From assembly GCF_001701045.1 (NCBI RefSeq), contig NZ_CP016757.1, forward strand, positions 310,001 through 374,000: 64,000 bases of DNA, given 5' to 3'. Within the stretch, counting starts at the first letter, position 1. Each line of letters starts with the position of its first letter. The position numbers and the translations under genes are program-made. The notes beneath the pieces were generated by a model. It ran no database searches. It had not been told where the DNA came from and saw only the letters and a list, made by a program, of their open reading frames with translations. This DNA comes from Cloacibacillus porcorum. GTDB taxonomy: Bacteria > Synergistota > Synergistia > Synergistales > Synergistaceae. This document shows positions 1-64,000 of this stretch, piece by piece.

Positions 1-434
1 AGGCTCGCGTAGAAGTCCTTTACCGGCGCGAAGTTCGGCTCGCTGTCTCCCCCCGCCGCCATCAGCATGACGCATCCCTTATGATGCAGCCTGTAATCCG
101 GGTCTAGTTCGGCCACCGCGAAGCTGCGGTCGATCGCCGTTTTGAGCTGCGCCGTGAAGCTCCAGAAGTACATCGGCGAGGCCAGCACCACGATATCGGC
201 CTCCATGAAGGCTGGATATATCTCATCCATACCGTCGCGCTGCACGCAGGGGTGTTTGGGGTCTTTGCCTCCCGCGCAGCAGCCAAGGCAGGGTTTGATA
301 TCCATCTTTTGCAGGTCGAAGTGTCTGACCTCGTGTCCCGCCGCCTCCGCGCCCTTTATGAAGCGCGCGGCTAGCGCCGCCGTATTCCCGTTAGCCCGCG
401 GGCTTCCGTTGAGAACGATTATTTTTTTGCCCAT
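1..434 (-). CDS. Flavodoxin-like NAD(P)H-dependent oxidoreductase (3' part outside window)
   Basis: The frame starts at the ATG at 434, behind a good ribosome site (AGGAGG, 8 nt away), and runs off the left edge of the window. The N-terminus MGKKIIVLNGSPRANGNT is the FMN-phosphate loop of the NADPH-dependent FMN reductase / flavodoxin-2 fold. The following segment has CLGC, a Cys-rich insert and then the ASPMYFWSFTAQLK motif typical of iron-sulfur flavoprotein-like reductases. It is probably a cytoplasmic flavin-dependent electron-transfer reductase. The substrate cannot be told. About 144 residues are visible; the family is usually 180-210 residues long. Confidence 0.85.
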   Translation of the reverse strand, partial: MGKKIIVLNGSPRANGNTAALAARFIKGAEAAGHEVRHFDLQKMDIKPCLGCCAGGKDPKHPCVQRDGMDEIYPAFMEADIVVLASPMYFWSFTAQLKTAIDRSFAVAELDPDYRLHHKGCVMLMAAGGDSEPNFAPVKDFYAS

Positions 435-470
435 TGTTATTCATCCTCCTCTTATTTATCTATCATATTA

Positions 471-574
471 TTATATCGCCCGCGCCAGGCCGCCGTCGAT
501 GAGAATTGCCCGACCGCCGGTGAAGGTATTTGCCGCAGGACGGAGGAGGGCCGCCGCACTATCCCGGGGCGTGT
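471..574 (-). pseudogene. Remnant of an SDR oxidoreductase gene (C-terminal tail only)
   Basis: In the short gap between the flavodoxin-like and FAH-family genes, the minus strand encodes a peptide ending TGGRAILIDGGLARAI, followed by a stop at 471-473. That is the C-terminal signature of short-chain dehydrogenases (TGQ.i.VDGG). The preceding TPRDSAAALL fits the usual 'peDvA.a..fL' segment. No Rossmann fold, catalytic Tyr-Lys or start codon is present, and the frame runs directly into the end of the neighbouring gene. It looks like the 3' end of a deleted SDR gene. The call rests on about 35 residues. Confidence 0.45.
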
Positions 575-1480
575 TTATCTTTTGAGTTTCAGGTCGATCA
601 CGGGGTTCACGAGCGGCTCGAAGGAGAAGCCGCCGGGGCCGCTGATGCGGCACTCCGCGCGGTCGCCCTCCTGGATATGCACCGCGCGCGGCGTACCGGT
701 CGAGAGGATGTCGCCCGGCAGCCAGCCCTGCATGTGCGATATGAGCGCCACAAGTTTCGAGGGAGGGAAGGTCATGTTGGCCACGGTGTTTTTTGCGTGG
801 ATCTCGCCGTTATGGACGGTTGCCACCTCGAGAGCGAGGACGTCGGGCACCTCGTCGGGTGTCACCAGCTGCGGGCCGAAGCTGAAAAAGCTGTCGAATC
901 CCTTGACGATGGTGAGATAGCGCGGATTGAGACGCAGTATCGACTCCTCCGTCATATCAAGGACCGTCGTGTAGCCGACGATGTATTCCTGCCAGTCCTT
1001 TTCTTCGATGAACTTGCATTTTTTGCCGATGATGATGCCGAGCTCCGCCTCCGCCGTCGTCTTTTGCGCCTCGGGCAGCGCCGGGATACAGATGTCGTCT
1101 CCCGGCCCGACGATGCAGGAGGCCGGCTTGTAGAAACTTCCGGGGAAGACGGCGGGGGTCTTTTCACCGAGGTCTCCCGCGTGATCTTTGTAGTTGAGGC
1201 CGATGCCGAAGATACGCGGCGGGTTGCGGTACAGCGGGCCGTATACGACCTCCGCGAATGGGATGGCCTCTTTTTGGGCAAGTCTTTTGGCCTCTTCCCG
1301 ACCTCCGCCGTTGTACCATTTCGTAAGTTGGGGTATCTGTTCCTTTTCGATGAGCGCGAAGATCTCCGTCTCCGGCGCGAACCCCGCGGCTTCTTTCAGC
1401 GCCGCCACGGGCAGGATGCCGCTCTTTGTCACGATCCCCGCCTTTTCTTTGCCGTCTTTTCTGTATGTTACAAATCTCAT
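575..1480 (-). CDS. Fumarylacetoacetate hydrolase (FAH) family protein
   Basis: 301 residues, the normal length for FAH-superfamily enzymes of the 2-hydroxyhepta-2,4-diene-1,7-dioate isomerase / acylpyruvase type. An N-terminal cap domain (about 1-85) is followed by the catalytic beta fold: GIGLNYKDHAGDLG (substrate and metal region), KPASCIVGPGD, the acidic metal-ligand segment EAELGIIIGKKCK, and the late motif GDILSTGTPRAV. The enzyme probably cleaves or decarboxylates a 2-oxo acid (C-C hydrolase, oxaloacetate decarboxylase or hydratase type) in the cytoplasm with Mg2+ or Mn2+. Which reaction is not decidable from the sequence. Starts at the ATG at 1480; GGGAGGAAAATATC precedes it. Confidence 0.9.
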   Translation of the reverse strand: MRFVTYRKDGKEKAGIVTKSGILPVAALKEAAGFAPETEIFALIEKEQIPQLTKWYNGGGREEAKRLAQKEAIPFAEVVYGPLYRNPPRIFGIGLNYKDHAGDLGEKTPAVFPGSFYKPASCIVGPGDDICIPALPEAQKTTAEAELGIIIGKKCKFIEEKDWQEYIVGYTTVLDMTEESILRLNPRYLTIVKGFDSFFSFGPQLVTPDEVPDVLALEVATVHNGEIHAKNTVANMTFPPSKLVALISHMQGWLPGDILSTGTPRAVHIQEGDRAECRISGPGGFSFEPLVNPVIDLKLKR

Positions 1481-1702
1481 TGATATTTTCCTCCCGTCTC
1501 TATTTTTATCTGCTGTTTTTTGAGCGTTTTTCGATTCTTTTGCCGCTTTTGGCGGCGTTGTCTTTTCCTGACGATTATGTTAGCAACATCTCCCTCTGCG
1601 GTAAAGAAGGGACTCTTCGCGCCGGTGACGGCGTGGCTGTCCGCGCGGCGGCAAAGCGAAAGCGGACGGAAAAATTTTCCGCCCGCTTCCTATATATGTG
1701 AA

Positions 1703-1724
1703 AGAGGAGGTGCCTCCTCTGAAA
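1703..1724 (-). terminator. Hairpin downstream of azlCD
   Basis: Perfect 8-bp stem AGAGGAGG/CCTCCTCT with a 2-nt loop centred on 1711, just past the azlD stop and followed on the minus strand by TTTC. A short intrinsic-terminator-like hairpin; the U tract is weak. Confidence 0.45.
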
Positions 1725-1726
1725 AG

Positions 1727-2053
1727 CTAAGGTACGAATTTGTCGAGGATGAATACTACGGCGCAGGATAGTATTGAGACCTGTAGCAGGCTGCCGCCGA
1801 ACCAGGAGAGCCCCACCGCCGCGATAAGCGCCGCTACGGCGGTCAGCGGACTGCCGGTGGCGTCGATTATCGCCGGAAAGGTCATCACGGCGAGCGTCAC
1901 GTAGGGGACGTAATAGAGAAAGGCGCGTACCCTTTTATTTTTTATCTCACCGCGGATGACGGTGAGCGGAAGCACGCGGATGAGGTAGGTTACCGCCGCC
2001 ATTATCAGCAGGTAAAGATATACGTTACGCGGCATTTGCCCGTCTCTCCTCAT
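1727..2053 (-). CDS. azlD: AzlD-type branched-chain amino acid exporter subunit
   Basis: 108 residues with four hydrophobic segments and the AzlD hallmarks: YLIRVLPLTVIRG near the N-terminus, then FLYYVPYVTLAVMTFPAI. AzlD is the small membrane partner of AzlC; together they export branched-chain amino acids. Its start lies inside the end of azlC (29-bp overlap), which implies translational coupling. In an amino-acid fermenter, exporting surplus branched-chain amino acids or analogues is a reasonable role, but this is inference. Confidence 0.93.
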   Translation of the reverse strand: MRRDGQMPRNVYLYLLIMAAVTYLIRVLPLTVIRGEIKNKRVRAFLYYVPYVTLAVMTFPAIIDATGSPLTAVAALIAAVGLSWFGGSLLQVSILSCAVVFILDKFVP

Positions 2054-2747
2054 TCAGGGGGAAGAGGAAGGCCGCGGCGCCGGAGATGGCGACCGTCAGG
2101 ACTATCGTGCGCATCCCCGCCGAGAGCTCGATGAAGGAGAGGCGCGAGAAAGCGAAGCTTGCCGCCATCGAGACGACGATGAGCAGCGCGATGACGAAAT
2201 TCTTGCGCGCCGGCGGCACGATGACCGCGATAAACATGCCGAACAGCCCTACGCTCAGCGCGGTGACGATGTTCTGCGGCAGGACGTTGCCGACTATGAC
2301 GCCAAAAAAGGTGCCGAAGGCCCAGCCGGGGGCCGCCGCGGCGACCATGCCGTAGGTGTAAAAGGGGTTGAGGCGTCTTGGCTGCGCTACCGAGAGGCCG
2401 AATATTTCATCCGTGATGTCCACCGCGAGCAGCATACGGTGGCGCAGAGGGGTCTTAGGGGAGATCTTCTGGCTCATTGCGCAGGACATCAGCAGGTAAC
2501 GCGCGTTCGCGACGACTATCATGATCACGACCTCGAGATAGCCAGCTCCCGCGGCGATGAGGGAATAGCCCGCGAACTGTCCCGCGGAGGCGTTCTGCGT
2601 CAACGCGCTCAGAAGCGCCTGAAAGGGGCTGAGTCCGGCGTTCTTGGCGCCGATGCCGAGGGTAAAAGATACCGCGAGATATCCCAGCAGGATAGGTATC
2701 GCGTCACGCATTCCCTTTGAAAAGTAATAGAGATCTCTTTTTGACAT
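2025..2747 (-). CDS. azlC: AzlC-type branched-chain amino acid exporter, large subunit
   Basis: 240 residues with about six to eight transmembrane segments. The family features are visible: an N-terminal region with RDAIPILLGYLAVSFTLGI, then NASAGQFAG and the DITDEIFGLS motif, and a run of C-terminal helices. Together with the overlapping azlD it forms a two-component amino-acid efflux system in the inner membrane. It is divergently arranged with the LysR-type gene at 2871, 123 bp away, and that LysR protein is the obvious candidate regulator. Confidence 0.94.
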   Translation of the reverse strand: MSKRDLYYFSKGMRDAIPILLGYLAVSFTLGIGAKNAGLSPFQALLSALTQNASAGQFAGYSLIAAGAGYLEVVIMIVVANARYLLMSCAMSQKISPKTPLRHRMLLAVDITDEIFGLSVAQPRRLNPFYTYGMVAAAAPGWAFGTFFGVIVGNVLPQNIVTALSVGLFGMFIAVIVPPARKNFVIALLIVVSMAASFAFSRLSFIELSAGMRTIVLTVAISGAAAFLFPLNEERRANAA

Positions 2748-2803
2748 TTCTTTCCCCCCGAAGTCTCATATTTCCACCACTGTCTCAATTTTTACAGCTT
2801 TTG

Positions 2804-2832
2804 TTGCAAGCAGTCCAACGAATCTTTATAAT
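2804..2832 (+). promoter_or_regulatory. Sigma-70-type promoter of the LysR gene
   Basis: TTGCAA (2804-2809) and TATAAT (2827-2832) are separated by exactly 17 bp. The start of transcription would fall near 2839, where the palindrome lies. Confidence 0.6.
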
Positions 2833-2838
2833 AAATAT

Positions 2839-2853
2839 ATTAGTAAGACTAAT
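2839..2853. promoter_or_regulatory. Palindrome in the azlC/LysR divergent promoter
   Basis: ATTAGTaagACTAAT is a perfect 6-bp inverted repeat at the expected transcription start of the LysR gene. It is a plausible autoregulatory LysR site, but it is a single short repeat. Confidence 0.45.
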
Positions 2854-2870
2854 GTTAAATGGAGCGCGAA

Positions 2871-3740
2871 ATGAACAGATATGAAGTCTTTGTCAAAGTG
2901 GTGGAGTGCGGCAGTTTTACGCGGGCCGCGGATGAACTTGGCTACACGCAGTCGGCGGTCAGCCAGATGGTCCACACGCTCGAAGAGGAACTCTCCGCCG
3001 TGCTGCTGCGGCGCGATAAGGGCGGGGCGGCGCTCTCTGCGGACGGCGAACAGTACCTGCCCTATATCCGTTCGATATGCAGCGCCCACCGCGAACTGCG
3101 CATGAAGTACGACGAAATGCAGGGGCTGATGGGCGGGAACATCAGGATCGGTACCTTTACGAGCGTGAGCCGCAGCTGGCTGCCGAAGCTCATGAACGAA
3201 TTCCGGAAGATATATCCATTCGTGCATTTCGAGCTGCTGCAGGGAGACTACCGCGGCATTGAGGAGTGGATATCCGACGGGCGCGTGGACTTTGGCTTTA
3301 CCTGTTACAACGAGGTGAAGGGGCTGACGGTGATCCCGCTGCGCAAGGACGAGATGCTCGCGGCGCTGCCGCCGGGGCATCCGCTCGCGCAAAATGGGAG
3401 TGTGACGCTGGAAGAGCTTTCGAAGGAGCCGCTGATACTTCTCGATGAGGGAGATTTCAGCGTGGCGCTGGACGCCTTCCGCAGGAGGGGGCTGACCCCC
3501 GATATTCACTATAAGGTCACCGATGACTACACCGTCATCTCGATGGTCGAACAGGGGCTCGGCGTCGCCATCCTCTATGAACTTGTCCTTAAAAATGACA
3601 GCCGCAGACTTTCGGCGCTCCATATCGCCCCGCCGGTGGAGCGCACGACGGCGCTGGCCTACAGAAACAAGCGGACGCTCCCCGCCGCCGCGCGCCGCTT
3701 TATCGACTTCGCCCTGGAATATTTTAAAGCGGGGAAATGA
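2871..3740 (+). CDS. LysR-family transcriptional regulator (likely controls azlCD)
   Basis: 289 residues. The N-terminal winged helix (about 1-60; FVKVVECGSFTRAADELGYTQSAVSQMVHTLEEEL) is classic LysR. The remainder is the LysR substrate-binding domain (about 90-285). The ATG at 2871 is preferred over the one at 2859 because GGAG lies 6 nt before it, while nothing resembling a ribosome site precedes 2859. It is transcribed divergently from azlCD. By analogy with LysR/exporter pairs it probably senses an amino acid and activates the exporter; the ligand is unknown. Confidence 0.92.
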   Translation: MNRYEVFVKVVECGSFTRAADELGYTQSAVSQMVHTLEEELSAVLLRRDKGGAALSADGEQYLPYIRSICSAHRELRMKYDEMQGLMGGNIRIGTFTSVSRSWLPKLMNEFRKIYPFVHFELLQGDYRGIEEWISDGRVDFGFTCYNEVKGLTVIPLRKDEMLAALPPGHPLAQNGSVTLEELSKEPLILLDEGDFSVALDAFRRRGLTPDIHYKVTDDYTVISMVEQGLGVAILYELVLKNDSRRLSALHIAPPVERTTALAYRNKRTLPAAARRFIDFALEYFKAGK

Positions 3741-3773
3741 ATTATAATTGTAACGATACAGATAAATATTCAA

Positions 3774-3794
3774 GGCGGTGGGAGCTCTTCCGCC
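3774..3794 (+). other. Small hairpin upstream of the QueG-like gene
   Basis: GGCGG and CCGCC, 11 nt apart, can pair in the 80-nt leader of the next gene. It is too small to name as a riboswitch and has no T run. Confidence 0.2.
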
Positions 3795-3819
3795 TGTGTC
3801 TGAGGAGGGACGAACGACG

Positions 3820-4644
3820 ATGCTTCTGGAGAAAATCGCCGCCGCGGCGGCGGAGTTTATGGACGGGGCGGTCAACTATGTAGCCGCCGAGGATGCTTTG
3901 CGCCCCGATTTAGCGGGGATGCGGATATACGATGAACCGCTGTTCGGCGCGGCGGCGGCCGATGATCCAGCCTTCGCGGAGCTGCGCCGCGCCGAGGTGC
4001 TGCACCCCGAGGCGATGCTGCCGCACGACTGGCTCCCGGGGGCGCGTTCCGTTATCTCCTTCTTTCTCCCCTTTACGGAGACCGTAAGGAGCACGAACCG
4101 CGCGGAGCGCGCGCTGCCCTCCGACGAGTGGCTCCACGCACGCATCGAGGGACAGATGGCCATCGCCGCGCTCGGCGAATACCTCAAAGGTTTCCTGGAA
4201 AGAGAGGGGGCCGCCGCCGTCTTCCCAACCACCGACGCCCGTTTCAAGATGCTGGCCCCCTACGCCTCCAACTGGTCGGAGCGGCACGCCGCCTATATCT
4301 GCGGTCTCGGTACCTTCGGCCTCTCGAAGGGGCTTATCACCGAGAGGGGGATCGCCGGGCGCTTCGGCAGCCTCATCACCGATGCCGAAATTCCGGCGAC
4401 GCCGCGAAAATATGAATCGCCTTACGAGTATTGTACGATGTGCGGAGCCTGCCAGAGGCTCTGTCCCGCGGAGGCGATAGACGCGGCGAAGGGCGTCGCC
4501 CTCGGAAAGGACCACGATATCTGCGGCGCCTTTGTCAAGGCCTCGACACGCCCGCCTCACGGCCCGCACGCGAGGGTCCGTTATGGCTGCGGCAAGTGCC
4601 AGGTCGGCGTCCCCTGTGAGAAGGGGATACCGAGGCCGCGCTGA
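3820..4644 (+). CDS. QueG-like 4Fe-4S protein (epoxyqueuosine-reductase family, COG1600-type)
   Basis: 274 residues from the ATG at 3820, chosen for the AGGAGGG upstream; the frame is open further 5' but without a ribosome site. The N-terminal two-thirds resembles the flavin/corrinoid-type domain of QueG relatives (YASNWSERHAAYICGLGTFGLSKGLIT). It is followed by one ferredoxin-like cluster motif CTMCGACQRLCP (about 205-216) and a C-terminal CGKCQVGVPC. True QueG is longer and carries two full clusters plus HEAT repeats, so this shorter paralogue may be a different Fe-S reductase. Nothing in the neighbourhood concerns queuosine, so the substrate is unknown. Confidence 0.75.
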   Translation: MLLEKIAAAAAEFMDGAVNYVAAEDALRPDLAGMRIYDEPLFGAAAADDPAFAELRRAEVLHPEAMLPHDWLPGARSVISFFLPFTETVRSTNRAERALPSDEWLHARIEGQMAIAALGEYLKGFLEREGAAAVFPTTDARFKMLAPYASNWSERHAAYICGLGTFGLSKGLITERGIAGRFGSLITDAEIPATPRKYESPYEYCTMCGACQRLCPAEAIDAAKGVALGKDHDICGAFVKASTRPPHGPHARVRYGCGKCQVGVPCEKGIPRPR

Positions 4645-4689
4645 TGTTCTAAAAAAGGGCGGCTGCGTTCGCCGAAAGGGAGGATATGA

Positions 4690-5256
4690 ATGAGCGAAAA
4701 AATTGAACTGATGGTCGTCGTCGATATGCAGAACGACTTTGTGAGCGGCAGCCTCGGCGGCGATATGGCGCGCGCCATCGTGCCGAATGTCGCTGCCGCG
4801 GTGGACAAGTTTATCGCCGAAAACGGCGCGGAGCGTCTTTTCTTCACGAAAGACACCCACGAGGATAATTACATGGAGACGAACGAGGGACGCCATCTCC
4901 CAGTGCCGCACTGCGTCAGAGGAACATGGGGCGCGGAGATCATTCCCGAACTCAGCGGTTACGCCTCGCGCGGCGGCGTTACCACCGTCGAGAAGGCGAC
5001 CTTCGGCAGCGTCGCGCTTCCCGATATCATCCGCGCGGCGCTGTCCCGGTATGAGCCGCTCTCCGAGGCGGACATCACCTTTCATATCGTGGGGCTCTGT
5101 ACCGATATCTGCGTCGTCAGCAACGCGCTGCTGCTCAAGGCGAACTTTCCCGAGGCGACGTTCAAGGTCGATCCCCGCTGCTGCGCCGGCGTAACGAGAA
5201 CGAGCCACGAGGCGGCGCTGGAGACGATGCGGATGTGCCATATAGAAATTATCTGA
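4690..5256 (+). CDS. Cysteine hydrolase, isochorismatase/nicotinamidase family
   Basis: 188 residues with all family landmarks: catalytic Asp in VVVDMQNDF, the metal-binding TKDTHED, catalytic Lys in EKATFGS, and the nucleophile Cys in VGLCTDICVVSNALLLKA. The D-x-H metal motif favours nicotinamidase-like chemistry (amide hydrolysis, NAD salvage) over isochorismatase, but related ureidoacrylate and N-carbamoyl hydrolases share it. GGGAGG precedes the ATG at 4690. It follows the QueG-like gene by 45 bp and may be cotranscribed. Confidence 0.85.
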   Translation: MSEKIELMVVVDMQNDFVSGSLGGDMARAIVPNVAAAVDKFIAENGAERLFFTKDTHEDNYMETNEGRHLPVPHCVRGTWGAEIIPELSGYASRGGVTTVEKATFGSVALPDIIRAALSRYEPLSEADITFHIVGLCTDICVVSNALLLKANFPEATFKVDPRCCAGVTRTSHEAALETMRMCHIEII

Positions 5257-5331
5257 CGCCGCGTAGCCGGTAGTACTCGCCGGCCCTTCGCTGCCCGGCG
5301 GCCAGGCCGGATGTTACGGTAAAATCAGAGA

Positions 5332-5366
5332 GAGACGGTGGGCTTTGCCCAAGCGTCTCCCTCCTG
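5332..5366. terminator. Bidirectional terminator between convergent genes
   Basis: GAGACG-GTGGGC and GCCCA-CGTCTC form a stem between the plus-strand hydrolase and the minus-strand P-ATPase. T-rich sequence follows on the plus side (TGTTTTATCTT) and a shorter run on the minus side. Confidence 0.6.
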
Positions 5367-5394
5367 TTTTATCTTACTTAAGCTGTGCGGCCTC

Positions 5395-7422
5395 CTATGC
5401 CGCGGGGCAGGGTTCCGCGCCCATTCCGCGCTCTCTTGTACCGCCGCTTTGCACCGCAGGCGCTTTGAGGGCCCGCAGCGCGTTTGCCACGGCGAGGAGC
5501 GCCACTCCGACGTCGGCGAAGATCGCGAACCAGACGGAGGCGCCGGCAAAAACCGCCAGCAGCATCACCGCGATCTTGAAGCCGAGGGCCATCACGATAT
5601 TCTCCCACACGATCCACCTCGTCTTGACGGCGATCCTGATGGCCGCCGCGATCTTATCGATCTCGTCGGTCATAATCACCACGTCCGCCGCCTCTATCGC
5701 CGCGTCCGAGCCGATGCCGCCCATCGCGATGCCGATATCGGCGCGAGTGAGGACCGGCGCGTCGTTGATTCCGTCGCCGACAAAGGCGGTCTTCTTCTCT
5801 TCGCCCGCCATCAGCCTTTCCAGCTCCGCCGTCTTATCCTGCGGCAGCAGCTCCGCGCTAACGGCGTCCATCCCGGCCTCCGCCGCCGTCTCCTTCGCGA
5901 TCGCCAGATTGTCGCCCGTCAGCATTACAAGGCGCGAGACACCCGCCGCTCGCAGGTCGTCCATTGCCGCGCGCACTCCCGGCTTGAGTTCGTCGGCGAC
6001 CAGCAGCGTGCCGAGAAATTTGCCGTCAAGGGCGACATAGACCGCCGATTTGGCATATTCCCTCAGACCCTCGATGCCGATGCTCTTCATGAGCTTGACG
6101 TTACCGGCGCGGACGACGCCCTCTTTGGTGCGGGCCTCGACGCCCATGCCCGCGATCTCCCGCACTTCGGCTCTCTCCGGCGTCCCGCCGCCGAAGGCCG
6201 TCATGACGGATTTCGCGATGGGATGATTAGACTGCGCCTCGGCCGCCGCCGCGTACCGGAGCAGCTCGTCCTGCGAAACGCCGTCGGCCGGCAGCAGCTC
6301 CGTGACCTTAAAGACGCCCCGCGTCAGCGTTCCCGTCTTGTCGAAGGCGATAGTGCCAAGTTTGCTCATCGTCTCAAGATATGTGCTTCCCTTTACGAGA
6401 ATTCCGTTCCTCGCCGCGCCGCCGATACCGCCGAAAAAGCTGAGCGGGATTGAGAGGACGAGGGCGCAGGGGCACGAGATGATGAGGAAAGAGAGCGCCT
6501 TATAGAACCATACCGAATAGCTCCCGTAGCCCGCGAGCGGCGGCAGCAGCGCCACCATCACCGCGAGGGCGACGACGGTCGGCGTATACCAGCGCGCGAA
6601 CTTTGTGATGAACCTCTCGGTTGCGGACTTTTTGGCCGCCGCGCCGCGCACCAGCTCCAGAATCTTTGAGACGGCGGACTCCGAAAAGGGCTTTGTCACG
6701 CGTATCTCCAGCGCTCCGTCGGTGCTGACGGATCCGGAAAGCACCTCGTCATTCGGCGCGGCGCGGCGGGGAACCGATTCGCCGGTGAGCGCCCTTGTGT
6801 CAAGAAAAGAGGTGCCGGAGACCACGGTGCCGTCGAGCGGGATCTTCTCCCCCGGGCGGACGGAGACCGTCTCGCCGACCATGACCTCCTCTGGAGCGAC
6901 CCGTACCAGTTGGCCGCCGCGCAGTACGCTGGCGTAGTCGCTGTGCAGATCCATCAGGCTTTCGATACTGCGCTTTGACTTCGCCACCGCGGAGTCCTGG
7001 AGCATCTCGCCGATGCCGTAAAAGATCATTACCGCCACCGCCTCCGCCATGTCTCCGATGGCAAAGGCTCCCAGCGAGGCGACGGACATCAGGAAATTTT
7101 CGTCAAATACTTCGCCGCGAGAAATATTGCGCAGCGACGCGAGAAGCACCCGCCATCCCGCGAGCAGATAGGCCGCGGCGAACCCCGCGGCTCTGACATA
7201 CTGCGGAAGCGGCGCAAAGGCCGCAATCGCCGCTATCGCAAAGGCGGCGCATAACTGTATCAGCGTCCCCTTAACGCCGCCGCCCTCTCCGTGAGAGTGG
7301 CCGCAGCCGCAGCCCATCTCTTCGTCTTCATGGCCGTGGTCATGCTCATGTTCGTTCCGGCAGCTATGCCCGTGCTCATGGTTATCACTGTTTTCCCGCT
7401 CTATTTTGTGCCGCTCTTTCAT
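5395..7422 (-). CDS. Heavy-metal P1B-type ATPase (Zn2+/Cd2+/Pb2+ type efflux)
   Basis: 675 residues. The N-terminus is an unstructured His/Cys-rich metal-binding tail (about 13-47, repeated HEHGH/HDHGH and CGCGHSH) instead of a folded HMA domain. In order follow TGESVP, the metal-site CPC (about 317), phosphorylation motif DKTGTLT (about 361), the HP dipeptide in SNHPIAKS, and GDGINDAPVL. Eight membrane helices are expected. The CPC plus His-rich tail is usual for Zn/Cd/Pb exporters; the exact metal is inferred. AAGGAG precedes the ATG at 7422. It lies directly downstream of the CsoR-type gene, with the large palindrome between. Confidence 0.94.
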   Translation of the reverse strand: MKERHKIERENSDNHEHGHSCRNEHEHDHGHEDEEMGCGCGHSHGEGGGVKGTLIQLCAAFAIAAIAAFAPLPQYVRAAGFAAAYLLAGWRVLLASLRNISRGEVFDENFLMSVASLGAFAIGDMAEAVAVMIFYGIGEMLQDSAVAKSKRSIESLMDLHSDYASVLRGGQLVRVAPEEVMVGETVSVRPGEKIPLDGTVVSGTSFLDTRALTGESVPRRAAPNDEVLSGSVSTDGALEIRVTKPFSESAVSKILELVRGAAAKKSATERFITKFARWYTPTVVALAVMVALLPPLAGYGSYSVWFYKALSFLIISCPCALVLSIPLSFFGGIGGAARNGILVKGSTYLETMSKLGTIAFDKTGTLTRGVFKVTELLPADGVSQDELLRYAAAAEAQSNHPIAKSVMTAFGGGTPERAEVREIAGMGVEARTKEGVVRAGNVKLMKSIGIEGLREYAKSAVYVALDGKFLGTLLVADELKPGVRAAMDDLRAAGVSRLVMLTGDNLAIAKETAAEAGMDAVSAELLPQDKTAELERLMAGEEKKTAFVGDGINDAPVLTRADIGIAMGGIGSDAAIEAADVVIMTDEIDKIAAAIRIAVKTRWIVWENIVMALGFKIAVMLLAVFAGASVWFAIFADVGVALLAVANALRALKAPAVQSGGTRERGMGAEPCPAA

Positions 7423-7434
7423 ATCAAGAACTCC

Positions 7435-7478
7435 TTTCTGATATACATATACCCGTATAGGTATATGTATATCAGAAA
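7435..7478. promoter_or_regulatory. 44-bp operator-like palindrome upstream of the metal ATPase
   Basis: Two perfect 19-bp arms (TTTCTGATATACATATACC and its complement) surround the 6-nt centre CGTATA. It ends 13 nt before the ATPase start codon and follows the CsoR-family repressor gene. CsoR/RcnR proteins bind G/C tracts flanked by AT-rich inverted repeats, and the inner ATACC-N6-GGTAT fits that style. Confidence 0.75.
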
Positions 7479-7511
7479 AATAGAGATTGTCAAGACAGCG
7501 GAGGGGATTTT

Positions 7512-7787
7512 TTATGACATGCGTGAAAAATGTTCGAGTGTCTTAATGAAATCGCTGATCGTATTTTCGGCGTCGCCGTTCTCTATGCCGCGGCGCACAC
7601 AGTGCCTGAGGTGTCCCTCGAGTACTATCTGCCCGATCTTATGCAGCGCGTTCTTCGCCGCGTTGATTTGGATGAGGACATCCTCGCAGGGTACGTCCTC
7701 GTCGATCATCCGCTCGACGGCGTTCACCTGTCCGGCGACCTTCCTCAGCCGCAGATGCAGGTTCTTTGACTCCATACATTCCCTCAT
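7512..7787 (-). CDS. CsoR/RcnR-family metal-sensing repressor
   Basis: 91 residues, an all-helical DUF156 protein. The metal ligands of CsoR-type sensors are in place: Cys34 (VPCEDVL), His59 and Cys63 (EGHLRHC), that is, the C-H-C triad of the Cu(I) branch. An extra His11 near the N-terminus is reminiscent of Ni/Co sensors, so the inducing metal is uncertain. GGAGGT precedes the start. The gene is immediately upstream of the P1B ATPase on the same strand; the 44-bp palindrome between them is the likely operator, giving metal-induced derepression of efflux. Confidence 0.9.
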   Translation of the reverse strand: MRECMESKNLHLRLRKVAGQVNAVERMIDEDVPCEDVLIQINAAKNALHKIGQIVLEGHLRHCVRRGIENGDAENTISDFIKTLEHFSRMS

Positions 7788-7932
7788 GACAGCGCCACCT
7801 CCCTCTATAATTCCTCAAAAATACCTTCGCGGGGTGCAAAAGTCAAGATAAAAAAGCGCCATCCCGACAAACGCGTCAAGTCTTTTGACGGAAACAGCGG
7901 ACCGTCAGCGGCGTCGACCGGCGGCGCGCCCG

Positions 7933-8763
7933 CTACAGCCGCTCGTCGACCTCTCCGATGAATCTCTTCTGCTGCCACAGCCATTGTTCCGGAAACTGCA
8001 GTATGCGCCTTTCCAGCTCCCTGTTTATCTGCAGCGTCAAAAAGTCGACCTCGGTCATATCCCCCTGCGCGCCGTCTTCGGGAGGAAAGCCGATATTTAT
8101 CCTGCATCGGTAGGGAGATATCCGGGTGCAGGTGACGACCAGTACCGCAGCTTCACTCAGCAGCGCGCAGCGGGCGGCAAGCGTACCGGTATTCGCCATT
8201 TGCCCGAGAAAGGGCAGTTGGGAGCCGCTGCTCCCTCCGTGCCGGTCTCCCGCGACGCAAATGACGTCGCTCTTCTGAAACTCGAAAGCGAGTAGTTCTG
8301 ACAGCGATTTGTCATTTAAAGCGGATATTTCATCATGCCTGCCGAAGAGGCACGAAAAACGCATCTGTCCCTCCATCCAGGCGGCGATGAGCGGCCAGTT
8401 GCCCAGGCAAGCCGATACGGCAATGACCCGTCTGCCGTTTGAAATAGCCTTCTCAATGTGTTCGAATCCCCTGACCTCAGCGGCGACCCTGTTCACGTAA
8501 GCGGGGTCCTTCTGCCATGCGGCGTATTCGAAAAAGCTCCATAAGAGGTTTTTATACGATTCCTTCATTATTTGCTCTCTCTTGAACTTCGGCTTTGAGG
8601 GAAAGACGAACTCCAGGTTACGTCTGGCGATGTCTCTGCGCGGTCCCGCGATCCCGGCGAGTATGCAAAAAAATTCCACGGCTAACTTTGCTGTGAGCCC
8701 CTCTCTTTTGATAGTTTTGTTGAACAGCGAAAAAAAATTATCCCGGCAAAAAATGTCCGACAT
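7933..8763 (-). CDS. LpxL/HtrB-like acyltransferase lacking the canonical catalytic dyad
   Basis: 276 residues aligning over the whole length with lysophospholipid/lipid A acyltransferases: RRDIARRNLEFVFP near the N-terminus, the active-site strand VIAVSACLGNWPLIAAW, and the C-terminal PEQWLWQQKRF. Normally the active site reads H-(x)4-D/E (for example HLGNWE). Here His is Cys and the acidic residue is Pro, so acyl transfer by the usual mechanism is doubtful. Family members act at the inner membrane on lipid A precursors or other lipids. It sits 33 bp after the bactofilin gene in an envelope cluster with a polysaccharide deacetylase. Confidence 0.85.
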   Translation of the reverse strand: MSDIFCRDNFFSLFNKTIKREGLTAKLAVEFFCILAGIAGPRRDIARRNLEFVFPSKPKFKREQIMKESYKNLLWSFFEYAAWQKDPAYVNRVAAEVRGFEHIEKAISNGRRVIAVSACLGNWPLIAAWMEGQMRFSCLFGRHDEISALNDKSLSELLAFEFQKSDVICVAGDRHGGSSGSQLPFLGQMANTGTLAARCALLSEAAVLVVTCTRISPYRCRINIGFPPEDGAQGDMTEVDFLTLQINRELERRILQFPEQWLWQQKRFIGEVDERL

Positions 8764-8796
8764 GACTATACAGCGACGCCTATTCCCGGCGTCCCG

Positions 8797-9450
8797 CTAT
8801 TCCCCCGCCTGGATTCTCATCCTGGTTTCTTCCGATCTGTTCTGCGGGTCGCCGTTCAGCGCTGCGCTGCCGATGGTTACCTCGCCGCAGATAACGCCGC
8901 CTCTTTCAATCGCTATCATGTTCGTCGTGACGCTGCCGATGACGAAAGCTCCCTGTCTGAAATAGGCGTCCGCAGACGACGAGATGTTCCCCGATACCTT
9001 GCCGTCCACAAATATCTCCTTGGATATCATCGAGCCGACGATCTCCGTGTCTTTGCCTATCTTTATCGTGCCCTCCGCGGCGAGGTCCCCGGTGATCTTG
9101 CATGCCTTGAGGTCGATATTTTCTCCCGAGATATTCCCTTCAACGCTGCCTGATATGACGATGTCGCCTTTGGTGATGACATTTCCAATGATGCTGCCGC
9201 GTATATCCAAACTTCCTTTCGAAACGACCTCGCCGTTGATGGCAGTATCTTCGGAGATGACAGAGGGATCAGATTTTTTGCGGTCATTCTTCCTTGGCTG
9301 TGTAAGTACCAGCTTAGGCGCCGCAGTCTCCGCCTCTGTGACAAGCGCGGCGATGTCCTGTTTCTCCGTCGGTCTCTCTTCCCTATTCTGGTTTTTATGC
9401 AACAGGAATATCTCTTTTAAGGCGGTTTTGAAATTCTGGCGATAATCCAT
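8797..9450 (-). CDS. Bactofilin (polymer-forming cytoskeletal protein)
   Basis: 217 residues with a charged N-terminal tail of about 65 residues, a central right-handed beta-helix (about 65-195), and a short C-terminal tail. The beta-helix shows the repeating pattern of bactofilins (INGEVVSKGSLDIRGSIIGN, VISGSVEGNI and so on). Bactofilins polymerise without nucleotide on the inner membrane and recruit cell-wall or polar proteins. The flanking polysaccharide deacetylase and acyltransferase genes on the same strand support a role in envelope shaping. Confidence 0.93.
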   Translation of the reverse strand: MDYRQNFKTALKEIFLLHKNQNREERPTEKQDIAALVTEAETAAPKLVLTQPRKNDRKKSDPSVISEDTAINGEVVSKGSLDIRGSIIGNVITKGDIVISGSVEGNISGENIDLKACKITGDLAAEGTIKIGKDTEIVGSMISKEIFVDGKVSGNISSSADAYFRQGAFVIGSVTTNMIAIERGGVICGEVTIGSAALNGDPQNRSEETRMRIQAGE

Positions 9451-9470
9451 GAATTCTTTCTCCCTATCTC

Positions 9471-10382
9471 TTATTTTATGTGTGTAAACGTGATGGGCCT
9501 GTCTTCGTTGCCGAGCGCTTTAAAAATGTAATTCTCTTTTTTTAAGCGCAGAATGATCTGTTCAAGCGAGGTGAGCGAGAGTTCCGAAGTATCATGCATC
9601 AGGACGATATTTGGCTGGTCCCGCCTAACGTTGTTCGCCACGTTGTCGATGATGTTCTTTTTTATCGTCTTTTTGACGGCATCTCCCGCGGAGACGTTCC
9701 AGTCATAAAATTTGAACCCGCGGCGCAGCATTTCAGCCGTCAGCTCTCCGTATATACGGGAATTGAAGACGTTTATACTGCCTCCGGGAAAGCGGAATAT
9801 GGCGCACCTGTCGCCTGTTGCGCGGTATATCGCATCCTTGGCCATTGAAAAATCTTTGAGATATGAATCCACATTCATATATATCTGGAGGTATTTATGG
9901 CTGTACGTATGGACGCCGATGGCGTGTCCTTCGCTCTTTATCCTTCTTACCACTGAGGGGTATCTTTGTACGTTTGTCCCAACCAGAAAAAATGTCGCCT
10001 GAACGCCGTGCTTTTTTAGGAGGTCCAAAAAGGCCGGCGTATATTTCGAGGGACCGTCGTCGAAGGTCAGGTACACGACGCCATCCTGAAGCTCCCTCTC
10101 CTGCCCAGCTGCGCCGTAAAGTTCACTGTAGGCGCTCTGATAGCTAAAAGATGGAGGGCGGTTTTGGGGCGTGCCGTCGCTTTCAGAAAGAGATTTTTTA
10201 TCGTACTGCAAATCGGATACGCGCTCCTTTTTTATTTCTGGCGGTTCTTTCCGTATAAAAACATCTATAAGATATTTGCCGGACAATACAGCCATAAGCA
10301 GCAGTGCCAAAATGATTAAATGCCTAAAAAATGCAACGCTTCCAAAATAACGCATCAGCCACCGCCTGAATCCTGTAAACAA
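9471..10382 (-). CDS. Membrane-anchored polysaccharide deacetylase (CE4/NodB domain)
   Basis: 303 residues. One transmembrane helix (about 20-38) anchors the protein with the catalytic domain outside the cytoplasm. The NodB motifs are all present: TFDDGPS (about 105, catalytic base and metal Asp), HTYSH (about 158, metal His pair), RFPGGS, DWNVSAGD and LMHDT (about 260). It probably removes N-acetyl groups from peptidoglycan or another amino-sugar polymer. It lies 20 bp upstream of the bactofilin gene in the same direction, so the two are likely cotranscribed. Confidence 0.92.
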   Translation of the reverse strand: MFTGFRRWLMRYFGSVAFFRHLIILALLLMAVLSGKYLIDVFIRKEPPEIKKERVSDLQYDKKSLSESDGTPQNRPPSFSYQSAYSELYGAAGQERELQDGVVYLTFDDGPSKYTPAFLDLLKKHGVQATFFLVGTNVQRYPSVVRRIKSEGHAIGVHTYSHKYLQIYMNVDSYLKDFSMAKDAIYRATGDRCAIFRFPGGSINVFNSRIYGELTAEMLRRGFKFYDWNVSAGDAVKKTIKKNIIDNVANNVRRDQPNIVLMHDTSELSLTSLEQIILRLKKENYIFKALGNEDRPITFTHIK

Positions 10383-10777
10383 AGAGATATTCCATCTGGG
10401 CTTTATCTTCTCATGTAGGTGAGTATATCAATAATTCTTGCAGAATGCAATTAAAAATAAGTGCAAAATAATTGTAATAACGGTTGCATGTATACATATT
10501 ATATGAATTGCAAAATTCAAGACATTCTGTGCGGGAAAACAGATGAAAACGCAGAAAAGATAAAAATATGTTGTGGCAAGTAAGGTTTGGCGCAAAGCGA
10601 AGAGTCGGGAAAGCCATTTTAAATGGCGGTCTTTGCCTCGCAGCTCATGGTAAAATAAAGGTCATTGAAAACGGGAAAGGACGCTTCCAATTTTCGCTTC
10701 GGTAATTGCCGTGCGGAAGGATAAGAACGTGCGAATGTTTCATGACGGCTATCTAGACGATCAAGAGGTGTATGTTC
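10383..10777. other. 395-bp intergenic region with a structured segment
   Basis: No credible gene. From about 10573 to 10640 the plus strand can fold: GGCAA pairs with TTGCC about 60 nt later, and the hairpin GCCATTT/AAATGGC lies inside. The internal GCGCAAAGC resembles a conserved box of c-di-GMP-I (GEMM) riboswitches, but the usual second stem is not evident. It precedes the small RHH gene. Confidence 0.25.
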
Positions 10778-10966
10778 ATGTGGAAAATTCAAAAGGGATC
10801 AACCAGCGTGAGCCGTACGTTCAGGCTGCCCGAGGAGATGGTGGAGGTGCTGGAGTCGCTGGCTTCGGAGAACAGGCTGTCCCTGAACCAGCTCGTCATT
10901 CAATGTCTAAGGTATTCTCTCGAACATCTCGATCCTCCGGAAGGAACAAACCCTAAAGAAAGATAG
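10778..10966 (+). CDS. Small ribbon-helix-helix (Arc/CopG-type) DNA-binding protein
   Basis: 62 residues from the ATG at 10778, which has AAGAGGTG 7 nt upstream; an ATG at 10772 in the same frame is too close to that site. The segment VSRTFRLPEEMVEVLESLASENRLSLNQLVIQCLRYSLEHL has the RHH pattern: a short basic/polar beta strand followed by two helices. RHH proteins bind DNA as dimers and commonly act as antitoxins or autoregulators, but no toxin gene is adjacent. It stands alone behind a long, possibly structured leader. Confidence 0.75.
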   Translation: MWKIQKGSTSVSRTFRLPEEMVEVLESLASENRLSLNQLVIQCLRYSLEHLDPPEGTNPKER

Positions 10967-11083
10967 ACACAGCCGTACTGCGTCTCGTAAACGTCATTAA
11001 AAAATGAAAACAGCTGGCCGCAGATGCACAGGACGTCTTTATTTTTCATTTATGCCAGACAGCCAGCCCTCCCTGCTTAATTT

Positions 11084-11668
11084 TTAAATATCGATCAGCA
11101 TTGAAACGGCGCAGTAGACGAGCAGCAGCGCCATGATGGCGTTTACCGGTCGGCTGTATCTCTTGAAAAGTATCTCAAAGAGCGCGCCGAAGGCCGCCCA
11201 GCAGAGCGTGCAGGCGAAGCCGACGAAGGCGAGGAATACGACGAAGGCCGCGATGACCGGCAGCCCGTGATAGTAGGGCAGGATGAACGAAGACATCGTC
11301 GTTATGCAGTACAGGATCACCTTTACGTTGACGAACTGCAGCGCCATCCCCGAGAGAAAAGTATTCGTAACGGCCCGTCCGCCCTTTTCATGAGGCGCGT
11401 CGCGCCACACGGTCCAGGCGAGCCACAAGATATAGGCCGCGCCGACATAGAGCATGAGCGGTTTTACGGAAGGGATGACGTCGTATAACAGCGAGCTGAA
11501 AAGCGCGCTGAGAGACATCACGACGAGAAAGCCCGCAAAGACGCCGAAATTGAATGGCAGGGACCTTCTGAAGCCATACCGGCTCGCGTTGGACATCGAC
11601 ATGATATTGTTGGGGCCGGGGGTAATGGCGGTAAGAATGACATAGGAGAAAAACGCCGCGAAATTCAT
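11084..11668 (-). CDS. LysE/RhtB-family amino acid exporter
   Basis: 194 residues with about six transmembrane helices. The signature ITPGPNNIMSMSNASRYGFRRSLPFNFGVFAGF is the LysE-family motif (tPGPn...G...g). The protein probably exports an amino acid or derivative. I start it at 11668 (MNFAAFFSY), where the family N-terminus begins; the longer frame back to 11983 reads into the regulator on the other strand. It is divergent from the XRE-cupin regulator. Confidence 0.92.
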   Translation of the reverse strand: MNFAAFFSYVILTAITPGPNNIMSMSNASRYGFRRSLPFNFGVFAGFLVVMSLSALFSSLLYDVIPSVKPLMLYVGAAYILWLAWTVWRDAPHEKGGRAVTNTFLSGMALQFVNVKVILYCITTMSSFILPYYHGLPVIAAFVVFLAFVGFACTLCWAAFGALFEILFKRYSRPVNAIMALLLVYCAVSMLIDI

Positions 11669-11751
11669 AACGATCACTGCCTCGCTTATTTTTTGTATGA
11701 TATAATGAATACGTTCGGACGTTATACTGTCCTTTGTTGGATATACTATAC

Positions 11752-11765
11752 ATATCGTGCGATAT
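11752..11765. promoter_or_regulatory. Palindrome between the LysE exporter and its divergent regulator
   Basis: ATATCGTGCGATAT, 6-bp arms with a 2-nt centre, in the AT-rich divergent promoter region. A candidate binding site for the XRE-cupin regulator. Confidence 0.4.
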
Positions 11766-11792
11766 ATTGTCAATAAGCCAGAGGTGTGTTCT

Positions 11793-12347
11793 ATGGAAAA
11801 TATCAATTCGGTCGTCGCCGACAACCTGAAACGCCTCCGCGATGAGCGGAAGCTGAGCCTGGAGGCGACGGCGAAGCTCTCCGGCGTCAGCAAAAGCATG
11901 TTGGGGCAGATAGAGCGAGGCGAGGCCAACCCCACCGTCTCGACCGTCTGGAAGATCGCGGGCGGCCTGAAGATATCCTTCACCGACCTGATGACGCGCC
12001 CCGAAAAAGATTACGAGACGGTCGACATCAGACAGGTCGAGCCGCTGCTTGAGGACGGGGGCCGTTACCGCAACTTCCCCGTTTTTTCCTTCGACGCCGC
12101 CCGGCGTTTTGAGATGCTCTACGTCGAGATAGACCCCGGCGGCCGCCTGGAGGCCGAACCGCATCCCGCCGGCACGCAGGAATTCATCACCGCCTTCTCC
12201 GGCGAACTCAGCGTCTCCGTCAACGGGGAGACCTTCGCCATCACACGCGGCTCCTCCCTGCGCTTCAAATCCGACGGCCCCCACAGCTACAAAAACACCG
12301 GCGAAGAGATCTGCCGGCTGAGCATGGTCATTTATTATCCGGGGTGA
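11793..12347 (+). CDS. XRE-family regulator with C-terminal cupin domain
   Basis: 184 residues from the ATG at 11793 (AGGTG upstream). Residues about 8-65 are a helix-turn-helix of the XRE/Cro type (LKRLRDERKLSLEATAKLSGVSKSMLGQIERGEANPTVSTVWKIA). Residues about 105-180 form a cupin barrel (PHPAGTQEFITAFSGELSVSVNGE, GSSLRFKSDGPHSYKNTG). This HTH-cupin design is common for regulators of amino-acid or polyamine metabolism and transport. Its divergence from a LysE-type exporter suggests it senses the exported compound. Confidence 0.93.
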   Translation: MENINSVVADNLKRLRDERKLSLEATAKLSGVSKSMLGQIERGEANPTVSTVWKIAGGLKISFTDLMTRPEKDYETVDIRQVEPLLEDGGRYRNFPVFSFDAARRFEMLYVEIDPGGRLEAEPHPAGTQEFITAFSGELSVSVNGETFAITRGSSLRFKSDGPHSYKNTGEEICRLSMVIYYPG

Positions 12348-12453
12348 TGGTCTCCAAAAGATAGATAATTGTGGCTGCTATTACATATAGTTAACCTTAA
12401 AAGAAGCTCTATTTTTTTCTAAAATCTTGCGTGACATATTATGGTTATGGTGG

Positions 12454-12885
12454 TTAATGTTCCATAACTAATACAGTCTGTGTTCTGCCAATTCTTGAAT
12501 ATAAATCAGCTGCTAGGTTATTGAGATTGCTGATATCTTTAACATAAACCTCTAGCATATAGTGATATTCTCCTGATAGTACCCATAAATCATGTACATA
12601 TTCCATTTCTTTGAGCGTGTGGAACATATCTCCGACATATTTATCTGTTTTAACAAGAATAAACGCATGAATACCATATCCCAGTTTTTTTAGATCGATT
12701 TCAGCATGGTATCCTGCAATAATACCTCTTTCTTCAAGTTTCTTGGTTCGTTCATACACTCTGGGAATGGATAAATTTACTCTGTCAGATAAATCTTTGC
12801 ATGTAATTTTAGAGTTTTTCGTAAGCTCTTCTATAATCTTAATATCTATAGAATCAGTTTCTGGTGAAATATCATATCTCATCAT
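12454..12885 (-). CDS. Lrp/AsnC-family transcriptional regulator (AT-rich)
   Basis: 143 residues. An N-terminal AsnC-type winged helix (about 10-60; IDIKIIEELTKNSKITCKDLSDRVNLSIPRVYERTKKLEERGII) is followed by a RAM/Lrp ligand-binding domain (about 68-140). Such regulators sense amino acids and control transport or degradation genes. The gene is strikingly AT-rich compared with the surrounding chromosome and its codon use is unlike its neighbours, suggesting recent transfer. The neighbouring AT-rich spacer and secreted protein genes may have arrived with it, or be its targets. Confidence 0.92.
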   Translation of the reverse strand: MMRYDISPETDSIDIKIIEELTKNSKITCKDLSDRVNLSIPRVYERTKKLEERGIIAGYHAEIDLKKLGYGIHAFILVKTDKYVGDMFHTLKEMEYVHDLWVLSGEYHYMLEVYVKDISNLNNLAADLYSRIGRTQTVLVMEH

Positions 12886-13433
12886 ACCGTAAAAACCTCG
12901 CTTAATATTTATTCAAGATAATTATAAAAAATATATAGAAAGATATCGTGTGTATCAATATATTTTTCTATATCATAAGAAACTGAGCTATAAAATAATA
13001 AATTGTTATTTAAATATTATTTTGTCTTAAAACTTTATTTGATATTAAATATTTTAGCATCATCTATTATATTTACGCAATATCATTAGAAAATATATTT
13101 TTATAGCTAGAAAACAATAAAATATTATCAATTAATTAGCAATAACTTCAAGTATTGTAGCTACTCTGATGTTTTACGCAAATACATATGATTTAGGATC
13201 GTGATATTTCAAAGGATAAAGCCTATATAAAAATTATTGCCTTTCAACTAAAAAACAAGAAATTAAATAAACTATCCTGTCTATTGCCAAACTTAATCTA
13301 TATTCAACATTTAATGGATCTAATATACTGATATAAATATATTAATCGGTCGATTATTTGTGTAATTAGTTAGTGAAAACACAATTTTTATTGTGTTTTT
13401 GCTGTTGGTTCTGTGCCTATTTGGAGGTGTCAT
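12886..13433. other. AT-rich intergenic region (548 bp)
   Basis: No open frame worth calling on either strand. The sequence is overwhelmingly A/T with many short near-palindromes and would be intrinsically bent. The 3' end has a perfect 10-bp stem, AAAACACAAT-TTTT-ATTGTGTTTT (13376-13399), which could be a terminator in either direction or a protein-binding site for the following gene. Confidence 0.5.
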
Positions 13434-14069
13434 ATGTTAGATTTTAATATTATCCGGTGGACAAAACTATTCGTTGTCTTGGCAATCGTGCTGTATTTTC
13501 CCGCAAAGCTTGAGGCAGGAGAAGTATACAAATCGCATTACGCGACGTTTTGCGCGGCGCACGAGAATTTATCCAGTAGTTTGAGCAGCGATGTGAAGAA
13601 ATATTATCTTGAGAGTCATGCGGCCTTTATGAAATATTTAGCGGCCGAGAGGGAAAATCTTGCAATTTTTCACGGTGTCCTTGTTACTAGAAAAAAGGAA
13701 AAGCTTTATATATACAGAGACACGCTCAACGCCATTTTAAAGAGGCGTATCGCAGAGCTGGAGTCCCTTCATGAAAACAACGGGGTATGGTTTTCGCTGA
13801 AAACGCGGGATAATTTGGCGCGCGCCTTTGCCGCCGTCAATCAGCGCGTCCCTTACGACAGGGGGGAGAAACTGCGCCCTACCTTTAGAGATGCCGACCG
13901 GGCCTGGAAGGAATATGTCAGAGCCGAGAGGATCTTTTACTCTATATATTTCAAAGATGATCAAACAGCTCCGGAGAGCTGCGATAGAGTCCTTCGTGAG
14001 TTAAGGACCCGAGATCTGCTTCTGGAGCACAAAGGGGTGGCTGCGATAAAAATAGAAAAAGAAGAATAG
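13434..14069 (+). CDS. Secreted protein of unknown function (possibly LprI-like)
   Basis: 211 residues from the ATG at 13434, preceded by GGAGGT. Residues about 1-28 form a signal peptide (basic/aromatic start, hydrophobic LFVVLAIVLYF, cleavage near LEA-GE). The mature part is helical and charged. Its last half contains RPTFRDADRAWKEYVRAE, similar in style to the 'qraW..Yrda' repeat of the LprI / DUF1311 family, a weak resemblance. It is 64 bp upstream of the M14 peptidase and in the same direction, so the two secreted proteins may be coexpressed. Function not recognised. Confidence 0.65.
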   Translation: MLDFNIIRWTKLFVVLAIVLYFPAKLEAGEVYKSHYATFCAAHENLSSSLSSDVKKYYLESHAAFMKYLAAERENLAIFHGVLVTRKKEKLYIYRDTLNAILKRRIAELESLHENNGVWFSLKTRDNLARAFAAVNQRVPYDRGEKLRPTFRDADRAWKEYVRAERIFYSIYFKDDQTAPESCDRVLRELRTRDLLLEHKGVAAIKIEKEE

Positions 14070-14133
14070 CTTGATTGGTGTCTATTGTTCTCTGTGAAAG
14101 TATCTGTACTTGTGTGGCGGAAAGGGGTATGTA

Positions 14134-15957
14134 ATGAAGAAGTTGGTAAATATTTTTGTGACAACGGTTTTTATTGGGCTGGCGGCAGTGCTTCCGGCGC
14201 AGGCTATCTCTCTTGACGAGATGAAAACGCCGGCAGAGGCGTCGAATTACACGAGAACATCTTCAAGTCAGGAAGTTATTGATTTTTGTAAGGAAGTTGC
14301 CAAGCAAAGTGGCGGCAGGATACGTGTCGACCATATCGGCTATTCTCCGATGGGCAAAGAGATGATCGTTTTAGTTATGGGTAACCCAGCCCCGAAGGGT
14401 CCGGAAGAGGTTGGCGGCGACAAGGTCGTATGCTATTTGAATAACAACATCCATTCGGGCGAGATCGAGGGCAAGGAGGCCTCTTTGATTCTGGCGCGCG
14501 AGATAGCTCAGGGGAAGCATGACAAGATACTCAAGGACGTAGTCATCGTATTGAATCCGAATCATAACCTCGACGGGAACGACATGCTCGGTGAACACCG
14601 GATAGACTCTCAGCCGGAGCCAAGGCTTGTAGGTTCAAGGCTTACCTCTCAGGGGCTTAATCTTAACCGTGACTTTACGAAGCTCGAACAGCCGGAGACC
14701 AAAGCGATCATGAAGGTGATCAAGAGGTGGCAGCCCTCGCTTATCCTCGACGCGCACGCGACGGACGGTTCCCGTATACGCCACGCCGTAACCTATCACT
14801 GGTCGTATAATGCGAATACGGACAAGGAGCTTGCGGATTTTAACTCTAAAGTCTTCATCCCCGCGGCGATGGGGAAAGGCTCGATGCTCGATGTCAAATA
14901 TGGCAGGACCACGCGCCCCTACGGGAATTTCTTCAAGCCCGGAGAAGATTGGGAGGTGGACGACCCTAACGGAGGTTACTGGTCCAAGACGGCCGACGAG
15001 GACCTTCCCAGATATGCTTTTAACTATGTCGGATTACGTAAAATGGTCTCCGTGCTGCTGGAGTGCTATTCTTGGGATCCCTACAAGACACGTGTGGAAA
15101 CTCAGTATGCCTGTATTTACGGCACTATTGCGGCGCTCTCGAAGCATAAAGACGAGGTCAAGAATTTTGTCCGGAAGCTCAACGAGAAGGAATCAAACAG
15201 GGAGAAGAACGGACTCAACGGTGAAATGGTCGTCCTTACCACCAGCCGCGACGTTACCGAGATGATATCCATAGATTCGTACGAGTATTCCGGTCCCTGG
15301 TCCGCAGAGCTTGACAAGCCCAAGACCTATGAACTGAAGCACCTCAGCACCTTCACCCCGATAACGGAAAGATATCTTCCCGCCTATTATTTTATCCCGG
15401 AGGGCTATTTTAACGTTATTGACAACCTCCTGCTTCATGATGTTGAGGTTTCGCGTCTTAAAGGCGATGTCAACGTTATGGTAAACGAGTTCAAGAATTT
15501 TGACCATGAGATAGACCCTGATTTTGGTTACTATGAGGGGCATACCAGACGTCTTCTTACCAGCGGAGACTGGGTGGAGTCAGAGAAGACGATTCCTGCT
15601 GGAACCTATGTGGTTACTACTTCGCAGCGCAACGGCATGCTGGCCGCCGTCCTTCTTGAGCCCGAATCTAACGACGGTCTTGCGAGCTGGAACTATTTTG
15701 ACACGGGAATAGCCGGCAGAAAGGCAAGCCGGGTTTATCCGGTGTTAAAATCGCTCACGGATTATGCGGCCATTGACAAGAGCAATCTGGAAAAGGTGAC
15801 GGAGACACCGCTTGAGTGGGGGCCTCCAGTGCAATCCGCTGTAAACGGTGGGAGCTCCAGCGGCTGTAATGCGATGGCGGCGGGAGCGGCTGCAGCAGCG
15901 TCGGTTATTTTTTGCGGCCTCTTTATTTGGCGCAGACGGAATACAGATAAAAGTTAG
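14134..15957 (+). CDS. Secreted M14-family zinc carboxypeptidase with Synergist-CTERM-like tail
   Basis: 607 residues from the ATG at 14134. A signal peptide (about 1-25, ending AQA) leads into the peptidase domain. It has the M14 zinc motif NIHSGEIEGKE (about 107), the substrate loop SQGLNLNRDF (about 178), and LDAHATDGSRIRHAVTYHW with the third zinc ligand (about 205). Domains of unknown type fill about 340-560. The C-terminus is GGSSSGCNAMAAG, then a hydrophobic helix, then WRRRN, matching the layout of the Synergist-CTERM sorting/anchoring signal known from this phylum. It is probably an envelope-bound peptidase feeding amino-acid fermentation. Confidence 0.9.
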   Translation: MKKLVNIFVTTVFIGLAAVLPAQAISLDEMKTPAEASNYTRTSSSQEVIDFCKEVAKQSGGRIRVDHIGYSPMGKEMIVLVMGNPAPKGPEEVGGDKVVCYLNNNIHSGEIEGKEASLILAREIAQGKHDKILKDVVIVLNPNHNLDGNDMLGEHRIDSQPEPRLVGSRLTSQGLNLNRDFTKLEQPETKAIMKVIKRWQPSLILDAHATDGSRIRHAVTYHWSYNANTDKELADFNSKVFIPAAMGKGSMLDVKYGRTTRPYGNFFKPGEDWEVDDPNGGYWSKTADEDLPRYAFNYVGLRKMVSVLLECYSWDPYKTRVETQYACIYGTIAALSKHKDEVKNFVRKLNEKESNREKNGLNGEMVVLTTSRDVTEMISIDSYEYSGPWSAELDKPKTYELKHLSTFTPITERYLPAYYFIPEGYFNVIDNLLLHDVEVSRLKGDVNVMVNEFKNFDHEIDPDFGYYEGHTRRLLTSGDWVESEKTIPAGTYVVTTSQRNGMLAAVLLEPESNDGLASWNYFDTGIAGRKASRVYPVLKSLTDYAAIDKSNLEKVTETPLEWGPPVQSAVNGGSSSGCNAMAAGAAAAASVIFCGLFIWRRRNTDKS

Positions 15958-15982
15958 ATATATAAAGTAATCACGGCCTGTA

Positions 15983-16018
15983 ATTCCCGACGGCACCTTT
16001 TATGGTGTCGCCGGGAAT
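15983..16018 (+). terminator. Hairpin downstream of the M14 peptidase
   Basis: ATTCCCGACGGCACC and GGTGTCGCCGGGAAT pair across a 6-nt loop, with one mismatch and one G-U pair. No strong U tract follows, so termination efficiency is uncertain. Confidence 0.45.
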
Positions 16019-16059
16019 ATTTGTGTTTAGGTATTTTTCCGTGATTTTCATAAAACCGC

Positions 16060-16089
16060 TTGACAAAAAATCCAGAGTAGTAATATCAT
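16060..16089 (+). promoter_or_regulatory. Promoter of the T-box operon
   Basis: Consensus TTGACA at 16060-16065 with TATCAT at 16084-16089 (18-bp spacer). Transcription would begin near 16096, about 40-50 nt before the T-box stem I. Confidence 0.6.
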
Positions 16090-16138
16090 AAGAAAATACA
16101 GTCTTGATTTATAACTTTTCAGGACTATGGTAATTGAA

Positions 16139-16402
16139 TAGCGGCAAACGCGATGATGGAGTTACGGTCATTACAGATAGGTTTACAGAGAGCCGGCACG
16201 CAGGTGAGAGCCGGAACCGAAGGGTAGTGAAGCGGTCTCGCTCCGGAGCGGAGTCCCCTAAGGCGAAAGCTGTTAAGGGATTACGGCTGGCCCCGTTATA
16301 GGCGCCAATGAGTGGCCGCGGATATTTTGCGGCAATCAGGGTGGTACCGCGATGATCTGTATATTCGTCCCTGAGGCATGCTATGCCTCAGGGGCTTTTT
16401 TT
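16139..16402 (+). ncRNA. T-box leader (tRNA-sensing antitermination riboswitch)
   Basis: The defining T-box sequence GGGTGGTACCGCG lies at 16339-16351. Upstream, the stem I distal bulge and loop elements (AGAGAGCCGG, GGTGAGAGCCGG) can be seen. A terminator follows at 16369-16402. Stem I can be drawn with TCATTAC pairing to GTAGTGA. The specifier is not certain; CTC (Leu, 16237-16239) is in a suitable place in the lower internal loop and suits the LeuA-like gene downstream, but a fold is needed to confirm it. Uncharged cognate tRNA would switch the operon on. Confidence 0.93.
16369..16402 (+). terminator. T-box terminator
   Basis: CCCTGAGGCAT and ATGCCTCAGGG form a perfect 11-bp stem with a 3-nt loop, followed by a run of seven T. 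It is the attenuating terminator of the T-box leader. Confidence 0.9.
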
Positions 16403-16460
16403 ATGCCCGCGGGGGCGGCGGACATTGGCAGGAATTTAAACCTGGAAACAACAAAAAGGA

Positions 16461-17888
16461 GTGTTGGCGATGAAGAGAATCAAATTTACGGACATCACGC
16501 TGCGCGAGGCGGCACGCGGACTTGAAGGGGCGCTCTCTTTCAAGGAGATCATAGAGATGGCGAAGATCCTTGACAAGCTCAATCTAGACGTTATCAGCCT
16601 TGCGCCGATCACCAATGTAAAGATAGATTCGCTGCTGGTACGCACGGTCGCCGCCGCGGTAAAGAAGAGCACGCTCTCTATTCCCGTCGGCAGCACGGAG
16701 GCCGGTGTGGATACGGCGTGGAGCGCCGTTGCGGAGGCCGCCCATCCGCGCCTCTATGTGGAGGCGCCGCTTTCGGCGGTGCAGATGGAGTTTGTCTGCA
16801 ATAAGAAGCCGGAGGGGATCATTGAGATGATCGGCAAGCTCGTGCGCAAGAGCCGCGAGTATTGCGCCGACGTGGAGTTTGCCGCCGTCGACGCGACGCG
16901 CAGCGAGCCGGAGTTCCTCTATAAGGCGCTGCGCACTGCGGTGGCCGCCGGAGCTTCTACCGTTACGATATGTGATTCCGCCGGTACGATGATGCCCTAT
17001 GAGTTTAATAATTTTGTCAAAGAGATATATGCCAATGTGCCGGAGCTCAAAGAGGCGGCGCTTGCCGTCAAGTGTTCGGACGAGCTTTCGATGGCGGCGG
17101 CCTGCGCCGTCTCCGCCGTGAAGGCCGGGGCCTCGGAGGTGGACGTGGCCGTCAGCGGCGGCTGCGCGCCGGAGCTGGAGACGGCGTCGCACATCATCCG
17201 TATGCGCGGCGACGACTGCGGCTTTTTCAGCGGCATAAAGTATACTGAGCTGAACCGTTCGATCGCGCAGATGAACTGGATCTCCCGCTCGGAGCGCAGT
17301 AAGACGAGCGCCTTTGACACAGGGCTGTCCATATCCGACGGCTCGGATATCAGGCTGGACGCGAACGACGATATCACAGCGGTCGGCAAGGCCGTCGAGC
17401 GCCTCGGCTACGATCTCTCGGAGGAGGATCTGGTGAAGGTTTACGACACCTTCAGCAATGTCGCGGAGAAGAAATCTGTCGGCACGAAGGAGCTGGAGGC
17501 GATCATCGCCACGAGCGCCCTGCAGGTGCCGCCCTCCTACGAGCTGGTGAGCTTCGTCATCAACAGCGGTAATGTCATCAGCGCAACGGCCAACATCCAC
17601 TGCCGCCACAACGGGCAGGACCTCTTCGGCCTCGCGGTCGGCGACGGCCCGATCGACGCCGCCTTCCTCGCGATAGAGCAGATAACGGGCCACCACTATG
17701 ATCTTGACGATTTTCAGATCCAGGCGGTCACCGAGGGGCGCGAGGCGATGGGTTCGACGCTCGTCAAGCTCCGCTCGAACGGCAAGCTCTATTCCGGCAA
17801 CGGAATTTCGACGGATATCATCGGTTCCAGCATCAGGGCCTATTTCAACGCTCTGAATAAGATTTCATACGAGGAGAATCACAGATAA
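16461..17888 (+). CDS. LeuA-like (2-isopropylmalate-synthase family) protein without HxH metal site
   Basis: 475 residues. A TIM-barrel DRE-family domain (about 1-290; FTDITLREAARG replaces the usual DTTLRDGEQ) is followed by an all-helical linker and a C-terminal LeuA allosteric domain (about 360-465; GDGPIDAAFLAIEQITG, QAVTEGREAMGSTLVKL). In active family members the metal is bound by HxH (as in VHCHNDLGLA) and an Asn in GERAGNA. Here these positions read VKCSDELSMA (about 203) and SGGCAPELETA, so the usual metal site is missing. It probably condenses or senses something other than the standard pair. It overlaps the next gene by 1 bp. Confidence 0.8.
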   Translation: MLAMKRIKFTDITLREAARGLEGALSFKEIIEMAKILDKLNLDVISLAPITNVKIDSLLVRTVAAAVKKSTLSIPVGSTEAGVDTAWSAVAEAAHPRLYVEAPLSAVQMEFVCNKKPEGIIEMIGKLVRKSREYCADVEFAAVDATRSEPEFLYKALRTAVAAGASTVTICDSAGTMMPYEFNNFVKEIYANVPELKEAALAVKCSDELSMAAACAVSAVKAGASEVDVAVSGGCAPELETASHIIRMRGDDCGFFSGIKYTELNRSIAQMNWISRSERSKTSAFDTGLSISDGSDIRLDANDDITAVGKAVERLGYDLSEEDLVKVYDTFSNVAEKKSVGTKELEAIIATSALQVPPSYELVSFVINSGNVISATANIHCRHNGQDLFGLAVGDGPIDAAFLAIEQITGHHYDLDDFQIQAVTEGREAMGSTLVKLRSNGKLYSGNGISTDIIGSSIRAYFNALNKISYEENHR

Positions 17889-20422
17889 TGAAGCTCTCAT
17901 TTTCGACTTTCGGATGGCACGACCATACATGGGAGGATTTCTGCACCGTCGCCAAGGACGGCGGCTTCGCGGGCATAGAGGTCCATAATATACACGAGCC
18001 GAAGCTCTCGGAGAAGAACAGCATCTTCGACCCCGCGCGGGCGAACGCGGCGCACCGCGAGATGACCGAGGCAGGGCTTTCGATACCCTGCATCGATACC
18101 TGGCACAACATTGCCGACAAGACGATGTTTGAAGAAAACTGTGCGGAGATAACGGATTATATCAACACCGCGAAGAGCCTGCGCATCCCCTACGTGCGTC
18201 TCGGGGCGAAGGAGACTGGCGGTTCGTACGAGGATGAGCGCGCCGCGGTGATGGCGGTGCTGCAGAGGATGCTGCCAGCGGCGCAGGAGGCCGGCGTGAC
18301 GCTGCTGATCGAGACGATCGGCCCCTTCTCCGATACCGACAAGCTCTGCGATGTGCTCAATTCTTTCTCCTGCGACAATCTCGCGGCTCTCTGGGACATG
18401 CAGCACACCTTCCGCGACGCCGGCGAAGCGCCGGAGAAGACGGTGAAGAATCTCGGCGCCTACATCAAGCATGTGCACCTGAAGGACTCCGTCGTCACGG
18501 ACGGCGTGATGGAGTACCGCCTTGTCTGCGAGGGCAGCCTGCCAATCGACGCGATGATGCGCGCCCTCTATTCGCTGAATTATGACGGCTTCATCTCAAT
18601 GGAGTGGGACCCGCAGTGGATGCCCGACATCGAGAGTATCGAACTGATTTCCCTGCACTTCGTAAACACGATGAACCGTTTTGGCAGCCCCGCGCGTATG
18701 GTGAAGTCGAAGCGCCTCTATGAGAACAAGCGCGGCACGGGGTTCTATCCGTGGCAGAGGGACAAGCTGATCGAAATGACCTTCCCGCAGGTGCTTGACC
18801 GCATCGTCGATGAGTTCCCCGACCAGTACGCCTTCAAATACACGACGCTGAACTATACCCGCACCTACGCCGAATTCCGCGACGACGTCGACGAATTCGC
18901 GCGCGCGCTGATATCGCTCGGCGTCGGCCCCGGAAGCCACGTCGCGATCTGGGCGACGAACCTGCCCCAGTGGTATCTGACATTCTGGGCGACGACGAAG
19001 ATCGGTGCGGTGCTCGTCACCGTCAATACCGCCTACAAGATTCACGAGGCCGAGTATCTGCTGCGCCAGTCTGATACCCACACGCTCGTGATGATAAAGG
19101 GCTACCGCGACTCGCATTACGACGATATTATGAGGGAGCTGTGCCCCGAGCTGGAGACGGCGGCGCCCGGCAAGCCTCTCGCCTGCCGCCGCCTGCCGTT
19201 CCTGCGCAACATCATCACCGTGGACTTTAAGATGAAGGGCTGCCTCACCTGGGAGGAGGCCGTGGCCCGCGCGCACATGACGCCGGCAGAGGAGGTCCAT
19301 CGCCTCGCCGCCGCCGTCGATATCCACGACGTCTGCAACATGCAGTACACGAGCGGTACGACGGGATTCCCCAAGGGGGTCATGCTCACGCATTACAACG
19401 TCGTCAACAACGGCAAGTGCATTGGCGACCGCATGGACCTCTCCACTGCCGACCGCATGATGATCCAGGTGCCGATGTTCCACTGTTTCGGCATGGTGCT
19501 CGCGATGACCGCCTCAATGACGCACGGCACGACTCTTTCGCCGCTGCCCTATTTTTCGACGAAGGCCTCGCTGGCCTGTATCAATCAGGAGCGTATCACC
19601 TGCTTCCACGGCGTGCCGACGATGTTCATCGCGATGATGGAGCACGAAGATTTTGAGAAGACGGACTTCTCCTATATGCGTACCGGCATCATGGCTGGCA
19701 GCCCCTGCCCGATCTCGAAGATGCGCGACGTCATAGATAAGATGAATATGAAGGAGATCGTCATCACATACGGACAGACGGAGGCGTCGCCGGGCACGAC
19801 GATGAGCGACACCACCGACACCATAGAACAGCGTGTCGCCACGGTCGGCAGGGCGCTGCCGGAGGTCGAGTGCAGGATAGTCGATCCGGAGACGGGCGAG
19901 GATCTGCCCGACGAAGTGACGGGCGAGTTTGTCGCCCGCGGCTACAATATAATGAAGGGATATTATAAAATGCCGGAGGCGACCGCGGCGGCCATCGACA
20001 AGGACGGCTGGCTGCACAGCGGAGACCTCGCCTGCCGCACCGCCGACGGATATTACCGCATAACGGGCCGTCTCAAGGATATGATCATCCGCGGAGGCGA
20101 GAATATTTACCCGAAGGAGCTGGAAGAGTTCCTCTACACGCATCCGAAGGTCAAGGACGTTCAGGTGATCGGCGTTCCCGACGAGGCGATGGGAGAGGAG
20201 ATCATGGCCTGCGTCATCCTCAAGGAGGGCGAAACGGCGACGGAGAAGGAGATCAAGGATCACTTCCTCGCGAACATGGCGCGCCATAAGTGTCCGCGCT
20301 ACATCGATTTCGTTCCCGCCTTCCCGATGAACGCCGCGGGCAAGATTTTGAAGTATAAGATGCGCGAAGAGGCCGTTGAGAAGCTGGGACTGCAGAAGGC
20401 GGCTTCCGTTAAGACCGCTTAA
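17888..20422 (+). CDS. Fusion of a TIM-barrel isomerase-like domain and an AMP-forming acyl-CoA synthetase
   Basis: 844 residues in one uninterrupted frame. Residues about 1-275 are a xylose-isomerase-like/AP-endonuclease-2 TIM barrel (FAGIEVHNIHEP, ALWDMQHTFRD, KHVHLKDS, ISMEWDPQW). Residues about 290-830 are a full acyl-CoA synthetase: YTSGTTGFPKG (about 486), YGQTEASPGTTM, SGDLACRTADGYYRITGRLKDMIIRGGENIYPKELE, and the C-terminal Lys segment NAAGKILKYKMRE. The start overlaps the LeuA-like stop (TAATG), so the two are translationally coupled under the T-box. It probably activates a carboxylic acid with ATP and CoA; the barrel's role is unknown. Confidence 0.9.
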   Translation: MKLSFSTFGWHDHTWEDFCTVAKDGGFAGIEVHNIHEPKLSEKNSIFDPARANAAHREMTEAGLSIPCIDTWHNIADKTMFEENCAEITDYINTAKSLRIPYVRLGAKETGGSYEDERAAVMAVLQRMLPAAQEAGVTLLIETIGPFSDTDKLCDVLNSFSCDNLAALWDMQHTFRDAGEAPEKTVKNLGAYIKHVHLKDSVVTDGVMEYRLVCEGSLPIDAMMRALYSLNYDGFISMEWDPQWMPDIESIELISLHFVNTMNRFGSPARMVKSKRLYENKRGTGFYPWQRDKLIEMTFPQVLDRIVDEFPDQYAFKYTTLNYTRTYAEFRDDVDEFARALISLGVGPGSHVAIWATNLPQWYLTFWATTKIGAVLVTVNTAYKIHEAEYLLRQSDTHTLVMIKGYRDSHYDDIMRELCPELETAAPGKPLACRRLPFLRNIITVDFKMKGCLTWEEAVARAHMTPAEEVHRLAAAVDIHDVCNMQYTSGTTGFPKGVMLTHYNVVNNGKCIGDRMDLSTADRMMIQVPMFHCFGMVLAMTASMTHGTTLSPLPYFSTKASLACINQERITCFHGVPTMFIAMMEHEDFEKTDFSYMRTGIMAGSPCPISKMRDVIDKMNMKEIVITYGQTEASPGTTMSDTTDTIEQRVATVGRALPEVECRIVDPETGEDLPDEVTGEFVARGYNIMKGYYKMPEATAAAIDKDGWLHSGDLACRTADGYYRITGRLKDMIIRGGENIYPKELEEFLYTHPKVKDVQVIGVPDEAMGEEIMACVILKEGETATEKEIKDHFLANMARHKCPRYIDFVPAFPMNAAGKILKYKMREEAVEKLGLQKAASVKTA

Positions 20423-20428
20423 ACAGTG

Positions 20429-20816
20429 AAATCGGCGTTTATAAGCACGATTTGCGTCATAACTTCGGGGTCTGCGGTCCTCACCGTATAAAGATACGGC
20501 TCCGGGCGCAGACCCCAAAGTTATTTAGCAACTCGCACTTCTAAACGCCGATTTCCTTAGGGTAGGGAAAGAGATAAATTGCGGTTTACCAAAGATTTTG
20601 GCGCCCTCTGTGAGGGAGCTGGCTCGGCGATGTTTTTCGCCGAGACTGAGGGAGAGTTGACCTTAGGTTCTGCCGCGGCTTTTGCCGCGGACTCTGTTTG
20701 GCGCGGGAACCGCGCCAAACAGAGCAACACTCCTTCCGTCAGCCGCCAAAAGCAGGCGGCCGACACCTCCCTCGGAGAGGGAGGCTACAAGGACAAAAGT
20801 TAAATCGCAATTTTCC
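20429..20816. repeat. Hairpin-rich intergenic repeat, copy A
   Basis: It begins with AAATCGGCGTTTA (20429-20441), whose exact complement closes at 20542-20554 around a variable stem-loop. It is followed by a block shared with copy B: GATTTTGGCGCCCTCT, TGAGGGAGAGTTGACCTTAGG, GCCGCGG-TTTT-GCCGCGG, a long GGCGCGG..CCGCGCC stem, CAACACTCCTTCCGTCAGCC and CTCCCTCGGAGAGGGAGGC. A second outer pair (AAATTGCGGTTTA near 20576, TAAATCGCAATTT near 20804) encloses this block. Short frames inside are not genes. Confidence 0.85.
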
Positions 20817-20891
20817 GTTTTGCGGGCGGGGACAGAGCGGCAACATGCCGTTTGATAAAGGGCCCTGCGCGGGGATTCTCGCGGCTGAGAG

Positions 20892-20939
20892 TTGGCTGAC
20901 TCAGACATTGTGATAAAATCTATAGGATAGTTTCCTATA
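20892..20939 (+). promoter_or_regulatory. Promoter and palindrome upstream of the pyruvate oxidoreductase
   Basis: TTGGCT (20892-20897), 16-bp spacer, TAAAAT (20914-20919) with a TG extension. Immediately downstream lies TATAGGA-TAGTT-TCCTATA (20921-20939), a perfect 7-bp inverted repeat at the expected start point, so a likely operator. Confidence 0.5.
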
Positions 20940-20999
20940 TTACGGCAATAGACGGCAAAGATTAAGATAAATTCGGAACGCTTGAAAGGGGTCCGTGCA

Positions 21000-23900
21000 A
21001 TGAGAGAAAAGAACCTTGTAACGATGGATGGGAACGAGGCGGCGGCCTATATAGCCTATGCCTTCACCGAGGTGGCGGCGATATATCCGATCACCCCCTC
21101 TTCGCCGATGGCGGAGAAGACGGACGCCTGGTCCGCCAAGGGAAAGAAAAATATCTTCGGGCAGACCGTTTCGCTGATAGAGATGCAGTCTGAGGCCGGC
21201 GCGGCGGCGGCGGTGCATGGCGCGCTTGAGACCGGCGCTTTGGCCGCCTCCTTCACCTCATCGCAGGGGCTGATGCTGATGATCCCCGTGCTTCACAGGC
21301 TTTCGGGGCAGCGCCACCCCGGCGTGCTCCACGTCGCGGCGCGTACCGTCGGCACCCACGCCTTTTCGATCTTCGGCGACCATTCCGACGTGATGAACTG
21401 CCGCCAGTGCGGGCTTGCGATGCTCGCGACGGGCGGCGTGCAGGAGATAATGGATCTCGGCGGCGTCGCGCACCTTGCGGCGATAAAGTCGCGCATCCCC
21501 TTCATGCACTTTTTCGACGGTTTCCGCACCTCCCATGAGATAGACAAGGTGGAGGAGATGCCCTACGAGACGCTTGAATCGCTGCTCGACAGGGAGGCCC
21601 TCGCCGAATTCCGCGCCGCCGCGCTCAACCCCGAGCGCCCGATGATGCGCAGCACCGTGCAGAATCCCGACATTTACTTCCAGGTGCGCGAGGCCAACAA
21701 CGGCTTCTATGACGCGCTGCCCGGCATCGTGGAAGATTATATGGAGAAGATAAGCGCGGTAACCGGCCGCGAATATCACCTCTTCAACTACTACGGAGCG
21801 CCGGACGCCGAAGAGGTGATCGTCGCGATGGGCTCCGTCAGCGGCACGGTTGAGGAGGCCGTTGATTACCTCAACGCGCATGGCAGAAAGACCGGCTTCA
21901 TACAGGTGCACCTCTTCCGTCCCTTCTCGATCAAGCATCTTTTCGCGGTGCTCCCCGCCACGGTGAAAAAGATCGCCGCGCTCGACCGCTGCAAGGAGAT
22001 GGGAGCCAACGGCGGCCCGCTCTATCAGGATATCTGCACCGCCTTTACCGGTTCCGGCCGCGAGGTGACGATCGTCGGCGGACGCTACGGGCTCTCCTCG
22101 AAGGATACCGATCCGACGCAGATCATCGCAGTATTTGACAACCTCGCGAAGGCCGAGCCGAAGAACGACTTTACGATCGGCATCACCGACGACGTGACGT
22201 ACCTCTCGCTGCCGCTTGGCGAGACGGTCTACCCCGACGGCGCGCGCCAGATGTCCTTCAAATTCTGGGGGCTGGGCGGCGACGGTACCGTCGGCGCGAA
22301 CAAAAACACCATCGACATCATCAACAGCTACACGCCGAAATATGGGCAGGCCTATTTTGAATATGACGCGAAAAAATCATTCGGCGTCACCATATCGCAT
22401 CTGCGCTTCTCCGACAGCCCGATACGCTCCTCATACTTCGTGAAGCGGGCTGATTTCGTCGCTGCGCATAACCAGACCTACATCCAGAACTACGACATCG
22501 TCAGCGAACTCAAAGAGGGCGGCACCCTGCTGCTCAACTGCCCGTGGGAGCCGGAGGAGCTTGAAGACAAGATTCCCGCCGACATCCGCCGCAAGCTCGC
22601 GCGGAAAAAGGCGAATTTCTACATCATCAACGCCACCAAGATCGCCGAGAAGCACGGGCTCGGCAGCCACGTCAACATCCCGCTCCAGTCGGCCTTCTTC
22701 CACCTCGTCGATCTCATCCCGATCGAGGAGGCGAAGGAATATATGGCGGACGCCGTGCGGAAAACCTTCTTCGCGAAGGGGGACGAGGTCGTTAACCGCA
22801 ACATCGCGGCGATCGAAGACGGCGGCGCGATGCTCGTGAAGGTTGAAATCCCCGATTCCTGGCTTGACGCCAAAGACGAACCAAAACAGCGCCGCGCCGG
22901 TGAACCGGCGATCGTTGAAAAGCTGCTGGAGCCGATCAACCGCCAGCAGGGGGACAGTCTCCCCGTCAGCGCCTTTAAGGGTTACGAGGACGGCACCGTC
23001 GAGCTGGGCCTTACGGCCTTTGAAAAGCGCGCGATCGCTACCAGCGTCCCCGAGTGGGACCCCGCGCGCTGCATCCAGTGCAACCGCTGCTCCTACGTCT
23101 GCCCGCACGCCGTCATCCGTCCCTACCTCCTCAGCGAAGAGGAAAAAAAGGCGGCCCCCGAGGGTTTCCTGACGATGCCTGCGGTCGGTATGAAGGAGTT
23201 CTCCTTCTCCATGCAGGTGAGCCGCGACGACTGCACCGGCTGCGGCAGCTGCGTCACCGTGTGCCCGGCCAAAGAAAAGGCGCTGACGATGGTGCCGATA
23301 GAAAAATCAAAGTCGCTTCCCGAACAGTGGGCCTTCGGCCTTACCATCTCCGACAAGGAGGGCAAGTTCGATCCCTGGACGGTGAAGGGCAGCCAGTTCC
23401 GCCAGCCGCTGCTTGAATTCTCGGCGGCCTGCGCCGGCTGCGGCGAGACCCCATACGCGAAGCTGATGACGCAGCTCTTCGGAGACCGCGTCTACTGGGC
23501 CAACGCCACCGGCTGTTCGCAGGCCTGGGGCGGCGCGATGCCCGGAATACCCTACACAAAAAATAAAGAGGGCAAGGGACCGGCCTGGTCGAACTCGCTC
23601 TTTGAAAACAACGCCGAATTCAGCCTCGGAATGTTCCTCTCCGTGAAACAGCAGCGCGAGGCACAGAGGCTGCGCGCCGAAAAGCTGCTTGCGGCGGAGA
23701 TCCCCGCGGCGCTGAGGGCGGAGCTTGAGGCGTGGCTCGCGGCCTTCGACGACTTCAACGGCTCCGCGTCGGCGGCGAAAAAGCTGACGGCGGCGCTTAC
23801 TGCGGCCGAACTCACCGGCGAAGCCGCCGTGACGGCGCGGGAAATGCTCGTGAACCGTGACCAGCTTTCTAAAAAGACCTTTTGGATGTACGGCGGCGAC

Positions 23901-24512
23901 GGTTGGGCCTACGACATCGGTTTCGGCGGCCTAGACCACGTCCTCGCGATGGGCGAAAACGTCAACGCGCTGATCGTTGATACCGAAGTCTATTCCAACA
24001 CCGGCGGCCAGTCCTCGAAGTCGACGCCGATCGGCGCCGTAGCGCAGTTCTGCATCAGCGGCAAAAAGGTCGCGAAAAAGGACCTCGGCGCAATGCTCAT
24101 GACCTACGGCAACATATATGTCGCGCAGGTGGCGATGGGCGCGGATATGAACCAGCTCATCAAGGCCATGCGCGAGGCCGAGGAATACGAGGGCCCCTCG
24201 GTGATAATCGCCTACACGCCCTGCCTCGCGCACGGCATCAAGGGCGGTATGGGCAGCGCGCAGGAGGAGATGAAGCGCGCAGTCGCCTCCGGTTACTGGA
24301 CCCTCTACCGCTACGACCCGCGTAAAGAAAAGCCGCTTACGATAGACTCCAAAGCTCCGACGATGGAATATGAGGAGTTCCTAGACGGCGAGGTCCGTTA
24401 CGCGGCGCTGAAACGCACCTTCCCCGAGAACGCGAAGAAATACTTCAAAGAGGGCAGCGAAGAGGCAAAGGCGAAGTACGCGAAGTATAAGCACATGGAA
24501 GACAACCAGTAA
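21000..24512 (+). CDS. nifJ: Pyruvate:ferredoxin (flavodoxin) oxidoreductase, single-chain
   Basis: 1170 residues from the ATG at 21000 (AAAGGGG upstream); a TTG at 20982 is in frame but poorly placed. All domains of the fused enzyme are present in order: pyrimidine-binding domain (YPITPSSPMAE, about 22), the gamma-type domain (FWGLGGDGTVGANKNT), two [4Fe-4S] motifs CIQCNRCSYVCP (about 690) and CTGCGSCVTVCP (about 743), a third cluster Cys in CAGCGETPY (about 815), and the ThDP-binding region GGDGWAYDIGFGG with NTGGQSSKSTP. It converts pyruvate and CoA to acetyl-CoA, CO2 and reduced ferredoxin, a central step in amino-acid fermentation. Hairpin repeats flank it on both sides. Confidence 0.97.
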   Translation: MREKNLVTMDGNEAAAYIAYAFTEVAAIYPITPSSPMAEKTDAWSAKGKKNIFGQTVSLIEMQSEAGAAAAVHGALETGALAASFTSSQGLMLMIPVLHRLSGQRHPGVLHVAARTVGTHAFSIFGDHSDVMNCRQCGLAMLATGGVQEIMDLGGVAHLAAIKSRIPFMHFFDGFRTSHEIDKVEEMPYETLESLLDREALAEFRAAALNPERPMMRSTVQNPDIYFQVREANNGFYDALPGIVEDYMEKISAVTGREYHLFNYYGAPDAEEVIVAMGSVSGTVEEAVDYLNAHGRKTGFIQVHLFRPFSIKHLFAVLPATVKKIAALDRCKEMGANGGPLYQDICTAFTGSGREVTIVGGRYGLSSKDTDPTQIIAVFDNLAKAEPKNDFTIGITDDVTYLSLPLGETVYPDGARQMSFKFWGLGGDGTVGANKNTIDIINSYTPKYGQAYFEYDAKKSFGVTISHLRFSDSPIRSSYFVKRADFVAAHNQTYIQNYDIVSELKEGGTLLLNCPWEPEELEDKIPADIRRKLARKKANFYIINATKIAEKHGLGSHVNIPLQSAFFHLVDLIPIEEAKEYMADAVRKTFFAKGDEVVNRNIAAIEDGGAMLVKVEIPDSWLDAKDEPKQRRAGEPAIVEKLLEPINRQQGDSLPVSAFKGYEDGTVELGLTAFEKRAIATSVPEWDPARCIQCNRCSYVCPHAVIRPYLLSEEEKKAAPEGFLTMPAVGMKEFSFSMQVSRDDCTGCGSCVTVCPAKEKALTMVPIEKSKSLPEQWAFGLTISDKEGKFDPWTVKGSQFRQPLLEFSAACAGCGETPYAKLMTQLFGDRVYWANATGCSQAWGGAMPGIPYTKNKEGKGPAWSNSLFENNAEFSLGMFLSVKQQREAQRLRAEKLLAAEIPAALRAELEAWLAAFDDFNGSASAAKKLTAALTAAELTGEAAVTAREMLVNRDQLSKKTFWMYGGDGWAYDIGFGGLDHVLAMGENVNALIVDTEVYSNTGGQSSKSTPIGAVAQFCISGKKVAKKDLGAMLMTYGNIYVAQVAMGADMNQLIKAMREAEEYEGPSVIIAYTPCLAHGIKGGMGSAQEEMKRAVASGYWTLYRYDPRKEKPLTIDSKAPTMEYEEFLDGEVRYAALKRTFPENAKKYFKEGSEEAKAKYAKYKHMEDNQ

Positions 24513-24863
24513 ATCGGCGTTTATACGTGCCGCTGACTTAGCTCAACAAGGCCGGAAAATCCTCGACGCACCAAAGTGCGCCTGCGGTTTTCCGGCCTTA
24601 TTTCGCGTCGTCATCGACACGTCTAAACGCCGATTTCCTTCGGGCGGGAAAAGAGATAAATAACGATTTATCAAAGATTTTGGCGCCCTCTCTGAGGGAG
24701 CTCCCCGCGAAGCGGGGTGAGGGAGAGTTGACCTTAGGTTCTCCCGCGGCTTTTGCCGCGGGCTCTGTTGGGCGCGGAAACCGCGCCCAACAGAGCAACA
24801 CTCCTTCCGTCAGCCGCCAAAAGCAAGCGGCCGACACCTCCCTCGGAGAGGGAGGCTACAAGG
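24511..24863. repeat. Hairpin-rich intergenic repeat, copy B
   Basis: Same architecture as copy A. AAATCGGCGTTTA begins at 24511, overlapping the stop codon of the pyruvate oxidoreductase gene, and its complement closes at 24624-24636 around a different stem-loop (AAGGCCGGAAAA...TTTTCCGGCCTT, a terminator-like stem). The common block follows, with a shorter variable hairpin (CCCCGCGAAGCGGGG). It is in the same orientation as copy A, about 4.1 kb away. Confidence 0.85.
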
Positions 24864-25035
24864 GCAAAGTCAAAAGCTAAATCAGAAGGTCTCTGATTTG
24901 GCTCCCTGGCCGCCTCAGAAAGGGCGCCAAAAACCTGTGTGAAACAGCGATTTATCTTCGATAGGCTAAATGGCAGATTGCTGTTTATTGTTATCTCTCT
25001 GCCGCTAAATCATGCTTATTGACTCTGATTTACTG
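24864..25035. other. Intergenic stretch after repeat copy B
   Basis: About 170 bp between the repeat and the stop codon of the convergent RpiR gene. No gene or clear terminator seen. Confidence 0.4.
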
Positions 25036-25884
25036 TCAGCAGTAGATATCTCTCTTTTCCCAGATCTCCTCCAGCTCTCCCAGACGGCGAAGGGCTGTGG
25101 GACCCATATATTCCGCCACCTGTATGAGCAGGGCGTTTATAAGCCCTATTGGTATCAATAAGGAATCTATATGCGCGATGTGCGAGCATGGCGCAATGAC
25201 GGCCATATCAGCCTCTCGTGCGAGAGGGCTGTTCATGGAATCGGTTATCGCCGCCGTTTTGAATCCGTTGCTTTTTGCGAAGGCGATGCATTCCACAGTC
25301 TGTCTTGTATAACGCGGAAAACTTATGCCGAGAGTTAAACTGTTCTTAGGAGCCGCGGTAAGATAGTTGCCAAGATTCTCATACGAGGGAATGAAAATTT
25401 TAGGGAAAAACCATGACAGGTAATATTCCATATACTGTACCAGGCAGCGAGTGCTTCGCAGCCCTATCAGATATACGGCTCCCGCCTCACATATCTCTGC
25501 GGCCAGCAGTTTGAGAGCTTTGTCGTTGTCTCCATTGGCTTTCAGATAGTATTTTGCCAGTTCAAGGTCACGCGCTATTACACCGGCGACATAGCCGCCC
25601 TCGTCTGGAAGCAGTTTATGGAGCTGAAGGCGTCCGATGGTGGAGAGCTGACTTTGCGCCTCCAACTGTAACGATTTGATAAAGTCGGGGAAATTCGCGT
25701 ACCCGAGAGTGGACGCCAAACGAATGGCGGAGGCTTCGCTGGAGCCGGCGTTATACCCAAGCTCCGCCGCTGTCATGAAGATAGATTTTTCCTTATTTGA
25801 AAGCATATAAGAAGCGATATTTTTCTGCGCCGAAGGCAACGTTTCAAGGTGCTCCATTATTTTTTGCCAGCTCAATTTGTCCAC
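25036..25884 (-). CDS. RpiR/MurR-family transcriptional regulator
   Basis: 282 residues. The N-terminal helix-turn-helix (about 1-80; SWQKIMEHLETLPSAQKNIASYMLSNKEKSIFMTAAELGYNAGSSEASAIRLASTLGYANFPDF) is HTH_6. The C-terminal half (about 125-260) is a SIS domain (GAVYLIGLRSTR, LGISFPRYTRQTVECIAFAKSNG, AAITDS). RpiR regulators usually sense phosphosugars but also control amino-acid and keto-acid genes. It faces the aminotransferase/TRAP/thiolase operon. The 40-bp palindrome on that operon's promoter, with a GAAGGAATTCCTTC core, is its likely site, probably as a repressor. Confidence 0.92.
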   Translation of the reverse strand: MDKLSWQKIMEHLETLPSAQKNIASYMLSNKEKSIFMTAAELGYNAGSSEASAIRLASTLGYANFPDFIKSLQLEAQSQLSTIGRLQLHKLLPDEGGYVAGVIARDLELAKYYLKANGDNDKALKLLAAEICEAGAVYLIGLRSTRCLVQYMEYYLSWFFPKIFIPSYENLGNYLTAAPKNSLTLGISFPRYTRQTVECIAFAKSNGFKTAAITDSMNSPLAREADMAVIAPCSHIAHIDSLLIPIGLINALLIQVAEYMGPTALRRLGELEEIWEKRDIYC

Positions 25885-25960
25885 CCGCCATTAATAATTA
25901 TTTATTGATAATTGTACACATATATATTGGCTTGTGCTAGGAAAGTTTAACTTGTTTATA

Positions 25961-25989
25961 TTGACAAAATAGCTCAGAAGACTTATAAA
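25961..25989 (+). promoter_or_regulatory. Promoter of the aminotransferase-thiolase operon
   Basis: TTGACA at 25961-25966, a 17-bp spacer, then TATAAA at 25984-25989. The -10 box lies within the large palindrome, so a bound regulator would block it. Confidence 0.75.
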
Positions 25990-26022
25990 TTATATGAAGG
26001 AATTCCTTCATATAATTTATAA
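25983..26022. promoter_or_regulatory. Perfect 40-bp palindrome, likely RpiR operator
   Basis: Every base of the 20-bp left half (TTATAAATTATATGAAGGAA) is matched in the right half, with no spacer. The core TGAAGGAATTCCTTCA resembles sites bound by RpiR-type regulators. It overlaps the -10 box and start point of the downstream operon. Confidence 0.8.
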
Positions 26023-26045
26023 ATATAATTATATTAGTGAACAAA

Positions 26046-26061
26046 TGAAGTATTTCCTTCA
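26046..26061. promoter_or_regulatory. Second, imperfect copy of the RpiR-type site
   Basis: TGAAGTATTTCCTTCA repeats the core of the 40-bp palindrome with two differences, 39 bp beyond its centre end and just before the ribosome site. It suggests cooperative binding. Confidence 0.6.
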
Positions 26062-26087
26062 ATAGATTATACAAAGGAGGGAATTTT

Positions 26088-27428
26088 ATGCAGCAACATT
26101 TATTTCCAAGAAGTTTTAAGACTAATTATTTAGAAGCAGACTACGGTGAAGGTATCTATATCTATGATAAACAGGGTAAAAGGTATCTGGATGGCTGCAG
26201 CGGTGCGCTTATCTCGAATTTAGGACATTGCAACAGAGATATCGTAACGGCGGTAGAGAAACAATTTGGCAGGCTGGAATTTGCCCACCCGTCGCGCTGG
26301 CATGTCGATATAGTGGAAGAGGCCGCGGCGGCCGTTGCCGAGACTGCTTCCGGCGATCTTGACAACGTCTGGTTTGTCAGCGGCGGCAGCGAAGCCGTTG
26401 AGACGGCCTTAAAACTGGCACGGCAATATTATGTTGAGCGTGACGGTGCCGGCAGCAGCAAACATATTACCATCGGCAGATGGAATTCATATCACGGCAG
26501 TACGATCGGCACGATGGCCGTGGCCGGGTCAATGGCACGCCGCCGCGTATTTTCCCCCCTGTTCGCCGAATCGCCGAAGATCCCCTCTACATATTGTTAT
26601 CGCTGCCATTTTCATAAGCAATATCCCCAATGCGGGCTGCTTTGCGCCCGGGCTCTGGAAGAGATGATCCAGATAATCGGGCCGCAGTATATATCCTCGT
26701 TTATCGCGGAGCCGATCGTTGGTTCAACCGTCGGCGCCGTGGTCCCTCCCGACGAGTACTGGCCTATGGTATGGGATATCTGTGACAGATACGACATTCT
26801 CCTAATCGCGGACGAAGTAATGACGGGTTGTGGGCGTACCGGTAAGAACTTCTGCGTTGACCACTGGGATGTCGTCCCTGACATCATCGCCACCGCAAAG
26901 GGCATGGCGGCCGGTTATGTGCCGACGGGTGGAATTATCGCCAGAAATAACATCGTAGAGGCGATCAAAGACGGCAGCGGCGCTTTCATGCACGGCCATA
27001 CGTACAACGGCAACCCTATGAGCGCCGCCGCTGTGGCCGCCGTCTTTAAATATATGAAGGAGCATGGCGTTGTGGAGAATGCCGCGAAGATGGGCGAACT
27101 TCTGGGCGCAGGGCTTAAAAAGATCGGTGAAGAGAGCGCCATAATCGGCGAGGTCCGCGGCAAAGGATTGATGTGGGGTTTTGAGGTCGTGAAAGACAAG
27201 GCGTCGAGGGAGCCGTTTGATAAAAAGACTGCGGCGGCAAATGTGGTTACGAAAGCCTGTATCGAAGAGGGGCTCATCATTTATCCCGGCGGCGGACAGA
27301 TAAGAGGAACCAGCGGAGACAACTTTATGACGGCGCCGCCGCTGATTATCACGGAAATTCAGGTAAAAGAACTCCTGGAAAAGCTGAAAAATGGAATCAA
27401 GAGAGCGGAAGCGGCTCTTGTAAAGTAA
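26088..27428 (+). CDS. Class III (PLP) aminotransferase, omega/beta-amino-acid type
   Basis: 446 residues. Family motifs: DGCSGALISNLGHCN, WFVSGGSEAVETALKLARQYY, a HGST motif (SYHGSTIG), the cofactor-binding LLIADEVMTGCGRTGK, and the PLP lysine in IATAKGMAAGYVP (about 271). A Cys-containing insert (YCYRCHFHKQYPQCGLLCA) is present, as in some relatives. Class III enzymes transfer amino groups from non-alpha positions. Since the downstream genes handle 3-oxoacids, the natural substrate may be a beta-amino acid, inferred from context only. AAAGGAGGG precedes the ATG. First gene of a seven-gene unit. Confidence 0.93.
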   Translation: MQQHLFPRSFKTNYLEADYGEGIYIYDKQGKRYLDGCSGALISNLGHCNRDIVTAVEKQFGRLEFAHPSRWHVDIVEEAAAAVAETASGDLDNVWFVSGGSEAVETALKLARQYYVERDGAGSSKHITIGRWNSYHGSTIGTMAVAGSMARRRVFSPLFAESPKIPSTYCYRCHFHKQYPQCGLLCARALEEMIQIIGPQYISSFIAEPIVGSTVGAVVPPDEYWPMVWDICDRYDILLIADEVMTGCGRTGKNFCVDHWDVVPDIIATAKGMAAGYVPTGGIIARNNIVEAIKDGSGAFMHGHTYNGNPMSAAAVAAVFKYMKEHGVVENAAKMGELLGAGLKKIGEESAIIGEVRGKGLMWGFEVVKDKASREPFDKKTAAANVVTKACIEEGLIIYPGGGQIRGTSGDNFMTAPPLIITEIQVKELLEKLKNGIKRAEAALVK

Positions 27429-27495
27429 GTAGCGTGTTCACACCTCTATAAAGGCCATAAAAGAGGATTTTCTAATTTAGGAGGGAGATTGCAGT

Positions 27496-28452
27496 ATGAA
27501 GAAGAGCAGAGTTTTAATAAGTATGGTTATTTTGGCGCTGTTTGCCTCGGCGGCCTTCGCCACGACATTTGTGACGATCGGTTCCGGAGGAGTCGGAGGC
27601 ACCTATTATCCGCTGGGCGGAGTGATGGCGGAGCTTCTTACCAAGGGTAACGTCGATATCAAGGCGACCTCGCGTTCAACGGCGGCCTCGAAAGAGAACT
27701 GCCGCCTGGTGGCTTCAAACAAGGCCCAGATAGGAATGACGATGGGCTCAACGCTGTATCAGGCGTACACGGGAACGGAAGCTTTCAAAGATGACGGCAA
27801 ACTGCCGCTTTTGACGCTGATGCATATGTATGCCGCTCCGCAGCATTTGGTAACTACGACCAGAACAGGAATCAAAAAGTTCTCTGATATCAAGGGTAAA
27901 AAGGTCTCGCTCGGAGCACAGGGCGGCGGTGACCAGCTCCTTTCCCTGATGATACTTGAGGCGGCGGGTATGGACCCAGACAAGGATCTCCGCAAGCAGC
28001 AGCTCTCTCAGCCTGAGGCGGTAACTGCGCTTAAGGACGGAAATATCGACGCCGCCTTCTTCAACTTTGCGGTCCCCGGCTCTGCGGTCATGGAGATCGC
28101 GGCAGTACGCGACGTGGTGCTGATACCGCTTCCTGATGATGTTATCGCAAAGGTCACGGCGAAACATCCGTTCCTTATGCCCTATACGATAGCTAAAGGC
28201 GCGTATTCAAAACAGGACCAGGACGTCAAGACCGTCGCCGACGGAAATTTCCTTGTCGTTAACGAAAAGCTTCCTGAGAAGGTGGCCTATGACATGGTAA
28301 AGATCTTCATTGAGAAAAAAGAAGACATCATGAAGGTTACGCCTCAGGCGGTAGATTTTACGCCGCAGAAGGCCGGAATAGGCATCATACCGTTCCACAA
28401 AGGAGCGGCCAAATACTTCAAGGAAAAGGGCGTAAACGTAGAGTCGAAATAA
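27496..28452 (+). CDS. TAXI-family TRAP transporter substrate-binding protein
   Basis: 318 residues. A signal peptide (about 1-22, ending AFA) precedes the TAXI hallmark FVTIGSGGVGGTYYPLGGVMAELL. Then come SRSTAASKENCRLV, KKVSLGAQGGGD and the C-terminal GAAKYFKEKG. It is the periplasmic binding protein of a tripartite (TRAP) transporter driven by an ion gradient. TAXI systems take up glutamate, 2-oxoglutarate and other small acids; the ligand here is probably the amino or oxo acid degraded by the flanking enzymes. A hairpin between it and the permease gene may set their expression ratio. Confidence 0.95.
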   Translation: MKKSRVLISMVILALFASAAFATTFVTIGSGGVGGTYYPLGGVMAELLTKGNVDIKATSRSTAASKENCRLVASNKAQIGMTMGSTLYQAYTGTEAFKDDGKLPLLTLMHMYAAPQHLVTTTRTGIKKFSDIKGKKVSLGAQGGGDQLLSLMILEAAGMDPDKDLRKQQLSQPEAVTALKDGNIDAAFFNFAVPGSAVMEIAAVRDVVLIPLPDDVIAKVTAKHPFLMPYTIAKGAYSKQDQDVKTVADGNFLVVNEKLPEKVAYDMVKIFIEKKEDIMKVTPQAVDFTPQKAGIGIIPFHKGAAKYFKEKGVNVESK

Positions 28453-28470
28453 TCATCAACGGACAGATGG

Positions 28471-28506
28471 AACACGGGAAGGCTGAGCTCTTCCCGTGTT
28501 GCTTTT
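28471..28506 (+). terminator. Hairpin between binding protein and permease genes (probable attenuator)
   Basis: AACACGGGAAG and CTTCCCGTGTT form a perfect 11-bp stem with an 8-nt loop, followed by GCTTTT. Partial termination here would give more binding protein than permease, as is common in such operons. Confidence 0.6.
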
Positions 28507-28536
28507 AAGGTTTCCAATTATAGGAGGTTTAGTAGA

Positions 28537-30510
28537 ATGGCTGACGACTCAGGCAAAAAGATGATCCCTCCGACAGAGACTGTACAGGAAGAGAAAGTCA
28601 TTATTGTTGACCCGGAGGAGAGCAAAAAGAGGATATTGTCTGGATACCAGTATTACCTGGTCGCCGGAATCGCAATAATTGCCTCCATATTCCACCTTTA
28701 CACCGCGGCTTTCGGCCTATTCGACGCTATGACGCAGCGGTCGTGGCACTGGATGTTTATGGGATCGCTTCTGTTTCTCTGTTATCCGATGTCTCAGAAG
28801 AGAGGCTCGAAGACAAGGATAGAGTGGCTTGACTGGATATTGGCGGGTGCGCTCGTCTTTGGATGCGCGAACATTCTCTACAATTATGAGGCCATCGCGA
28901 TGCGCGAGGGATCGGCGATACCCTCTGACATATACATAGGCTGCATAATGGTTTTTCTGGTCATTGAGGGCACACGCCGCTCGATGGGGTGGCCGCTGCC
29001 GATAATGGCTATCATCGCTATTCTGTACGGTATCTTTGGCCCTTATATGCCGGGAATTCTGGCGCACGGCGGATTTAATTTAGATGAATTGGCTCCATTT
29101 CTTTATCTCAGAACGGACGGAATCTTTGGCGTACCCCTCGGAGTCTCCGCCTCATTTATATTCCTGTTCATTCTCTTTGGAGCTTTCCTTAGTTCGTCGG
29201 GAGCGGGGCAGTTCTTCATAGACCTTGCCGTCGCGGTAGCGGGCAGGAGTCAGGGCGGTCCCGGTAAGGCCGCCGTCGTCGCGAGCGGCCTGATGGGTAC
29301 GGTATCTGGAAGTTCATGCGGCAACGCCGTCACCACCGGCGCGTTCACGATACCTCTAATGAAGCAGGCTGGTTATAATTCAGAATTTGCCGGAGCGATA
29401 GTTGCCTGCGCCTCGACAGGAGGGCAGGTAATGCCCCCCGTAATGGGAGCGGCGGCCTTCGTTATGGCGCAGTTCCTTGGCGTCTCATACTGGGAGATCG
29501 TCGTTGCGGCGGCGATACCGGCAACGCTTTACTTTATATCGATCATGGCGATGGTCCATTTCCGCGCCGGTAAAAAGCGTATGGCACGCCTTGATAAAGA
29601 GGATATCCCCAAGGTCAGGGTCGTTCTGCGCAATGGAGCTCACCTTCTCCTGCCGATATTGGCACTGATCGTATTTCTCGCGCTGGGTTATTCTCCGACC
29701 ATGGCCGTCTTCTGGTCGATCATTGCGATAATAGTATTTTCATGGCTTGGTGACAAAGAGCACAGGATGACGCCCAAAAAGATCATCGCGGCGTTGATCT
29801 CCGGCGGTACCGGAGCTATCGAGGTGGCGGCCGCCTGCGCCTGCTCCGGCATCGTCATCGGCGTCATCGCCATCACAGGTGTGGGGCTGGCATTTTCCTC
29901 GTTTGTTCTCAGCCTGTCGCACGGAATCCTCCCGCTAGCGCTGATACTGACGATGATCGGTTCGATCATCCTGGGGATGGGTGTGCCCACTACGGCGCAG
30001 TATATCATTACCTCGACTCTGGCCGCGCCAGCGCTTGCTCAGATGGGAGTTCCCATGATGTCGGCGCATCTTTTCTGTCTCTATTTCGGTGTGCTGGCGG
30101 ACGTCACGCCGCCTGTGGCGCTGGCCACCTATGCGGCCTCCGGCATCGCCAAATCGAATCCGATCAAGACTGGTTTTACGGCGCTTGTCACCGCCGCCGC
30201 CGGTTTTCTCGTCCCCTTTATGTTCGTGTACAATCCCTATTTGCTTCTCCAGGGTAATGTATTCCACATATTGATAGGCTGTGTTACGGCACTGATCGGG
30301 ATACTGGGACTCTCTGCCGGAGTGCAGGGTTATCTGGCCAGCGATCTCAATATCGTGGAGAGGCTGCTTTTGCTCTGCGTTCCATTTTTGATAATATATC
30401 CGACTCTGACGAGCAACCTGATCGGAGTCGCGATAATTGCGGCAATTTATATTATGCAGAAGATCAATCTTAAAAAGAAAGGGCTTTCAGGAGAGGGAGG
30501 AATCGTGTGA
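28537..30510 (+). CDS. TRAP transporter fused permease (small and large membrane subunits)
   Basis: 657 residues with about 16-18 predicted membrane segments. The first part (about 30-150) corresponds to the small four-helix subunit. The rest is the DctM-like large subunit, with GTVSGSSCGNAVTTGAFTIPLMKQAGY and STGGQVMPPVMGAAAF, and the second repeat GMGVPTTAQYIITST and DVTPPVALATYAASGIAKS. Fused permeases pair with TAXI binding proteins, as here. It lies 85 bp after the binding-protein gene and its stop overlaps the next start (TGATG). Confidence 0.96.
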   Translation: MADDSGKKMIPPTETVQEEKVIIVDPEESKKRILSGYQYYLVAGIAIIASIFHLYTAAFGLFDAMTQRSWHWMFMGSLLFLCYPMSQKRGSKTRIEWLDWILAGALVFGCANILYNYEAIAMREGSAIPSDIYIGCIMVFLVIEGTRRSMGWPLPIMAIIAILYGIFGPYMPGILAHGGFNLDELAPFLYLRTDGIFGVPLGVSASFIFLFILFGAFLSSSGAGQFFIDLAVAVAGRSQGGPGKAAVVASGLMGTVSGSSCGNAVTTGAFTIPLMKQAGYNSEFAGAIVACASTGGQVMPPVMGAAAFVMAQFLGVSYWEIVVAAAIPATLYFISIMAMVHFRAGKKRMARLDKEDIPKVRVVLRNGAHLLLPILALIVFLALGYSPTMAVFWSIIAIIVFSWLGDKEHRMTPKKIIAALISGGTGAIEVAAACACSGIVIGVIAITGVGLAFSSFVLSLSHGILPLALILTMIGSIILGMGVPTTAQYIITSTLAAPALAQMGVPMMSAHLFCLYFGVLADVTPPVALATYAASGIAKSNPIKTGFTALVTAAAGFLVPFMFVYNPYLLLQGNVFHILIGCVTALIGILGLSAGVQGYLASDLNIVERLLLLCVPFLIIYPTLTSNLIGVAIIAAIYIMQKINLKKKGLSGEGGIV

Positions 30511-31199
30511 TGCCTAAAAAAATCATCAAACCTGTGGTTTCCGCGCAAGAGGCCGTCAAATGTATAAAGAGTGGTGACTCAGTCATGGTTGGCGGGTTCA
30601 ATTACGGCGGCATTCCCTATACGCTCACGGATGCGCTCTACGACCAGGGGACCGACCAGCTGACACTGATTTCCAACGACACGATCTATGAATTCTGCGG
30701 ACAGGGAAAACTTGTCGCAGGCGGGCGCTGTAAGAAGGTGATCGCCTCCCATGTGGGGCTCAACAAGACTACCGGACGGCTCTTTCATGAGGGAAAGATG
30801 GAGCTTGAGCTCTTTCCGCAGGGGACATATGTAGAAAAGATCAGGGCTGGAGGCGCCGGGCTAGGCGGTTTTCTCACTCCGACAGGCGTCGGTACCGTAG
30901 TCGAAGAGGGGAAAGAGGTCATCGAGATCAATGGGAAAAAATATATCCTCGAGCTGCCGCTTACAGCCGACGTCGCCTTGGTGCGGGCCTTCAGGGCCGA
31001 CCGAATGGGCAACCTTACGTACACTGGGACGAACAAGAACTTCAACCCGACGATGGCGACTGCGGCAAAGATCGTAATCGCCGAGGTGGACGAAGTCGTG
31101 AACGTAGGCGAACTGAATCCTGACAACATTGTGACCCAAGGTGTTCTTGTTGATATGCTGGTATTGAAAGGAGATTCCATCTATGCTACCAGAACTTGA
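30510..31199 (+). CDS. 3-oxoacid CoA-transferase, subunit A
   Basis: 229 residues from the ATG at 30510, which overlaps the permease stop; GGAGG is 9 nt upstream (GTG at 30507 is an alternative). The N-terminal VSAQEAVKCIKSGDSVMVGGFNYGGIPYTLTDAL matches the class I CoA-transferase alpha subunit with its GGFG..GIP motif. With subunit B it moves CoA from an acyl-CoA donor (acetyl- or succinyl-CoA type) to a 3-oxoacid, avoiding the cost of ATP. The subunits overlap by 17 bp. Confidence 0.94.
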   Translation: MPKKIIKPVVSAQEAVKCIKSGDSVMVGGFNYGGIPYTLTDALYDQGTDQLTLISNDTIYEFCGQGKLVAGGRCKKVIASHVGLNKTTGRLFHEGKMELELFPQGTYVEKIRAGGAGLGGFLTPTGVGTVVEEGKEVIEINGKKYILELPLTADVALVRAFRADRMGNLTYTGTNKNFNPTMATAAKIVIAEVDEVVNVGELNPDNIVTQGVLVDMLVLKGDSIYATRT

Positions 31200-31863
31200 T
31201 GAACAGCTCGTCAGAGAGCGCATAGCAAAGAGAATAGCCATGGAATTTGAGGAAGGGGAGGTGGTGAACCTCGGCATTGGAATTCCTACGCTTGTCGCCG
31301 ATTACATCCCGGAGGGAAAGCATGTCATATTTCAGGCGGAAAACGGCGCCATCGGTATAGGTCCTCCTCCGTCTGTGCCGAATTACAAGTGCATAGGGGC
31401 CGGTGGGCGCTTTATCAGCCTCCTGCCAGGCGGCAGCTTCTTCTCAAGCGATACGAGTTTCGGGCTTATCAGGGGCGGCCATATCGATGCGACCGTACTG
31501 GGAACGCTGGAGGTCGATCAGCACGGCGATCTCGCAAACTGGTGGATTCCCGGCAAGAGCGTGCCAGGGATGGGAGGGGCGATGGATCTTGTTGTCGGAG
31601 CCAGGCGCGTATATGTGGCGATGACCCATGTTACAAAAAAGGGCGCTCCTAAAATATTAAAGAAATGCACGCTGCCGCTCACGGCGGTCGGCGTTGTGGA
31701 TATGGTTGTGACAGAGTTTGCCGTATTTACAATAAAGGATGGAAAGGTGACCCTGATAGAGATCGCTCCGGAGGTGACCCAGGAACAGATAAGGGCAAAT
31801 ACAGAGGCCGATTATGAAGTTGCGGAGGATATTGCTGTCTATCGTGGATTGGAGGTCGCATAA
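31183..31863 (+). CDS. 3-oxoacid CoA-transferase, subunit B
   Basis: 226 residues. Contains VNLGIGIPTLVADYIPEGKHVIFQAENGAIGIGP, including the ENG motif whose Glu forms the covalent CoA thioester. Also present are SDTSFGLIRGGHIDATVLGTLEVDQHGDLANWWIPGK and GMGGAMDLV. These are the standard features of the beta subunit of acetoacetyl-/3-oxoacid CoA-transferases. Its stop is directly followed by the thiolase start, consistent with a single functional module. Confidence 0.94.
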   Translation: MLPELDEQLVRERIAKRIAMEFEEGEVVNLGIGIPTLVADYIPEGKHVIFQAENGAIGIGPPPSVPNYKCIGAGGRFISLLPGGSFFSSDTSFGLIRGGHIDATVLGTLEVDQHGDLANWWIPGKSVPGMGGAMDLVVGARRVYVAMTHVTKKGAPKILKKCTLPLTAVGVVDMVVTEFAVFTIKDGKVTLIEIAPEVTQEQIRANTEADYEVAEDIAVYRGLEVA

Positions 31864-33054
31864 ATGGAAAAGGCCGTTATTTTAAGCGCCTGCCGCACTG
31901 CCGGCGGAAAATTCGGCGGACAGTTTAAAAAATTTTCCGCGACGGATCTGGGAGCGTTCGCGCTCAAAGAGGCGGTGCTTCGTTCCGGCGCTCCGTGTGA
32001 ATCGGTGGAAGAGGTCATTTTAGGCAACGGCTGGCAGGCTGGCGTGGGAGCCAATCCGGCACGTAACGCGATGTATAAAGCCGGTATCCCTGTAAATGTT
32101 CCCGCCTTCACCGTCAATATCCGCTGCGGTTCGGGGCTGCGCACAGCCATGTTGGCCGCCGACAGGATACGTCTCGGCGACGCGAAGGCGATCCTCGCCG
32201 GAGGTATGGAAAGCGCTACCAACACCCCCTATCTTCTGCCTAGCGCCCGCTGGGGATTCCGTATGGGCAAACAAGAGGCGCTTGACGCGCTGCACGCCGA
32301 CGGCTTCCAATGTCCTTTGGCGGGTGCGCTTATGGGAGAGATAACTGAGAATTACGTGATACCCGAGCTCTCCATTACCCGCGAAGAGCAGGACGAATTT
32401 TCATACTACAGCCATAAAAAGGCGGCAGAGGCTATAGAGAAGGGCCTGTTCAAGGATGAGATCGTACCGATAACATTAAAAGATAAGAAAAAAGGCGAGC
32501 TTATTTTAGATACGGACGAGATACCGCGCAGGGATATTTCGCTGGAAGCGTTGGCAAAGCTGCCGACGATCTTTAAAAAAGAAAATGGTACGATAACGGC
32601 AGGTTCCAGCTCTGCGCTCTGTGACGCGGGAAGCGCGGTATTTGTCGCTGGCGCGGAATGGGCACGGGTGAACGGATTGAAGCCAATGGCGGAGATCGTG
32701 AGCTATGCAGTTACGGCGACCGACCCGCAGCACTTCCCGATCGCTCCCGTTGATGCGATGAGAATAGCTCTTGACAAGGCGGGCATGACCCTGGAAGAGA
32801 TGGAATTGATCGAACTCAACGAGGCCTTCGCGGCTCAGGTGATCGCCTGCCATAGAAAAATGCCGTTTGACATGGAAAAGCTCAACGTACACGGCGGAGC
32901 GATATCTCTGGGGCATCCCATAGGAGCCAGCGGGGCGAAAATATTAACGACTTTGATCTATAGCCTCATCAATCAGAATAAAGAGATCGGCATGGCCAGC
33001 GCCTGTATCGGCGGCGGTCAGGGGGTTGCAATGGTGATTCGGATAATAAAATAG
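31864..33054 (+). CDS. Acetyl-CoA acetyltransferase-type thiolase
   Basis: 396 residues with all thiolase active-site motifs: nucleophilic Cys in NIRCGSGLRTA (about 90), NEAFAAQ, the His in GGAISLGHPIGASG (about 352) and the second Cys in ACIGGGQG (about 380). It cleaves a 3-oxoacyl-CoA with CoA into acetyl-CoA and a shortened acyl-CoA. It starts one base after the CoA-transferase B stop. With the aminotransferase, transporter and CoA-transferase it makes a complete uptake-deamination-activation-cleavage pathway. A terminator follows. Confidence 0.95.
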   Translation: MEKAVILSACRTAGGKFGGQFKKFSATDLGAFALKEAVLRSGAPCESVEEVILGNGWQAGVGANPARNAMYKAGIPVNVPAFTVNIRCGSGLRTAMLAADRIRLGDAKAILAGGMESATNTPYLLPSARWGFRMGKQEALDALHADGFQCPLAGALMGEITENYVIPELSITREEQDEFSYYSHKKAAEAIEKGLFKDEIVPITLKDKKKGELILDTDEIPRRDISLEALAKLPTIFKKENGTITAGSSSALCDAGSAVFVAGAEWARVNGLKPMAEIVSYAVTATDPQHFPIAPVDAMRIALDKAGMTLEEMELIELNEAFAAQVIACHRKMPFDMEKLNVHGGAISLGHPIGASGAKILTTLIYSLINQNKEIGMASACIGGGQGVAMVIRIIK

Positions 33055-33113
33055 GAATGATCCAAAAGTATTTAAATTAAATTCCTTTTTTAAGTACCTG
33101 CCCTCCGCACATA

Positions 33114-33160
33114 GGCAAGGGGAGATTTCGTTCCGGCGTCTCTCCTTGCCATTTTGTTTT
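33114..33160 (+). terminator. Terminator of the thiolase operon
   Basis: GGCAAGGGGAGA and TCTCTCCTTGCC form a long stem followed by ATTTTGTTTT. Confidence 0.75.
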
Positions 33161-33931
33161 CTAATCTATCAGCCTGCCGCCCTCGACGAAGACCGTCTGT
33201 CCCGTTATGTAGGAGGCGCCCTCGGAGGCGAGGAAGAGGGCCGTGGCGGCGACGTCGCACGGGCGGCCGAAGCGGGCCAAGGGGATGTGCGCGAGCAGTT
33301 TGTCGCGGGTCGCCTGGTCGCTCAGGTAGCGTTCCGTCTGCGGCGTTACGACGTAACCTGGGGCGACGGCGTTGACGTTGATGCCGTATTCGGCCCACTC
33401 GTGGGCCAGCACCTTTGTCAGCTGGCGGATGCCGCCCTTCGCGGCGGCGTATGCCGCGAGGTTTTTGTGGCCGCGCGCCGAGGAGACGGAGGAGGTGTTT
33501 ATTATCTTGCCCCTGACGCCGTTGTCCACCATGCGCCGGGCGACGGCGGCCGCGGTAAAGAAGACGGCCTTCAGGTCGACGTCCAGCAGTCTGTCCCACT
33601 CGCTTTCCGTGTACTCAAGCGCCGGTTTTCTGTTGTTGAATCCGGCGTGGTTGCAGAGGATGTCGATCCTCCCAAGTCTGTCGATGCACTCCGCGACCAT
33701 TGTGGGAATGCTTTCCGTCTTCAGTAGGTCGCAGCTTACGAAACAGGCTTCGGCGTTTAGGGCGCGGCAGTCCGCGAGCACCGCCTTCGCCGCCTCCATG
33801 TTTCTGCCGGTGATCGCCACCTTCGCGCCGCAGGAGGCGAAGGCACGCGCCAACTCGCCGCCGATGCCGCCGGTCCCGCCTGTGATAAGTACGCTCTTTC
33901 CCCTGAAATCCATCATATTTTTGTAGTCCAT
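33161..33931 (-). CDS. SDR-family oxidoreductase
   Basis: 256 residues from the ATG at 33931 (AGAGGT upstream; the longer frame to 34027 has no ribosome site and reads through the neighbouring terminator). Classical short-chain dehydrogenase: ITGGTGGIGGELARAF (cofactor loop TGxxxGxG), NHAG, catalytic Ser in NTSSVSS and Tyr-Lys in YAAAK, and C-terminal YITGQTVFVEGG. It reduces or oxidises a small carbonyl or hydroxyl compound with NAD(P). The Arg-rich region after beta-2 (GRNM) favours NADP, as an inference. It convergently meets the thiolase operon. Confidence 0.92.
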   Translation of the reverse strand: MDYKNMMDFRGKSVLITGGTGGIGGELARAFASCGAKVAITGRNMEAAKAVLADCRALNAEACFVSCDLLKTESIPTMVAECIDRLGRIDILCNHAGFNNRKPALEYTESEWDRLLDVDLKAVFFTAAAVARRMVDNGVRGKIINTSSVSSARGHKNLAAYAAAKGGIRQLTKVLAHEWAEYGINVNAVAPGYVVTPQTERYLSDQATRDKLLAHIPLARFGRPCDVAATALFLASEGASYITGQTVFVEGGRLID

Positions 33932-33981
33932 AAAGATACCTCTGATCTTTGCAGGATAGGGATATTTTACCCTAAATGTGT

Positions 33982-34020
33982 AAAAAACGACCCTTCGCCG
34001 TAGGGCGGAGGATCGTTTTT
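33982..34020 (-). terminator. Terminator of the ThDP enzyme gene
   Basis: Read on the minus strand: AAAAACGA..CCTcCGCC..GGCGaAGG..TCGTTTTTT, a hairpin with flanking A and T runs. It sits 20 bp after the stop codon and would work on that strand. Confidence 0.75.
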
Positions 34021-34039
34021 GGGGCATCTTTTATATTAT

Positions 34040-35767
34040 CTAGTATGTCATATCCTCGTCTTTGGCGATCTTCGCGGCGGCCCAGCCGGGAACTGGGGGA
34101 AGCTGCCGGTCTTCCGGCGGCAGCGGTACGTCGATGAGGCTTGGCCCGTCGGCGGCGAGGCATTTTTTGAATACCTCCTCAAACTCCTTCATGCCGCCCA
34201 CGCGGTAGCCTCTGAGTCCCATGGATTCGGCAAATTTAACGTAGTCGACCTCCGCAAAGTCGGTGAAGCGGCGGAAGCTTTCTGTGATCTCCGCTTTGCT
34301 GTGGACGCGCTGGGTGCCGCGTATCCAGCCGAAGGCCCCGTTATTGAAGAGGACGTAAACGATCTTCAGCCCGAGGCGAGCCGCCGTCTCCAGCTCCGCG
34401 CCGCAGAAGCCGAAGCTGCCGTCGCCGATGAGCCCTATCACGGGGGCCTCCGCCGCCGTACCGCACCGTGCCCCCATTGCCGCCGGTATCGCGTAGCCGA
34501 GCGCGCCCATGGAGAAGTTGTAGGCGGCGCGCCTGCCCGCGCGTCCGATACGCAGGAAGCAGGAGGAGTAGATCGCCGAACTTCCGGGGTCGACGGCGAA
34601 GAAGGTTGTATCGGGTGTCAGCCTCTCGACCGCGCGCACGAGTGAAAGCGGGTGCAGCTCGTCGCCGTAACGCGCCATTACGCCCTCCAGCCTCTTTTCA
34701 TGCGCCGCCTTTTCTTCGGCGCAGCGCGCGGCCCACGCGCCGCGGTCTGGGCGCGGCATTCCTTCAAGCGCCGCCGCGAGGGCCGCGAGCGTCTCGCGCA
34801 CGTCCCCGAAGAGCGGCAGCGCGTCATAGTTGTTGCCAAGCTCGCGTTCGGAGATATCTATCTGGATAAACTTCTGCACCGAAGCTGGCGAGGGGATGTT
34901 CCAGCCGTCCGTATTGGCGGAGTCGGTACTGGTCGCCGCGAAGAGCACGACGTCGGCCTCTTTTATCATCTTGTTGTTCCACTCACGGCCGCCGCGCGCG
35001 CCGATGACGCCCATCGACAGCGCCTCCTGGTCGCTAATACAGCCCTTGGCGTTGATCGTAGAGCCCACCGGCATATCCTGCATCTTTGACAGCTGCGCCG
35101 CCTCCTCCCAGGCTGAGGAGTGGACGACCCCCTGTCCGCAGATCATCACCGGGCGGCGCGCCGCGGCAAGTATCTTCGCCGCCTCCATGATGTCCGCCGC
35201 CGCCGCGCTGTTCCGGCATCCGGGGAAGGCCGCGTAACGGCTCTGCGCATATATATCGCCGTCCGCCACTTCACCCTCTAAGGTATCCATCGGGATGCGG
35301 ATGTGGACGGGGCCGGGACGGCCGGTCGTTGCGGTGCGGAAGGCGCGCCGGAAGAGGTGCGGTATCTCGCTGGCGTCGGTGACGGTGAGGGAATCTTTGG
35401 CGATGCTTTTGAAGAGCGCCGACTGGTCGAAGCCGGTCAGCATATTTTTGGGCCCCGTCTTGAGGTCGATGTCGGTCGTCATTACGATGAGCGGCACGCA
35501 GGACTGGAAGGCTTCGACGACGCCGGGCACCATGTGCGTAGCGCCGACGCTCGGTCCCTCGCAGATCCCGACGCGGCCGGTGGCCTTCGCGTAGGCGTCG
35601 GCCATAAAGACGGAGTTCCTCTCGTCTCTCGTAAGGTGGTATTTTATCTCGGGATATTCCTCCCAGGCTTCGTAGAGGCTCAGCGTCGTCTCGCCGGGCA
35701 GGCCGAAGACATCGGTCACGTTATAAGCCTTGAGCATCGCAAGAACTGCTTTGCTTGCCTTCATCAT
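34040..35767 (-). CDS. Thiamine-diphosphate enzyme, acetolactate-synthase-like
   Basis: 575 residues from the ATG at 35767 (GAGGGG upstream; a longer frame to 35845 crosses the promoter). N-terminal pyrimidine domain with VFGLPGETTLSLYEAW and the catalytic Glu in LTRDERNSVFMADAYAKATG. A central domain follows, then a C-terminal PP domain with GDGSFGFCGAELETAARLGLKIVYVLFNNGAFGW, the GDG-x-NN ThDP/Mg motif. It belongs to the ALS/pyruvate oxidase/benzoylformate decarboxylase superfamily; no regulatory small subunit gene is adjacent, so a catabolic 2-oxoacid decarboxylase or synthase is likelier than biosynthetic ALS. Substrate unknown. Confidence 0.92.
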   Translation of the reverse strand: MMKASKAVLAMLKAYNVTDVFGLPGETTLSLYEAWEEYPEIKYHLTRDERNSVFMADAYAKATGRVGICEGPSVGATHMVPGVVEAFQSCVPLIVMTTDIDLKTGPKNMLTGFDQSALFKSIAKDSLTVTDASEIPHLFRRAFRTATTGRPGPVHIRIPMDTLEGEVADGDIYAQSRYAAFPGCRNSAAAADIMEAAKILAAARRPVMICGQGVVHSSAWEEAAQLSKMQDMPVGSTINAKGCISDQEALSMGVIGARGGREWNNKMIKEADVVLFAATSTDSANTDGWNIPSPASVQKFIQIDISERELGNNYDALPLFGDVRETLAALAAALEGMPRPDRGAWAARCAEEKAAHEKRLEGVMARYGDELHPLSLVRAVERLTPDTTFFAVDPGSSAIYSSCFLRIGRAGRRAAYNFSMGALGYAIPAAMGARCGTAAEAPVIGLIGDGSFGFCGAELETAARLGLKIVYVLFNNGAFGWIRGTQRVHSKAEITESFRRFTDFAEVDYVKFAESMGLRGYRVGGMKEFEEVFKKCLAADGPSLIDVPLPPEDRQLPPVPGWAAAKIAKDEDMTY

Positions 35768-35804
35768 ATCTTCCCCTCTCAAGAAATTCTCTATTGAATT
35801 ATTA

Positions 35805-35863
35805 TTCATCACAAATGATTGATTAGCTGTCATAAGATTACCCAATTAATCGCGTTTGGTCAA
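35805..35863 (-). promoter_or_regulatory. Promoter and operator-like site of the ThDP enzyme gene
   Basis: On the minus strand: TTGACC (35863-35858), 17-bp spacer, TAATCT (35840-35835). Just downstream is ATCATTTGTGATGAA (35819-35805), which matches 14 of 15 bases of a site below the NIF3-like gene promoter. Confidence 0.6.
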
Positions 35864-35964
35864 TAGTTAGCGAGGAGATTTTTTCGAAGAATTTTTTTGC
35901 GGCGGGGCTGTTAATACTAAAAAAGCCATATACAGAGCCGGTTTGCCTGGTTTTATCATAAAGA

Positions 35965-36022
35965 TTGACACATGACTTCAGGGGCATTATAATGAAGTTA
36001 ATCACTACTCTTCATTGATGAA
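35965..36022 (+). promoter_or_regulatory. Promoter of the FAD oxidoreductase gene with downstream palindromes
   Basis: TTGACA (35965-35970), 17 bp, TATAAT (35988-35993), a full consensus promoter. After it come AATGAAG...CTTCATT (arms 35991-35997 and 36010-36016) and TTCAT-TG-ATGAA (36011-36022), both possible repressor sites that resemble half-sites of the neighbouring ThDP-gene motif. Confidence 0.65.
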
Positions 36023-36054
36023 TTAAAATAATTATCGCAGGGAGGCTTATTTAC

Positions 36055-37344
36055 ATGGATAAGATAAAGATCGTGGTAGTTGGCGGCGGCTGGGGAGGCT
36101 GCGCGGCGGCGATAGCGGCGGTCAAGGCCGGAGCCGAGGCCGTGCTTCTTGAGCGCACCGACATGCTCCTCGGCACGGGGCTCGTGGGCGGCATCTACCG
36201 CAACAACGGGCGTCAGACGGCGGCGGAGGAGATGACGGCGCTGGGCGGCGGCGATCTCTTTCATGTCATGGACGAGTGCGCCGGACATAAGAACATCGAA
36301 TTTCCCGGACATGCCCATGCGAGCCTTTACAATGTATATGAGATAGAGCCCGCGGTAAAAAAATATCTCATCGGCCTGGGCGTCAAAGTAGTCACCGGCG
36401 CCTCGGCGATGAAGATAGACAAAAAAGAGGGGAAGATGATCTCCGTCACCGCGCGCGACGGCGCCGTCTATGAGGCGGACGCCTTTGTCGACGCCACAGG
36501 GACCTCGGCCGTTCCCGGCAACTGCGTGAAATACGGCAACGGCTGCGCCATGTGCATCCTGCGCTGTCACAGCTTCGCGCCGCGCGTCTCCATCTGTACG
36601 CTCGCGGGCATCGAGGAGTGGAACGGGCGCAAGAAGGACGGTTCTCTCGGCGCGATGAGCGGCTCCTGTAAACTTTTCAAGGAATCGCTCTCCGCGGAGA
36701 TCGTCAAAAAACTAAACGAGACCGGCGTCTGCGTCGTACCCATCCCCGCCGCCGCCAATATGAGCGAGAAGCTTGGAATGAAGGCCTGTCAGCAGTACGC
36801 TACAAAAGACTTTGCGGAGAATATTGTTCTGCTGGACACCGGCCCAGCAAAGCTGATGACACCCTACTTCCCGCTGGAGAAGCTGCGCCTCGTACCCGGC
36901 TTTGAGAAGGCCCGTTATGAGGACCCGATCGCCGGCGGTAAGGGAAATTCGATGCGCTACTTCCAGTTTGCCAACTGCTCCCACAGCCTCCAGGCCCAGG
37001 GTGAGGTGGACAACATTTTCTGCGCCGGAGAAAAGGGCGGCGCGATGGTTGGACATACCGAGGCGGTCGTCACCGGCACTCTCGCGGGCTGCAACGCCGT
37101 GCGGCACGCCGCCGGCAAAGAGTTGATCGAGCTGCCGGATGCTCTCGCGGTCGGAGATTTTATCAACCATGTCACCGACGAGATGAAGAGGGACGAATGC
37201 CGCGGCACGAAATACACCTTCTCCGGCTCCGTCTACTTTGAGCGTATGAAGGAACGCGGGCTCTACCTATGCGACCCGACGGAGATAGCCAAGAAGGTTG
37301 AAACCACCGGGCTAAGCGGCCTGTTCGCGGAAAAAATCTGCTAA
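36055..37344 (+). CDS. FAD-dependent oxidoreductase (pfam12831-like)
   Basis: 429 residues. The N-terminal Rossmann motif VVVGGGWGGCAAAIAAVKAGAEAVLLERT binds FAD. A Cys-rich segment GNGCAMCILRCHSF (about 165) may serve as a redox or active-site element. The C-terminal FCAGEKGGAMVGHTEAVVTGTLAGCNAVRHA closes the FAD site, as in GidA/TrmFO-like and fumarate-reductase-like proteins. It is probably a cytoplasmic flavoprotein acting on a small metabolite. GGGAGG precedes the ATG. Function beyond the fold is not recognised. Confidence 0.88.
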   Translation: MDKIKIVVVGGGWGGCAAAIAAVKAGAEAVLLERTDMLLGTGLVGGIYRNNGRQTAAEEMTALGGGDLFHVMDECAGHKNIEFPGHAHASLYNVYEIEPAVKKYLIGLGVKVVTGASAMKIDKKEGKMISVTARDGAVYEADAFVDATGTSAVPGNCVKYGNGCAMCILRCHSFAPRVSICTLAGIEEWNGRKKDGSLGAMSGSCKLFKESLSAEIVKKLNETGVCVVPIPAAANMSEKLGMKACQQYATKDFAENIVLLDTGPAKLMTPYFPLEKLRLVPGFEKARYEDPIAGGKGNSMRYFQFANCSHSLQAQGEVDNIFCAGEKGGAMVGHTEAVVTGTLAGCNAVRHAAGKELIELPDALAVGDFINHVTDEMKRDECRGTKYTFSGSVYFERMKERGLYLCDPTEIAKKVETTGLSGLFAEKIC

Positions 37345-37354
37345 AACTGTTATC

Positions 37355-37384
37355 ATGGGGACGCTTCGCGCGTCCCCATTTTTG
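37355..37384 (+). terminator. Terminator of the FAD oxidoreductase gene
   Basis: ATGGGGACGC-TTCGC-GCGTCCCCAT, a perfect 10-bp stem followed by TTTTTG. Confidence 0.85.
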
Positions 37385-37668
37385 TGCCCTTCCTGTCATT
37401 TCAGACATTTTTCACAGGCCTCCCCCTGACCGGCAGCCTCGCGCAGGCGATCGGCGGCCCGCTGGGGCTTGACGTCTCCTATATCGCCTCCGTCGGACAG
37501 ATGGGTTCAATATGGACGGGCGGAGGCTGTCTCGTCCCCTGGGCCTTCGGCCTCGCGGCCACCGCGGGAATCGCCGGCGTCAGCCCCATCGAGCTCGCGC
37601 GGCGGAACTTCATCCCCGTGCTCTGCGGGCTATTCGTCTCGACCGTTTTGGCCATCTGCCTTATGTGA
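37384..37668 (+). pseudogene. C-terminal remnant of a multi-pass transporter
   Basis: 94 residues of good coding sequence containing two to three hydrophobic helices (GGPLGLDVSYIASVGQ, SIWTGGGCLVPWAFGLA, NFIPVLCGLFVSTVLAICLM). There is no ribosome site or start context: the frame begins at the base of the previous gene's terminator. A proper terminator of its own follows (37694-37730). It looks like the 3' end of a deleted permease gene. The family could not be named. Confidence 0.6.
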
Positions 37669-37693
37669 CCTTAAATAGAGCGCCTGCCGACGG

Positions 37694-37730
37694 GAGGTCC
37701 TTCCTTTCATGGAGGGGCCTCTCTTTTTAT
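37694..37730 (+). terminator. Terminator of the transporter remnant
   Basis: GAGGTCCTTCC and GGAGGGGCCTC pair across a 6-nt loop (one wobble), followed by TCTTTTTAT. Confidence 0.75.
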
Positions 37731-37874
37731 AGCTTTTTCCCGCAGATATTTCTCATATATCATGAGGACGACAGCCTTCCGTACCTGTGGCGGATGCGGC
37801 GCGGGCCGCGGCGTTGATGAGAAAAGGCGGCTCGCGTCACGCGCGGAGGGAGAGGCTCTGCCCCGCCCCTTTAT

Positions 37875-40553
37875 TTACGCTTTACTCCCAAGGCCGCGCC
37901 TTATCAGCTTCACTGATTCAGAGAGCAGGATCACGGAGAGGCCGAGGGCGACGATCTTCAGCCAGACGGCAAGGGGCAGCGGCGTGGTCTTGAAGAGGCC
38001 GTCCGCGTACTGTGTGATCAGCACCTGCAGGGCAAAGGTCAATGCGAATACTCCGAGCATCAGCCTGTTGGCGCCGAAGCCGCGCAGGACGCTGACGCTG
38101 CCCAGCGCGCGGCTGTTGAAGGCGTTGAAGAGCTGGAGGACGACGAAGAGCGTGAAGAGGATCGAAGGCTGCTGCTCTTTCGTGCCGCCGAGGAAGTTCA
38201 GCCAGTGCTGTGCCATGAATAGCGCCGTGATGTACAGGCCGTTTGTGACGATGTTCCAGAGCATCTCCCTCGATACGATGCTGGCGTCTCTCCTGACGGG
38301 CGGCTGATTCATGAGGTCGCCGCGTACCGGCTCAAGGCCGAGGGTGAGGGCGGGCGGCCCGTCCATGATTATATTTATCCACAGTATCTGAATCGCGGTG
38401 AAGGGCGCTTCTAAACCGGCCGCGACCGACAGGAGGATGACGAGCACCGACGACAGGTTGACGGTGAGCTGGAACTGGATGAAACGCTGGAAGTTGCGGT
38501 ATATGCCGCGTCCCCACTGTACAGCCTTGACGATGGTGGAGAAGGAGTCGTCCAGCAGCACGATGTCGCTCGCCTCCTTTGAGACCTCCGTCCCCGAGAT
38601 GCCCATCGCGATGCCGACGTCGGCGCTTTTGATCGCGGGAGCGTCGTTGATGCCGTCGCCGGTGACGGCGACGACGCTGCCAAGGGCCTTCAGCGTCTTG
38701 ACGACCCGCATCTTTATAGACGGCGTACTGCGCGCGATGACCCGTATCGCGGGCAGCCGCTCCGCCAGCTCGCCGTCGGAGAGGGACTCAAGCTCCCGCG
38801 CCTCCACCGCGTAATGGCCGTCGCCGAGCAGTCCGAGTTCGCCGGCGATCGCGGCGGCGGTGGTGATATTGTCTCCCGTCAGGATCTTGACGTCGATGCC
38901 GGCGCCGCGGCAGCGTTCCACCGCCTCAAAGACGTCGGCGCGCAGCGGGTCGGCGATCGCGGCGAAGCCGTCAAAGGTCATGCCGCTCTCTATCATCTCC
39001 CTTTCCGTAGCATAATCTTTGGAAGCCGTAATGTCACGGTGGGCGAAGGCGATCACGCGGCGCGCCCGCTCCTGGAACTCCGTGATGTGCTTCTCGGCCT
39101 CCCTCCGCTCGCCGTCTGACAGGGAACACATTGAGAGTATCTTTTCCGGGCTGCCCTTGGTATAGGCCGTTATGACCCCGTCTCTCATGGCGACGGTGGT
39201 CATGTTCTTAGTCTCCGAGGAGAAGGGGAAGGAATGGAGAACGGCGCTGCTCCCACGGATGGCGCGGTAGTCGTGCCCCGCGCCGTGCGCCGCGACGAGC
39301 AGCGCGCATTCCGTGGGGTTGCCGATGAAGGCCGCCCTCTCCCCCTCAAAATGAATCTCGGCAGTGCCGTTGAGACAGAAATTATCGAGCAGCGAGCCGA
39401 CGCCGAGCGGCTGCGGTTTGCTCTGCGTTCCTCCGGCGATGATATCCGTCACCGTCATGCGGTTTTCCGTCAGCGTCCCGGTCTTATCAGAGCAGATGAC
39501 GTTTATAGCGCCGATCGTCTCACAGGCCGCCATCTTCTTGACGAGGGCGTTGTGCTTTGACATCTTGATAATATTTATCGCGAGCGAGACCGCGACGATG
39601 GTCGGCAGCCCCTCGGGGACGGCGGCGACGATCAGCACTATGCTCGTGATGAAGGCCTCGGAGACCGTCTCCAGCGAGGCGGTGCCCCTGGCTATGAAGG
39701 AGGCGAGCTGAAGCAGAAAGACCGCCGCCGCGGCTCCTGACGCGAGCAGCGCGATCCTCCTGCCCATCTTCGCCAGCTTTTCCTGCAGCGGCGTAGCGGT
39801 CGACTCCGAGTCCGACAGCTCGCCCGCGATCTTGCCGAATTCCGTCGCGTCCCCGACGGCGGTGACGACGGCCAGGCCGCTGCCTCCCGCCGCGAAACAG
39901 CCGGAATAGAGCATATTGGCGCGCTCGGCAAGCGGCGTTCCGGCGTCGGTGAAGATGGCCGCCGCCTCTTTATGCACCGGCATACTCTCCCCCGTGAGCG
40001 CCGATTCGTCGGCCGTCAGGGAGGTACTCTCTATCAGCCTCGCGTCGGCTGGGAACCTGTTTCCCGTCTCCACGCTGAGGATGTCGCCGACGGCGACCTC
40101 CCGCTGCGGGATGAGCTCCGCGCCGCCCTCCCTTATCACGCGCACCTTGGTGTCGTCGGCGATTCGGTTCAGCGCCTCAAAGGCCTTGGCGCTGCGTCCC
40201 TCCATCGCCACCGTGATTATTATGGAGAGCGATATCGCCGCGAAGATCCCCGCGCATTCGATAAAATCCGTCTCGCCGCCGCTCATGCCGCGCGCGATAT
40301 TCACGCCCAGCGTAATCAGCGCCGCCGCGGTCAGCATGAGTATCATCGGCTCGCGGGCGGCCTCCGCAAGCCGCCGCAGCATTGAAGCGGGCTTTTTCTT
40401 CGTAAAGCTGTTTTCTCCGTAACGGCGGCGGCTCTCCGCCGCCTCTGCCTCGGTCAGTCCGCGCCGCGGATCGACGCCGAGTCTACTCAGTGTTTCGGCG
40501 GCGCTCTCCCGGAATGGCTCCCTCTCTGTCGGGCTCTTTTCTGGCTGCTGCAT
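37875..40553 (-). CDS. P2A-type cation ATPase (Ca2+/Mn2+ type)
   Basis: 892 residues from the ATG at 40553; a GTG at 40565 is in frame but sits almost on the ribosome site. Cation_ATPase_N domain (about 15-85), ALTGESMPV, the P2-type membrane motif VAAVPEGLP (about 308), phosphorylation site CSDKTGTLTENRMTV (about 355), KGSPEKILSMC, and TGDGINDAPAIKSADVGIAMG, then six C-terminal membrane helices with NIIMDGPPALTLGLEP. The family pumps Ca2+ or Mn2+ out of the cytoplasm. The Mn2+-type riboswitch in its leader argues for Mn2+ export here. Confidence 0.95.
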   Translation of the reverse strand: MQQPEKSPTEREPFRESAAETLSRLGVDPRRGLTEAEAAESRRRYGENSFTKKKPASMLRRLAEAAREPMILMLTAAALITLGVNIARGMSGGETDFIECAGIFAAISLSIIITVAMEGRSAKAFEALNRIADDTKVRVIREGGAELIPQREVAVGDILSVETGNRFPADARLIESTSLTADESALTGESMPVHKEAAAIFTDAGTPLAERANMLYSGCFAAGGSGLAVVTAVGDATEFGKIAGELSDSESTATPLQEKLAKMGRRIALLASGAAAAVFLLQLASFIARGTASLETVSEAFITSIVLIVAAVPEGLPTIVAVSLAINIIKMSKHNALVKKMAACETIGAINVICSDKTGTLTENRMTVTDIIAGGTQSKPQPLGVGSLLDNFCLNGTAEIHFEGERAAFIGNPTECALLVAAHGAGHDYRAIRGSSAVLHSFPFSSETKNMTTVAMRDGVITAYTKGSPEKILSMCSLSDGERREAEKHITEFQERARRVIAFAHRDITASKDYATEREMIESGMTFDGFAAIADPLRADVFEAVERCRGAGIDVKILTGDNITTAAAIAGELGLLGDGHYAVEARELESLSDGELAERLPAIRVIARSTPSIKMRVVKTLKALGSVVAVTGDGINDAPAIKSADVGIAMGISGTEVSKEASDIVLLDDSFSTIVKAVQWGRGIYRNFQRFIQFQLTVNLSSVLVILLSVAAGLEAPFTAIQILWINIIMDGPPALTLGLEPVRGDLMNQPPVRRDASIVSREMLWNIVTNGLYITALFMAQHWLNFLGGTKEQQPSILFTLFVVLQLFNAFNSRALGSVSVLRGFGANRLMLGVFALTFALQVLITQYADGLFKTTPLPLAVWLKIVALGLSVILLSESVKLIRRGLGSKA

Positions 40554-40630
40554 TTCGAGTTCCACATCCTTTCGTCTTATACAACGAAAAGACCCAGGTA
40601 TCGGCTCTGCGCGAGCCTTACCTGAGCCAC

Positions 40631-40677
40631 AAAAAAAGACTCAATGTAAAGCTTCCAGAGCAATACATGAGTCTCGT
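40631..40677 (-). terminator. Riboswitch-controlled terminator
   Basis: On the minus strand, GACTCATGTA pairs with TACATTGAGTC around the CTCTGGAAGC loop, followed by seven T. The left arm contains the conserved riboswitch box ACGAGACT, so metal binding and termination compete for it. Confidence 0.8.
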
Positions 40678-40775
40678 TATTTAAGACAAGCCAGACTTTT
40701 AAACCTCAGCCAGGATGTTGACTTGCCACGCGCTCCCGCGCGCCACTACTCCCCCACGGGTACTTTTCAATTGTA
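40631..40775 (-). promoter_or_regulatory. yybP-ykoY (Mn2+) riboswitch
   Basis: On the minus strand the leader contains the two invariant boxes of this class in the right order: GGGGGAGTAG (40755-40746) and AACGAGACT (about 40678-40670). Between them lie GTCAACATCCTGGCTGAGG-like stem sequences. A terminator overlaps the second box, the usual ON-switch layout. It precedes a P2A ATPase gene, a known partner of this class. A -35 TTGACA at 40810-40805 could drive the transcript. Confidence 0.88.
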
Positions 40776-40887
40776 GCGTATAAACTATCATCGCTCCCAT
40801 ATTTTGTCAATAGAGACAACTACGGTCCGCGGCGCGGCGGAACCGGTTTCGTCTCCGCCGCGCTGTGATTTGACGTGGTTTTAAGGA

Positions 40888-41964
40888 CTACCTAAGATAG
40901 AGGAATCCAAGGAAGGTCGCGAATATCCCCGCCGTCGCGAGGCGGATGGCCGCGCCGATGGTGGCGGCGACGATGCAGTCTCGATGCGATAGGTCCGTCG
41001 AGGCGGTCCAGATGACGGGGACCTGCCCGAAGATGACCTGCAGCGGGAAGCCGGATGAGGCGAGAACGAAGGAGCCGACGATCATCTGCGGCGTGAAGTT
41101 CATCGCGATATCCTTGATCTGGGCCATCGCGAGCGAACCTCCCGCGAGCAGTGAAACGACGCCGCTCTCCGGTTCGATATTCATCCAGGTGAGCATCGCG
41201 GCGAGCGCGCCTTCGAAGGGTGCCCAGAGGCCGAAAAAGTCAAGCGCGCCGATGCCCGCGAAGACTATCGCACAGGCCGGGATGATGAGTGTGAAGAGCA
41301 GCTCCGCGCCCTCCTTCGCCGCGCCGAAGATCGTCGGCAGGAATCCGGTCTCCGGCGTGAAGATCGGTATCTCGTGCAGGGAGACGGCCTTGCAGTCGCG
41401 CCAGATAGTCAGGCGCAGGAAGAACGGCACGAGGAGTATGGGCAGGAAGTAGCTCAGTACGAGGACGAGAAATACGCGGACATTGACGGCGGTCATCGCG
41501 ATAATGCCGAAGATGAGGATCGAGAAGGAGCAGGGGGCCTGCATCATCGTGGCGATGCCGATCTTCTGTTCGTCCTTCGTCGCGCCGGCCTTCTTGAATA
41601 TCGGGCTTGAAATGCGCCCGGCGGCATTGACGTCGCCGAGGATGTTGTAGATGACGGGAATGGCGACACAGGCGTTGACGCCGACATACTTCATGAGGGG
41701 GACGAATATCCTCATCAGCGCGTCCGTGAAGCCGAGACGTTCAAGGATACGCCCCATTGTGACGCTGATGATGATCGCGCAGCCGATGCTCCCCGTCACA
41801 TATACGGGTACGACGACCTTAAAGGCGCGGTTGAACATCGCGTTAAAGAGTCCTCCGACGGCTCCGGCGTTGAGGAATAACATCGCCATTGAGAAAATAA
41901 CAAGTACCAGGCCTACCGCCTCTATACGTGAAACCTTTCGCTGCTTTTCATTGTTTGCTGCCAT
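40888..41964 (-). CDS. Gate-domain (nucleoside-recognition-like) membrane protein, CD0519/CD1768-like
   Basis: 358 residues with about nine hydrophobic segments. Two regions (about 45-180 and 215-350) carry the 'Gate' domain style seen in nucleoside-transporter-like and spore-maturation membrane proteins (GCAIIISVTMGRILERLGF, NILGDVNAAGRISSPIFKKAG, ATMMQAPCSFSILIFG). Such proteins are thought to transport small molecules, but the substrate is not established. It is 138 bp downstream of the NIF3-like gene on the same strand and may share its promoter. Confidence 0.75.
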   Translation of the reverse strand: MAANNEKQRKVSRIEAVGLVLVIFSMAMLFLNAGAVGGLFNAMFNRAFKVVVPVYVTGSIGCAIIISVTMGRILERLGFTDALMRIFVPLMKYVGVNACVAIPVIYNILGDVNAAGRISSPIFKKAGATKDEQKIGIATMMQAPCSFSILIFGIIAMTAVNVRVFLVLVLSYFLPILLVPFFLRLTIWRDCKAVSLHEIPIFTPETGFLPTIFGAAKEGAELLFTLIIPACAIVFAGIGALDFFGLWAPFEGALAAMLTWMNIEPESGVVSLLAGGSLAMAQIKDIAMNFTPQMIVGSFVLASSGFPLQVIFGQVPVIWTASTDLSHRDCIVAATIGAAIRLATAGIFATFLGFLYLR

Positions 41965-42102
41965 CTTGTCCGCATCTCCCTCTTAAATAAGATAGATAAT
42001 AAGTCACCGATATCTGGTGCGGGTGGAGAAAACCAACTGGTCTTTTAAAGATGTATTCTTAATGATTGGTCTTGGTTAGCGATTTATTATGATAAAGTAA
42101 AA

Positions 42103-43116
42103 TTATGCCTTCGGGCGCGGCAGGTATCCTCGGGCCATGCGTGAACCGTAATCGCGGAGCTCCTCCGTGCCCACCATCTCTATGGGGATGCTCACCATCC
42201 GCTCACGGAAGATGAGTACTTCGAGATCTGGGAGCTGGTATTTTAGAGCAAAGGCGAGCGGTACGCCGTTCTCGAATATCTCCATCGCGTGCGAACTGCC
42301 GGCGACAAAATTCATGCCGAGCTCACGGGCCTTCTCGACGAGCCCGCTGTCGGGCAGCGGGCGGCTGATGTTTGCCACCACGGTGTCCGCGGGGTACTCC
42401 GCGTAGGCCTTTTCAAGATCCTCGGGGCCGAAGCCGGTGTGAGGGAAGATCGTTATCGTGCGTCCGAGCGTCGAGTCCGGGCTGCCGGCGAATATCTTTG
42501 CGCGCGCGGATACCGTCGTCTCGCAGAGGTGTCCGCAGCAGCGGTGTTTTTTCTCCTCGGCGAGCATATTCTCCTCGATTGCCGTGCCCATTATCTTCTC
42601 GATGCGCTCGATCATCGCTCCGAGCGTCGGCACCTCCGCCATCGCCTCGCCGTACCAGACGATCTTGCCGGGGATGCCGCCGAAGGCGATATTGGCCTGT
42701 TTCGCTACGCTGCCGTGCAGCCAGGCGATGCCGGGGTGCAACCCGTGGAAGGCCTCGTGCAGCTCAAAGGCCACAAGGTTGTAGAGGTCGAGATAATTTT
42801 TCAGCGTAACGCCGCCGGAGTTCGCCCCCTCAGCGATCGGATGGTGGACGACAAGCGCGTCAATTCCCGTGGCCCCCGCGAGTTCGATGGCGTTCTCCGT
42901 CATCGTCATCATCACCGCGAGGCGGCGGACCTCCCTTTCGGGGTTTCCCCAGATGAGGCCTGGCAGCTCCATCACTGATTTTCCGGGAATATGCGAGGTC
43001 TTGATCGTTACGAAATGATTGCCGCCGGTGATATCCGCGTAACTCTTGACCACGCGGCCGCCAGTTATGATGTCGAGAGCCTTCAGGATATCCTTTACCA
43101 GAACCGGATGTGACAT
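42103..43116 (-). CDS. NIF3-like dinuclear-metal protein
   Basis: 337 residues from the ATG at 43116 (a GTG at 43128 is possible; neither has a strong ribosome site). IDALVVHHPIAEGANSGGV carries the family's paired His metal ligands, and the C-terminal part includes TVVANISRPLPDSGLVEKARELGMNFVAGSSHAMEI with a late His. NIF3 family proteins form toroidal hexamers with two metals per subunit and act as hydrolases of unsettled substrate (GTP cyclohydrolase I type 2 annotations are doubtful). It is followed by the Gate-domain membrane protein. Confidence 0.83.
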   Translation of the reverse strand: MSHPVLVKDILKALDIITGGRVVKSYADITGGNHFVTIKTSHIPGKSVMELPGLIWGNPEREVRRLAVMMTMTENAIELAGATGIDALVVHHPIAEGANSGGVTLKNYLDLYNLVAFELHEAFHGLHPGIAWLHGSVAKQANIAFGGIPGKIVWYGEAMAEVPTLGAMIERIEKIMGTAIEENMLAEEKKHRCCGHLCETTVSARAKIFAGSPDSTLGRTITIFPHTGFGPEDLEKAYAEYPADTVVANISRPLPDSGLVEKARELGMNFVAGSSHAMEIFENGVPLAFALKYQLPDLEVLIFRERMVSIPIEMVGTEELRDYGSRMARGYLPRPKA

Positions 43117-43190
43117 GAACAGGTACACTTCCCTTCGCTATTATGTTGATGCTGGTATAAAAAAGACAGGAGATTTTTGATGAATCAACA

Positions 43191-43240
43191 CTCATCATTT
43201 ATGATGAATATATTATCGTCTTATTGATGTTAATTGTCAA
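43191..43240 (-). promoter_or_regulatory. Promoter and operator-like palindrome of the NIF3-like gene
   Basis: On the minus strand: TTGACA (43240-43235), 17 bp, GATAAT (43217-43212). Downstream is TCATCAT-TT-ATGATGA (43192-43207), a perfect 7-bp inverted repeat that shares its core with the site below the ThDP enzyme promoter. Confidence 0.65.
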
Positions 43241-43452
43241 GAATAAAGTGGAAAATTGTTCCTTGAATTTTTCGCGTGCACAGGGGAGGGGGCAGCCCAT
43301 GGCAAAGGCCGCAAATCTTTTGACGAACTGCACTGCTAAACTAATCCTGTACATATAGGGGGTAAAAGTGAGACAAGATATAATTGTCTTTTATACATGA
43401 CAATAATATCTTGTGGCACAAGAGCCATGTTTATATGCACAGGAGGCCTGTA

Positions 43453-43818
43453 ATGCGATACACGAAAGAAGAGCGTCTTGAAATCGGACGAAAAGTTTAT
43501 GAGGGGATAATGACACGTTACGAGGCTGCCGAAGCCTACGGCATCAGCGACGACACGGCTAGGGACTATATGCGGATGTATCGTGATTCCAACAGTCTGC
43601 CGCCCAAGTCTTCCGGAAACGGTTCGGACAGTTATGTTTACAAGCCTTCCGAAAGACAGCCTGACCTATCAGATTATGAGTCCATGACAAAAAAAGAACT
43701 CATTGTTGAGTTGATTAAAGCGAAAGTAGCGGAAGCAAGATTAAAAAAAGGCTACGAGGTGAAAGGAGATGGTCCGGTAAAGGAATATATCCTTTTAGAC
43801 AGCTCGAATACCAAGTAA
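43453..43818 (+). CDS. IS3-family transposase OrfA
   Basis: 121 residues from the ATG at 43453 (GGAGG upstream). The N-terminal helix-turn-helix (YTKEERLEIGRKVYEGIMTRYEAAEAYGISDDTARDYMRMYR) binds the IS ends; the C-terminal part is a leucine-zipper-like helix (MTKKELIVELIKAKVAEARLKKGYE). Near its end the run of seven A at 43743-43749 is a -1 frameshift site that would fuse it to OrfB. Confidence 0.92.
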   Translation: MRYTKEERLEIGRKVYEGIMTRYEAAEAYGISDDTARDYMRMYRDSNSLPPKSSGNGSDSYVYKPSERQPDLSDYESMTKKELIVELIKAKVAEARLKKGYEVKGDGPVKEYILLDSSNTK

Positions 43819-43862
43819 TTCTGGAACTATCCGAGTATTTTCCTGTAGTCATCCTGTGCCGT

Positions 43863-44693
43863 GTGACGGGGATTCCCAGAAGCAGCTTCTATAACTGGAA
43901 ACGCAGCCTGTTTGAACCGTCCAAAAGAGCGAGGGATTTTGCTAGAAGCGTAATGCTCTTTATGGAATATCATAAAAGATATCCGTCGCACGGATACAGA
44001 TGGCTTAACGCGAAGATACGCCTTGACACCGGAATAGTCCATTCAGATCCGTACGCCTATAAATGTTGCAGGGCTGCCGGTATAAAGAGCAAGGCAAAAC
44101 ACTACCGTTATAAAAAACCAGGCAATCCGTACAGATTATTCCCCAACCTGCTTCTTGCAGGCCTGCCGGTATACTCACCGATGCAGTACATAGCGAGCGA
44201 TATGACGGCATTCTGCTTCAAAGGTACGTACTATGAGCTGACACTGTATATGGACCTATGGAACAACGAAATAGTAAGCCATGCGTTGTCTTCAAGGCGC
44301 GGAGACAGAATGACATACATAGACGGGCTGGAAGGACTGATAATGAATAAAGATAAAAAAACGGAATGGCAGACGATACTGCACACAGACCAGGGCGCGG
44401 TATACGCCTCCAAGAAATACAACGACATCTTGGAACTGAACCATATAGCCCACTCCATGTCCAGAAGCGGAACTCCTACGGACAATGCGGCGATGGAAGC
44501 GATAAACGGCTGGCTGAAAGCGGAGCTGTTTACAGACTTTCATGTAACAGGCAAAGAAAACATAGAGCGGGAGATAGAGGAATACATAAAATTCTTCAAT
44601 GAAGAGCGTCCGGCCTATGCTTTGGGATACATGACGCCGAAACAGTATAAGGAGGCGTATAGCGGAAACGGCAGTTTTAGGAGTAGGACGTAA
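43863..44693 (+). CDS. IS3-family transposase OrfB (rve integrase core)
   Basis: 276 residues from the first possible start, but the frame is open back to the A7 run at 43743, so it is probably made as an OrfAB fusion by -1 frameshifting. It has the HTH_21 region and the integrase core with the DDE triad: Asp in ASDMTAF, Asp in HTDQGAVY, Glu in MEAINGWLKAE. It appears intact and the element may be active. Confidence 0.94.
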   Translation: MTGIPRSSFYNWKRSLFEPSKRARDFARSVMLFMEYHKRYPSHGYRWLNAKIRLDTGIVHSDPYAYKCCRAAGIKSKAKHYRYKKPGNPYRLFPNLLLAGLPVYSPMQYIASDMTAFCFKGTYYELTLYMDLWNNEIVSHALSSRRGDRMTYIDGLEGLIMNKDKKTEWQTILHTDQGAVYASKKYNDILELNHIAHSMSRSGTPTDNAAMEAINGWLKAELFTDFHVTGKENIEREIEEYIKFFNEERPAYALGYMTPKQYKEAYSGNGSFRSRT

Positions 44694-44757
44694 CGAGATA
44701 CCCCCCTACTATACAGAGTTAAGCAAGTCAACTGTCCAGGTTTTGTTGACTAGTGCA

Positions 44758-45018
44758 AACATCGAACAACTCTGCAATGCCGGACTGCGGCATTTTCGCG
44801 TTCGCACGGCAGCGGCAGGCAGCGGCGAATATTTACAAAAGGGAGGCCGCAGGAATTTTCTTAATGTCTTTAAGGTAATTTATGGCGAAGGCTGCGAAAA
44901 CGATAAAATGACGTCATCCGGCAGCACGGGCGCGGGCGCTGATTTTCATGCGTCTGCCCAGGCGGCAATCAGAGGTTTTGCCTCTTTAATATGAATAGTT
45001 GATAGGATGGTGCGAAGC
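44758..45018. other. Intergenic region right of the IS element
   Basis: About 260 bp between the IS end and the GntR-type gene stop. No gene, terminator or repeat that I can support. Confidence 0.4.
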
Positions 45019-46485
45019 CTATTTCAGAAAGATCGTACCGTCGTAAACCTTCATGGTCGCTTCGAGGTATCCCATATCTTTACAGTATGCGAGCACTTCT
45101 CCAGCTGACATCTGGAATGCCTTAGCCGACAGTTCCGCAAAGTATTTATTTTCTCCCGACGCGAGGGCGTTGGCGGCGCCATATGCCTTTTGGTAAATGG
45201 CGCGCACGGCCTCCTCTCTCCCATTGCGCAGCAGGCCGGGAACGACGCGGTCAAATGGCGTGTATTTTTTCAAAGCCAGATATATTTCCCGCAGCGTCCG
45301 GTAGGGGATATGGGAGACGATCATTTCCAGCAGCTCTTTCGTGGCGCAGAATGACGTCAGCTCTCCTCCGCGCAGACCATCGCCGATGGCGCCGCGCAGG
45401 GCGGCGGCCTCCGCCGCAGGGGTATCGCCTGCAGAGAGTAAGGCGGCGTCCTCGATGGTCAGCGATACCGTCTCCAGCGCGTCGATGAAAGATCTGAAGC
45501 TCCGACAGATGATCTTAATATCCAGTTTGCTCCAGACCAGTGGAATTTCCGCCGCGGAGAGGGCAACGACAGATTTTCGCCTCTCGGAGCGTATGACCTT
45601 TAATTCGCGCAGATACCTGATGGCGCGGGAGGTCGAGTCGTGTGAGACGCTATATTCTTTGCAGAGCGCCGCATGGCTGGGAAGTATATCGCCCTGTTTA
45701 TATTCGCCGGATACTATCCGGCCGATGATGTCCATGTAAACGGCAGATATCTTTGCGTCGTCTTTTCGTATGTTTGCGGAGATAGAGTGCGGCCATCCGA
45801 GTGAGGCGGGAGTCGATGCGCATCTCATTGGCGGCAGCCCTTCGCCGCGAAGGAATATTCTCTGTATGTCCAATTCCTCCTGTGGATCAAAGGAGCCGCG
45901 GCGCATCTTTGATAAGATGTCGAACAGATATTCGCGGTAGAATTGCTCAAATTCAATGTCGTACGGCATAGGTACCAGCTCCAGGTATCCGATGCTGTCG
46001 ATACAGCGCAGGATCATGGCGTTGCCGATCTTGGAGACGAAAAAGCGCCAAAAGTGTCTCAGCATTCCCGGCAGCTCGCAGGCCGGAGTCATTTCGTTTA
46101 TACAGCTGAGGCGTGTTTCAAGTTCGTCAAAGTCCTCTTGTGTACAGAGAGATAAACCATATCTCAGCAGCGGATAGTAAAAAACGCGCGCGGATAGGGA
46201 AATATCGCGGATAACCTCGTAGTCGGGCCTCTCCGCTGTGCTCCCGCTCTTCTCCGCTTCGCGTCGCTTAAAGATCACCCTTGGCCGTTTGCCTCTCGAA
46301 GTTTCGATGAACTTCTCTTTTTCCAGTATCTCTACCACTCGCCGCGCCGTCTTTTCGGAGATACGGTACATTTTGCATAATTCCGCGCAGGAGGGGATAG
46401 GCGATCCGACGGGATAGAGGCCGCATTCTATTTTTTCTTTGATAGTCCGGTATATAGTCTGAGATAGTATGACGGCTCCGCGCAA
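45019..46485 (-). CDS. Double GntR-type transcriptional regulator
   Basis: 488 residues. Two GntR winged helices are fused in one protein, each followed by its own ligand-type region. The first is at about 6-70 (LSQTIYRTIKEKIECGLYPVGSPIPSCAELCKMYRISEKTARRVVEILEKEKFI), the second at about 247-310 (VYMDIIGRIVSGEYKQGDILPSHAALCKEYSVSHDSTSRAIRYLRELKVI). The helical regions after each do not resemble FCD, UTRA or aminotransferase domains that I recognise. The start is a TTG at 46485 with GGGGGGA upstream. It may bind two operators at once. The regulated genes are unknown. Confidence 0.85.
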   Translation of the reverse strand: MRGAVILSQTIYRTIKEKIECGLYPVGSPIPSCAELCKMYRISEKTARRVVEILEKEKFIETSRGKRPRVIFKRREAEKSGSTAERPDYEVIRDISLSARVFYYPLLRYGLSLCTQEDFDELETRLSCINEMTPACELPGMLRHFWRFFVSKIGNAMILRCIDSIGYLELVPMPYDIEFEQFYREYLFDILSKMRRGSFDPQEELDIQRIFLRGEGLPPMRCASTPASLGWPHSISANIRKDDAKISAVYMDIIGRIVSGEYKQGDILPSHAALCKEYSVSHDSTSRAIRYLRELKVIRSERRKSVVALSAAEIPLVWSKLDIKIICRSFRSFIDALETVSLTIEDAALLSAGDTPAAEAAALRGAIGDGLRGGELTSFCATKELLEMIVSHIPYRTLREIYLALKKYTPFDRVVPGLLRNGREEAVRAIYQKAYGAANALASGENKYFAELSAKAFQMSAGEVLAYCKDMGYLEATMKVYDGTIFLK

Positions 46486-46813
46486 AAAAATCCCCCCAAT
46501 GCTTTATTATACCTTGTTCTCTCTGTAAGCGAAAACAGGTGTGTTGCTTTGTATCTGGACGAGTGCTAGAATAACGGACATTACAGAAATGGTACGATGT
46601 TTTTCGTTATAGTTGTCGGAGAAGAAAAGTAACGGCGCGTAGATAAAAAGAGATACGTTAAAATATAGAAGATCGCCTCTATGTAAGTACTAGGCCGATT
46701 TATAGATATAACGTCATCTTTTCCATACTGAAAATCTCGGCTTTTACCCCTTGCGGGTATATCAGAGCTGAATTGCTGTAAATACAATATTGAGGAAAGC
46801 CGAGGCCTCCTGG
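46486..46813. promoter_or_regulatory. Intergenic region with candidate promoter for the GGDEF/EAL gene
   Basis: 328 bp without a gene. TTGCTT (46544-46549), 17 bp, TAGAAT (46567-46572) would make a promoter with a 240-nt leader. No structured element was recognised. Confidence 0.35.
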
Positions 46814-48637
46814 ATGAAAAGAAGAAAACGTGACTTTCAGCTGTATACTGGAATGTGGCTGGTCGCAATCTTTGTCTTATTGGCTCTGATGTGGCAGAAC
46901 GCCGGCGACGCGCGCGTGATCAACTACAGCGGCATCGTGCGCGGAGCGACGCAGAAACTCGTAAAAGAAGAGCTTAACGGCCATTCCGACGACAAACTGA
47001 TCGAGACTTTGGATGGTATCATCGATAACCTTCAGACCGGCAAAGGGCCCTACCGGCTTATGAAAAATTCCAACGAGAAATACCAGCGGCTGCTTGCAGA
47101 GTTGAAGCTGGTCTGGGAAGATATGAAAAAAGAGATCGTTCATCTCAATTCCGGCAGCGGCTCAGAAAAAAGGCTGTACGACCTCAGCCAGCGGCATTTT
47201 GAGATGGCCGACCGCATGGTCTCTTCGGCGGAAGAGAGCTCCGATAATAAACTGAAATGTTTCCTTATCTTCTATATTTTCAGCCTGCTTCTGTCAATAA
47301 CCGTCTTTTTCATCGTCAACCGGCGGAACCAGAAGGCTTTGGACGAGAGCATCTATACGGACAGCCTGACGGGACTGCTGAGCAGGACGGGTTTTGAGGT
47401 GGCCGCGGGAAAACTTCTGAGCCGTAATCTGGAAAATAAATATACGATCGTAGAATTTGATATAAAGAATTTTAAATCGATCAACGATTCCTACGGATAT
47501 GATAAGGGCGACAAGCTGCTGCACAGCGTCGCCGCGGCGATATCGGCGCGCAGGAGCGGCCGGATATGCGCACGCATCGACGCTGATGAATTTGTGATTC
47601 TCTTCGAGCAGGGGGATATAGATGTCGACGAGCTGAAAATGATGCTGAGGGATGTGGTGCGGAAGCACACCTTCCTTGAATTGTTCGGAGCTATATTCAA
47701 CTATGGAGCCTATCGTATAGAGAGGAACGGCGAACTTATCAACACAATCATGGATAAGGCCAACACAGCGCACAAGATAGCCAAATCCATCGAGGGAGAG
47801 GCCTTTGTCTGGTACGACGAGCGGCTGCTGAAAAAGATACAGATGGAAAACGAATATAAAAAGCGCATGCAGTATGCGCTTGAGATGGAAGAGTTCAAAA
47901 TGTATCTGCAGCCGAAGATAGACCTGGCTACGATGGAGGTGGCTGGCGCAGAGGCGCTGGTAAGGTGGGATATCCCCGAAGTTGGTATCATACCGCCGGA
48001 TTCTTATATCCCGCTCTTTGAGAAGAACGGCTCGATCGCCGACCTTGACTTCTACATGCTGAAAAAGGCCTGCGCCTATCTGCGCGGCCAGCTGGACAGG
48101 GGAAATGAATTCTTCTCTATTTCGGTCAACTTCTCACGCGTCACCCTCTGCCAGCAGACATTTCACAGCACGCTTTTGGAAATTATCAATCGGTTCGGCG
48201 TGCCGAGCCGACGTATAGAGATTGAGGTCACCGAGAGCGCCTTCAACGAGCTGCCCTATCCGGTGCTGCTGATGCTGGAACGTCTTAAAGACGAGGGGTT
48301 CCGCATCTCAATGGATGACTTTGGGGCCGGTTACTCAAACCTCAATATGATAGGCAAGCTTCCAATCCAGATAATCAAGCTGGACAGGGAGTTTTTGAAA
48401 GAGATGGATGGACATGAAAATATGCGGGGGATAGTTATCTGCGCCGTGGACCTCGCTCACACGATGGGGTTGGAGATCATCTGTGAGGGCGTCGAGCGCG
48501 AGGAACATGTGCATTTCCTGCAGGATATTGGCTGTGACTATGCTCAGGGGTTTTATTTCTCAAAACCGATACCCGGCGAGACTTTTACAGAAAAATACCT
48601 GACTGGTGAGATGAGGGTACCTCTCAGCAACAGCTGA
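46814..48637 (+). CDS. Membrane-bound GGDEF-EAL protein, probable c-di-GMP phosphodiesterase
   Basis: 607 residues from the ATG at 46814 (GAGG upstream; the TTG at 46790 lacks one). Two membrane helices (about 14-32 and 150-168) enclose a periplasmic sensor region. The GGDEF domain (about 180-330) has DSLTGLLSRTGFE, but the signature loop reads DADEF (about 255), so cyclase activity is unlikely; it may bind GTP. The EAL domain (about 350-600) keeps EALVRW, SVNFSRV, EVTESAF, DDFGAGYSNL, IKLDREF and CEGVE, so it should hydrolyse c-di-GMP. Confidence 0.93.
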   Translation: MKRRKRDFQLYTGMWLVAIFVLLALMWQNAGDARVINYSGIVRGATQKLVKEELNGHSDDKLIETLDGIIDNLQTGKGPYRLMKNSNEKYQRLLAELKLVWEDMKKEIVHLNSGSGSEKRLYDLSQRHFEMADRMVSSAEESSDNKLKCFLIFYIFSLLLSITVFFIVNRRNQKALDESIYTDSLTGLLSRTGFEVAAGKLLSRNLENKYTIVEFDIKNFKSINDSYGYDKGDKLLHSVAAAISARRSGRICARIDADEFVILFEQGDIDVDELKMMLRDVVRKHTFLELFGAIFNYGAYRIERNGELINTIMDKANTAHKIAKSIEGEAFVWYDERLLKKIQMENEYKKRMQYALEMEEFKMYLQPKIDLATMEVAGAEALVRWDIPEVGIIPPDSYIPLFEKNGSIADLDFYMLKKACAYLRGQLDRGNEFFSISVNFSRVTLCQQTFHSTLLEIINRFGVPSRRIEIEVTESAFNELPYPVLLMLERLKDEGFRISMDDFGAGYSNLNMIGKLPIQIIKLDREFLKEMDGHENMRGIVICAVDLAHTMGLEIICEGVEREEHVHFLQDIGCDYAQGFYFSKPIPGETFTEKYLTGEMRVPLSNS

Positions 48638-48876
48638 TTCCAACCTTACGCAAAAAGAGAAAACGTTTGACGAGGCTCCGGTACGGAGTGCCGGTGTCTT
48701 CGATATGCTGCGCGCGGAATTTTCACAACAGCTCTTGCCGGCGGTCGGCCATGTCGCTGATTTTTCGGTATGTTTGGGCCGAATCGTCGGCGGAATTAGT
48801 GCCAACTTAAGTATAATATGATATGCTAAACCATATCGCCCCGTACGGTGGCGCTGTAATATCAGGAGGATGATAT

Positions 48877-50163
48877 TTGTTGAGTTCTGACATAGCAGGC
48901 AGTATTATCCTGCTCGTCGTACTGATGGGTTTCTCGATGTACTTTTCAATGACCGAAACCTCGATTACGGCAGCAGGCAAAGGAAAACTGTTGGCATTGG
49001 CCGATGACTACCCGCACCGCAAAAAGGGTTTTCTCTGGCTTGCAGACAACGTAGCAAAAGCAATCAACGTAACTCTTATCGGAAACAACCTCGTTAACAT
49101 CGGGGCCTCAGCCGTGGCCACGTCGGTGGCTATTTCGCTCTTCGGCATCGCCGGTCCAGCGGTCGCAGTTGTTATCATGACCGTGCTGATAGTGATTTTC
49201 TGTGAAATACTTCCTAAAAACGTCGCAATAGCGAAAAAGGAGGCAGTTCTTTTATTCTGCCTTCCCTTTCTGCGCGCCTTTAATTTTGTCCTGACGCCGG
49301 TACTGGCCTTTTTGCAGGTCATCCTGAAGCTAATAGGCAAGCTTATCGGAATGGACCTCGTCTCATACAGCGCTCTGATATCGCGTGAAGAGATAGACCA
49401 TATCGTGAGCGAGGGCAGCGCGGCGGGCGCTCTGGAAGAGGACGAACGCAAGATGATACACGGAGTCATCGCCTTCGAGGATACGAGAGTCTCCGAGGTG
49501 ATGGCGCCACGCACGGATATGTACGCGATCGACGAGAAGGACAGCGTCGAGGATGCGGTCAAGATATTTCTTGAAAGCGGACACTCGCGTATTCCCGTAT
49601 ATAAAGAAGATATTGACGATATCGTCGGTATCCTCTACGCGAAGGACCTGCTCGGCCCGCTTTCGCACGGTGACAAGCAGATTTCAATAGAGAAGCTGAT
49701 GCGCAAGCCGCTCTATGTCCCAGAGACGATGAAGACGGATGAGACGCTCGACATCATGAAGAAATCGCGCAAGCATCTCGCGATCGTCGTCGACGAATAT
49801 GGCGGCACGGCGGGGCTGGTCACGCTGGAGGACCTCATAGAGGAGATCGTCGGCGACATACAGGACGAATATGACAAGGAGACGCCGGAGATAATGAACG
49901 CCGGTGAAAACACCTATATCGTGCAGGGGCAGGTAAACCTTGAGGACCTCGCGGAGGCGCTCGGCTACCCCTTTGATACGATCTTTGAGGATGTGGACAC
50001 GCTCGCGGGCATGATCCTCGAGATAACGGGCAACTTCCCCTCAAAGGGCCAGGTCATCGGCTACGGCCCCTGGGAGATAAAGGTGCTTGAGGTGCAGAAC
50101 CACCGGATACTCGAGGCGAAGATGAAGTTTATCGGCAACACCGACGACGGCGTCTCTGATTAA
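48877..50163 (+). CDS. CNNM/CorC-family membrane protein (DUF21-CBS-CorC_HlyC)
   Basis: 428 residues from a TTG at 48877 (AGGAGGA 6 nt before it). An N-terminal DUF21 membrane domain (about 5-180) with four helices is followed by a pair of CBS domains (about 205-330; MAPRTDMYAIDEKDSVEDAVKIF, VDEYGGTAGLVTLEDLIEEIVGDI) and a C-terminal CorC_HlyC domain (about 345-420; GNFPSKGQVIGYGPWEIKVLEVQNHRI). Often labelled hemolysin-like; relatives are implicated in Mg2+ or Co2+ export. A terminator follows. Confidence 0.95.
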   Translation: MLSSDIAGSIILLVVLMGFSMYFSMTETSITAAGKGKLLALADDYPHRKKGFLWLADNVAKAINVTLIGNNLVNIGASAVATSVAISLFGIAGPAVAVVIMTVLIVIFCEILPKNVAIAKKEAVLLFCLPFLRAFNFVLTPVLAFLQVILKLIGKLIGMDLVSYSALISREEIDHIVSEGSAAGALEEDERKMIHGVIAFEDTRVSEVMAPRTDMYAIDEKDSVEDAVKIFLESGHSRIPVYKEDIDDIVGILYAKDLLGPLSHGDKQISIEKLMRKPLYVPETMKTDETLDIMKKSRKHLAIVVDEYGGTAGLVTLEDLIEEIVGDIQDEYDKETPEIMNAGENTYIVQGQVNLEDLAEALGYPFDTIFEDVDTLAGMILEITGNFPSKGQVIGYGPWEIKVLEVQNHRILEAKMKFIGNTDDGVSD

Positions 50164-50194
50164 GGTAAGAGAGACGAATTAATGAACACAAGAA

Positions 50195-50224
50195 GAGCGG
50201 GAGGCGGTCTCCCGCTCTTTTATA
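50195..50224 (+). terminator. Terminator of the CNNM/CorC gene
   Basis: GAGCGGGAG and CTCCCGCTC form a 9-bp stem with a short loop, followed by TTTTAT. Confidence 0.85.
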
Positions 50225-50408
50225 TTCACTGAAAACGCGTCGGGCGCGCCGGTCTGTCTTATCTGAGGCTCAGGCCTTTGTCCGCGCGGATGGATATCTT
50301 TTTGCCGCCGTGTTATCTTTAGAATATCTTTTTATTCGTATAAATTACCTCTTTTAATATCTCGTATTTCCACCACGCGCGGGCGCGGGGATGCTGGTAT
50401 CATCTGTA

Positions 50409-50632
50409 ACATAAAGAGAGGGGAACGAAGTTTTGGGAAGAATGCCCTTGAGGGGGCCTTCGCTCCCGGCACTGGTAAGGTAGGACGGAAAGGCCGTCCC
50501 TTTCAGGTGTTTCAACAGCCCGTAACGGATGGAAGATGGAATTTCACTAAATCTTCTTCCCATACGTTCAATATAGATTCTCTAAAGCCGCGGGGCGATT
50601 CCTTAAGAGGAACCGCCCCGCGGCCCTTTGTT
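50409..50632 (+). ncRNA. Candidate structured RNA or leader upstream of apbE
   Basis: The 465-bp gap before apbE holds a foldable segment. GGAACG and CGTTC, and inside them GGGAAGAA and TTCTTCCC, close a rod about 150 nt long. Within it GGACGG-AAAGG-CCGTCC makes a strong hairpin. A GC-rich terminator-like stem (50587-50624) ends the unit. It could be an independent RNA (6S-like in shape) or a riboswitch leader for apbE. I do not recognise a family. Confidence 0.4.
50587..50632 (+). terminator. Terminator upstream of apbE
   Basis: GCCGCGGGGCG and CGCCCCGCGGC form a perfect 11-bp stem around a shorter TTCC/GGAA stem, followed by CCTTTGTTGT. Confidence 0.6.
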
Positions 50633-50689
50633 GTAATATAATTTAGAGACGTTTACACAGCGGACATTGGGGGAGAGGGAGGCGGAGCC

Positions 50690-51757
50690 ATGAAAAAGAG
50701 CGGTATTATCGCGGCGGTGCTGCTGGCAGTTGGAGCGCTCTGCGTCTTCTCCGGCAGATGGCCCATAGGGAAGCCTCACGAGGTCTCGGGGGAAAATTTC
50801 CGCCTCGGCACGTATGTAAAGCTGCGGCTTCTTGGCGAAGATAAGAATTTTTTCGAAGGCGAGCTCGCCGCAATGGACGGGGAGATCGTCCGCCTTGAGG
50901 GGCTGTTTTCGGTAAATATCGCCTCCTCGGATATTTCGCGTCTCAACGGCGCGGGCGGAGAATGGGTAAAGGTCACTCCCGAGACGGCGGCGCTTGTAAA
51001 GCGGTCGCTTGCGATAGCGGCTCTGACGGACGGCGCCTTTGACCCGGCCATCGGCCGTATAGTACGCCTCTGGGGGATCGGCACTCCCGGCGCGCGCGTG
51101 CCGAAGCCGGCTGAGATAAGGGCGGCGCTTCGCTCCAAAGGCTATAAAGAGGTGACGGTGAGGGAGAACGGCGGGGAGTGTTACATCAAGACGCCCCCTG
51201 GTCTGTGGCTCGACCTCGGCGCGATCGCGAAAGGTCACGTCGCCGACATCCTGAAGGAGAGGCTTGCCGCCGACGGTGTGAAGCGGGCGGTGATAGACCT
51301 TGGGGGCAACCTGGACCTTGTCGGCGATTCACCGGAGGGACGCCCCTGGCGGCTGGGGCTTCAGCATCCGCATAAGCCGCGCGGCGAATACTTCGGCGTG
51401 GTGGAGGTCTCCGACCGCTCCGTCGTAACCTCCGGCCCCTACGAGCGTTTTTTTGAACAGGACGGGGTGTGCTACCATCATATTTTTGACCCCGCGACGG
51501 GGTATCCTGCAAAGTCCGACTTTGATTCCGTCTCAATAATCGACCGCGATTCGGCGCTGGCCGACGCGCTCTGTACGGCGCTCTTCGTCATGGGGCGTGT
51601 GAAGGCGGAAAAATTTCTTGAAAAAAATGGCGGCCTGGCGGCGGTTTTCGTGCTTGCCTCGGAGGACAAGGTGCTTGTCACCCCCGAGGCGCGGAAGATA
51701 TTCCGGCTGACCGATAAAAATTTCACCGTAGATACGATCGGGGGCGAATCTCCATGA
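50690..51757 (+). CDS. apbE: ApbE, FAD:protein FMN transferase
   Basis: 355 residues. An N-terminal hydrophobic signal/anchor (about 5-22) places it outside the cytoplasm. The family motifs are clear: FRLGTYVKLRL, the FDPAIGRIVRLWG region, DLGAIAKGHVAD, DLGGNLDLVG and the Mg2+/catalytic HHIFDPATGYP. ApbE attaches FMN covalently to Thr or Ser of target proteins using FAD. No FMN-binding-domain target is encoded in this window. GGGAGG precedes the ATG, and the stop overlaps the next start (ATGA). Confidence 0.96.
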   Translation: MKKSGIIAAVLLAVGALCVFSGRWPIGKPHEVSGENFRLGTYVKLRLLGEDKNFFEGELAAMDGEIVRLEGLFSVNIASSDISRLNGAGGEWVKVTPETAALVKRSLAIAALTDGAFDPAIGRIVRLWGIGTPGARVPKPAEIRAALRSKGYKEVTVRENGGECYIKTPPGLWLDLGAIAKGHVADILKERLAADGVKRAVIDLGGNLDLVGDSPEGRPWRLGLQHPHKPRGEYFGVVEVSDRSVVTSGPYERFFEQDGVCYHHIFDPATGYPAKSDFDSVSIIDRDSALADALCTALFVMGRVKAEKFLEKNGGLAAVFVLASEDKVLVTPEARKIFRLTDKNFTVDTIGGESP

Positions 51758-52143
51758 AACGCGGCGACCGCTGGATGGCCGCCGTCACGATGGCGGGGGC
51801 CGCGATGCTGATCGCGGGCGCGCTCATCCAGCAGCAGCGCCAATATAACGAAGGCCGCCCGCTTGAGGCGGAGATCGTGCTTGACGGCAGGGTCGTCGAG
51901 ACGCTGCCGCTGACTGGACCGCCGCGGGAGATAAAGGTGGATTCCGCGGGGACGGCGCGCGGCTTCAACATCATTCGCGCCGAGCGGGGGCGTATCGCCG
52001 TCGTATCCGCCGACTGTCCGGACGGGGCCTGTGTGCGCCATGGCTGGATCCGACGCGCGGGCGCCGGCACGGTATGTCTGCCGCACCGCCTCGTGGTGAG
52101 AATCAAGGGCGCGGACCGGCAGGTGGACGGGGTGAGCTGGTGA
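51754..52143 (+). CDS. NusG domain II-containing exported protein
   Basis: 129 residues. One N-terminal membrane segment (about 8-26) is followed by a small beta-rich NusG_II domain with the CPDGACVRHGWIRRAG...CLPHRLVV motif, including two conserved Cys. It commonly sits beside ApbE and the Gx transporter in anaerobes and may take part in extracytoplasmic flavin-linked electron transfer. The function is inferred from that association. It overlaps apbE by 4 bp and the next gene by 1 bp. Confidence 0.92.
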   Translation: MKRGDRWMAAVTMAGAAMLIAGALIQQQRQYNEGRPLEAEIVLDGRVVETLPLTGPPREIKVDSAGTARGFNIIRAERGRIAVVSADCPDGACVRHGWIRRAGAGTVCLPHRLVVRIKGADRQVDGVSW

Positions 52144-52658
52144 TGGCGATGGATACGCGCCGGATCGTGCTGACGGGGCTGTTCACGGCCTGCGCGCTCG
52201 TCGTTAACGTTGCGGAGGGGATGCTGCCGATGCCGCTGCCAGGCATAAAGCTCGGCGCGGCGAACGTATTCGCGCTGACGGCGCTCGTCCTGCTCGGAAC
52301 GAAAGAGGCCTTTGCCGTGACGCTGCTGCGCGTGGCGCTCGCCTGGCTCGTTACGGGAAACGTCTTTTCGTTTCTATGCAGCCTGGGCGGCGCGCTTCCC
52401 GCCGTCGCGGTGATGGCGTTCATATACGGGAAATTCCGCGCGGATTTCTCTTTGCCGTGGATCAGCGTTGCGGGAGCCTGGGCCTTTAACGCGGGGCAGC
52501 TCGCCGTGGTATCATATATCGTGAAAGACGCGAGGGTGGCACTCTATATGCTGCCGCTCTTCGCCGCCGGCACCGCTGCGGGATGGGCCGTGGGCTGGCT
52601 CGCGGCAACCGTATGCAGGAGACTTGGAGGAGAAAAGAATGAAACTTTCCATCGATAA
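52143..52658 (+). CDS. Gx transporter family membrane protein (Hpre_diP_synt_I)
   Basis: 171 residues from the ATG at 52143 (TGATG overlap with the previous stop; the longer frame from 52074 reads through that gene). Five to six membrane helices, with the family's PMPLPGIKLGAANVFALTALVLLG and GNVFSFLCSLGGALPAVAVM. Old annotations call it heptaprenyl diphosphate synthase component I; the protein is probably a small-molecule importer or a flavin-related transporter. In this operon it accompanies ApbE. Confidence 0.9.
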   Translation: MAMDTRRIVLTGLFTACALVVNVAEGMLPMPLPGIKLGAANVFALTALVLLGTKEAFAVTLLRVALAWLVTGNVFSFLCSLGGALPAVAVMAFIYGKFRADFSLPWISVAGAWAFNAGQLAVVSYIVKDARVALYMLPLFAAGTAAGWAVGWLAATVCRRLGGEKNETFHR

Positions 52659-53343
52659 AGAGATCATTGAGGATTTTCCCGACGCGAAGATCGGCTGGCT
52701 TCGCGCGCGGATAACGAACAGTTCGGGATCGCCCTATGTATCGGAGATGAAGAGGGGACTCGCGGCGAGTCTCAACGATATCGGGATCTCCGCCGACACG
52801 CTGACGCTCCATCCAGACGTGCGCCGCTGGCGCGAGACCTATTCGAAGATGGGAGTCAAGCCGAGCAAATACCGCTGTTCGCTGGAGGCGCTGCTGCGCC
52901 GCATATTTAAGGGCGACATGTGGAGCGTATCGGACGTCGTCGACTGCTATGACTGTGTGTCCGCGCTGAACCTGCTGCCTATGGGGGCGCACGACATGAC
53001 AAAGCTGCGCGGCGATATGGTGCTGCGCTATGTCCGTGAGGGCGAAAAATTCTACCCGCTCGGCGCTGGTGACAGCGTCGTCGAATGCGCGCCGCCGCAG
53101 ATAGTCTACGCCGACGGCGAAAAGGTCTGCTGCTGGCTCTGGAACTACCGCGACACGCGCGACGCCTGCGTCGACGATGCTACGGAGGAGGCGCTCTTCC
53201 TTGTAGACTGCGCCTTTGAGACAGAATGGCGCACCATAGGGGAGGGGCTTGCCGCTTTGGCGAAAGAGCTCGAGGCCATCGGCTGTACGGTGCGCGCGAG
53301 CGGCGTCATCAGCGCCGCCTCGCCCTCGGCGGAGATCGCATAG
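52639..53343 (+). CDS. B3/4-domain protein (PheRS beta-type editing fold)
   Basis: 234 residues from the ATG at 52639 (TTGGAGGAG upstream; overlaps the previous gene by 20 bp). The region YSKMGVKPSKYRCSLEALLRRI and VVDCYDCVSALNLLPMGAHDMTKL is the B3/4 domain, also found in phenylalanyl-tRNA synthetase beta. Stand-alone versions are thought to act in tRNA or amino-acid proofreading, but this is not settled. The link to the flavinylation genes may be only positional. Confidence 0.85.
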   Translation: MKLSIDKEIIEDFPDAKIGWLRARITNSSGSPYVSEMKRGLAASLNDIGISADTLTLHPDVRRWRETYSKMGVKPSKYRCSLEALLRRIFKGDMWSVSDVVDCYDCVSALNLLPMGAHDMTKLRGDMVLRYVREGEKFYPLGAGDSVVECAPPQIVYADGEKVCCWLWNYRDTRDACVDDATEEALFLVDCAFETEWRTIGEGLAALAKELEAIGCTVRASGVISAASPSAEIA

Positions 53344-53682
53344 ATGGCGAACATCGGCTGCTGCGGTGTGGACTGCGACGCCTGTGAGGCGCGCCGAGCC
53401 ACCGCCAGACGGGACAACGCGGCGCTTGCGAAGATCGCCGCCGCGCAGGAGAGCGCCGGACACGGTTCCTTTATCCTGCCCTCGCGCCTGCGCTGTACCG
53501 GCTGCCTTGAGCCGGGCGAAAAGAGCGTCAGCTGCGCCGAGTGCGCCATCCGCGAATGTGCCCTCGCGAGCCATATCCCCCACTGCGGCTTCTGTCCCGA
53601 CTTCCCCTGCGAACTGGGAAGCGCCGTCTGGGAGGCGGTGCCGGAATACAAGCACAATCTCGAAGTGCTGCGGAGCCGGTAA
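53344..53682 (+). CDS. DUF3795 cysteine-rich protein
   Basis: 112 residues with twelve cysteines spread as CCGVDCDAC, RCTGCLEPG, SCAECAIREC and HCGFCPDFPC. This is the pattern of DUF3795, small proteins presumed to bind zinc or an Fe-S cluster. No function is known for the family. Its ATG directly follows the B3/4-gene stop, so it is the last gene of the apbE operon. Confidence 0.85.
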   Translation: MANIGCCGVDCDACEARRATARRDNAALAKIAAAQESAGHGSFILPSRLRCTGCLEPGEKSVSCAECAIRECALASHIPHCGFCPDFPCELGSAVWEAVPEYKHNLEVLRSR

Positions 53683-53807
53683 CGCAATATTTTAGGCGGC
53701 GGGTCTCCTGTCGTCCCGGAGACTGCGGCTCAGGTTTTTAACACAGCATGGAAAAATAAAAATGGTGCCGCTGCGCTGCGAAGACCGGAGCGGGCGGCAA
53801 TTTTTCG

Positions 53808-54503
53808 TCAGCTGGGATTCCCCATGTCGGTGTCCAGCGTATGGCGGAAAACGATCAGCGATTTCTCCACGGCCTCCGCTAGCCCCTCGGTATTGCCGGT
53901 GCAAAATATATCAAGCAGCTTCTCGTGGTTTTCCATCACCGTACTGTCGAGCACCTCGCTGCTCTTGCTGATGTAGGGGCGGCAGAGCTCCATTATCATT
54001 CTGCCCATCTTAATGATAAATTGGTTGCCGGTCGCCTCAAGCATGATGCTGTGGAAGGTCCGGTCGGCCTCTCCCGCCTCCGACTTGTGTGAGAGCTGGA
54101 GCTCGCGGTATTCGTCGAGCGCGCGCCGCGCCGCCGCCTTTTTCTCATCCGTTGCCTTTGCGGCGGCGAGCGACATATAGGCCTGCTCAAACATCAGGCG
54201 GAATTCATAGAGCTCTTCGGCGCTCGACCGCTGGAGCATCATATCGAGGAGCAGCGGACGCAGTATCTGCGGGCCGATGGATTCTTTCAGATAGGTGCCT
54301 TTGCCCTGGGCCGATTCTACTACCCCCAGCACCTGGAGCATTTTGATCGCCTCGCGAATGCTCGATTTTCCCACGCCGTACCGTTCCGACATCTCCCGCT
54401 CGGAGGGGAGCAGTTCTCCCGGTTTAAACTCTCCGTCCCTGATCGAGTTTTGTATGCTGTCCAAAACGAGTTGAGAGAGCGTGTTTTCCCTTCTTAGTTC
54501 CAT
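53808..54503 (-). CDS. FadR-type GntR regulator with FCD domain
   Basis: 231 residues from the ATG at 54503 (AGAGGT upstream; a GTG lies one codon earlier). An N-terminal winged helix (about 8-75; TLSQLVLDSIQNSIRDGEFKPGELLPSEREMSERYGVGKSSIREAIKMLQVLGVV) is followed by a helical FCD ligand domain (about 95-220) containing D..FH and ENHEKLLD, its metal/ligand positions. It is divergent from the ornithine-cyclodeaminase-like gene and probably controls it in response to an acid or amino acid. Confidence 0.93.
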   Translation of the reverse strand: MELRRENTLSQLVLDSIQNSIRDGEFKPGELLPSEREMSERYGVGKSSIREAIKMLQVLGVVESAQGKGTYLKESIGPQILRPLLLDMMLQRSSAEELYEFRLMFEQAYMSLAAAKATDEKKAAARRALDEYRELQLSHKSEAGEADRTFHSIMLEATGNQFIIKMGRMIMELCRPYISKSSEVLDSTVMENHEKLLDIFCTGNTEGLAEAVEKSLIVFRHTLDTDMGNPS

Positions 54504-54607
54504 CACCGATCACCTCTGGATAAAATATACTCAGTCAACTGCGCGCGACATTAATCTGTAGTGAGACCGCCTTTATTATAAATTATCCGTGCCAATGAAG
54601 GTAGCGC

Positions 54608-54659
54608 TTGACAAAAATTGTTGGTTGATGGAGTATAGTTGTTAGCAGATATCTGATAA
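54608..54659 (+). promoter_or_regulatory. Promoter region and near-palindrome before the cyclodeaminase-like gene
   Basis: TTGACA at 54608-54613 with TATAGT at 54634-54639 (20-bp spacing, long) or GAGTAT at 17 bp. TTAGCAGAT-ATCTGATAA (54642-54659) is an 18-bp palindrome with one mismatch per arm, a candidate FadR-type site just before the ribosome site. Confidence 0.45.
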
Positions 54660-54682
54660 GTAAAATAGAGAGGGCGAATTAT

Positions 54683-55663
54683 ATGTTATATTTGAACGCC
54701 AAAGAGATAAGAGAGATCTTCTCGATGAGGGAGGCCATTGAGTCGGACCGCGAGGCCTTTATGATTCAGGCGGAGGGGCTGGCGGAGGTTCCCGTGCGGA
54801 CGAATTTTGACGTCGTAAATGACGGCATAACCTCTTTTATGCCCGCGCTGATAAAAAAGTATCCGCGGGCGGGGATCAAGATCGTCTCGACATACACGGA
54901 AAATTATAAGAGGGGGATGTCCGCCGTTTCGGCGACTGTGCTGCTGGCCGATCCCGAGACGGGTGTCGTCAACGCGATGCTTGACGGTACCGAGCTGACG
55001 CGCATGCGCACCGGCGCCGTCTCCGGGCTTGCCACGGAGCTTTTGTCTAATGAGGATGCCGAGCGCGGCGCGCTCTTCGGAACCGGCGGACAGGCCGCCT
55101 CGCAGCTTGAGGCGGTGCTGACGGCAAGGCCGCTGAAGGAGGTGCGCGTCTTTGACATGACGGCCGAGAGGGTCGCGGACTTTATCAGCCGCATGGAGGA
55201 GTGCGCCTCGAAGTTCGGCACGCGGCTCGTCTCCGCCGGAAGCCCGCAGGAAGCCGTTACGGACGCCGATATTATCACCACGGTGACCACCAGTCCGCAG
55301 CCCGTCTTTGACGGACGCTGTGTGAAGCCGGGGGCGCACATAAACGCCGTCGGCACCTTCCTGCCGCATAAGCGCGAACTTGACGAGTATATTGTGAGGC
55401 GCGCCGACAGGATCTTTATCGATAACCGCGAGGCTGTGATGAGCGAGGCGGGAGAGTTCCTCATCCCTATGTCGGAAGGGCGTTTCTCGGAGGAGATGAT
55501 CGCGGGCGAGCTCGGCGATCTGCTGCTGGGACGCGTCGCGGGCCGCAGCGATAAAAAAGAGATAACGCTGATGAAGACGGTGGGCTTCGCGACGCTCGAT
55601 ATCGTCATCGCGCATAAGGTCTATGAGAAGGCGCTCAAAGCCGGGATAGGTACGGAGCTTTAA
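54683..55663 (+). CDS. Ornithine cyclodeaminase / mu-crystallin family protein
   Basis: 326 residues, usual for the family. KIVSTYTENYKRGMSAVSATVLLADPETGVVNAMLDGTELTRMRTGAVSGLATELLS is the family core. A Rossmann domain follows (ALFGTGGQAASQLEAV, VFDMTAERVADF), then DIITTVTTSPQPVF, GAHINAVGTFLPHKREL and the C-terminal TVGFATLDIVIAHKVYEKA. Family members cyclise ornithine to proline with NAD or reduce imines of 2-oxo acids. Without a check on the ornithine-specific residues the substrate stays open. GAGAGGG precedes the ATG. Confidence 0.92.
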   Translation: MLYLNAKEIREIFSMREAIESDREAFMIQAEGLAEVPVRTNFDVVNDGITSFMPALIKKYPRAGIKIVSTYTENYKRGMSAVSATVLLADPETGVVNAMLDGTELTRMRTGAVSGLATELLSNEDAERGALFGTGGQAASQLEAVLTARPLKEVRVFDMTAERVADFISRMEECASKFGTRLVSAGSPQEAVTDADIITTVTTSPQPVFDGRCVKPGAHINAVGTFLPHKRELDEYIVRRADRIFIDNREAVMSEAGEFLIPMSEGRFSEEMIAGELGDLLLGRVAGRSDKKEITLMKTVGFATLDIVIAHKVYEKALKAGIGTEL

Positions 55664-55691
55664 CGCCGCCGCTTAGGAATGAAATAAAAAT

Positions 55692-55735
55692 TGTCCCGGT
55701 ACCGCATAATATCTGCGGCGCCGGGGCTTTCGTTC
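55692..55735 (+). terminator. Terminator after the cyclodeaminase-like gene
   Basis: CCCGGTACCGC and GCGGCGCCGGG form a stem with a mismatch, followed by GCTTTCGTTCTTT. Confidence 0.6.
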
Positions 55736-55754
55736 TTTGAAAAACAGCGGTCTC

Positions 55755-56801
55755 TTACTTCAGGGATTGCTTAAAGAAGGATTCAAGTTTATCGAAGGGA
55801 ATCAGCTTCACGCGGTCGTAGAGATCAGCGTGTCCGGCCTTCGGGACGATGTAGAGCTCCTTCGGCTCCGCGGCGCGCCGGTAGGCGTCCTCGCTGAATT
55901 CCCGGGAATGGGCCTCCGATCCCGTGATGAAGAGCATCGGGCGCGGCGAGATCGTTTCGATATCCTCGAAGGGATAGAAGTTCATGAACTTGACGTTGCT
56001 GGTTAAAGTCGGGTGCGTAGTGAGCTCCTTTGAGGAACCGGCGGGGGTGAATTCGCCTCTCTCCGTGCGGTAGAAGTCATAGAACTCACGCTCGATGGGG
56101 TTGGACTTTTCGGTGATCTCATGCACCGTGCCGCCGGTGTACCTCATCTCGCCGCCGGTGAATTCCAGCAGACGCTGCCGCGCCGCCTCTTCGAGGATCT
56201 TCTTTCTTTGTTCGACTGTCTGTGAATGGTTTAGGCCGCTGCGGTTCGCCGCTCCCATGTTATACATGCTGACGGTCGATACGGCCCTTATGCGCGGATC
56301 GATCTTAGCGGCGCTGACGGCGAAGCTACCGCTGCCGCAGATACCGATGGCGCCGATCCTCTTCGCGTCCACGAAGGGCCTTGTGCTGAGGAAGTCCACC
56401 GCGGCGCTGAAATCATCGGCGTAGACGTCGGGCAGGACGGCGTTGCGCGGCTCTCCCGCGCTCTCGCCCCAGAAGGAGAGGTCTATCGCCAGTGTGACGA
56501 AGCCGCGCTCCGCCATCTTCTGGGCGTAGAGGTTCGCGCTCTGTTCTTTGACCGCTCCCATCGGGTGGCCGACGACGATCGCGGGATACTTCGCGCCCCG
56601 GCTCATATTCTTGGGGGTGAAGAGGCTGCCCGCGACATCCATCCTGTAGAGGTTCTTAAAGACGACCTTCTCCGCCGTCACCCTGCCGCTCTTGTAGAAG
56701 TTGTCCGCGCCGTCCGACATATCCGCCGCGTGGGCCGTCCCGGCCATGGCCGTCATTGCGAGCGCCGCCGTTATTATCATTATCAATCCGATCATTTTCA
56801 T
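55755..56801 (-). CDS. Secreted alpha/beta hydrolase
   Basis: 348 residues. A signal peptide (about 1-25, ending AHA) is followed by a hydrolase domain. It has the oxyanion region VVGHPMGAVKEQSANLYAQKMAERGFVTLAIDLSFWGESAG, the nucleophile elbow GICGSGS (Cys at the usual nucleophile place), acidic residue near FITGSEAHS, and the final His in KAGHADLYD. Dienelactone-hydrolase-like proteins also use Cys. It is probably a periplasmic or outer-surface esterase/hydrolase of unknown substrate. Confidence 0.88.
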   Translation of the reverse strand: MKMIGLIMIITAALAMTAMAGTAHAADMSDGADNFYKSGRVTAEKVVFKNLYRMDVAGSLFTPKNMSRGAKYPAIVVGHPMGAVKEQSANLYAQKMAERGFVTLAIDLSFWGESAGEPRNAVLPDVYADDFSAAVDFLSTRPFVDAKRIGAIGICGSGSFAVSAAKIDPRIRAVSTVSMYNMGAANRSGLNHSQTVEQRKKILEEAARQRLLEFTGGEMRYTGGTVHEITEKSNPIEREFYDFYRTERGEFTPAGSSKELTTHPTLTSNVKFMNFYPFEDIETISPRPMLFITGSEAHSREFSEDAYRRAAEPKELYIVPKAGHADLYDRVKLIPFDKLESFFKQSLK

Positions 56802-56872
56802 AACTTTTTCTCCTTTCAGGTTTTGGCTTTCAGCCTTTATTGTTTTTTGCTTTGTGCTGCACTTTGATTTTT

Positions 56873-57109
56873 TTACCGCTTCTTGGCGGCTTTAGTCATT
56901 TTGAATGTCAGGAAATCAAGGCAGTCGATCTTCCTCTGGCTCTCGTGCAGGGCAAGAAGCAGCGCGGCCCGGTGTCCCGCAAGGAGCGCCGCCTGTTCCG
57001 CAGCCTTATCCTCCTCGCCCAGCAGCATATATTTTTCGATAGCCTCCGAAGGGCAGCCAGCGTCTCTCAGATTCTGTCTGACAGCCTCTTTTTCTCTTTC
57101 TCTCACCAT
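56873..57109 (-). CDS. Small conserved hypothetical protein (MVREREKEAV... type)
   Basis: 78 residues from the ATG at 57109, with AAGGAGG directly upstream. It is highly charged and almost entirely helical (VREREKEAVRQNLRDAGCPSEAIEKYMLLGEEDKAAEQ...LHESQRKIDCLDFL). I recall similar short proteins in Gram-positive anaerobes, without known function. It resembles a dimerising coiled-coil or regulator of an adjacent system. It is divergent from the LysR gene at 57236. Not an antisense shadow: strong ribosome site and protein-like composition. Confidence 0.7.
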   Translation of the reverse strand: MVREREKEAVRQNLRDAGCPSEAIEKYMLLGEEDKAAEQAALLAGHRAALLLALHESQRKIDCLDFLTFKMTKAAKKR

Positions 57110-57235
57110 TTCACCTCCTTGTCCCAAATTATATGAGGGGGTTATGAATATATCAAATACTTATAATAAATCTATTGCCATACGTGTAAGGCATAGTAAA
57201 ATATATCCATTGCTGGATGAGAGGCAGGTGTGGTG

Positions 57236-58129
57236 ATGGACCTTAGAGTATTGCAGTATTTTCTCGCGATCGCCCGCGAGGGAAATATTACGAAAGCGGC
57301 GGAATCCATGCACGTGACGCAGCCGACGCTCTCGCGCCAGATCAAGGAGCTTGAGACGGACCTTGGAAAGCAGCTGCTGATCCGCGGCAGCCGCAGGATC
57401 ACGCTGACTGACGAGGGTATGCTGCTGAGGAAGCGGGCGGAGGAGATCGTCTCCCTGCTGGAGAAGACGGAGGGCGAGATAAGCGCTTCGGACGAGGTGA
57501 TAAGCGGAGACATCTTCATCGGCTGCGGCGAGACGGAGAAGATGCGTTTTATTGTACGGGCCGCGAAGCTGATGCGCGACGACTATCCCGACGTCAGCTT
57601 CCACCTCTTCAGCGGCAACGAGGGAGATATCGCGGAGCGGCTGGATAAGGGGCTGCTTGATTTCGCCCTCTTCATCGGGATGGCAAATCTGGAGAAGTAT
57701 GATCATTTTAAACTGCCGGATGATGATCTGTGGGGGCTGCTGCTGCGAAAGGACGATCCGCTCGCCGCCCGTGAGAGCATCGCTCCCCGCGACCTTGAGG
57801 GTATTCCCCTTCTCTGCCCGAGGCAGGTACTGCTCAATAACGATATGTCGGGCTGGCTTGGCCGCGATTTCCGGAAGCTGAACATCGCCGCCACCTATAA
57901 CCTCGTCTATAACGTCTCGCTGATGGTTGAGGAGGGGATGGGCGCCGCCCTCTGCATCGATGGCCTTATCAACGTCTTTGGGCGCGGTGGGCTCTGCTTT
58001 CGCCCGCTTGAACCGAAAGTTACGGCTGGCCTTGTCATCGCCTGGAAAAAATATCAGGTATTCTCACGTGCGGCGGAGACGTTCTTAACGCGCCTGCAGA
58101 GCGGGCTTGCCATAGATGAAGATCAATAA
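57236..58129 (+). CDS. LysR-family regulator (next to serine dehydratase)
   Basis: 297 residues from the ATG at 57236. The N-terminal HTH (MDLRVLQYFLAIAREGNITKAAESMHVTQPTLSRQIKELETDLGKQLL) is canonical. The rest is the type 2 periplasmic-binding-like effector domain (FIGCGETEKMRFIVRAAKLM, LLDFALFIGMANLEKY). It is 33 bp upstream of the Fe-S serine dehydratase gene on the same strand, so it may be cotranscribed and regulate it; this is inferred from position. Confidence 0.93.
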   Translation: MDLRVLQYFLAIAREGNITKAAESMHVTQPTLSRQIKELETDLGKQLLIRGSRRITLTDEGMLLRKRAEEIVSLLEKTEGEISASDEVISGDIFIGCGETEKMRFIVRAAKLMRDDYPDVSFHLFSGNEGDIAERLDKGLLDFALFIGMANLEKYDHFKLPDDDLWGLLLRKDDPLAARESIAPRDLEGIPLLCPRQVLLNNDMSGWLGRDFRKLNIAATYNLVYNVSLMVEEGMGAALCIDGLINVFGRGGLCFRPLEPKVTAGLVIAWKKYQVFSRAAETFLTRLQSGLAIDEDQ

Positions 58130-58162
58130 CGGCAAAAATAAAAATCAATAGGAGCTGATACT

Positions 58163-59734
58163 GTGATGGACAGAATGCCTGCAAGTATCTTTAACGACGT
58201 CATCGGGCCCGTAATGCGCGGTCCTTCCAGTTCTCATGTCGCGGGGGCGGCGCGGATCGCCGCCGTTGTGCGGCAGTCCGTCGGCGGCGCGCCGATGCGC
58301 GCCGTCGTCGACTTTGATGTGAACGGCTCGCTCGCCGCCTCGCATGACGGGCACGGCACGGATATGGGCTTTGTCTGCGGCATGCTGGGCAAGGAGATAA
58401 CGGAGCCGGATGTGGATCGTTACGCGCGGCTCGCGGAGGAAGCCGGTGTGGAGATCGAATTCAGGATTCTCGACTATGGCGCGGAACACCCCAACAACTA
58501 CCGCATAGAGGTATGGGGCCGCGGCGGCGAACATCATCTGTGGGAGGGGGTCTCAGTCGGCGGCGGTATGATCGAGATGCGGCGCTATGACGGTTTCGAC
58601 ATTTCGCTCTGCGGCGACTTTTACGAGGTGCTGGTGAAGTTTCCCCACGGCGGCGCGGCGGCGATGAAGTCCTCGCGGGCCGTCGCGGATTCCGCTCCGG
58701 ATTTCGCGCAGGCTCTGGAGGGCGGCGGCGGGTCGCTGCTCTCGCTGAAATATTCAAAGGCCCCGGAGCCGGAGGCGCTGCGCGTTGCCGCCGCCGAACA
58801 CGGGGCGCTGGATTTTGTGCTGATAGCGCCGATGCTGCCGACGCTTTCGCGCGCGAACTGCGCCGTACCCTTCTCGACCGCGGGGGAGATGCTCGCCTAT
58901 AACGAGGGTCGGGGGCTTGCGATGTGGGAGCTGGCGGCGGAGTACGAAGCCGCGCGCGGCGGCACCGCGAAAGAAGATGTGCTGGAAAAGATGCGCGGAC
59001 TGGTCTCGATCATGGAGGGAGCCCTTAAAGAGGGGCTTGCCGGTACGGAGTACGCCGACCGGATACTCGGCCCCCAGGCCTATCTGATCGAAGCGGCGTG
59101 CAAAGAGGGCGCGCTGATCCCCTGCGACATCCTCAACAACGTCATAAAGTCGGTCACGGCGATCATGGAGACGAAAAGCGCGATGGGCGTCGTCGTCGCG
59201 GCGCCGACCGCCGGTTCCTGCGGCTGCCTGCCGGGGACGCTGCTCGGCGCGGGCCTCGCGCTGGGCAAGTCAAGAGAGGAGATCACGCGCGCGATGCTGG
59301 CGGCGGGGCTTGTCGGCATCTTCATCGCGGAGGGCGCGACATTCGCCGCCGAGGTGGGCGGCTGTCAGGTCGAGTGCGGCGCGGGTTCCGGCATGGCGGC
59401 GGCGGGACTTGTGCAGCTCATGGGCGGCAGCGCGGAGCGGTGCGCCGACGCCGCCTCGATGGCGCTGCAGAATATTACCGGCCTCGCCTGCGACCCAGTG
59501 GCGAACCGCGTGGAGGTCCCCTGCCTCGGCAAGAACGTCATGGGCGGCTCGAACGCCGTCGCCTCGGCGAACATGGCGCTCGCCGGCTACGACAAGGTGA
59601 TCCCGCTCGACGAAACCATCGCCGCGATGTACGACGTCGGTCTTAAACTGCCGCTTGAGCTGCGCTGTACCTTCGGCGGTCTCGGCAAAAGCCCCACGGC
59701 GCTGAGATTACTGGAAAAAATGAAAAACAGGTAA
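58163..59734 (+). CDS. sdaA: L-serine ammonia-lyase, Fe-S dependent (fused alpha/beta)
   Basis: 523 residues. An N-terminal beta-type domain (about 5-200; FNDVIGPVMRGPSSSHVAGAARI, DVNGSLAASHDGHGTD) is fused to the catalytic alpha-type domain (about 250-520). The latter has PTAGSCGCLPG, AEGATFAAEVGGCQVECGAGSGMAA and CDPVANRVEVPC, supplying the Cys ligands of the [4Fe-4S] cluster. The enzyme deaminates serine to pyruvate and ammonia, feeding pyruvate to the ferredoxin oxidoreductase encoded at 21000. Start at the GTG at 58163 (AGGAG 8 nt upstream); the ATG at 58166 is an alternative. Confidence 0.94.
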   Translation: MMDRMPASIFNDVIGPVMRGPSSSHVAGAARIAAVVRQSVGGAPMRAVVDFDVNGSLAASHDGHGTDMGFVCGMLGKEITEPDVDRYARLAEEAGVEIEFRILDYGAEHPNNYRIEVWGRGGEHHLWEGVSVGGGMIEMRRYDGFDISLCGDFYEVLVKFPHGGAAAMKSSRAVADSAPDFAQALEGGGGSLLSLKYSKAPEPEALRVAAAEHGALDFVLIAPMLPTLSRANCAVPFSTAGEMLAYNEGRGLAMWELAAEYEAARGGTAKEDVLEKMRGLVSIMEGALKEGLAGTEYADRILGPQAYLIEAACKEGALIPCDILNNVIKSVTAIMETKSAMGVVVAAPTAGSCGCLPGTLLGAGLALGKSREEITRAMLAAGLVGIFIAEGATFAAEVGGCQVECGAGSGMAAAGLVQLMGGSAERCADAASMALQNITGLACDPVANRVEVPCLGKNVMGGSNAVASANMALAGYDKVIPLDETIAAMYDVGLKLPLELRCTFGGLGKSPTALRLLEKMKNR

Positions 59735-59782
59735 TACCCGGCGCGGAGCGGCATAAAACCACCGCGCGGCCTGAACCGCAGC

Positions 59783-59816
59783 ATAAACGCCCTGTCCGTT
59801 TGGACAGGGCGTTTAT
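59783..59816. terminator. Bidirectional terminator
   Basis: ATAAACGCCCTGTCC-GTTT-GGACAGGGCGTTTAT, a perfect 15-bp stem between convergent genes. T runs within the stem base serve both strands. Confidence 0.85.
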
Positions 59817-59846
59817 CCTAAATCTGCGGCTGCCTGTACTCCCAGC

Positions 59847-61070
59847 CTAGCGGTACTCTTTGAAGGCCTCCGCGAGCCTCTTTATTCCCTCTTCCGCCGT
59901 CTGCGGGTCTACCTTCGCGAAGGAGATGCGGAAGGCGCCGCGGCCGTTCTTCGCCTCGTCGATTGTATAGAAGGCGCTTCCCGGGATGATGCCGACCTTC
60001 TTCTTTTCCACCGCGAAGCGCGCGAAGGCGGTCATGTCCTCGATCCCCTGCGCCTCTCCCCAGAGAAAGAAGCCGCCCTTCGGGTAGTTCGTCTTTATTC
60101 CGAGCGGTTTGAGGTGCTTCTCTATCGCCTTTACCATACCGTCGCGGCGCACCCTGTAGGTGTCGCGCAGGAAGCCGACGCGCTCGCCGAAATCAACCGA
60201 ACTCAGGTAATTGTAAAGGCCGAGCTGGAGTATCGCGGGGCGCGTAAGGCCGGCGCTGATGCGGAAGGCGTTGAGGTGCGGTATTATCGCGTCGGGCACC
60301 ACCAGCCAGCCGCAGCGCATTCCGGGGGCGACTAGCTTGGAAAAGCTGTTGCTGTGCAGCACGCGGCGGTCGTCGCCGGCAAGGCTGAGGTATGTCGCGG
60401 GAGCCTCTTCGTCGTAGCTCAGATAATGGTACGGGTCGTCCTCAAATATCGGGATGTCGTACTTGGCGGCGATGGCCAGTATCTCTTTGCGGCGTGCCAG
60501 CGGCGAGGTGCGTCCGCTCGGATTCTGGAAGTTTGGTATCGTATAAAGGAAGCGGACGCTGCGCGACCGCAGGAGCTTTTCAAACTCTTCGGGGATGATG
60601 CCGTCGTCGTCGGCAGGCACGCCTACGCAGTTAGCGCCCTGCTTGCGGAAGGTGAGCAGCGTTTCGGTGAAGGTCGGGGCCTCGACGAGCACGGTGCAGC
60701 CCGGGTCGATGAGCGTCTCCGCGACGAGCTCGATCGCCTCGCCCGCGCCGTTGGTCAGCAGGATATTCCTGCTCGTCACCCAGTCGGGGATCATGCCGTC
60801 GGACCGCATACGCTCCGTTATCCACTCCCGCAGCTCCGTGAGGCCAAAGTCCTCCTTCGCGTAGGCGAGCAGCGAGGGGTCTTCAAAGATCGTGCCGAAG
60901 GCCCTTTTCAGCTCCTCGACGGGATATATGTCCGCCGACGGTTCGCCGGCCGTGAGCGAAATGGCTTTATGCTCGATGCTGAGCTTTATCATGACGCCTA
61001 TCTCCGACGGGTCAAGTCTCTCTTTCGCCATAGTACTGAGTTGGTATTTGAATGAAAAGGGTTCCGCCAT
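59847..61070 (-). CDS. PLP-dependent aminotransferase (class I/II, 2-aminoadipate-type)
   Basis: 407 residues. Substrate and cofactor motifs: ISLTAGEPSADIYPVEELKRAF, NILLTNGAGEAIELVAET, YTIPNFQNPSGRTSP, PIFEDDPYHYLSYDEE and the PLP lysine in SNSFSKLVAPGMRCGWL (about 250). It resembles the catalytic domain of MocR proteins and LysN/AadAT-type transaminases, without any HTH. It probably transaminates aromatic, branched-chain or 2-aminoadipate-type amino acids. The start codon has GAGGAATT upstream. The HMG-CoA-lyase-like gene lies upstream on the same strand. Confidence 0.93.
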   Translation of the reverse strand: MAEPFSFKYQLSTMAKERLDPSEIGVMIKLSIEHKAISLTAGEPSADIYPVEELKRAFGTIFEDPSLLAYAKEDFGLTELREWITERMRSDGMIPDWVTSRNILLTNGAGEAIELVAETLIDPGCTVLVEAPTFTETLLTFRKQGANCVGVPADDDGIIPEEFEKLLRSRSVRFLYTIPNFQNPSGRTSPLARRKEILAIAAKYDIPIFEDDPYHYLSYDEEAPATYLSLAGDDRRVLHSNSFSKLVAPGMRCGWLVVPDAIIPHLNAFRISAGLTRPAILQLGLYNYLSSVDFGERVGFLRDTYRVRRDGMVKAIEKHLKPLGIKTNYPKGGFFLWGEAQGIEDMTAFARFAVEKKKVGIIPGSAFYTIDEAKNGRGAFRISFAKVDPQTAEEGIKRLAEAFKEYR

Positions 61071-61310
61071 CTTAATTCCTCCCGAAGGTCAAATATCTTG
61101 TTGTTATTTTATAATGATAACTCATTTGCCGCGCTTTTTGTAAACACGGCGGGAAATTTGTGAATGTGCGGCGGATGAAAGACGGCGGCGCCTCTCCGGC
61201 TGATTCCCGGGATAAAGTAAAGGGCCGCGCCAGAAGGCGCGGCACCCACAGAGGAGAGTTTTGTGCAGCAAAATCAAGAAAGAGGGAGAGTCTTTCTCTG
61301 TGTATGTCGT

Positions 61311-62249
61311 TTACTGCTTTTTTGCCTCGGTGCGGCTTATGAGATCGGAGTTCTTGCCCGCGCGCAGCACCGAGCTGTCCGTGCAGTGGCCGACCCACTG
61401 CTGGAGCTGCCGGGCGAGCGCGATCATCCTGTCGAGGTCAATGCCGGTCTCGATACCCATCTCTCTGAGCATGTGGAGCATATCCTCGGAGGCGACGTTG
61501 CCGGAGGCGCCGGGGGCGAAGGGGCAGCCTCCGAGTCCCGCGAGAGAGGCGTCATAGCGGATGATGCCCGCGTTAAGTCCCGCCACCATGTTGGCTAGCG
61601 CCATGCCGCGCGTATTGTGGAAGTGGAGGAACCAGCGTACCGCAGGGAATTTTTCGCGCATGAAAGAGGCGGTGTCATACACCTGACGCGGGTTGGCCAT
61701 GCCGGTGGTGTCGGACATCGAGAGCTCCGTTATGCCGAGCTCCATGAATTTTTCCGTTATCTCAACGAGCTTTGCGACGGGGATCTTTCCCTCGAAGGGA
61801 CAGCCGAAGGCGGTCGATATCGCGCCTGAGACCGCCGCGCCGTTTTCGTGCGCGAAGGCCGTGCACTCTTTGAAGCCCTCGAGCAGCTCCGCGATGGATT
61901 TTTTCATGTTTGCCCGCGCGTGCGACTCGCTGGCGGAGAGAGTGAGCTTCACCTTTGTGATGCCGGAGGCGAGCGCGCGCTCCACGCCCTTTTTATTGGC
62001 TACGAGGCAGCGGTACTCGACGCCCGGCAGGCGGCGGATCTTCTTCGCCACTTCGTCGGTGTCCGCCATCTGCGGCACTGCCTTCGGGTGGACGAAGGAG
62101 CCGACCTCGATGATCGGTACGCCCGCATCCGCCGCGCCCTCGATGAGCGCCGCCTTCTGCTCTACGGAGAGCAGCGTTTTTTCGTTCTGAAGGCCGTCGC
62201 GCGGCCCGACTTCGCAGAATATCACCTTTTCCGGCCAGTTCATTGACAT
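61311..62249 (-). CDS. Hydroxymethylglutaryl-CoA lyase family protein
   Basis: 312 residues from the ATG at 62249 (GGGAG upstream); ATG at 62243 and GTG at 62261 are alternatives. It is a complete DRE-TIM lyase: VIFCEVGPRDGLQNEK, the metal motif HFHNTRG (HxH intact), and the signature ASLAGLGGCPFAPGASGNVASED with the catalytic Cys. It splits HMG-CoA or a related 3-hydroxy-3-methyl-acyl-CoA, as in leucine degradation, or acts as a similar aldolase. Divergent from the TIM-barrel isomerase at 62506. Confidence 0.92.
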   Translation of the reverse strand: MSMNWPEKVIFCEVGPRDGLQNEKTLLSVEQKAALIEGAADAGVPIIEVGSFVHPKAVPQMADTDEVAKKIRRLPGVEYRCLVANKKGVERALASGITKVKLTLSASESHARANMKKSIAELLEGFKECTAFAHENGAAVSGAISTAFGCPFEGKIPVAKLVEITEKFMELGITELSMSDTTGMANPRQVYDTASFMREKFPAVRWFLHFHNTRGMALANMVAGLNAGIIRYDASLAGLGGCPFAPGASGNVASEDMLHMLREMGIETGIDLDRMIALARQLQQWVGHCTDSSVLRAGKNSDLISRTEAKKQ

Positions 62250-62320
62250 TTTTAATAACACTCCCGTCCATATAAATAGAAATCTCTATAACTCTTACGT
62301 TAAATTCATCTGATGCTGCA

Positions 62321-62349
62321 ACTTTACCCTTTAAATTATATTCTGTCAA
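62321..62349 (-). promoter_or_regulatory. Promoter of the HMG-CoA-lyase-like gene
   Basis: On the minus strand TTGACA (62349-62344) and TAAAGT (62326-62321) are 17 bp apart. Confidence 0.55.
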
Positions 62350-62407
62350 GTAGTATTTAATTCCGTATATTGGAAAATATTATTTCCTTTTGAAATTATA
62401 AAAATAC

Positions 62408-62436
62408 TTGACAAAAGCCCTAAGAATAATTATTGT
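62408..62436 (+). promoter_or_regulatory. Promoter of the TIM-barrel isomerase gene
   Basis: TTGACA (62408-62413) and TATTGT (62431-62436), 17-bp spacer, in an AT-rich divergent region. Confidence 0.65.
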
Positions 62437-62505
62437 GTAGCTGTTCCTAATAAATGGTAATGTTTTCCGTTATACGAAATATAAATATTGTAGGAGGAAA
62501 AAATT

Positions 62506-63333
62506 ATGGCACATAAGTATTCATTAGCGCATCTTACCGTTCTCGGCTGGTCTCCCGTGGAGATGGCCTACAACGCCGCCCTCATCGGCTACGATTATAT
62601 CAGCATCCGCAACATCAACATGGGCGTCAAGGGCGAGCGGGATTTCAGCATCCCCATCGGCGGCGAGCGTTACAAGGCGCTTAAAGAGGCTATCGATGAG
62701 ACGGGGATCGCGATACACGACATAGAGCTTGCGCGCGTCGTCGACGGCGTCGACGTGAAGAGCTACGAGCAGGCCTTTGAGTCCGGTGCCTCGCTGGGCG
62801 CGAAGGGCGTCATCAGCAGCGTCTGGACCAACAACAAGGACTATTATACGGAACAATTCGCGGCGCTCTGCGATCTCGCGGCGCAGTACGGGCTGAAGGT
62901 GAATCTCGAATTTGTCACCTGGGCCAGCGTATGGAATCTCGACGGCGCGCTTGAGCTGCTCAACACGGTGAAGCGCCCGAACGCGCGCCTGATGGTGGAT
63001 ACGCTCCACACCTGGCGTTCAAAGGTCTCCGTCGCCGAGCTCGCCGCCTGCCCGAAGGAGCTCTTCGACATGGCCCACATCTGCGACGGCCCCGCGGAGA
63101 TCCCCGCGCGCGACGATAAAGAGGCGCTCATCTACACCGGACGCGACGCCCGCTATTATGTTGGCGAGGGCGCGATAAACATCGCCGATATGGTGAAGGC
63201 GATGCGTCCCGATACGGTGCTCTCCATAGAACTGCCGCACCTTGCGCGCGTCGAGAAGTACGGCTACACGGAACACGCGCGCCGCTGCCTCGCCACCGCG
63301 AAGGAATATCTGAAGAATAACGGCGCCGAATAG
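62506..63333 (+). CDS. Sugar-phosphate isomerase/epimerase-like TIM-barrel protein
   Basis: 275 residues of the xylose-isomerase-like/AP-endonuclease-2 superfamily: IGYDYISIRNINMG, IHDIELARV, KVNLEFVTWASVW, LMVDTLHTWRSK with metal-type Asp and His, and LSIELPHLARVEKYG. GGAGG precedes the ATG. It is followed after 19 bp by an MFS transporter gene, suggesting uptake and conversion of one small molecule, with the divergent HMG-CoA-lyase-like gene as a possible partner. The N-terminal half of the fusion protein at 17888 has the same fold. Confidence 0.9.
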   Translation: MAHKYSLAHLTVLGWSPVEMAYNAALIGYDYISIRNINMGVKGERDFSIPIGGERYKALKEAIDETGIAIHDIELARVVDGVDVKSYEQAFESGASLGAKGVISSVWTNNKDYYTEQFAALCDLAAQYGLKVNLEFVTWASVWNLDGALELLNTVKRPNARLMVDTLHTWRSKVSVAELAACPKELFDMAHICDGPAEIPARDDKEALIYTGRDARYYVGEGAINIADMVKAMRPDTVLSIELPHLARVEKYGYTEHARRCLATAKEYLKNNGAE

Positions 63334-63352
63334 GCGCCGCCGGGCCGCGCGG

Positions 63353-64000
63353 ATGAAGCGCCTCTTTTTTGTCGTACTGCTGCTTGGCTTTATGCTGAGC
63401 AACCTGATGCGGATATCAGGGGTGGTGGTGCTTCCTCCGCTCGGCGAATCGCTGGGGCTCTCCGCCTCGACGATCGGCTTTCTATCGAGCCTCTTCTTTT
63501 ACACCTACGGCCTCAGCTTCGGTCTATGGGGCGTGCTCATCGACCGGCGCGGGGCCTTTCGCTGCTGCGGCGCGGCGCTGCTCATCGCCGCCTGCGGCTC
63601 CTTTATAATGATGTTTTCCGGCACGGCCTTCGCCGTCGGGCTGGGGCGCGCCCTCTGCGGCCTCGGCCTCTCGAGCGCCTTTACCGGGATACTCACATAC
63701 TGCGCCGTGAGCTTTCCGCAGAAAGACTACGGCGGTTACGTCGGCCTTTCAATGGTCGTCGGCCATTCGGGTACGATCATCGCCGTCGCGCCGCTGGGAT
63801 TTGCGATGGAGCTGATCGGCTCGCGCGGCGTCTTCTGCCTGCTCGGCCTCTTCGCCTCGGCGCTCGGCGCCTCGCTGCTCTATTTCCGCAGGCTCGACCC
63901 GCAGCCGCAGCCGCGCCCCGGCGAGGGCGCCGTAAATCCGGCGACGGTCTTTCGCGAACTTTGGGAGGTTCTGAAAAATATTTGGCGAAAATTCCCCCTG
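63353..64000 (+). CDS. MFS transporter (3' part outside window)
   Basis: The frame opens with the ATG at 63353 and stays open to the window end (216 codons), so it is truncated on the right. The start encodes MKRLFFVVLLLGFMLSNLMRISGVVVLPPLGESLGLSASTIGFLSSLFFYTYGLSFGLWGVLIDRRGAF, with the MFS loop 2-3 motif (G...DRRG). Then four more hydrophobic helices are visible up to about residue 175, followed by a Pro/Gln-rich linker. It is a major-facilitator permease of unknown substrate, probably in one operon with the isomerase-like gene 19 bp upstream. Confidence 0.9.
   Translation, partial: MKRLFFVVLLLGFMLSNLMRISGVVVLPPLGESLGLSASTIGFLSSLFFYTYGLSFGLWGVLIDRRGAFRCCGAALLIAACGSFIMMFSGTAFAVGLGRALCGLGLSSAFTGILTYCAVSFPQKDYGGYVGLSMVVGHSGTIIAVAPLGFAMELIGSRGVFCLLGLFASALGASLLYFRRLDPQPQPRPGEGAVNPATVFRELWEVLKNIWRKFPL

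Follow-up and report, generated by a model that had tools for sequence, protein, structure and literature searches.

The locus described here raises the question of which compound is degraded by six closely packed genes, encoding a class III aminotransferase, a TAXI-TRAP importer, both subunits of a CoA-transferase and a thiolase, and of how these genes are controlled. The window, which is the whole stretch of DNA that was analysed, comprises 64,000 nucleotides and runs from base 310001 to base 374000 of a closed genome of 3.585 Mb that belongs to Synergistota; its relevant features are collected in Table 1. All six operon genes are intact and lie on the same strand, and their coordinates agree with an earlier note on this DNA, which had described them as running in one direction with overlaps or tight spacing. 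The TRAP permease and CoA-transferase A genes overlap by 4 bp and the CoA-transferase A and B genes by 17 bp, and the thiolase gene starts at the first base past the end of the CoA-transferase B gene. The start codon of the CoA-transferase A gene is GTG or, alternatively, ATG at 30510. The range singled out in the earlier note, 25961-33054, begins exactly at the TTGACA of the promoter, and the RpiR gene lies just outside it. The observation that the operon contains no dehydrogenase or hydratase was also borne out, the nearest SDR gene (33161-34027) being on the opposite strand past a strong hairpin, which separates the convergent thiolase and SDR genes and which a consensus scan had omitted from its list.

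Table 1 Features of the operon and its immediate surroundings, with positions in the window.
Feature	Position	Strand	Basis or predicted role
RpiR/MurR-family regulator, divergent	25036-25884	-	PF01418 (HTH_6) 38.4 bits and PF01380 (SIS) 47.7 bits, both above cut-off
Probable sigma-70-type promoter, TTGACA-17-TATAAA	25961-25989	+	Sequence; similar promoter followed by palindrome in L036-L042
Perfect inverted repeat, 20+20 bp, over the -10 box	25983-26022	.	Contains core operator O1
O1 core operator, TGAAGGAATTCCTTCA	25995-26010	.	Candidate RpiR site
O2 operator-like palindrome, TGAAGTATTTCCTTCA	26046-26061	.	Sequence
Class III aminotransferase, YodT-like	26088-27428	+	PF00202, 302.8 bits; predicted β-transaminase yielding a 3-oxoacid
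TAXI-family TRAP substrate-binding protein	27496-28452	+	TIGR02122, 278.6 bits (cut-off 84)
Fused TRAP permease	28537-30510	+	TIGR02123, 717 bits (cut-off 321)
3-oxoacid CoA-transferase subunit A	30507-31199	+	TIGR02429, 220.6 bits (cut-off 128.5)
3-oxoacid CoA-transferase subunit B, with ENG motif	31183-31863	+	TIGR02428, 292.4 bits (cut-off 243.6)
AtoB-type thiolase	31864-33054	+	TIGR01930, 421 bits (cut-off 240.6); predicted 3-oxoacyl-CoA cleavage
Hairpin with T-rich tail, probable terminator	33114-33150	.	-25.3 kcal/mol, z -5.0

The final enzymes of the operon were assigned from curated models. Both CoA-transferase subunits scored above the cut-offs for a 3-oxoacid CoA-transferase, and the thiolase scored above that for an acetyl-CoA C-acyltransferase; its sequence contains NIRCGSG, GHPIGASG and CIGGGQG, which we take to be the thiolase catalytic motifs. 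The nearest solved relatives of CoA-transferase B are butyrate-acetoacetate and acetate CoA-transferases and those of the thiolase are acetyl-CoA acetyltransferases, and these relatives do not settle the chain length. The genome was found to encode two thiolases.

The assignment of the aminotransferase depended more on its family. Its best NCBIfam match was the YodT equivalog PRK06917 (NF005375), but the score of 493 bits did not reach the cut-off of 535, and the cut-off of 485 for PRK07483 (NF005685) was not reached either (472 bits); a KamA-linked protein from locus L100 scored 748 bits against PRK06917. Residues K271 and D242 were invariant across 22 aminotransferase homologues. Eighty loci from named genomes were retrieved with the aminotransferase alignment, two from Synergistota (L087 and L088) and the rest from outside the phylum, and modules were counted in the 73 loci longer than 8 kb. 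A 3-oxoacid CoA-transferase without BKACE (β-keto-acid cleavage enzyme, not related to either CoA-transferase or thiolase) was present in 27 of these loci, BKACE without CoA-transferase in 22 and both in one; neither was present in 23, so that not every relative need make a 3-oxoacid. The two modules avoid each other (Fisher 2e-5 across 73 phylogenetically non-independent rows), and at least eight switches between them were found on the aminotransferase tree, a count that depends less on kinship than the Fisher value, which ignores it. Such replacement is consistent with both modules using one kind of product. BKACE lies 18-120 bp from the aminotransferase gene in 22 of the 23 loci that contain it, for example after a gap of 29 bp in Soehngenia L091. 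Because the substrates of BKACE enzymes are β-keto acids in free form, these loci argue for transamination of the free acid.

A third context was found in Bacilli. In nine loci the aminotransferase family occurs near KamA (lysine 2,3-aminomutase), in most cases together with AblB (β-lysine N-acetyltransferase), and for L100 the assignments of KamA, of AblB and of a deacylase were confirmed with curated models. Genes for GabT and an aldehyde dehydrogenase also adjoin the operon in Paenibacillus L098, which can be read as a route from β-lysine to GABA. The link to β-lysine is itself contextual, because the function of YodT, the Bacillus subtilis member, is not known (PMC6522883). Taken with the alternation of modules, the KamA/AblB linkage supports the proposal of the earlier note that the aminotransferase product should be a 3-oxoacid, and at the level of substrate class the same contexts make a β-amino acid the likely substrate. 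A paralogue with 65% identity is encoded in the same genome (L034, bases 664001-684000), where genes for a TAXI protein and a TRAP permease are followed by that for the aminotransferase, beside IlvD-like and 3-hydroxyisobutyrate-dehydrogenase-like genes (L034 4434-11511) and with no CoA-transferase or thiolase; given these different neighbours, a close homologue may serve another function. In Soehngenia L091:4249-11173, amidohydrolase-like, DmpA-like and RidA-like genes, all named by eye, stand in a row with the aminotransferase and BKACE genes.

The importer was assigned to the TAXI-TRAP group because both the binding protein and the fused permease scored above cut-off. In the glutamate-binding TAXI protein VcGluP, Q93 and Y45 are key determinants for glutamate, and Q93 and E125 hold its amino group (PMC11574862). 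The window protein retains the tyrosine and the equivalent of S75, the last serine of STGGS, but has methionine for Q93 and alanine for E125 and so lacks the glutamate-specific set. Among the aligned operon TAXI orthologues, position 93 is methionine in all except L075 (threonine) and position 125 is alanine in all except L085 (serine), whereas the TAXI paralogue in L034 retains glutamine at 93 and has aspartate at 125. These losses make it probable that the ligand is bound in some way other than as an L-α-amino acid. VcGluP and TtGluBP (PMC11574862) belong to the same sequence family as the operon proteins, which keep the Y45, G156 and mostly the D157 equivalents, but differ in these two residues and in their operon.

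The earlier note had also placed the operon under RpiR control. The divergent gene encodes HTH_6 and SIS domains, as in RpiR regulators. Such regulators usually sense phosphosugars, which counts against the β-amino acid reading. The probable promoter, which the consensus scan omitted because it requires T as the last -10 base, is overlapped by a palindrome whose core, O1, is the sole perfect copy in the genome; O1 and O2 are the only sites with at most one mismatch to it. Allowing two mismatches added two further sites, and a reversed control pattern gave a similar count, so that only close matches are informative. A relaxed motif, TGMAGGAWWTCCTKCA, was found with up to two mismatches 5' of the aminotransferase or RpiR gene in 30 of 49 loci, against 0.10 expected from shuffles, although the relaxation was made after the sequences had been viewed. 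These sites support control by RpiR, and their conservation leads us to predict that RpiR binds the palindrome and represses the operon.

Conservation of the arrangement was examined across the phylum. Aminotransferase homologues (E < 1e-100) were present in 66 of 188 Synergistota genomes, and all six genes occurred together in 38 of the 48 Synergistota loci inspected, in eight family groups, which indicates that the operon is not a chance arrangement. An RpiR orthologue adjoins the operon in 32 of these 38 full loci. The importer is missing in five of the 48, and three of the remaining incomplete loci are on short contigs; in L075 and L085 the gene order is changed and the set is still together. 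A second, diverged thiolase-CoA-transferase-aminotransferase cluster is present in L039, L041 and L056. Gene orders were taken from tblastn because simple ORF calling picked antisense ORFs in G+C-rich loci (for example cluster c7).

The origin of the substrate was approached through KamA. A local source of β-lysine and BKACE as the genome's own route were both rejected, since the KamA search of the genome gave no match above cut-off and BKACE is absent from it; the β-amino acid is therefore probably imported. KamA was also not found in the one genome of the same genus. Across Synergistota, KamA occurs in 31 of 66 genomes with the aminotransferase and in 11 of 122 without it, an association confounded by kinship, for which these counts are uncorrected. 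At other Synergistota KamA loci no lysine-fermentation neighbours were recognised in those read by eye; in L188:6575-10208 the KamA gene lies downstream of two D-Ala-D-Ala-ligase-like genes.

From the gene content, conservation, promoter and operator sequences and family contexts, we infer the activities of the enzymes, the uptake step, repression as the mode of control and the substrate as follows. The genes probably form a catabolic operon that is repressed by RpiR and serves to break down a β-amino acid taken up from outside. Uptake would be through the TAXI-TRAP importer, and the aminotransferase would remove the β-amino group of the free acid, with 2-oxoglutarate or pyruvate as acceptor, to give a 3-oxoacid. 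The CoA-transferase would convert this to a 3-oxoacyl-CoA, with acetyl-CoA or a different acyl-CoA as CoA donor, and CoA-dependent cleavage by the thiolase would release acetyl-CoA together with an acyl-CoA shortened by two carbons, both of which would feed fermentation. As long as no inducer is present, RpiR would occupy TGAAGGAATTCCTTCA sites at the promoter. Candidate substrates are 3-aminobutyrate, β-lysine derivatives, β-leucine and β-glutamate. The description of the operon as a complete route holds from β-amino acid to acetyl-CoA and the shorter acyl-CoA, but the fate of the latter lies outside the operon.

Four other explanations were weighed against this one. β-Lysine or N6-acetyl-β-lysine as the actual substrate, with the thiolase yielding 4-(acet)amidobutyryl-CoA and feeding the GABA pool, would be a special case of the β-amino acid reading, and is rather unlikely here. 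It draws on the linkage to KamA, AblB and YodQ in Bacilli, on the Paenibacillus locus with its GabT and aldehyde dehydrogenase, and on the enrichment of KamA in aminotransferase-bearing Synergistota genomes, uncorrected for relatedness as that is. Against it, KamA was not found above cut-off in this genome or in its congener, YodQ is absent from the Synergistota loci, and no obvious GabT was seen, from context and by eye, among the eight class III aminotransferase loci. Furthermore, the Synergistota and KamA-linked aminotransferases share the family-specific residues F65, R131, G198, M245 and Y399 but show fixed differences at 66, 71 and 270, the last adjoining the catalytic lysine, which is a weak hint of different substrates. 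An aminotransferase acting on an α-amino acid or ω-amine, beside a CoA-transferase and thiolase that serve an unrelated acetoacetate pool, is very improbable: class III aminotransferases are mostly ω-specific and the L034 paralogue has no CoA module, but the persistent adjacency to two unrelated β-keto-acid modules and to β-lysine genes, and the TAXI loss of residues that hold the α-amino group in VcGluP, speak against it.

The order of the steps could also differ. In a distinctly unlikely version the CoA-transferase would act first to give a β-aminoacyl-CoA, a Kat-like acyl-CoA β-transaminase would follow and the thiolase would then cleave the product. The class III enzyme Kat from Candidatus Cloacimonas has been proven to convert 3-aminobutyryl-CoA to acetoacetyl-CoA and needs the thioester, and its gene likewise adjoins a thiolase gene (PMC3149608). 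Kat is HemL-like, however, whereas the window aminotransferase is only 29% identical to the HemL of its own genome, and HemL was absent among its 25 best NCBIfam matches; the presence of BKACE, and of no CoA-transferase, beside relatives in 22 of the 73 loci also fits a free keto acid product. Finally, the operon might run towards synthesis, with the thiolase and CoA-transferase assembling a 3-oxoacid for amination to an osmolyte of the β-amino acid type. Each of the three enzymatic steps can in principle be reversed, but the linked importer, which only a minority of loci lack, and the fermentative setting are more in keeping with catabolism, and the biosynthetic direction appears extremely improbable.

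The catabolic reading resembles known systems in part. Degradation of β-lysine, which involves N6-acetyl-β-lysine transaminase (EC 2.6.1.65) and, in Bacillus, the kamA-yodPQRST genes, follows the same three-step logic. It shares with the window operon the aminotransferase family, the 3-oxoacid CoA-transferase pair and, in several loci, the thiolase; the window operon instead lacks KamA, AblB and YodQ, has the TAXI-TRAP importer and RpiR, and encodes an aminotransferase only about 38-45% identical. The suggestion of a poorly described fermentation is accordingly fair for this phylum, but the logic itself is known; what is new is the importer, the regulator and its operator, and the spread of the system through the phylum, and the biochemistry is not new in kind. 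Kat is another class III enzyme of an anaerobe whose β-transamination supplies acetoacetyl-CoA for thiolysis, but it is of the HemL-like subfamily, accepts only CoA esters and belongs to lysine fermentation (PMC3149608). The BKACE-linked loci (for example L091 and L141) have the same aminotransferase family, but there the product would pass to the cleavage enzyme and not to CoA-transferase and thiolase. The open-access literature searched on the operon, the N6-acetyl-β-lysine transaminase gene and 3-aminobutyrate fermentation held no report of this system. A more tentative possibility is that much of Synergistota has a fermentation dedicated to a TAXI-imported β-amino acid that has so far not been counted among bacterial energy sources in their habitats, with a new TAXI specificity; the substrate may be, for example, a methanogen osmolyte (such as N6-acetyl-β-lysine or β-glutamate) or 3-aminobutyrate. 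The analysis provides a testable function for a conserved operon of Synergistota, anaerobes of guts and digesters that are still poorly understood as a phylum. It predicts β-keto acids as the products of the YodT-like aminotransferase family, uncharacterised so far, and points to a TAXI protein whose ligand is apparently new and to a candidate operator usable for inducer screening.

Several neighbouring genes were noted in passing. Upstream of the RpiR gene, at 20982-24512 of the window, is a gene that was judged by eye to be pyruvate:ferredoxin-oxidoreductase-like; it has the same place in L036, and a similar-looking gene precedes the aminotransferase gene in Desulfobulbaceae L092. SDR and ThDP-dependent enzyme genes lie on the opposite strand beside the operon (33161-35845), and the ThDP protein was below the cut-off of every model among the matches listed. 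In the Synergistota locus L068:16402-19212 a molybdopterin-dependent aldehyde oxidoreductase gene is found 3' of the thiolase gene, and a gene resembling it is close to the second cluster in L041. In L043, L044 and L057 the aminotransferase gene has transporter-like genes and a C69-dipeptidase-like gene in its neighbourhood, the latter scoring 240 in L044 against a model cut-off of 250.
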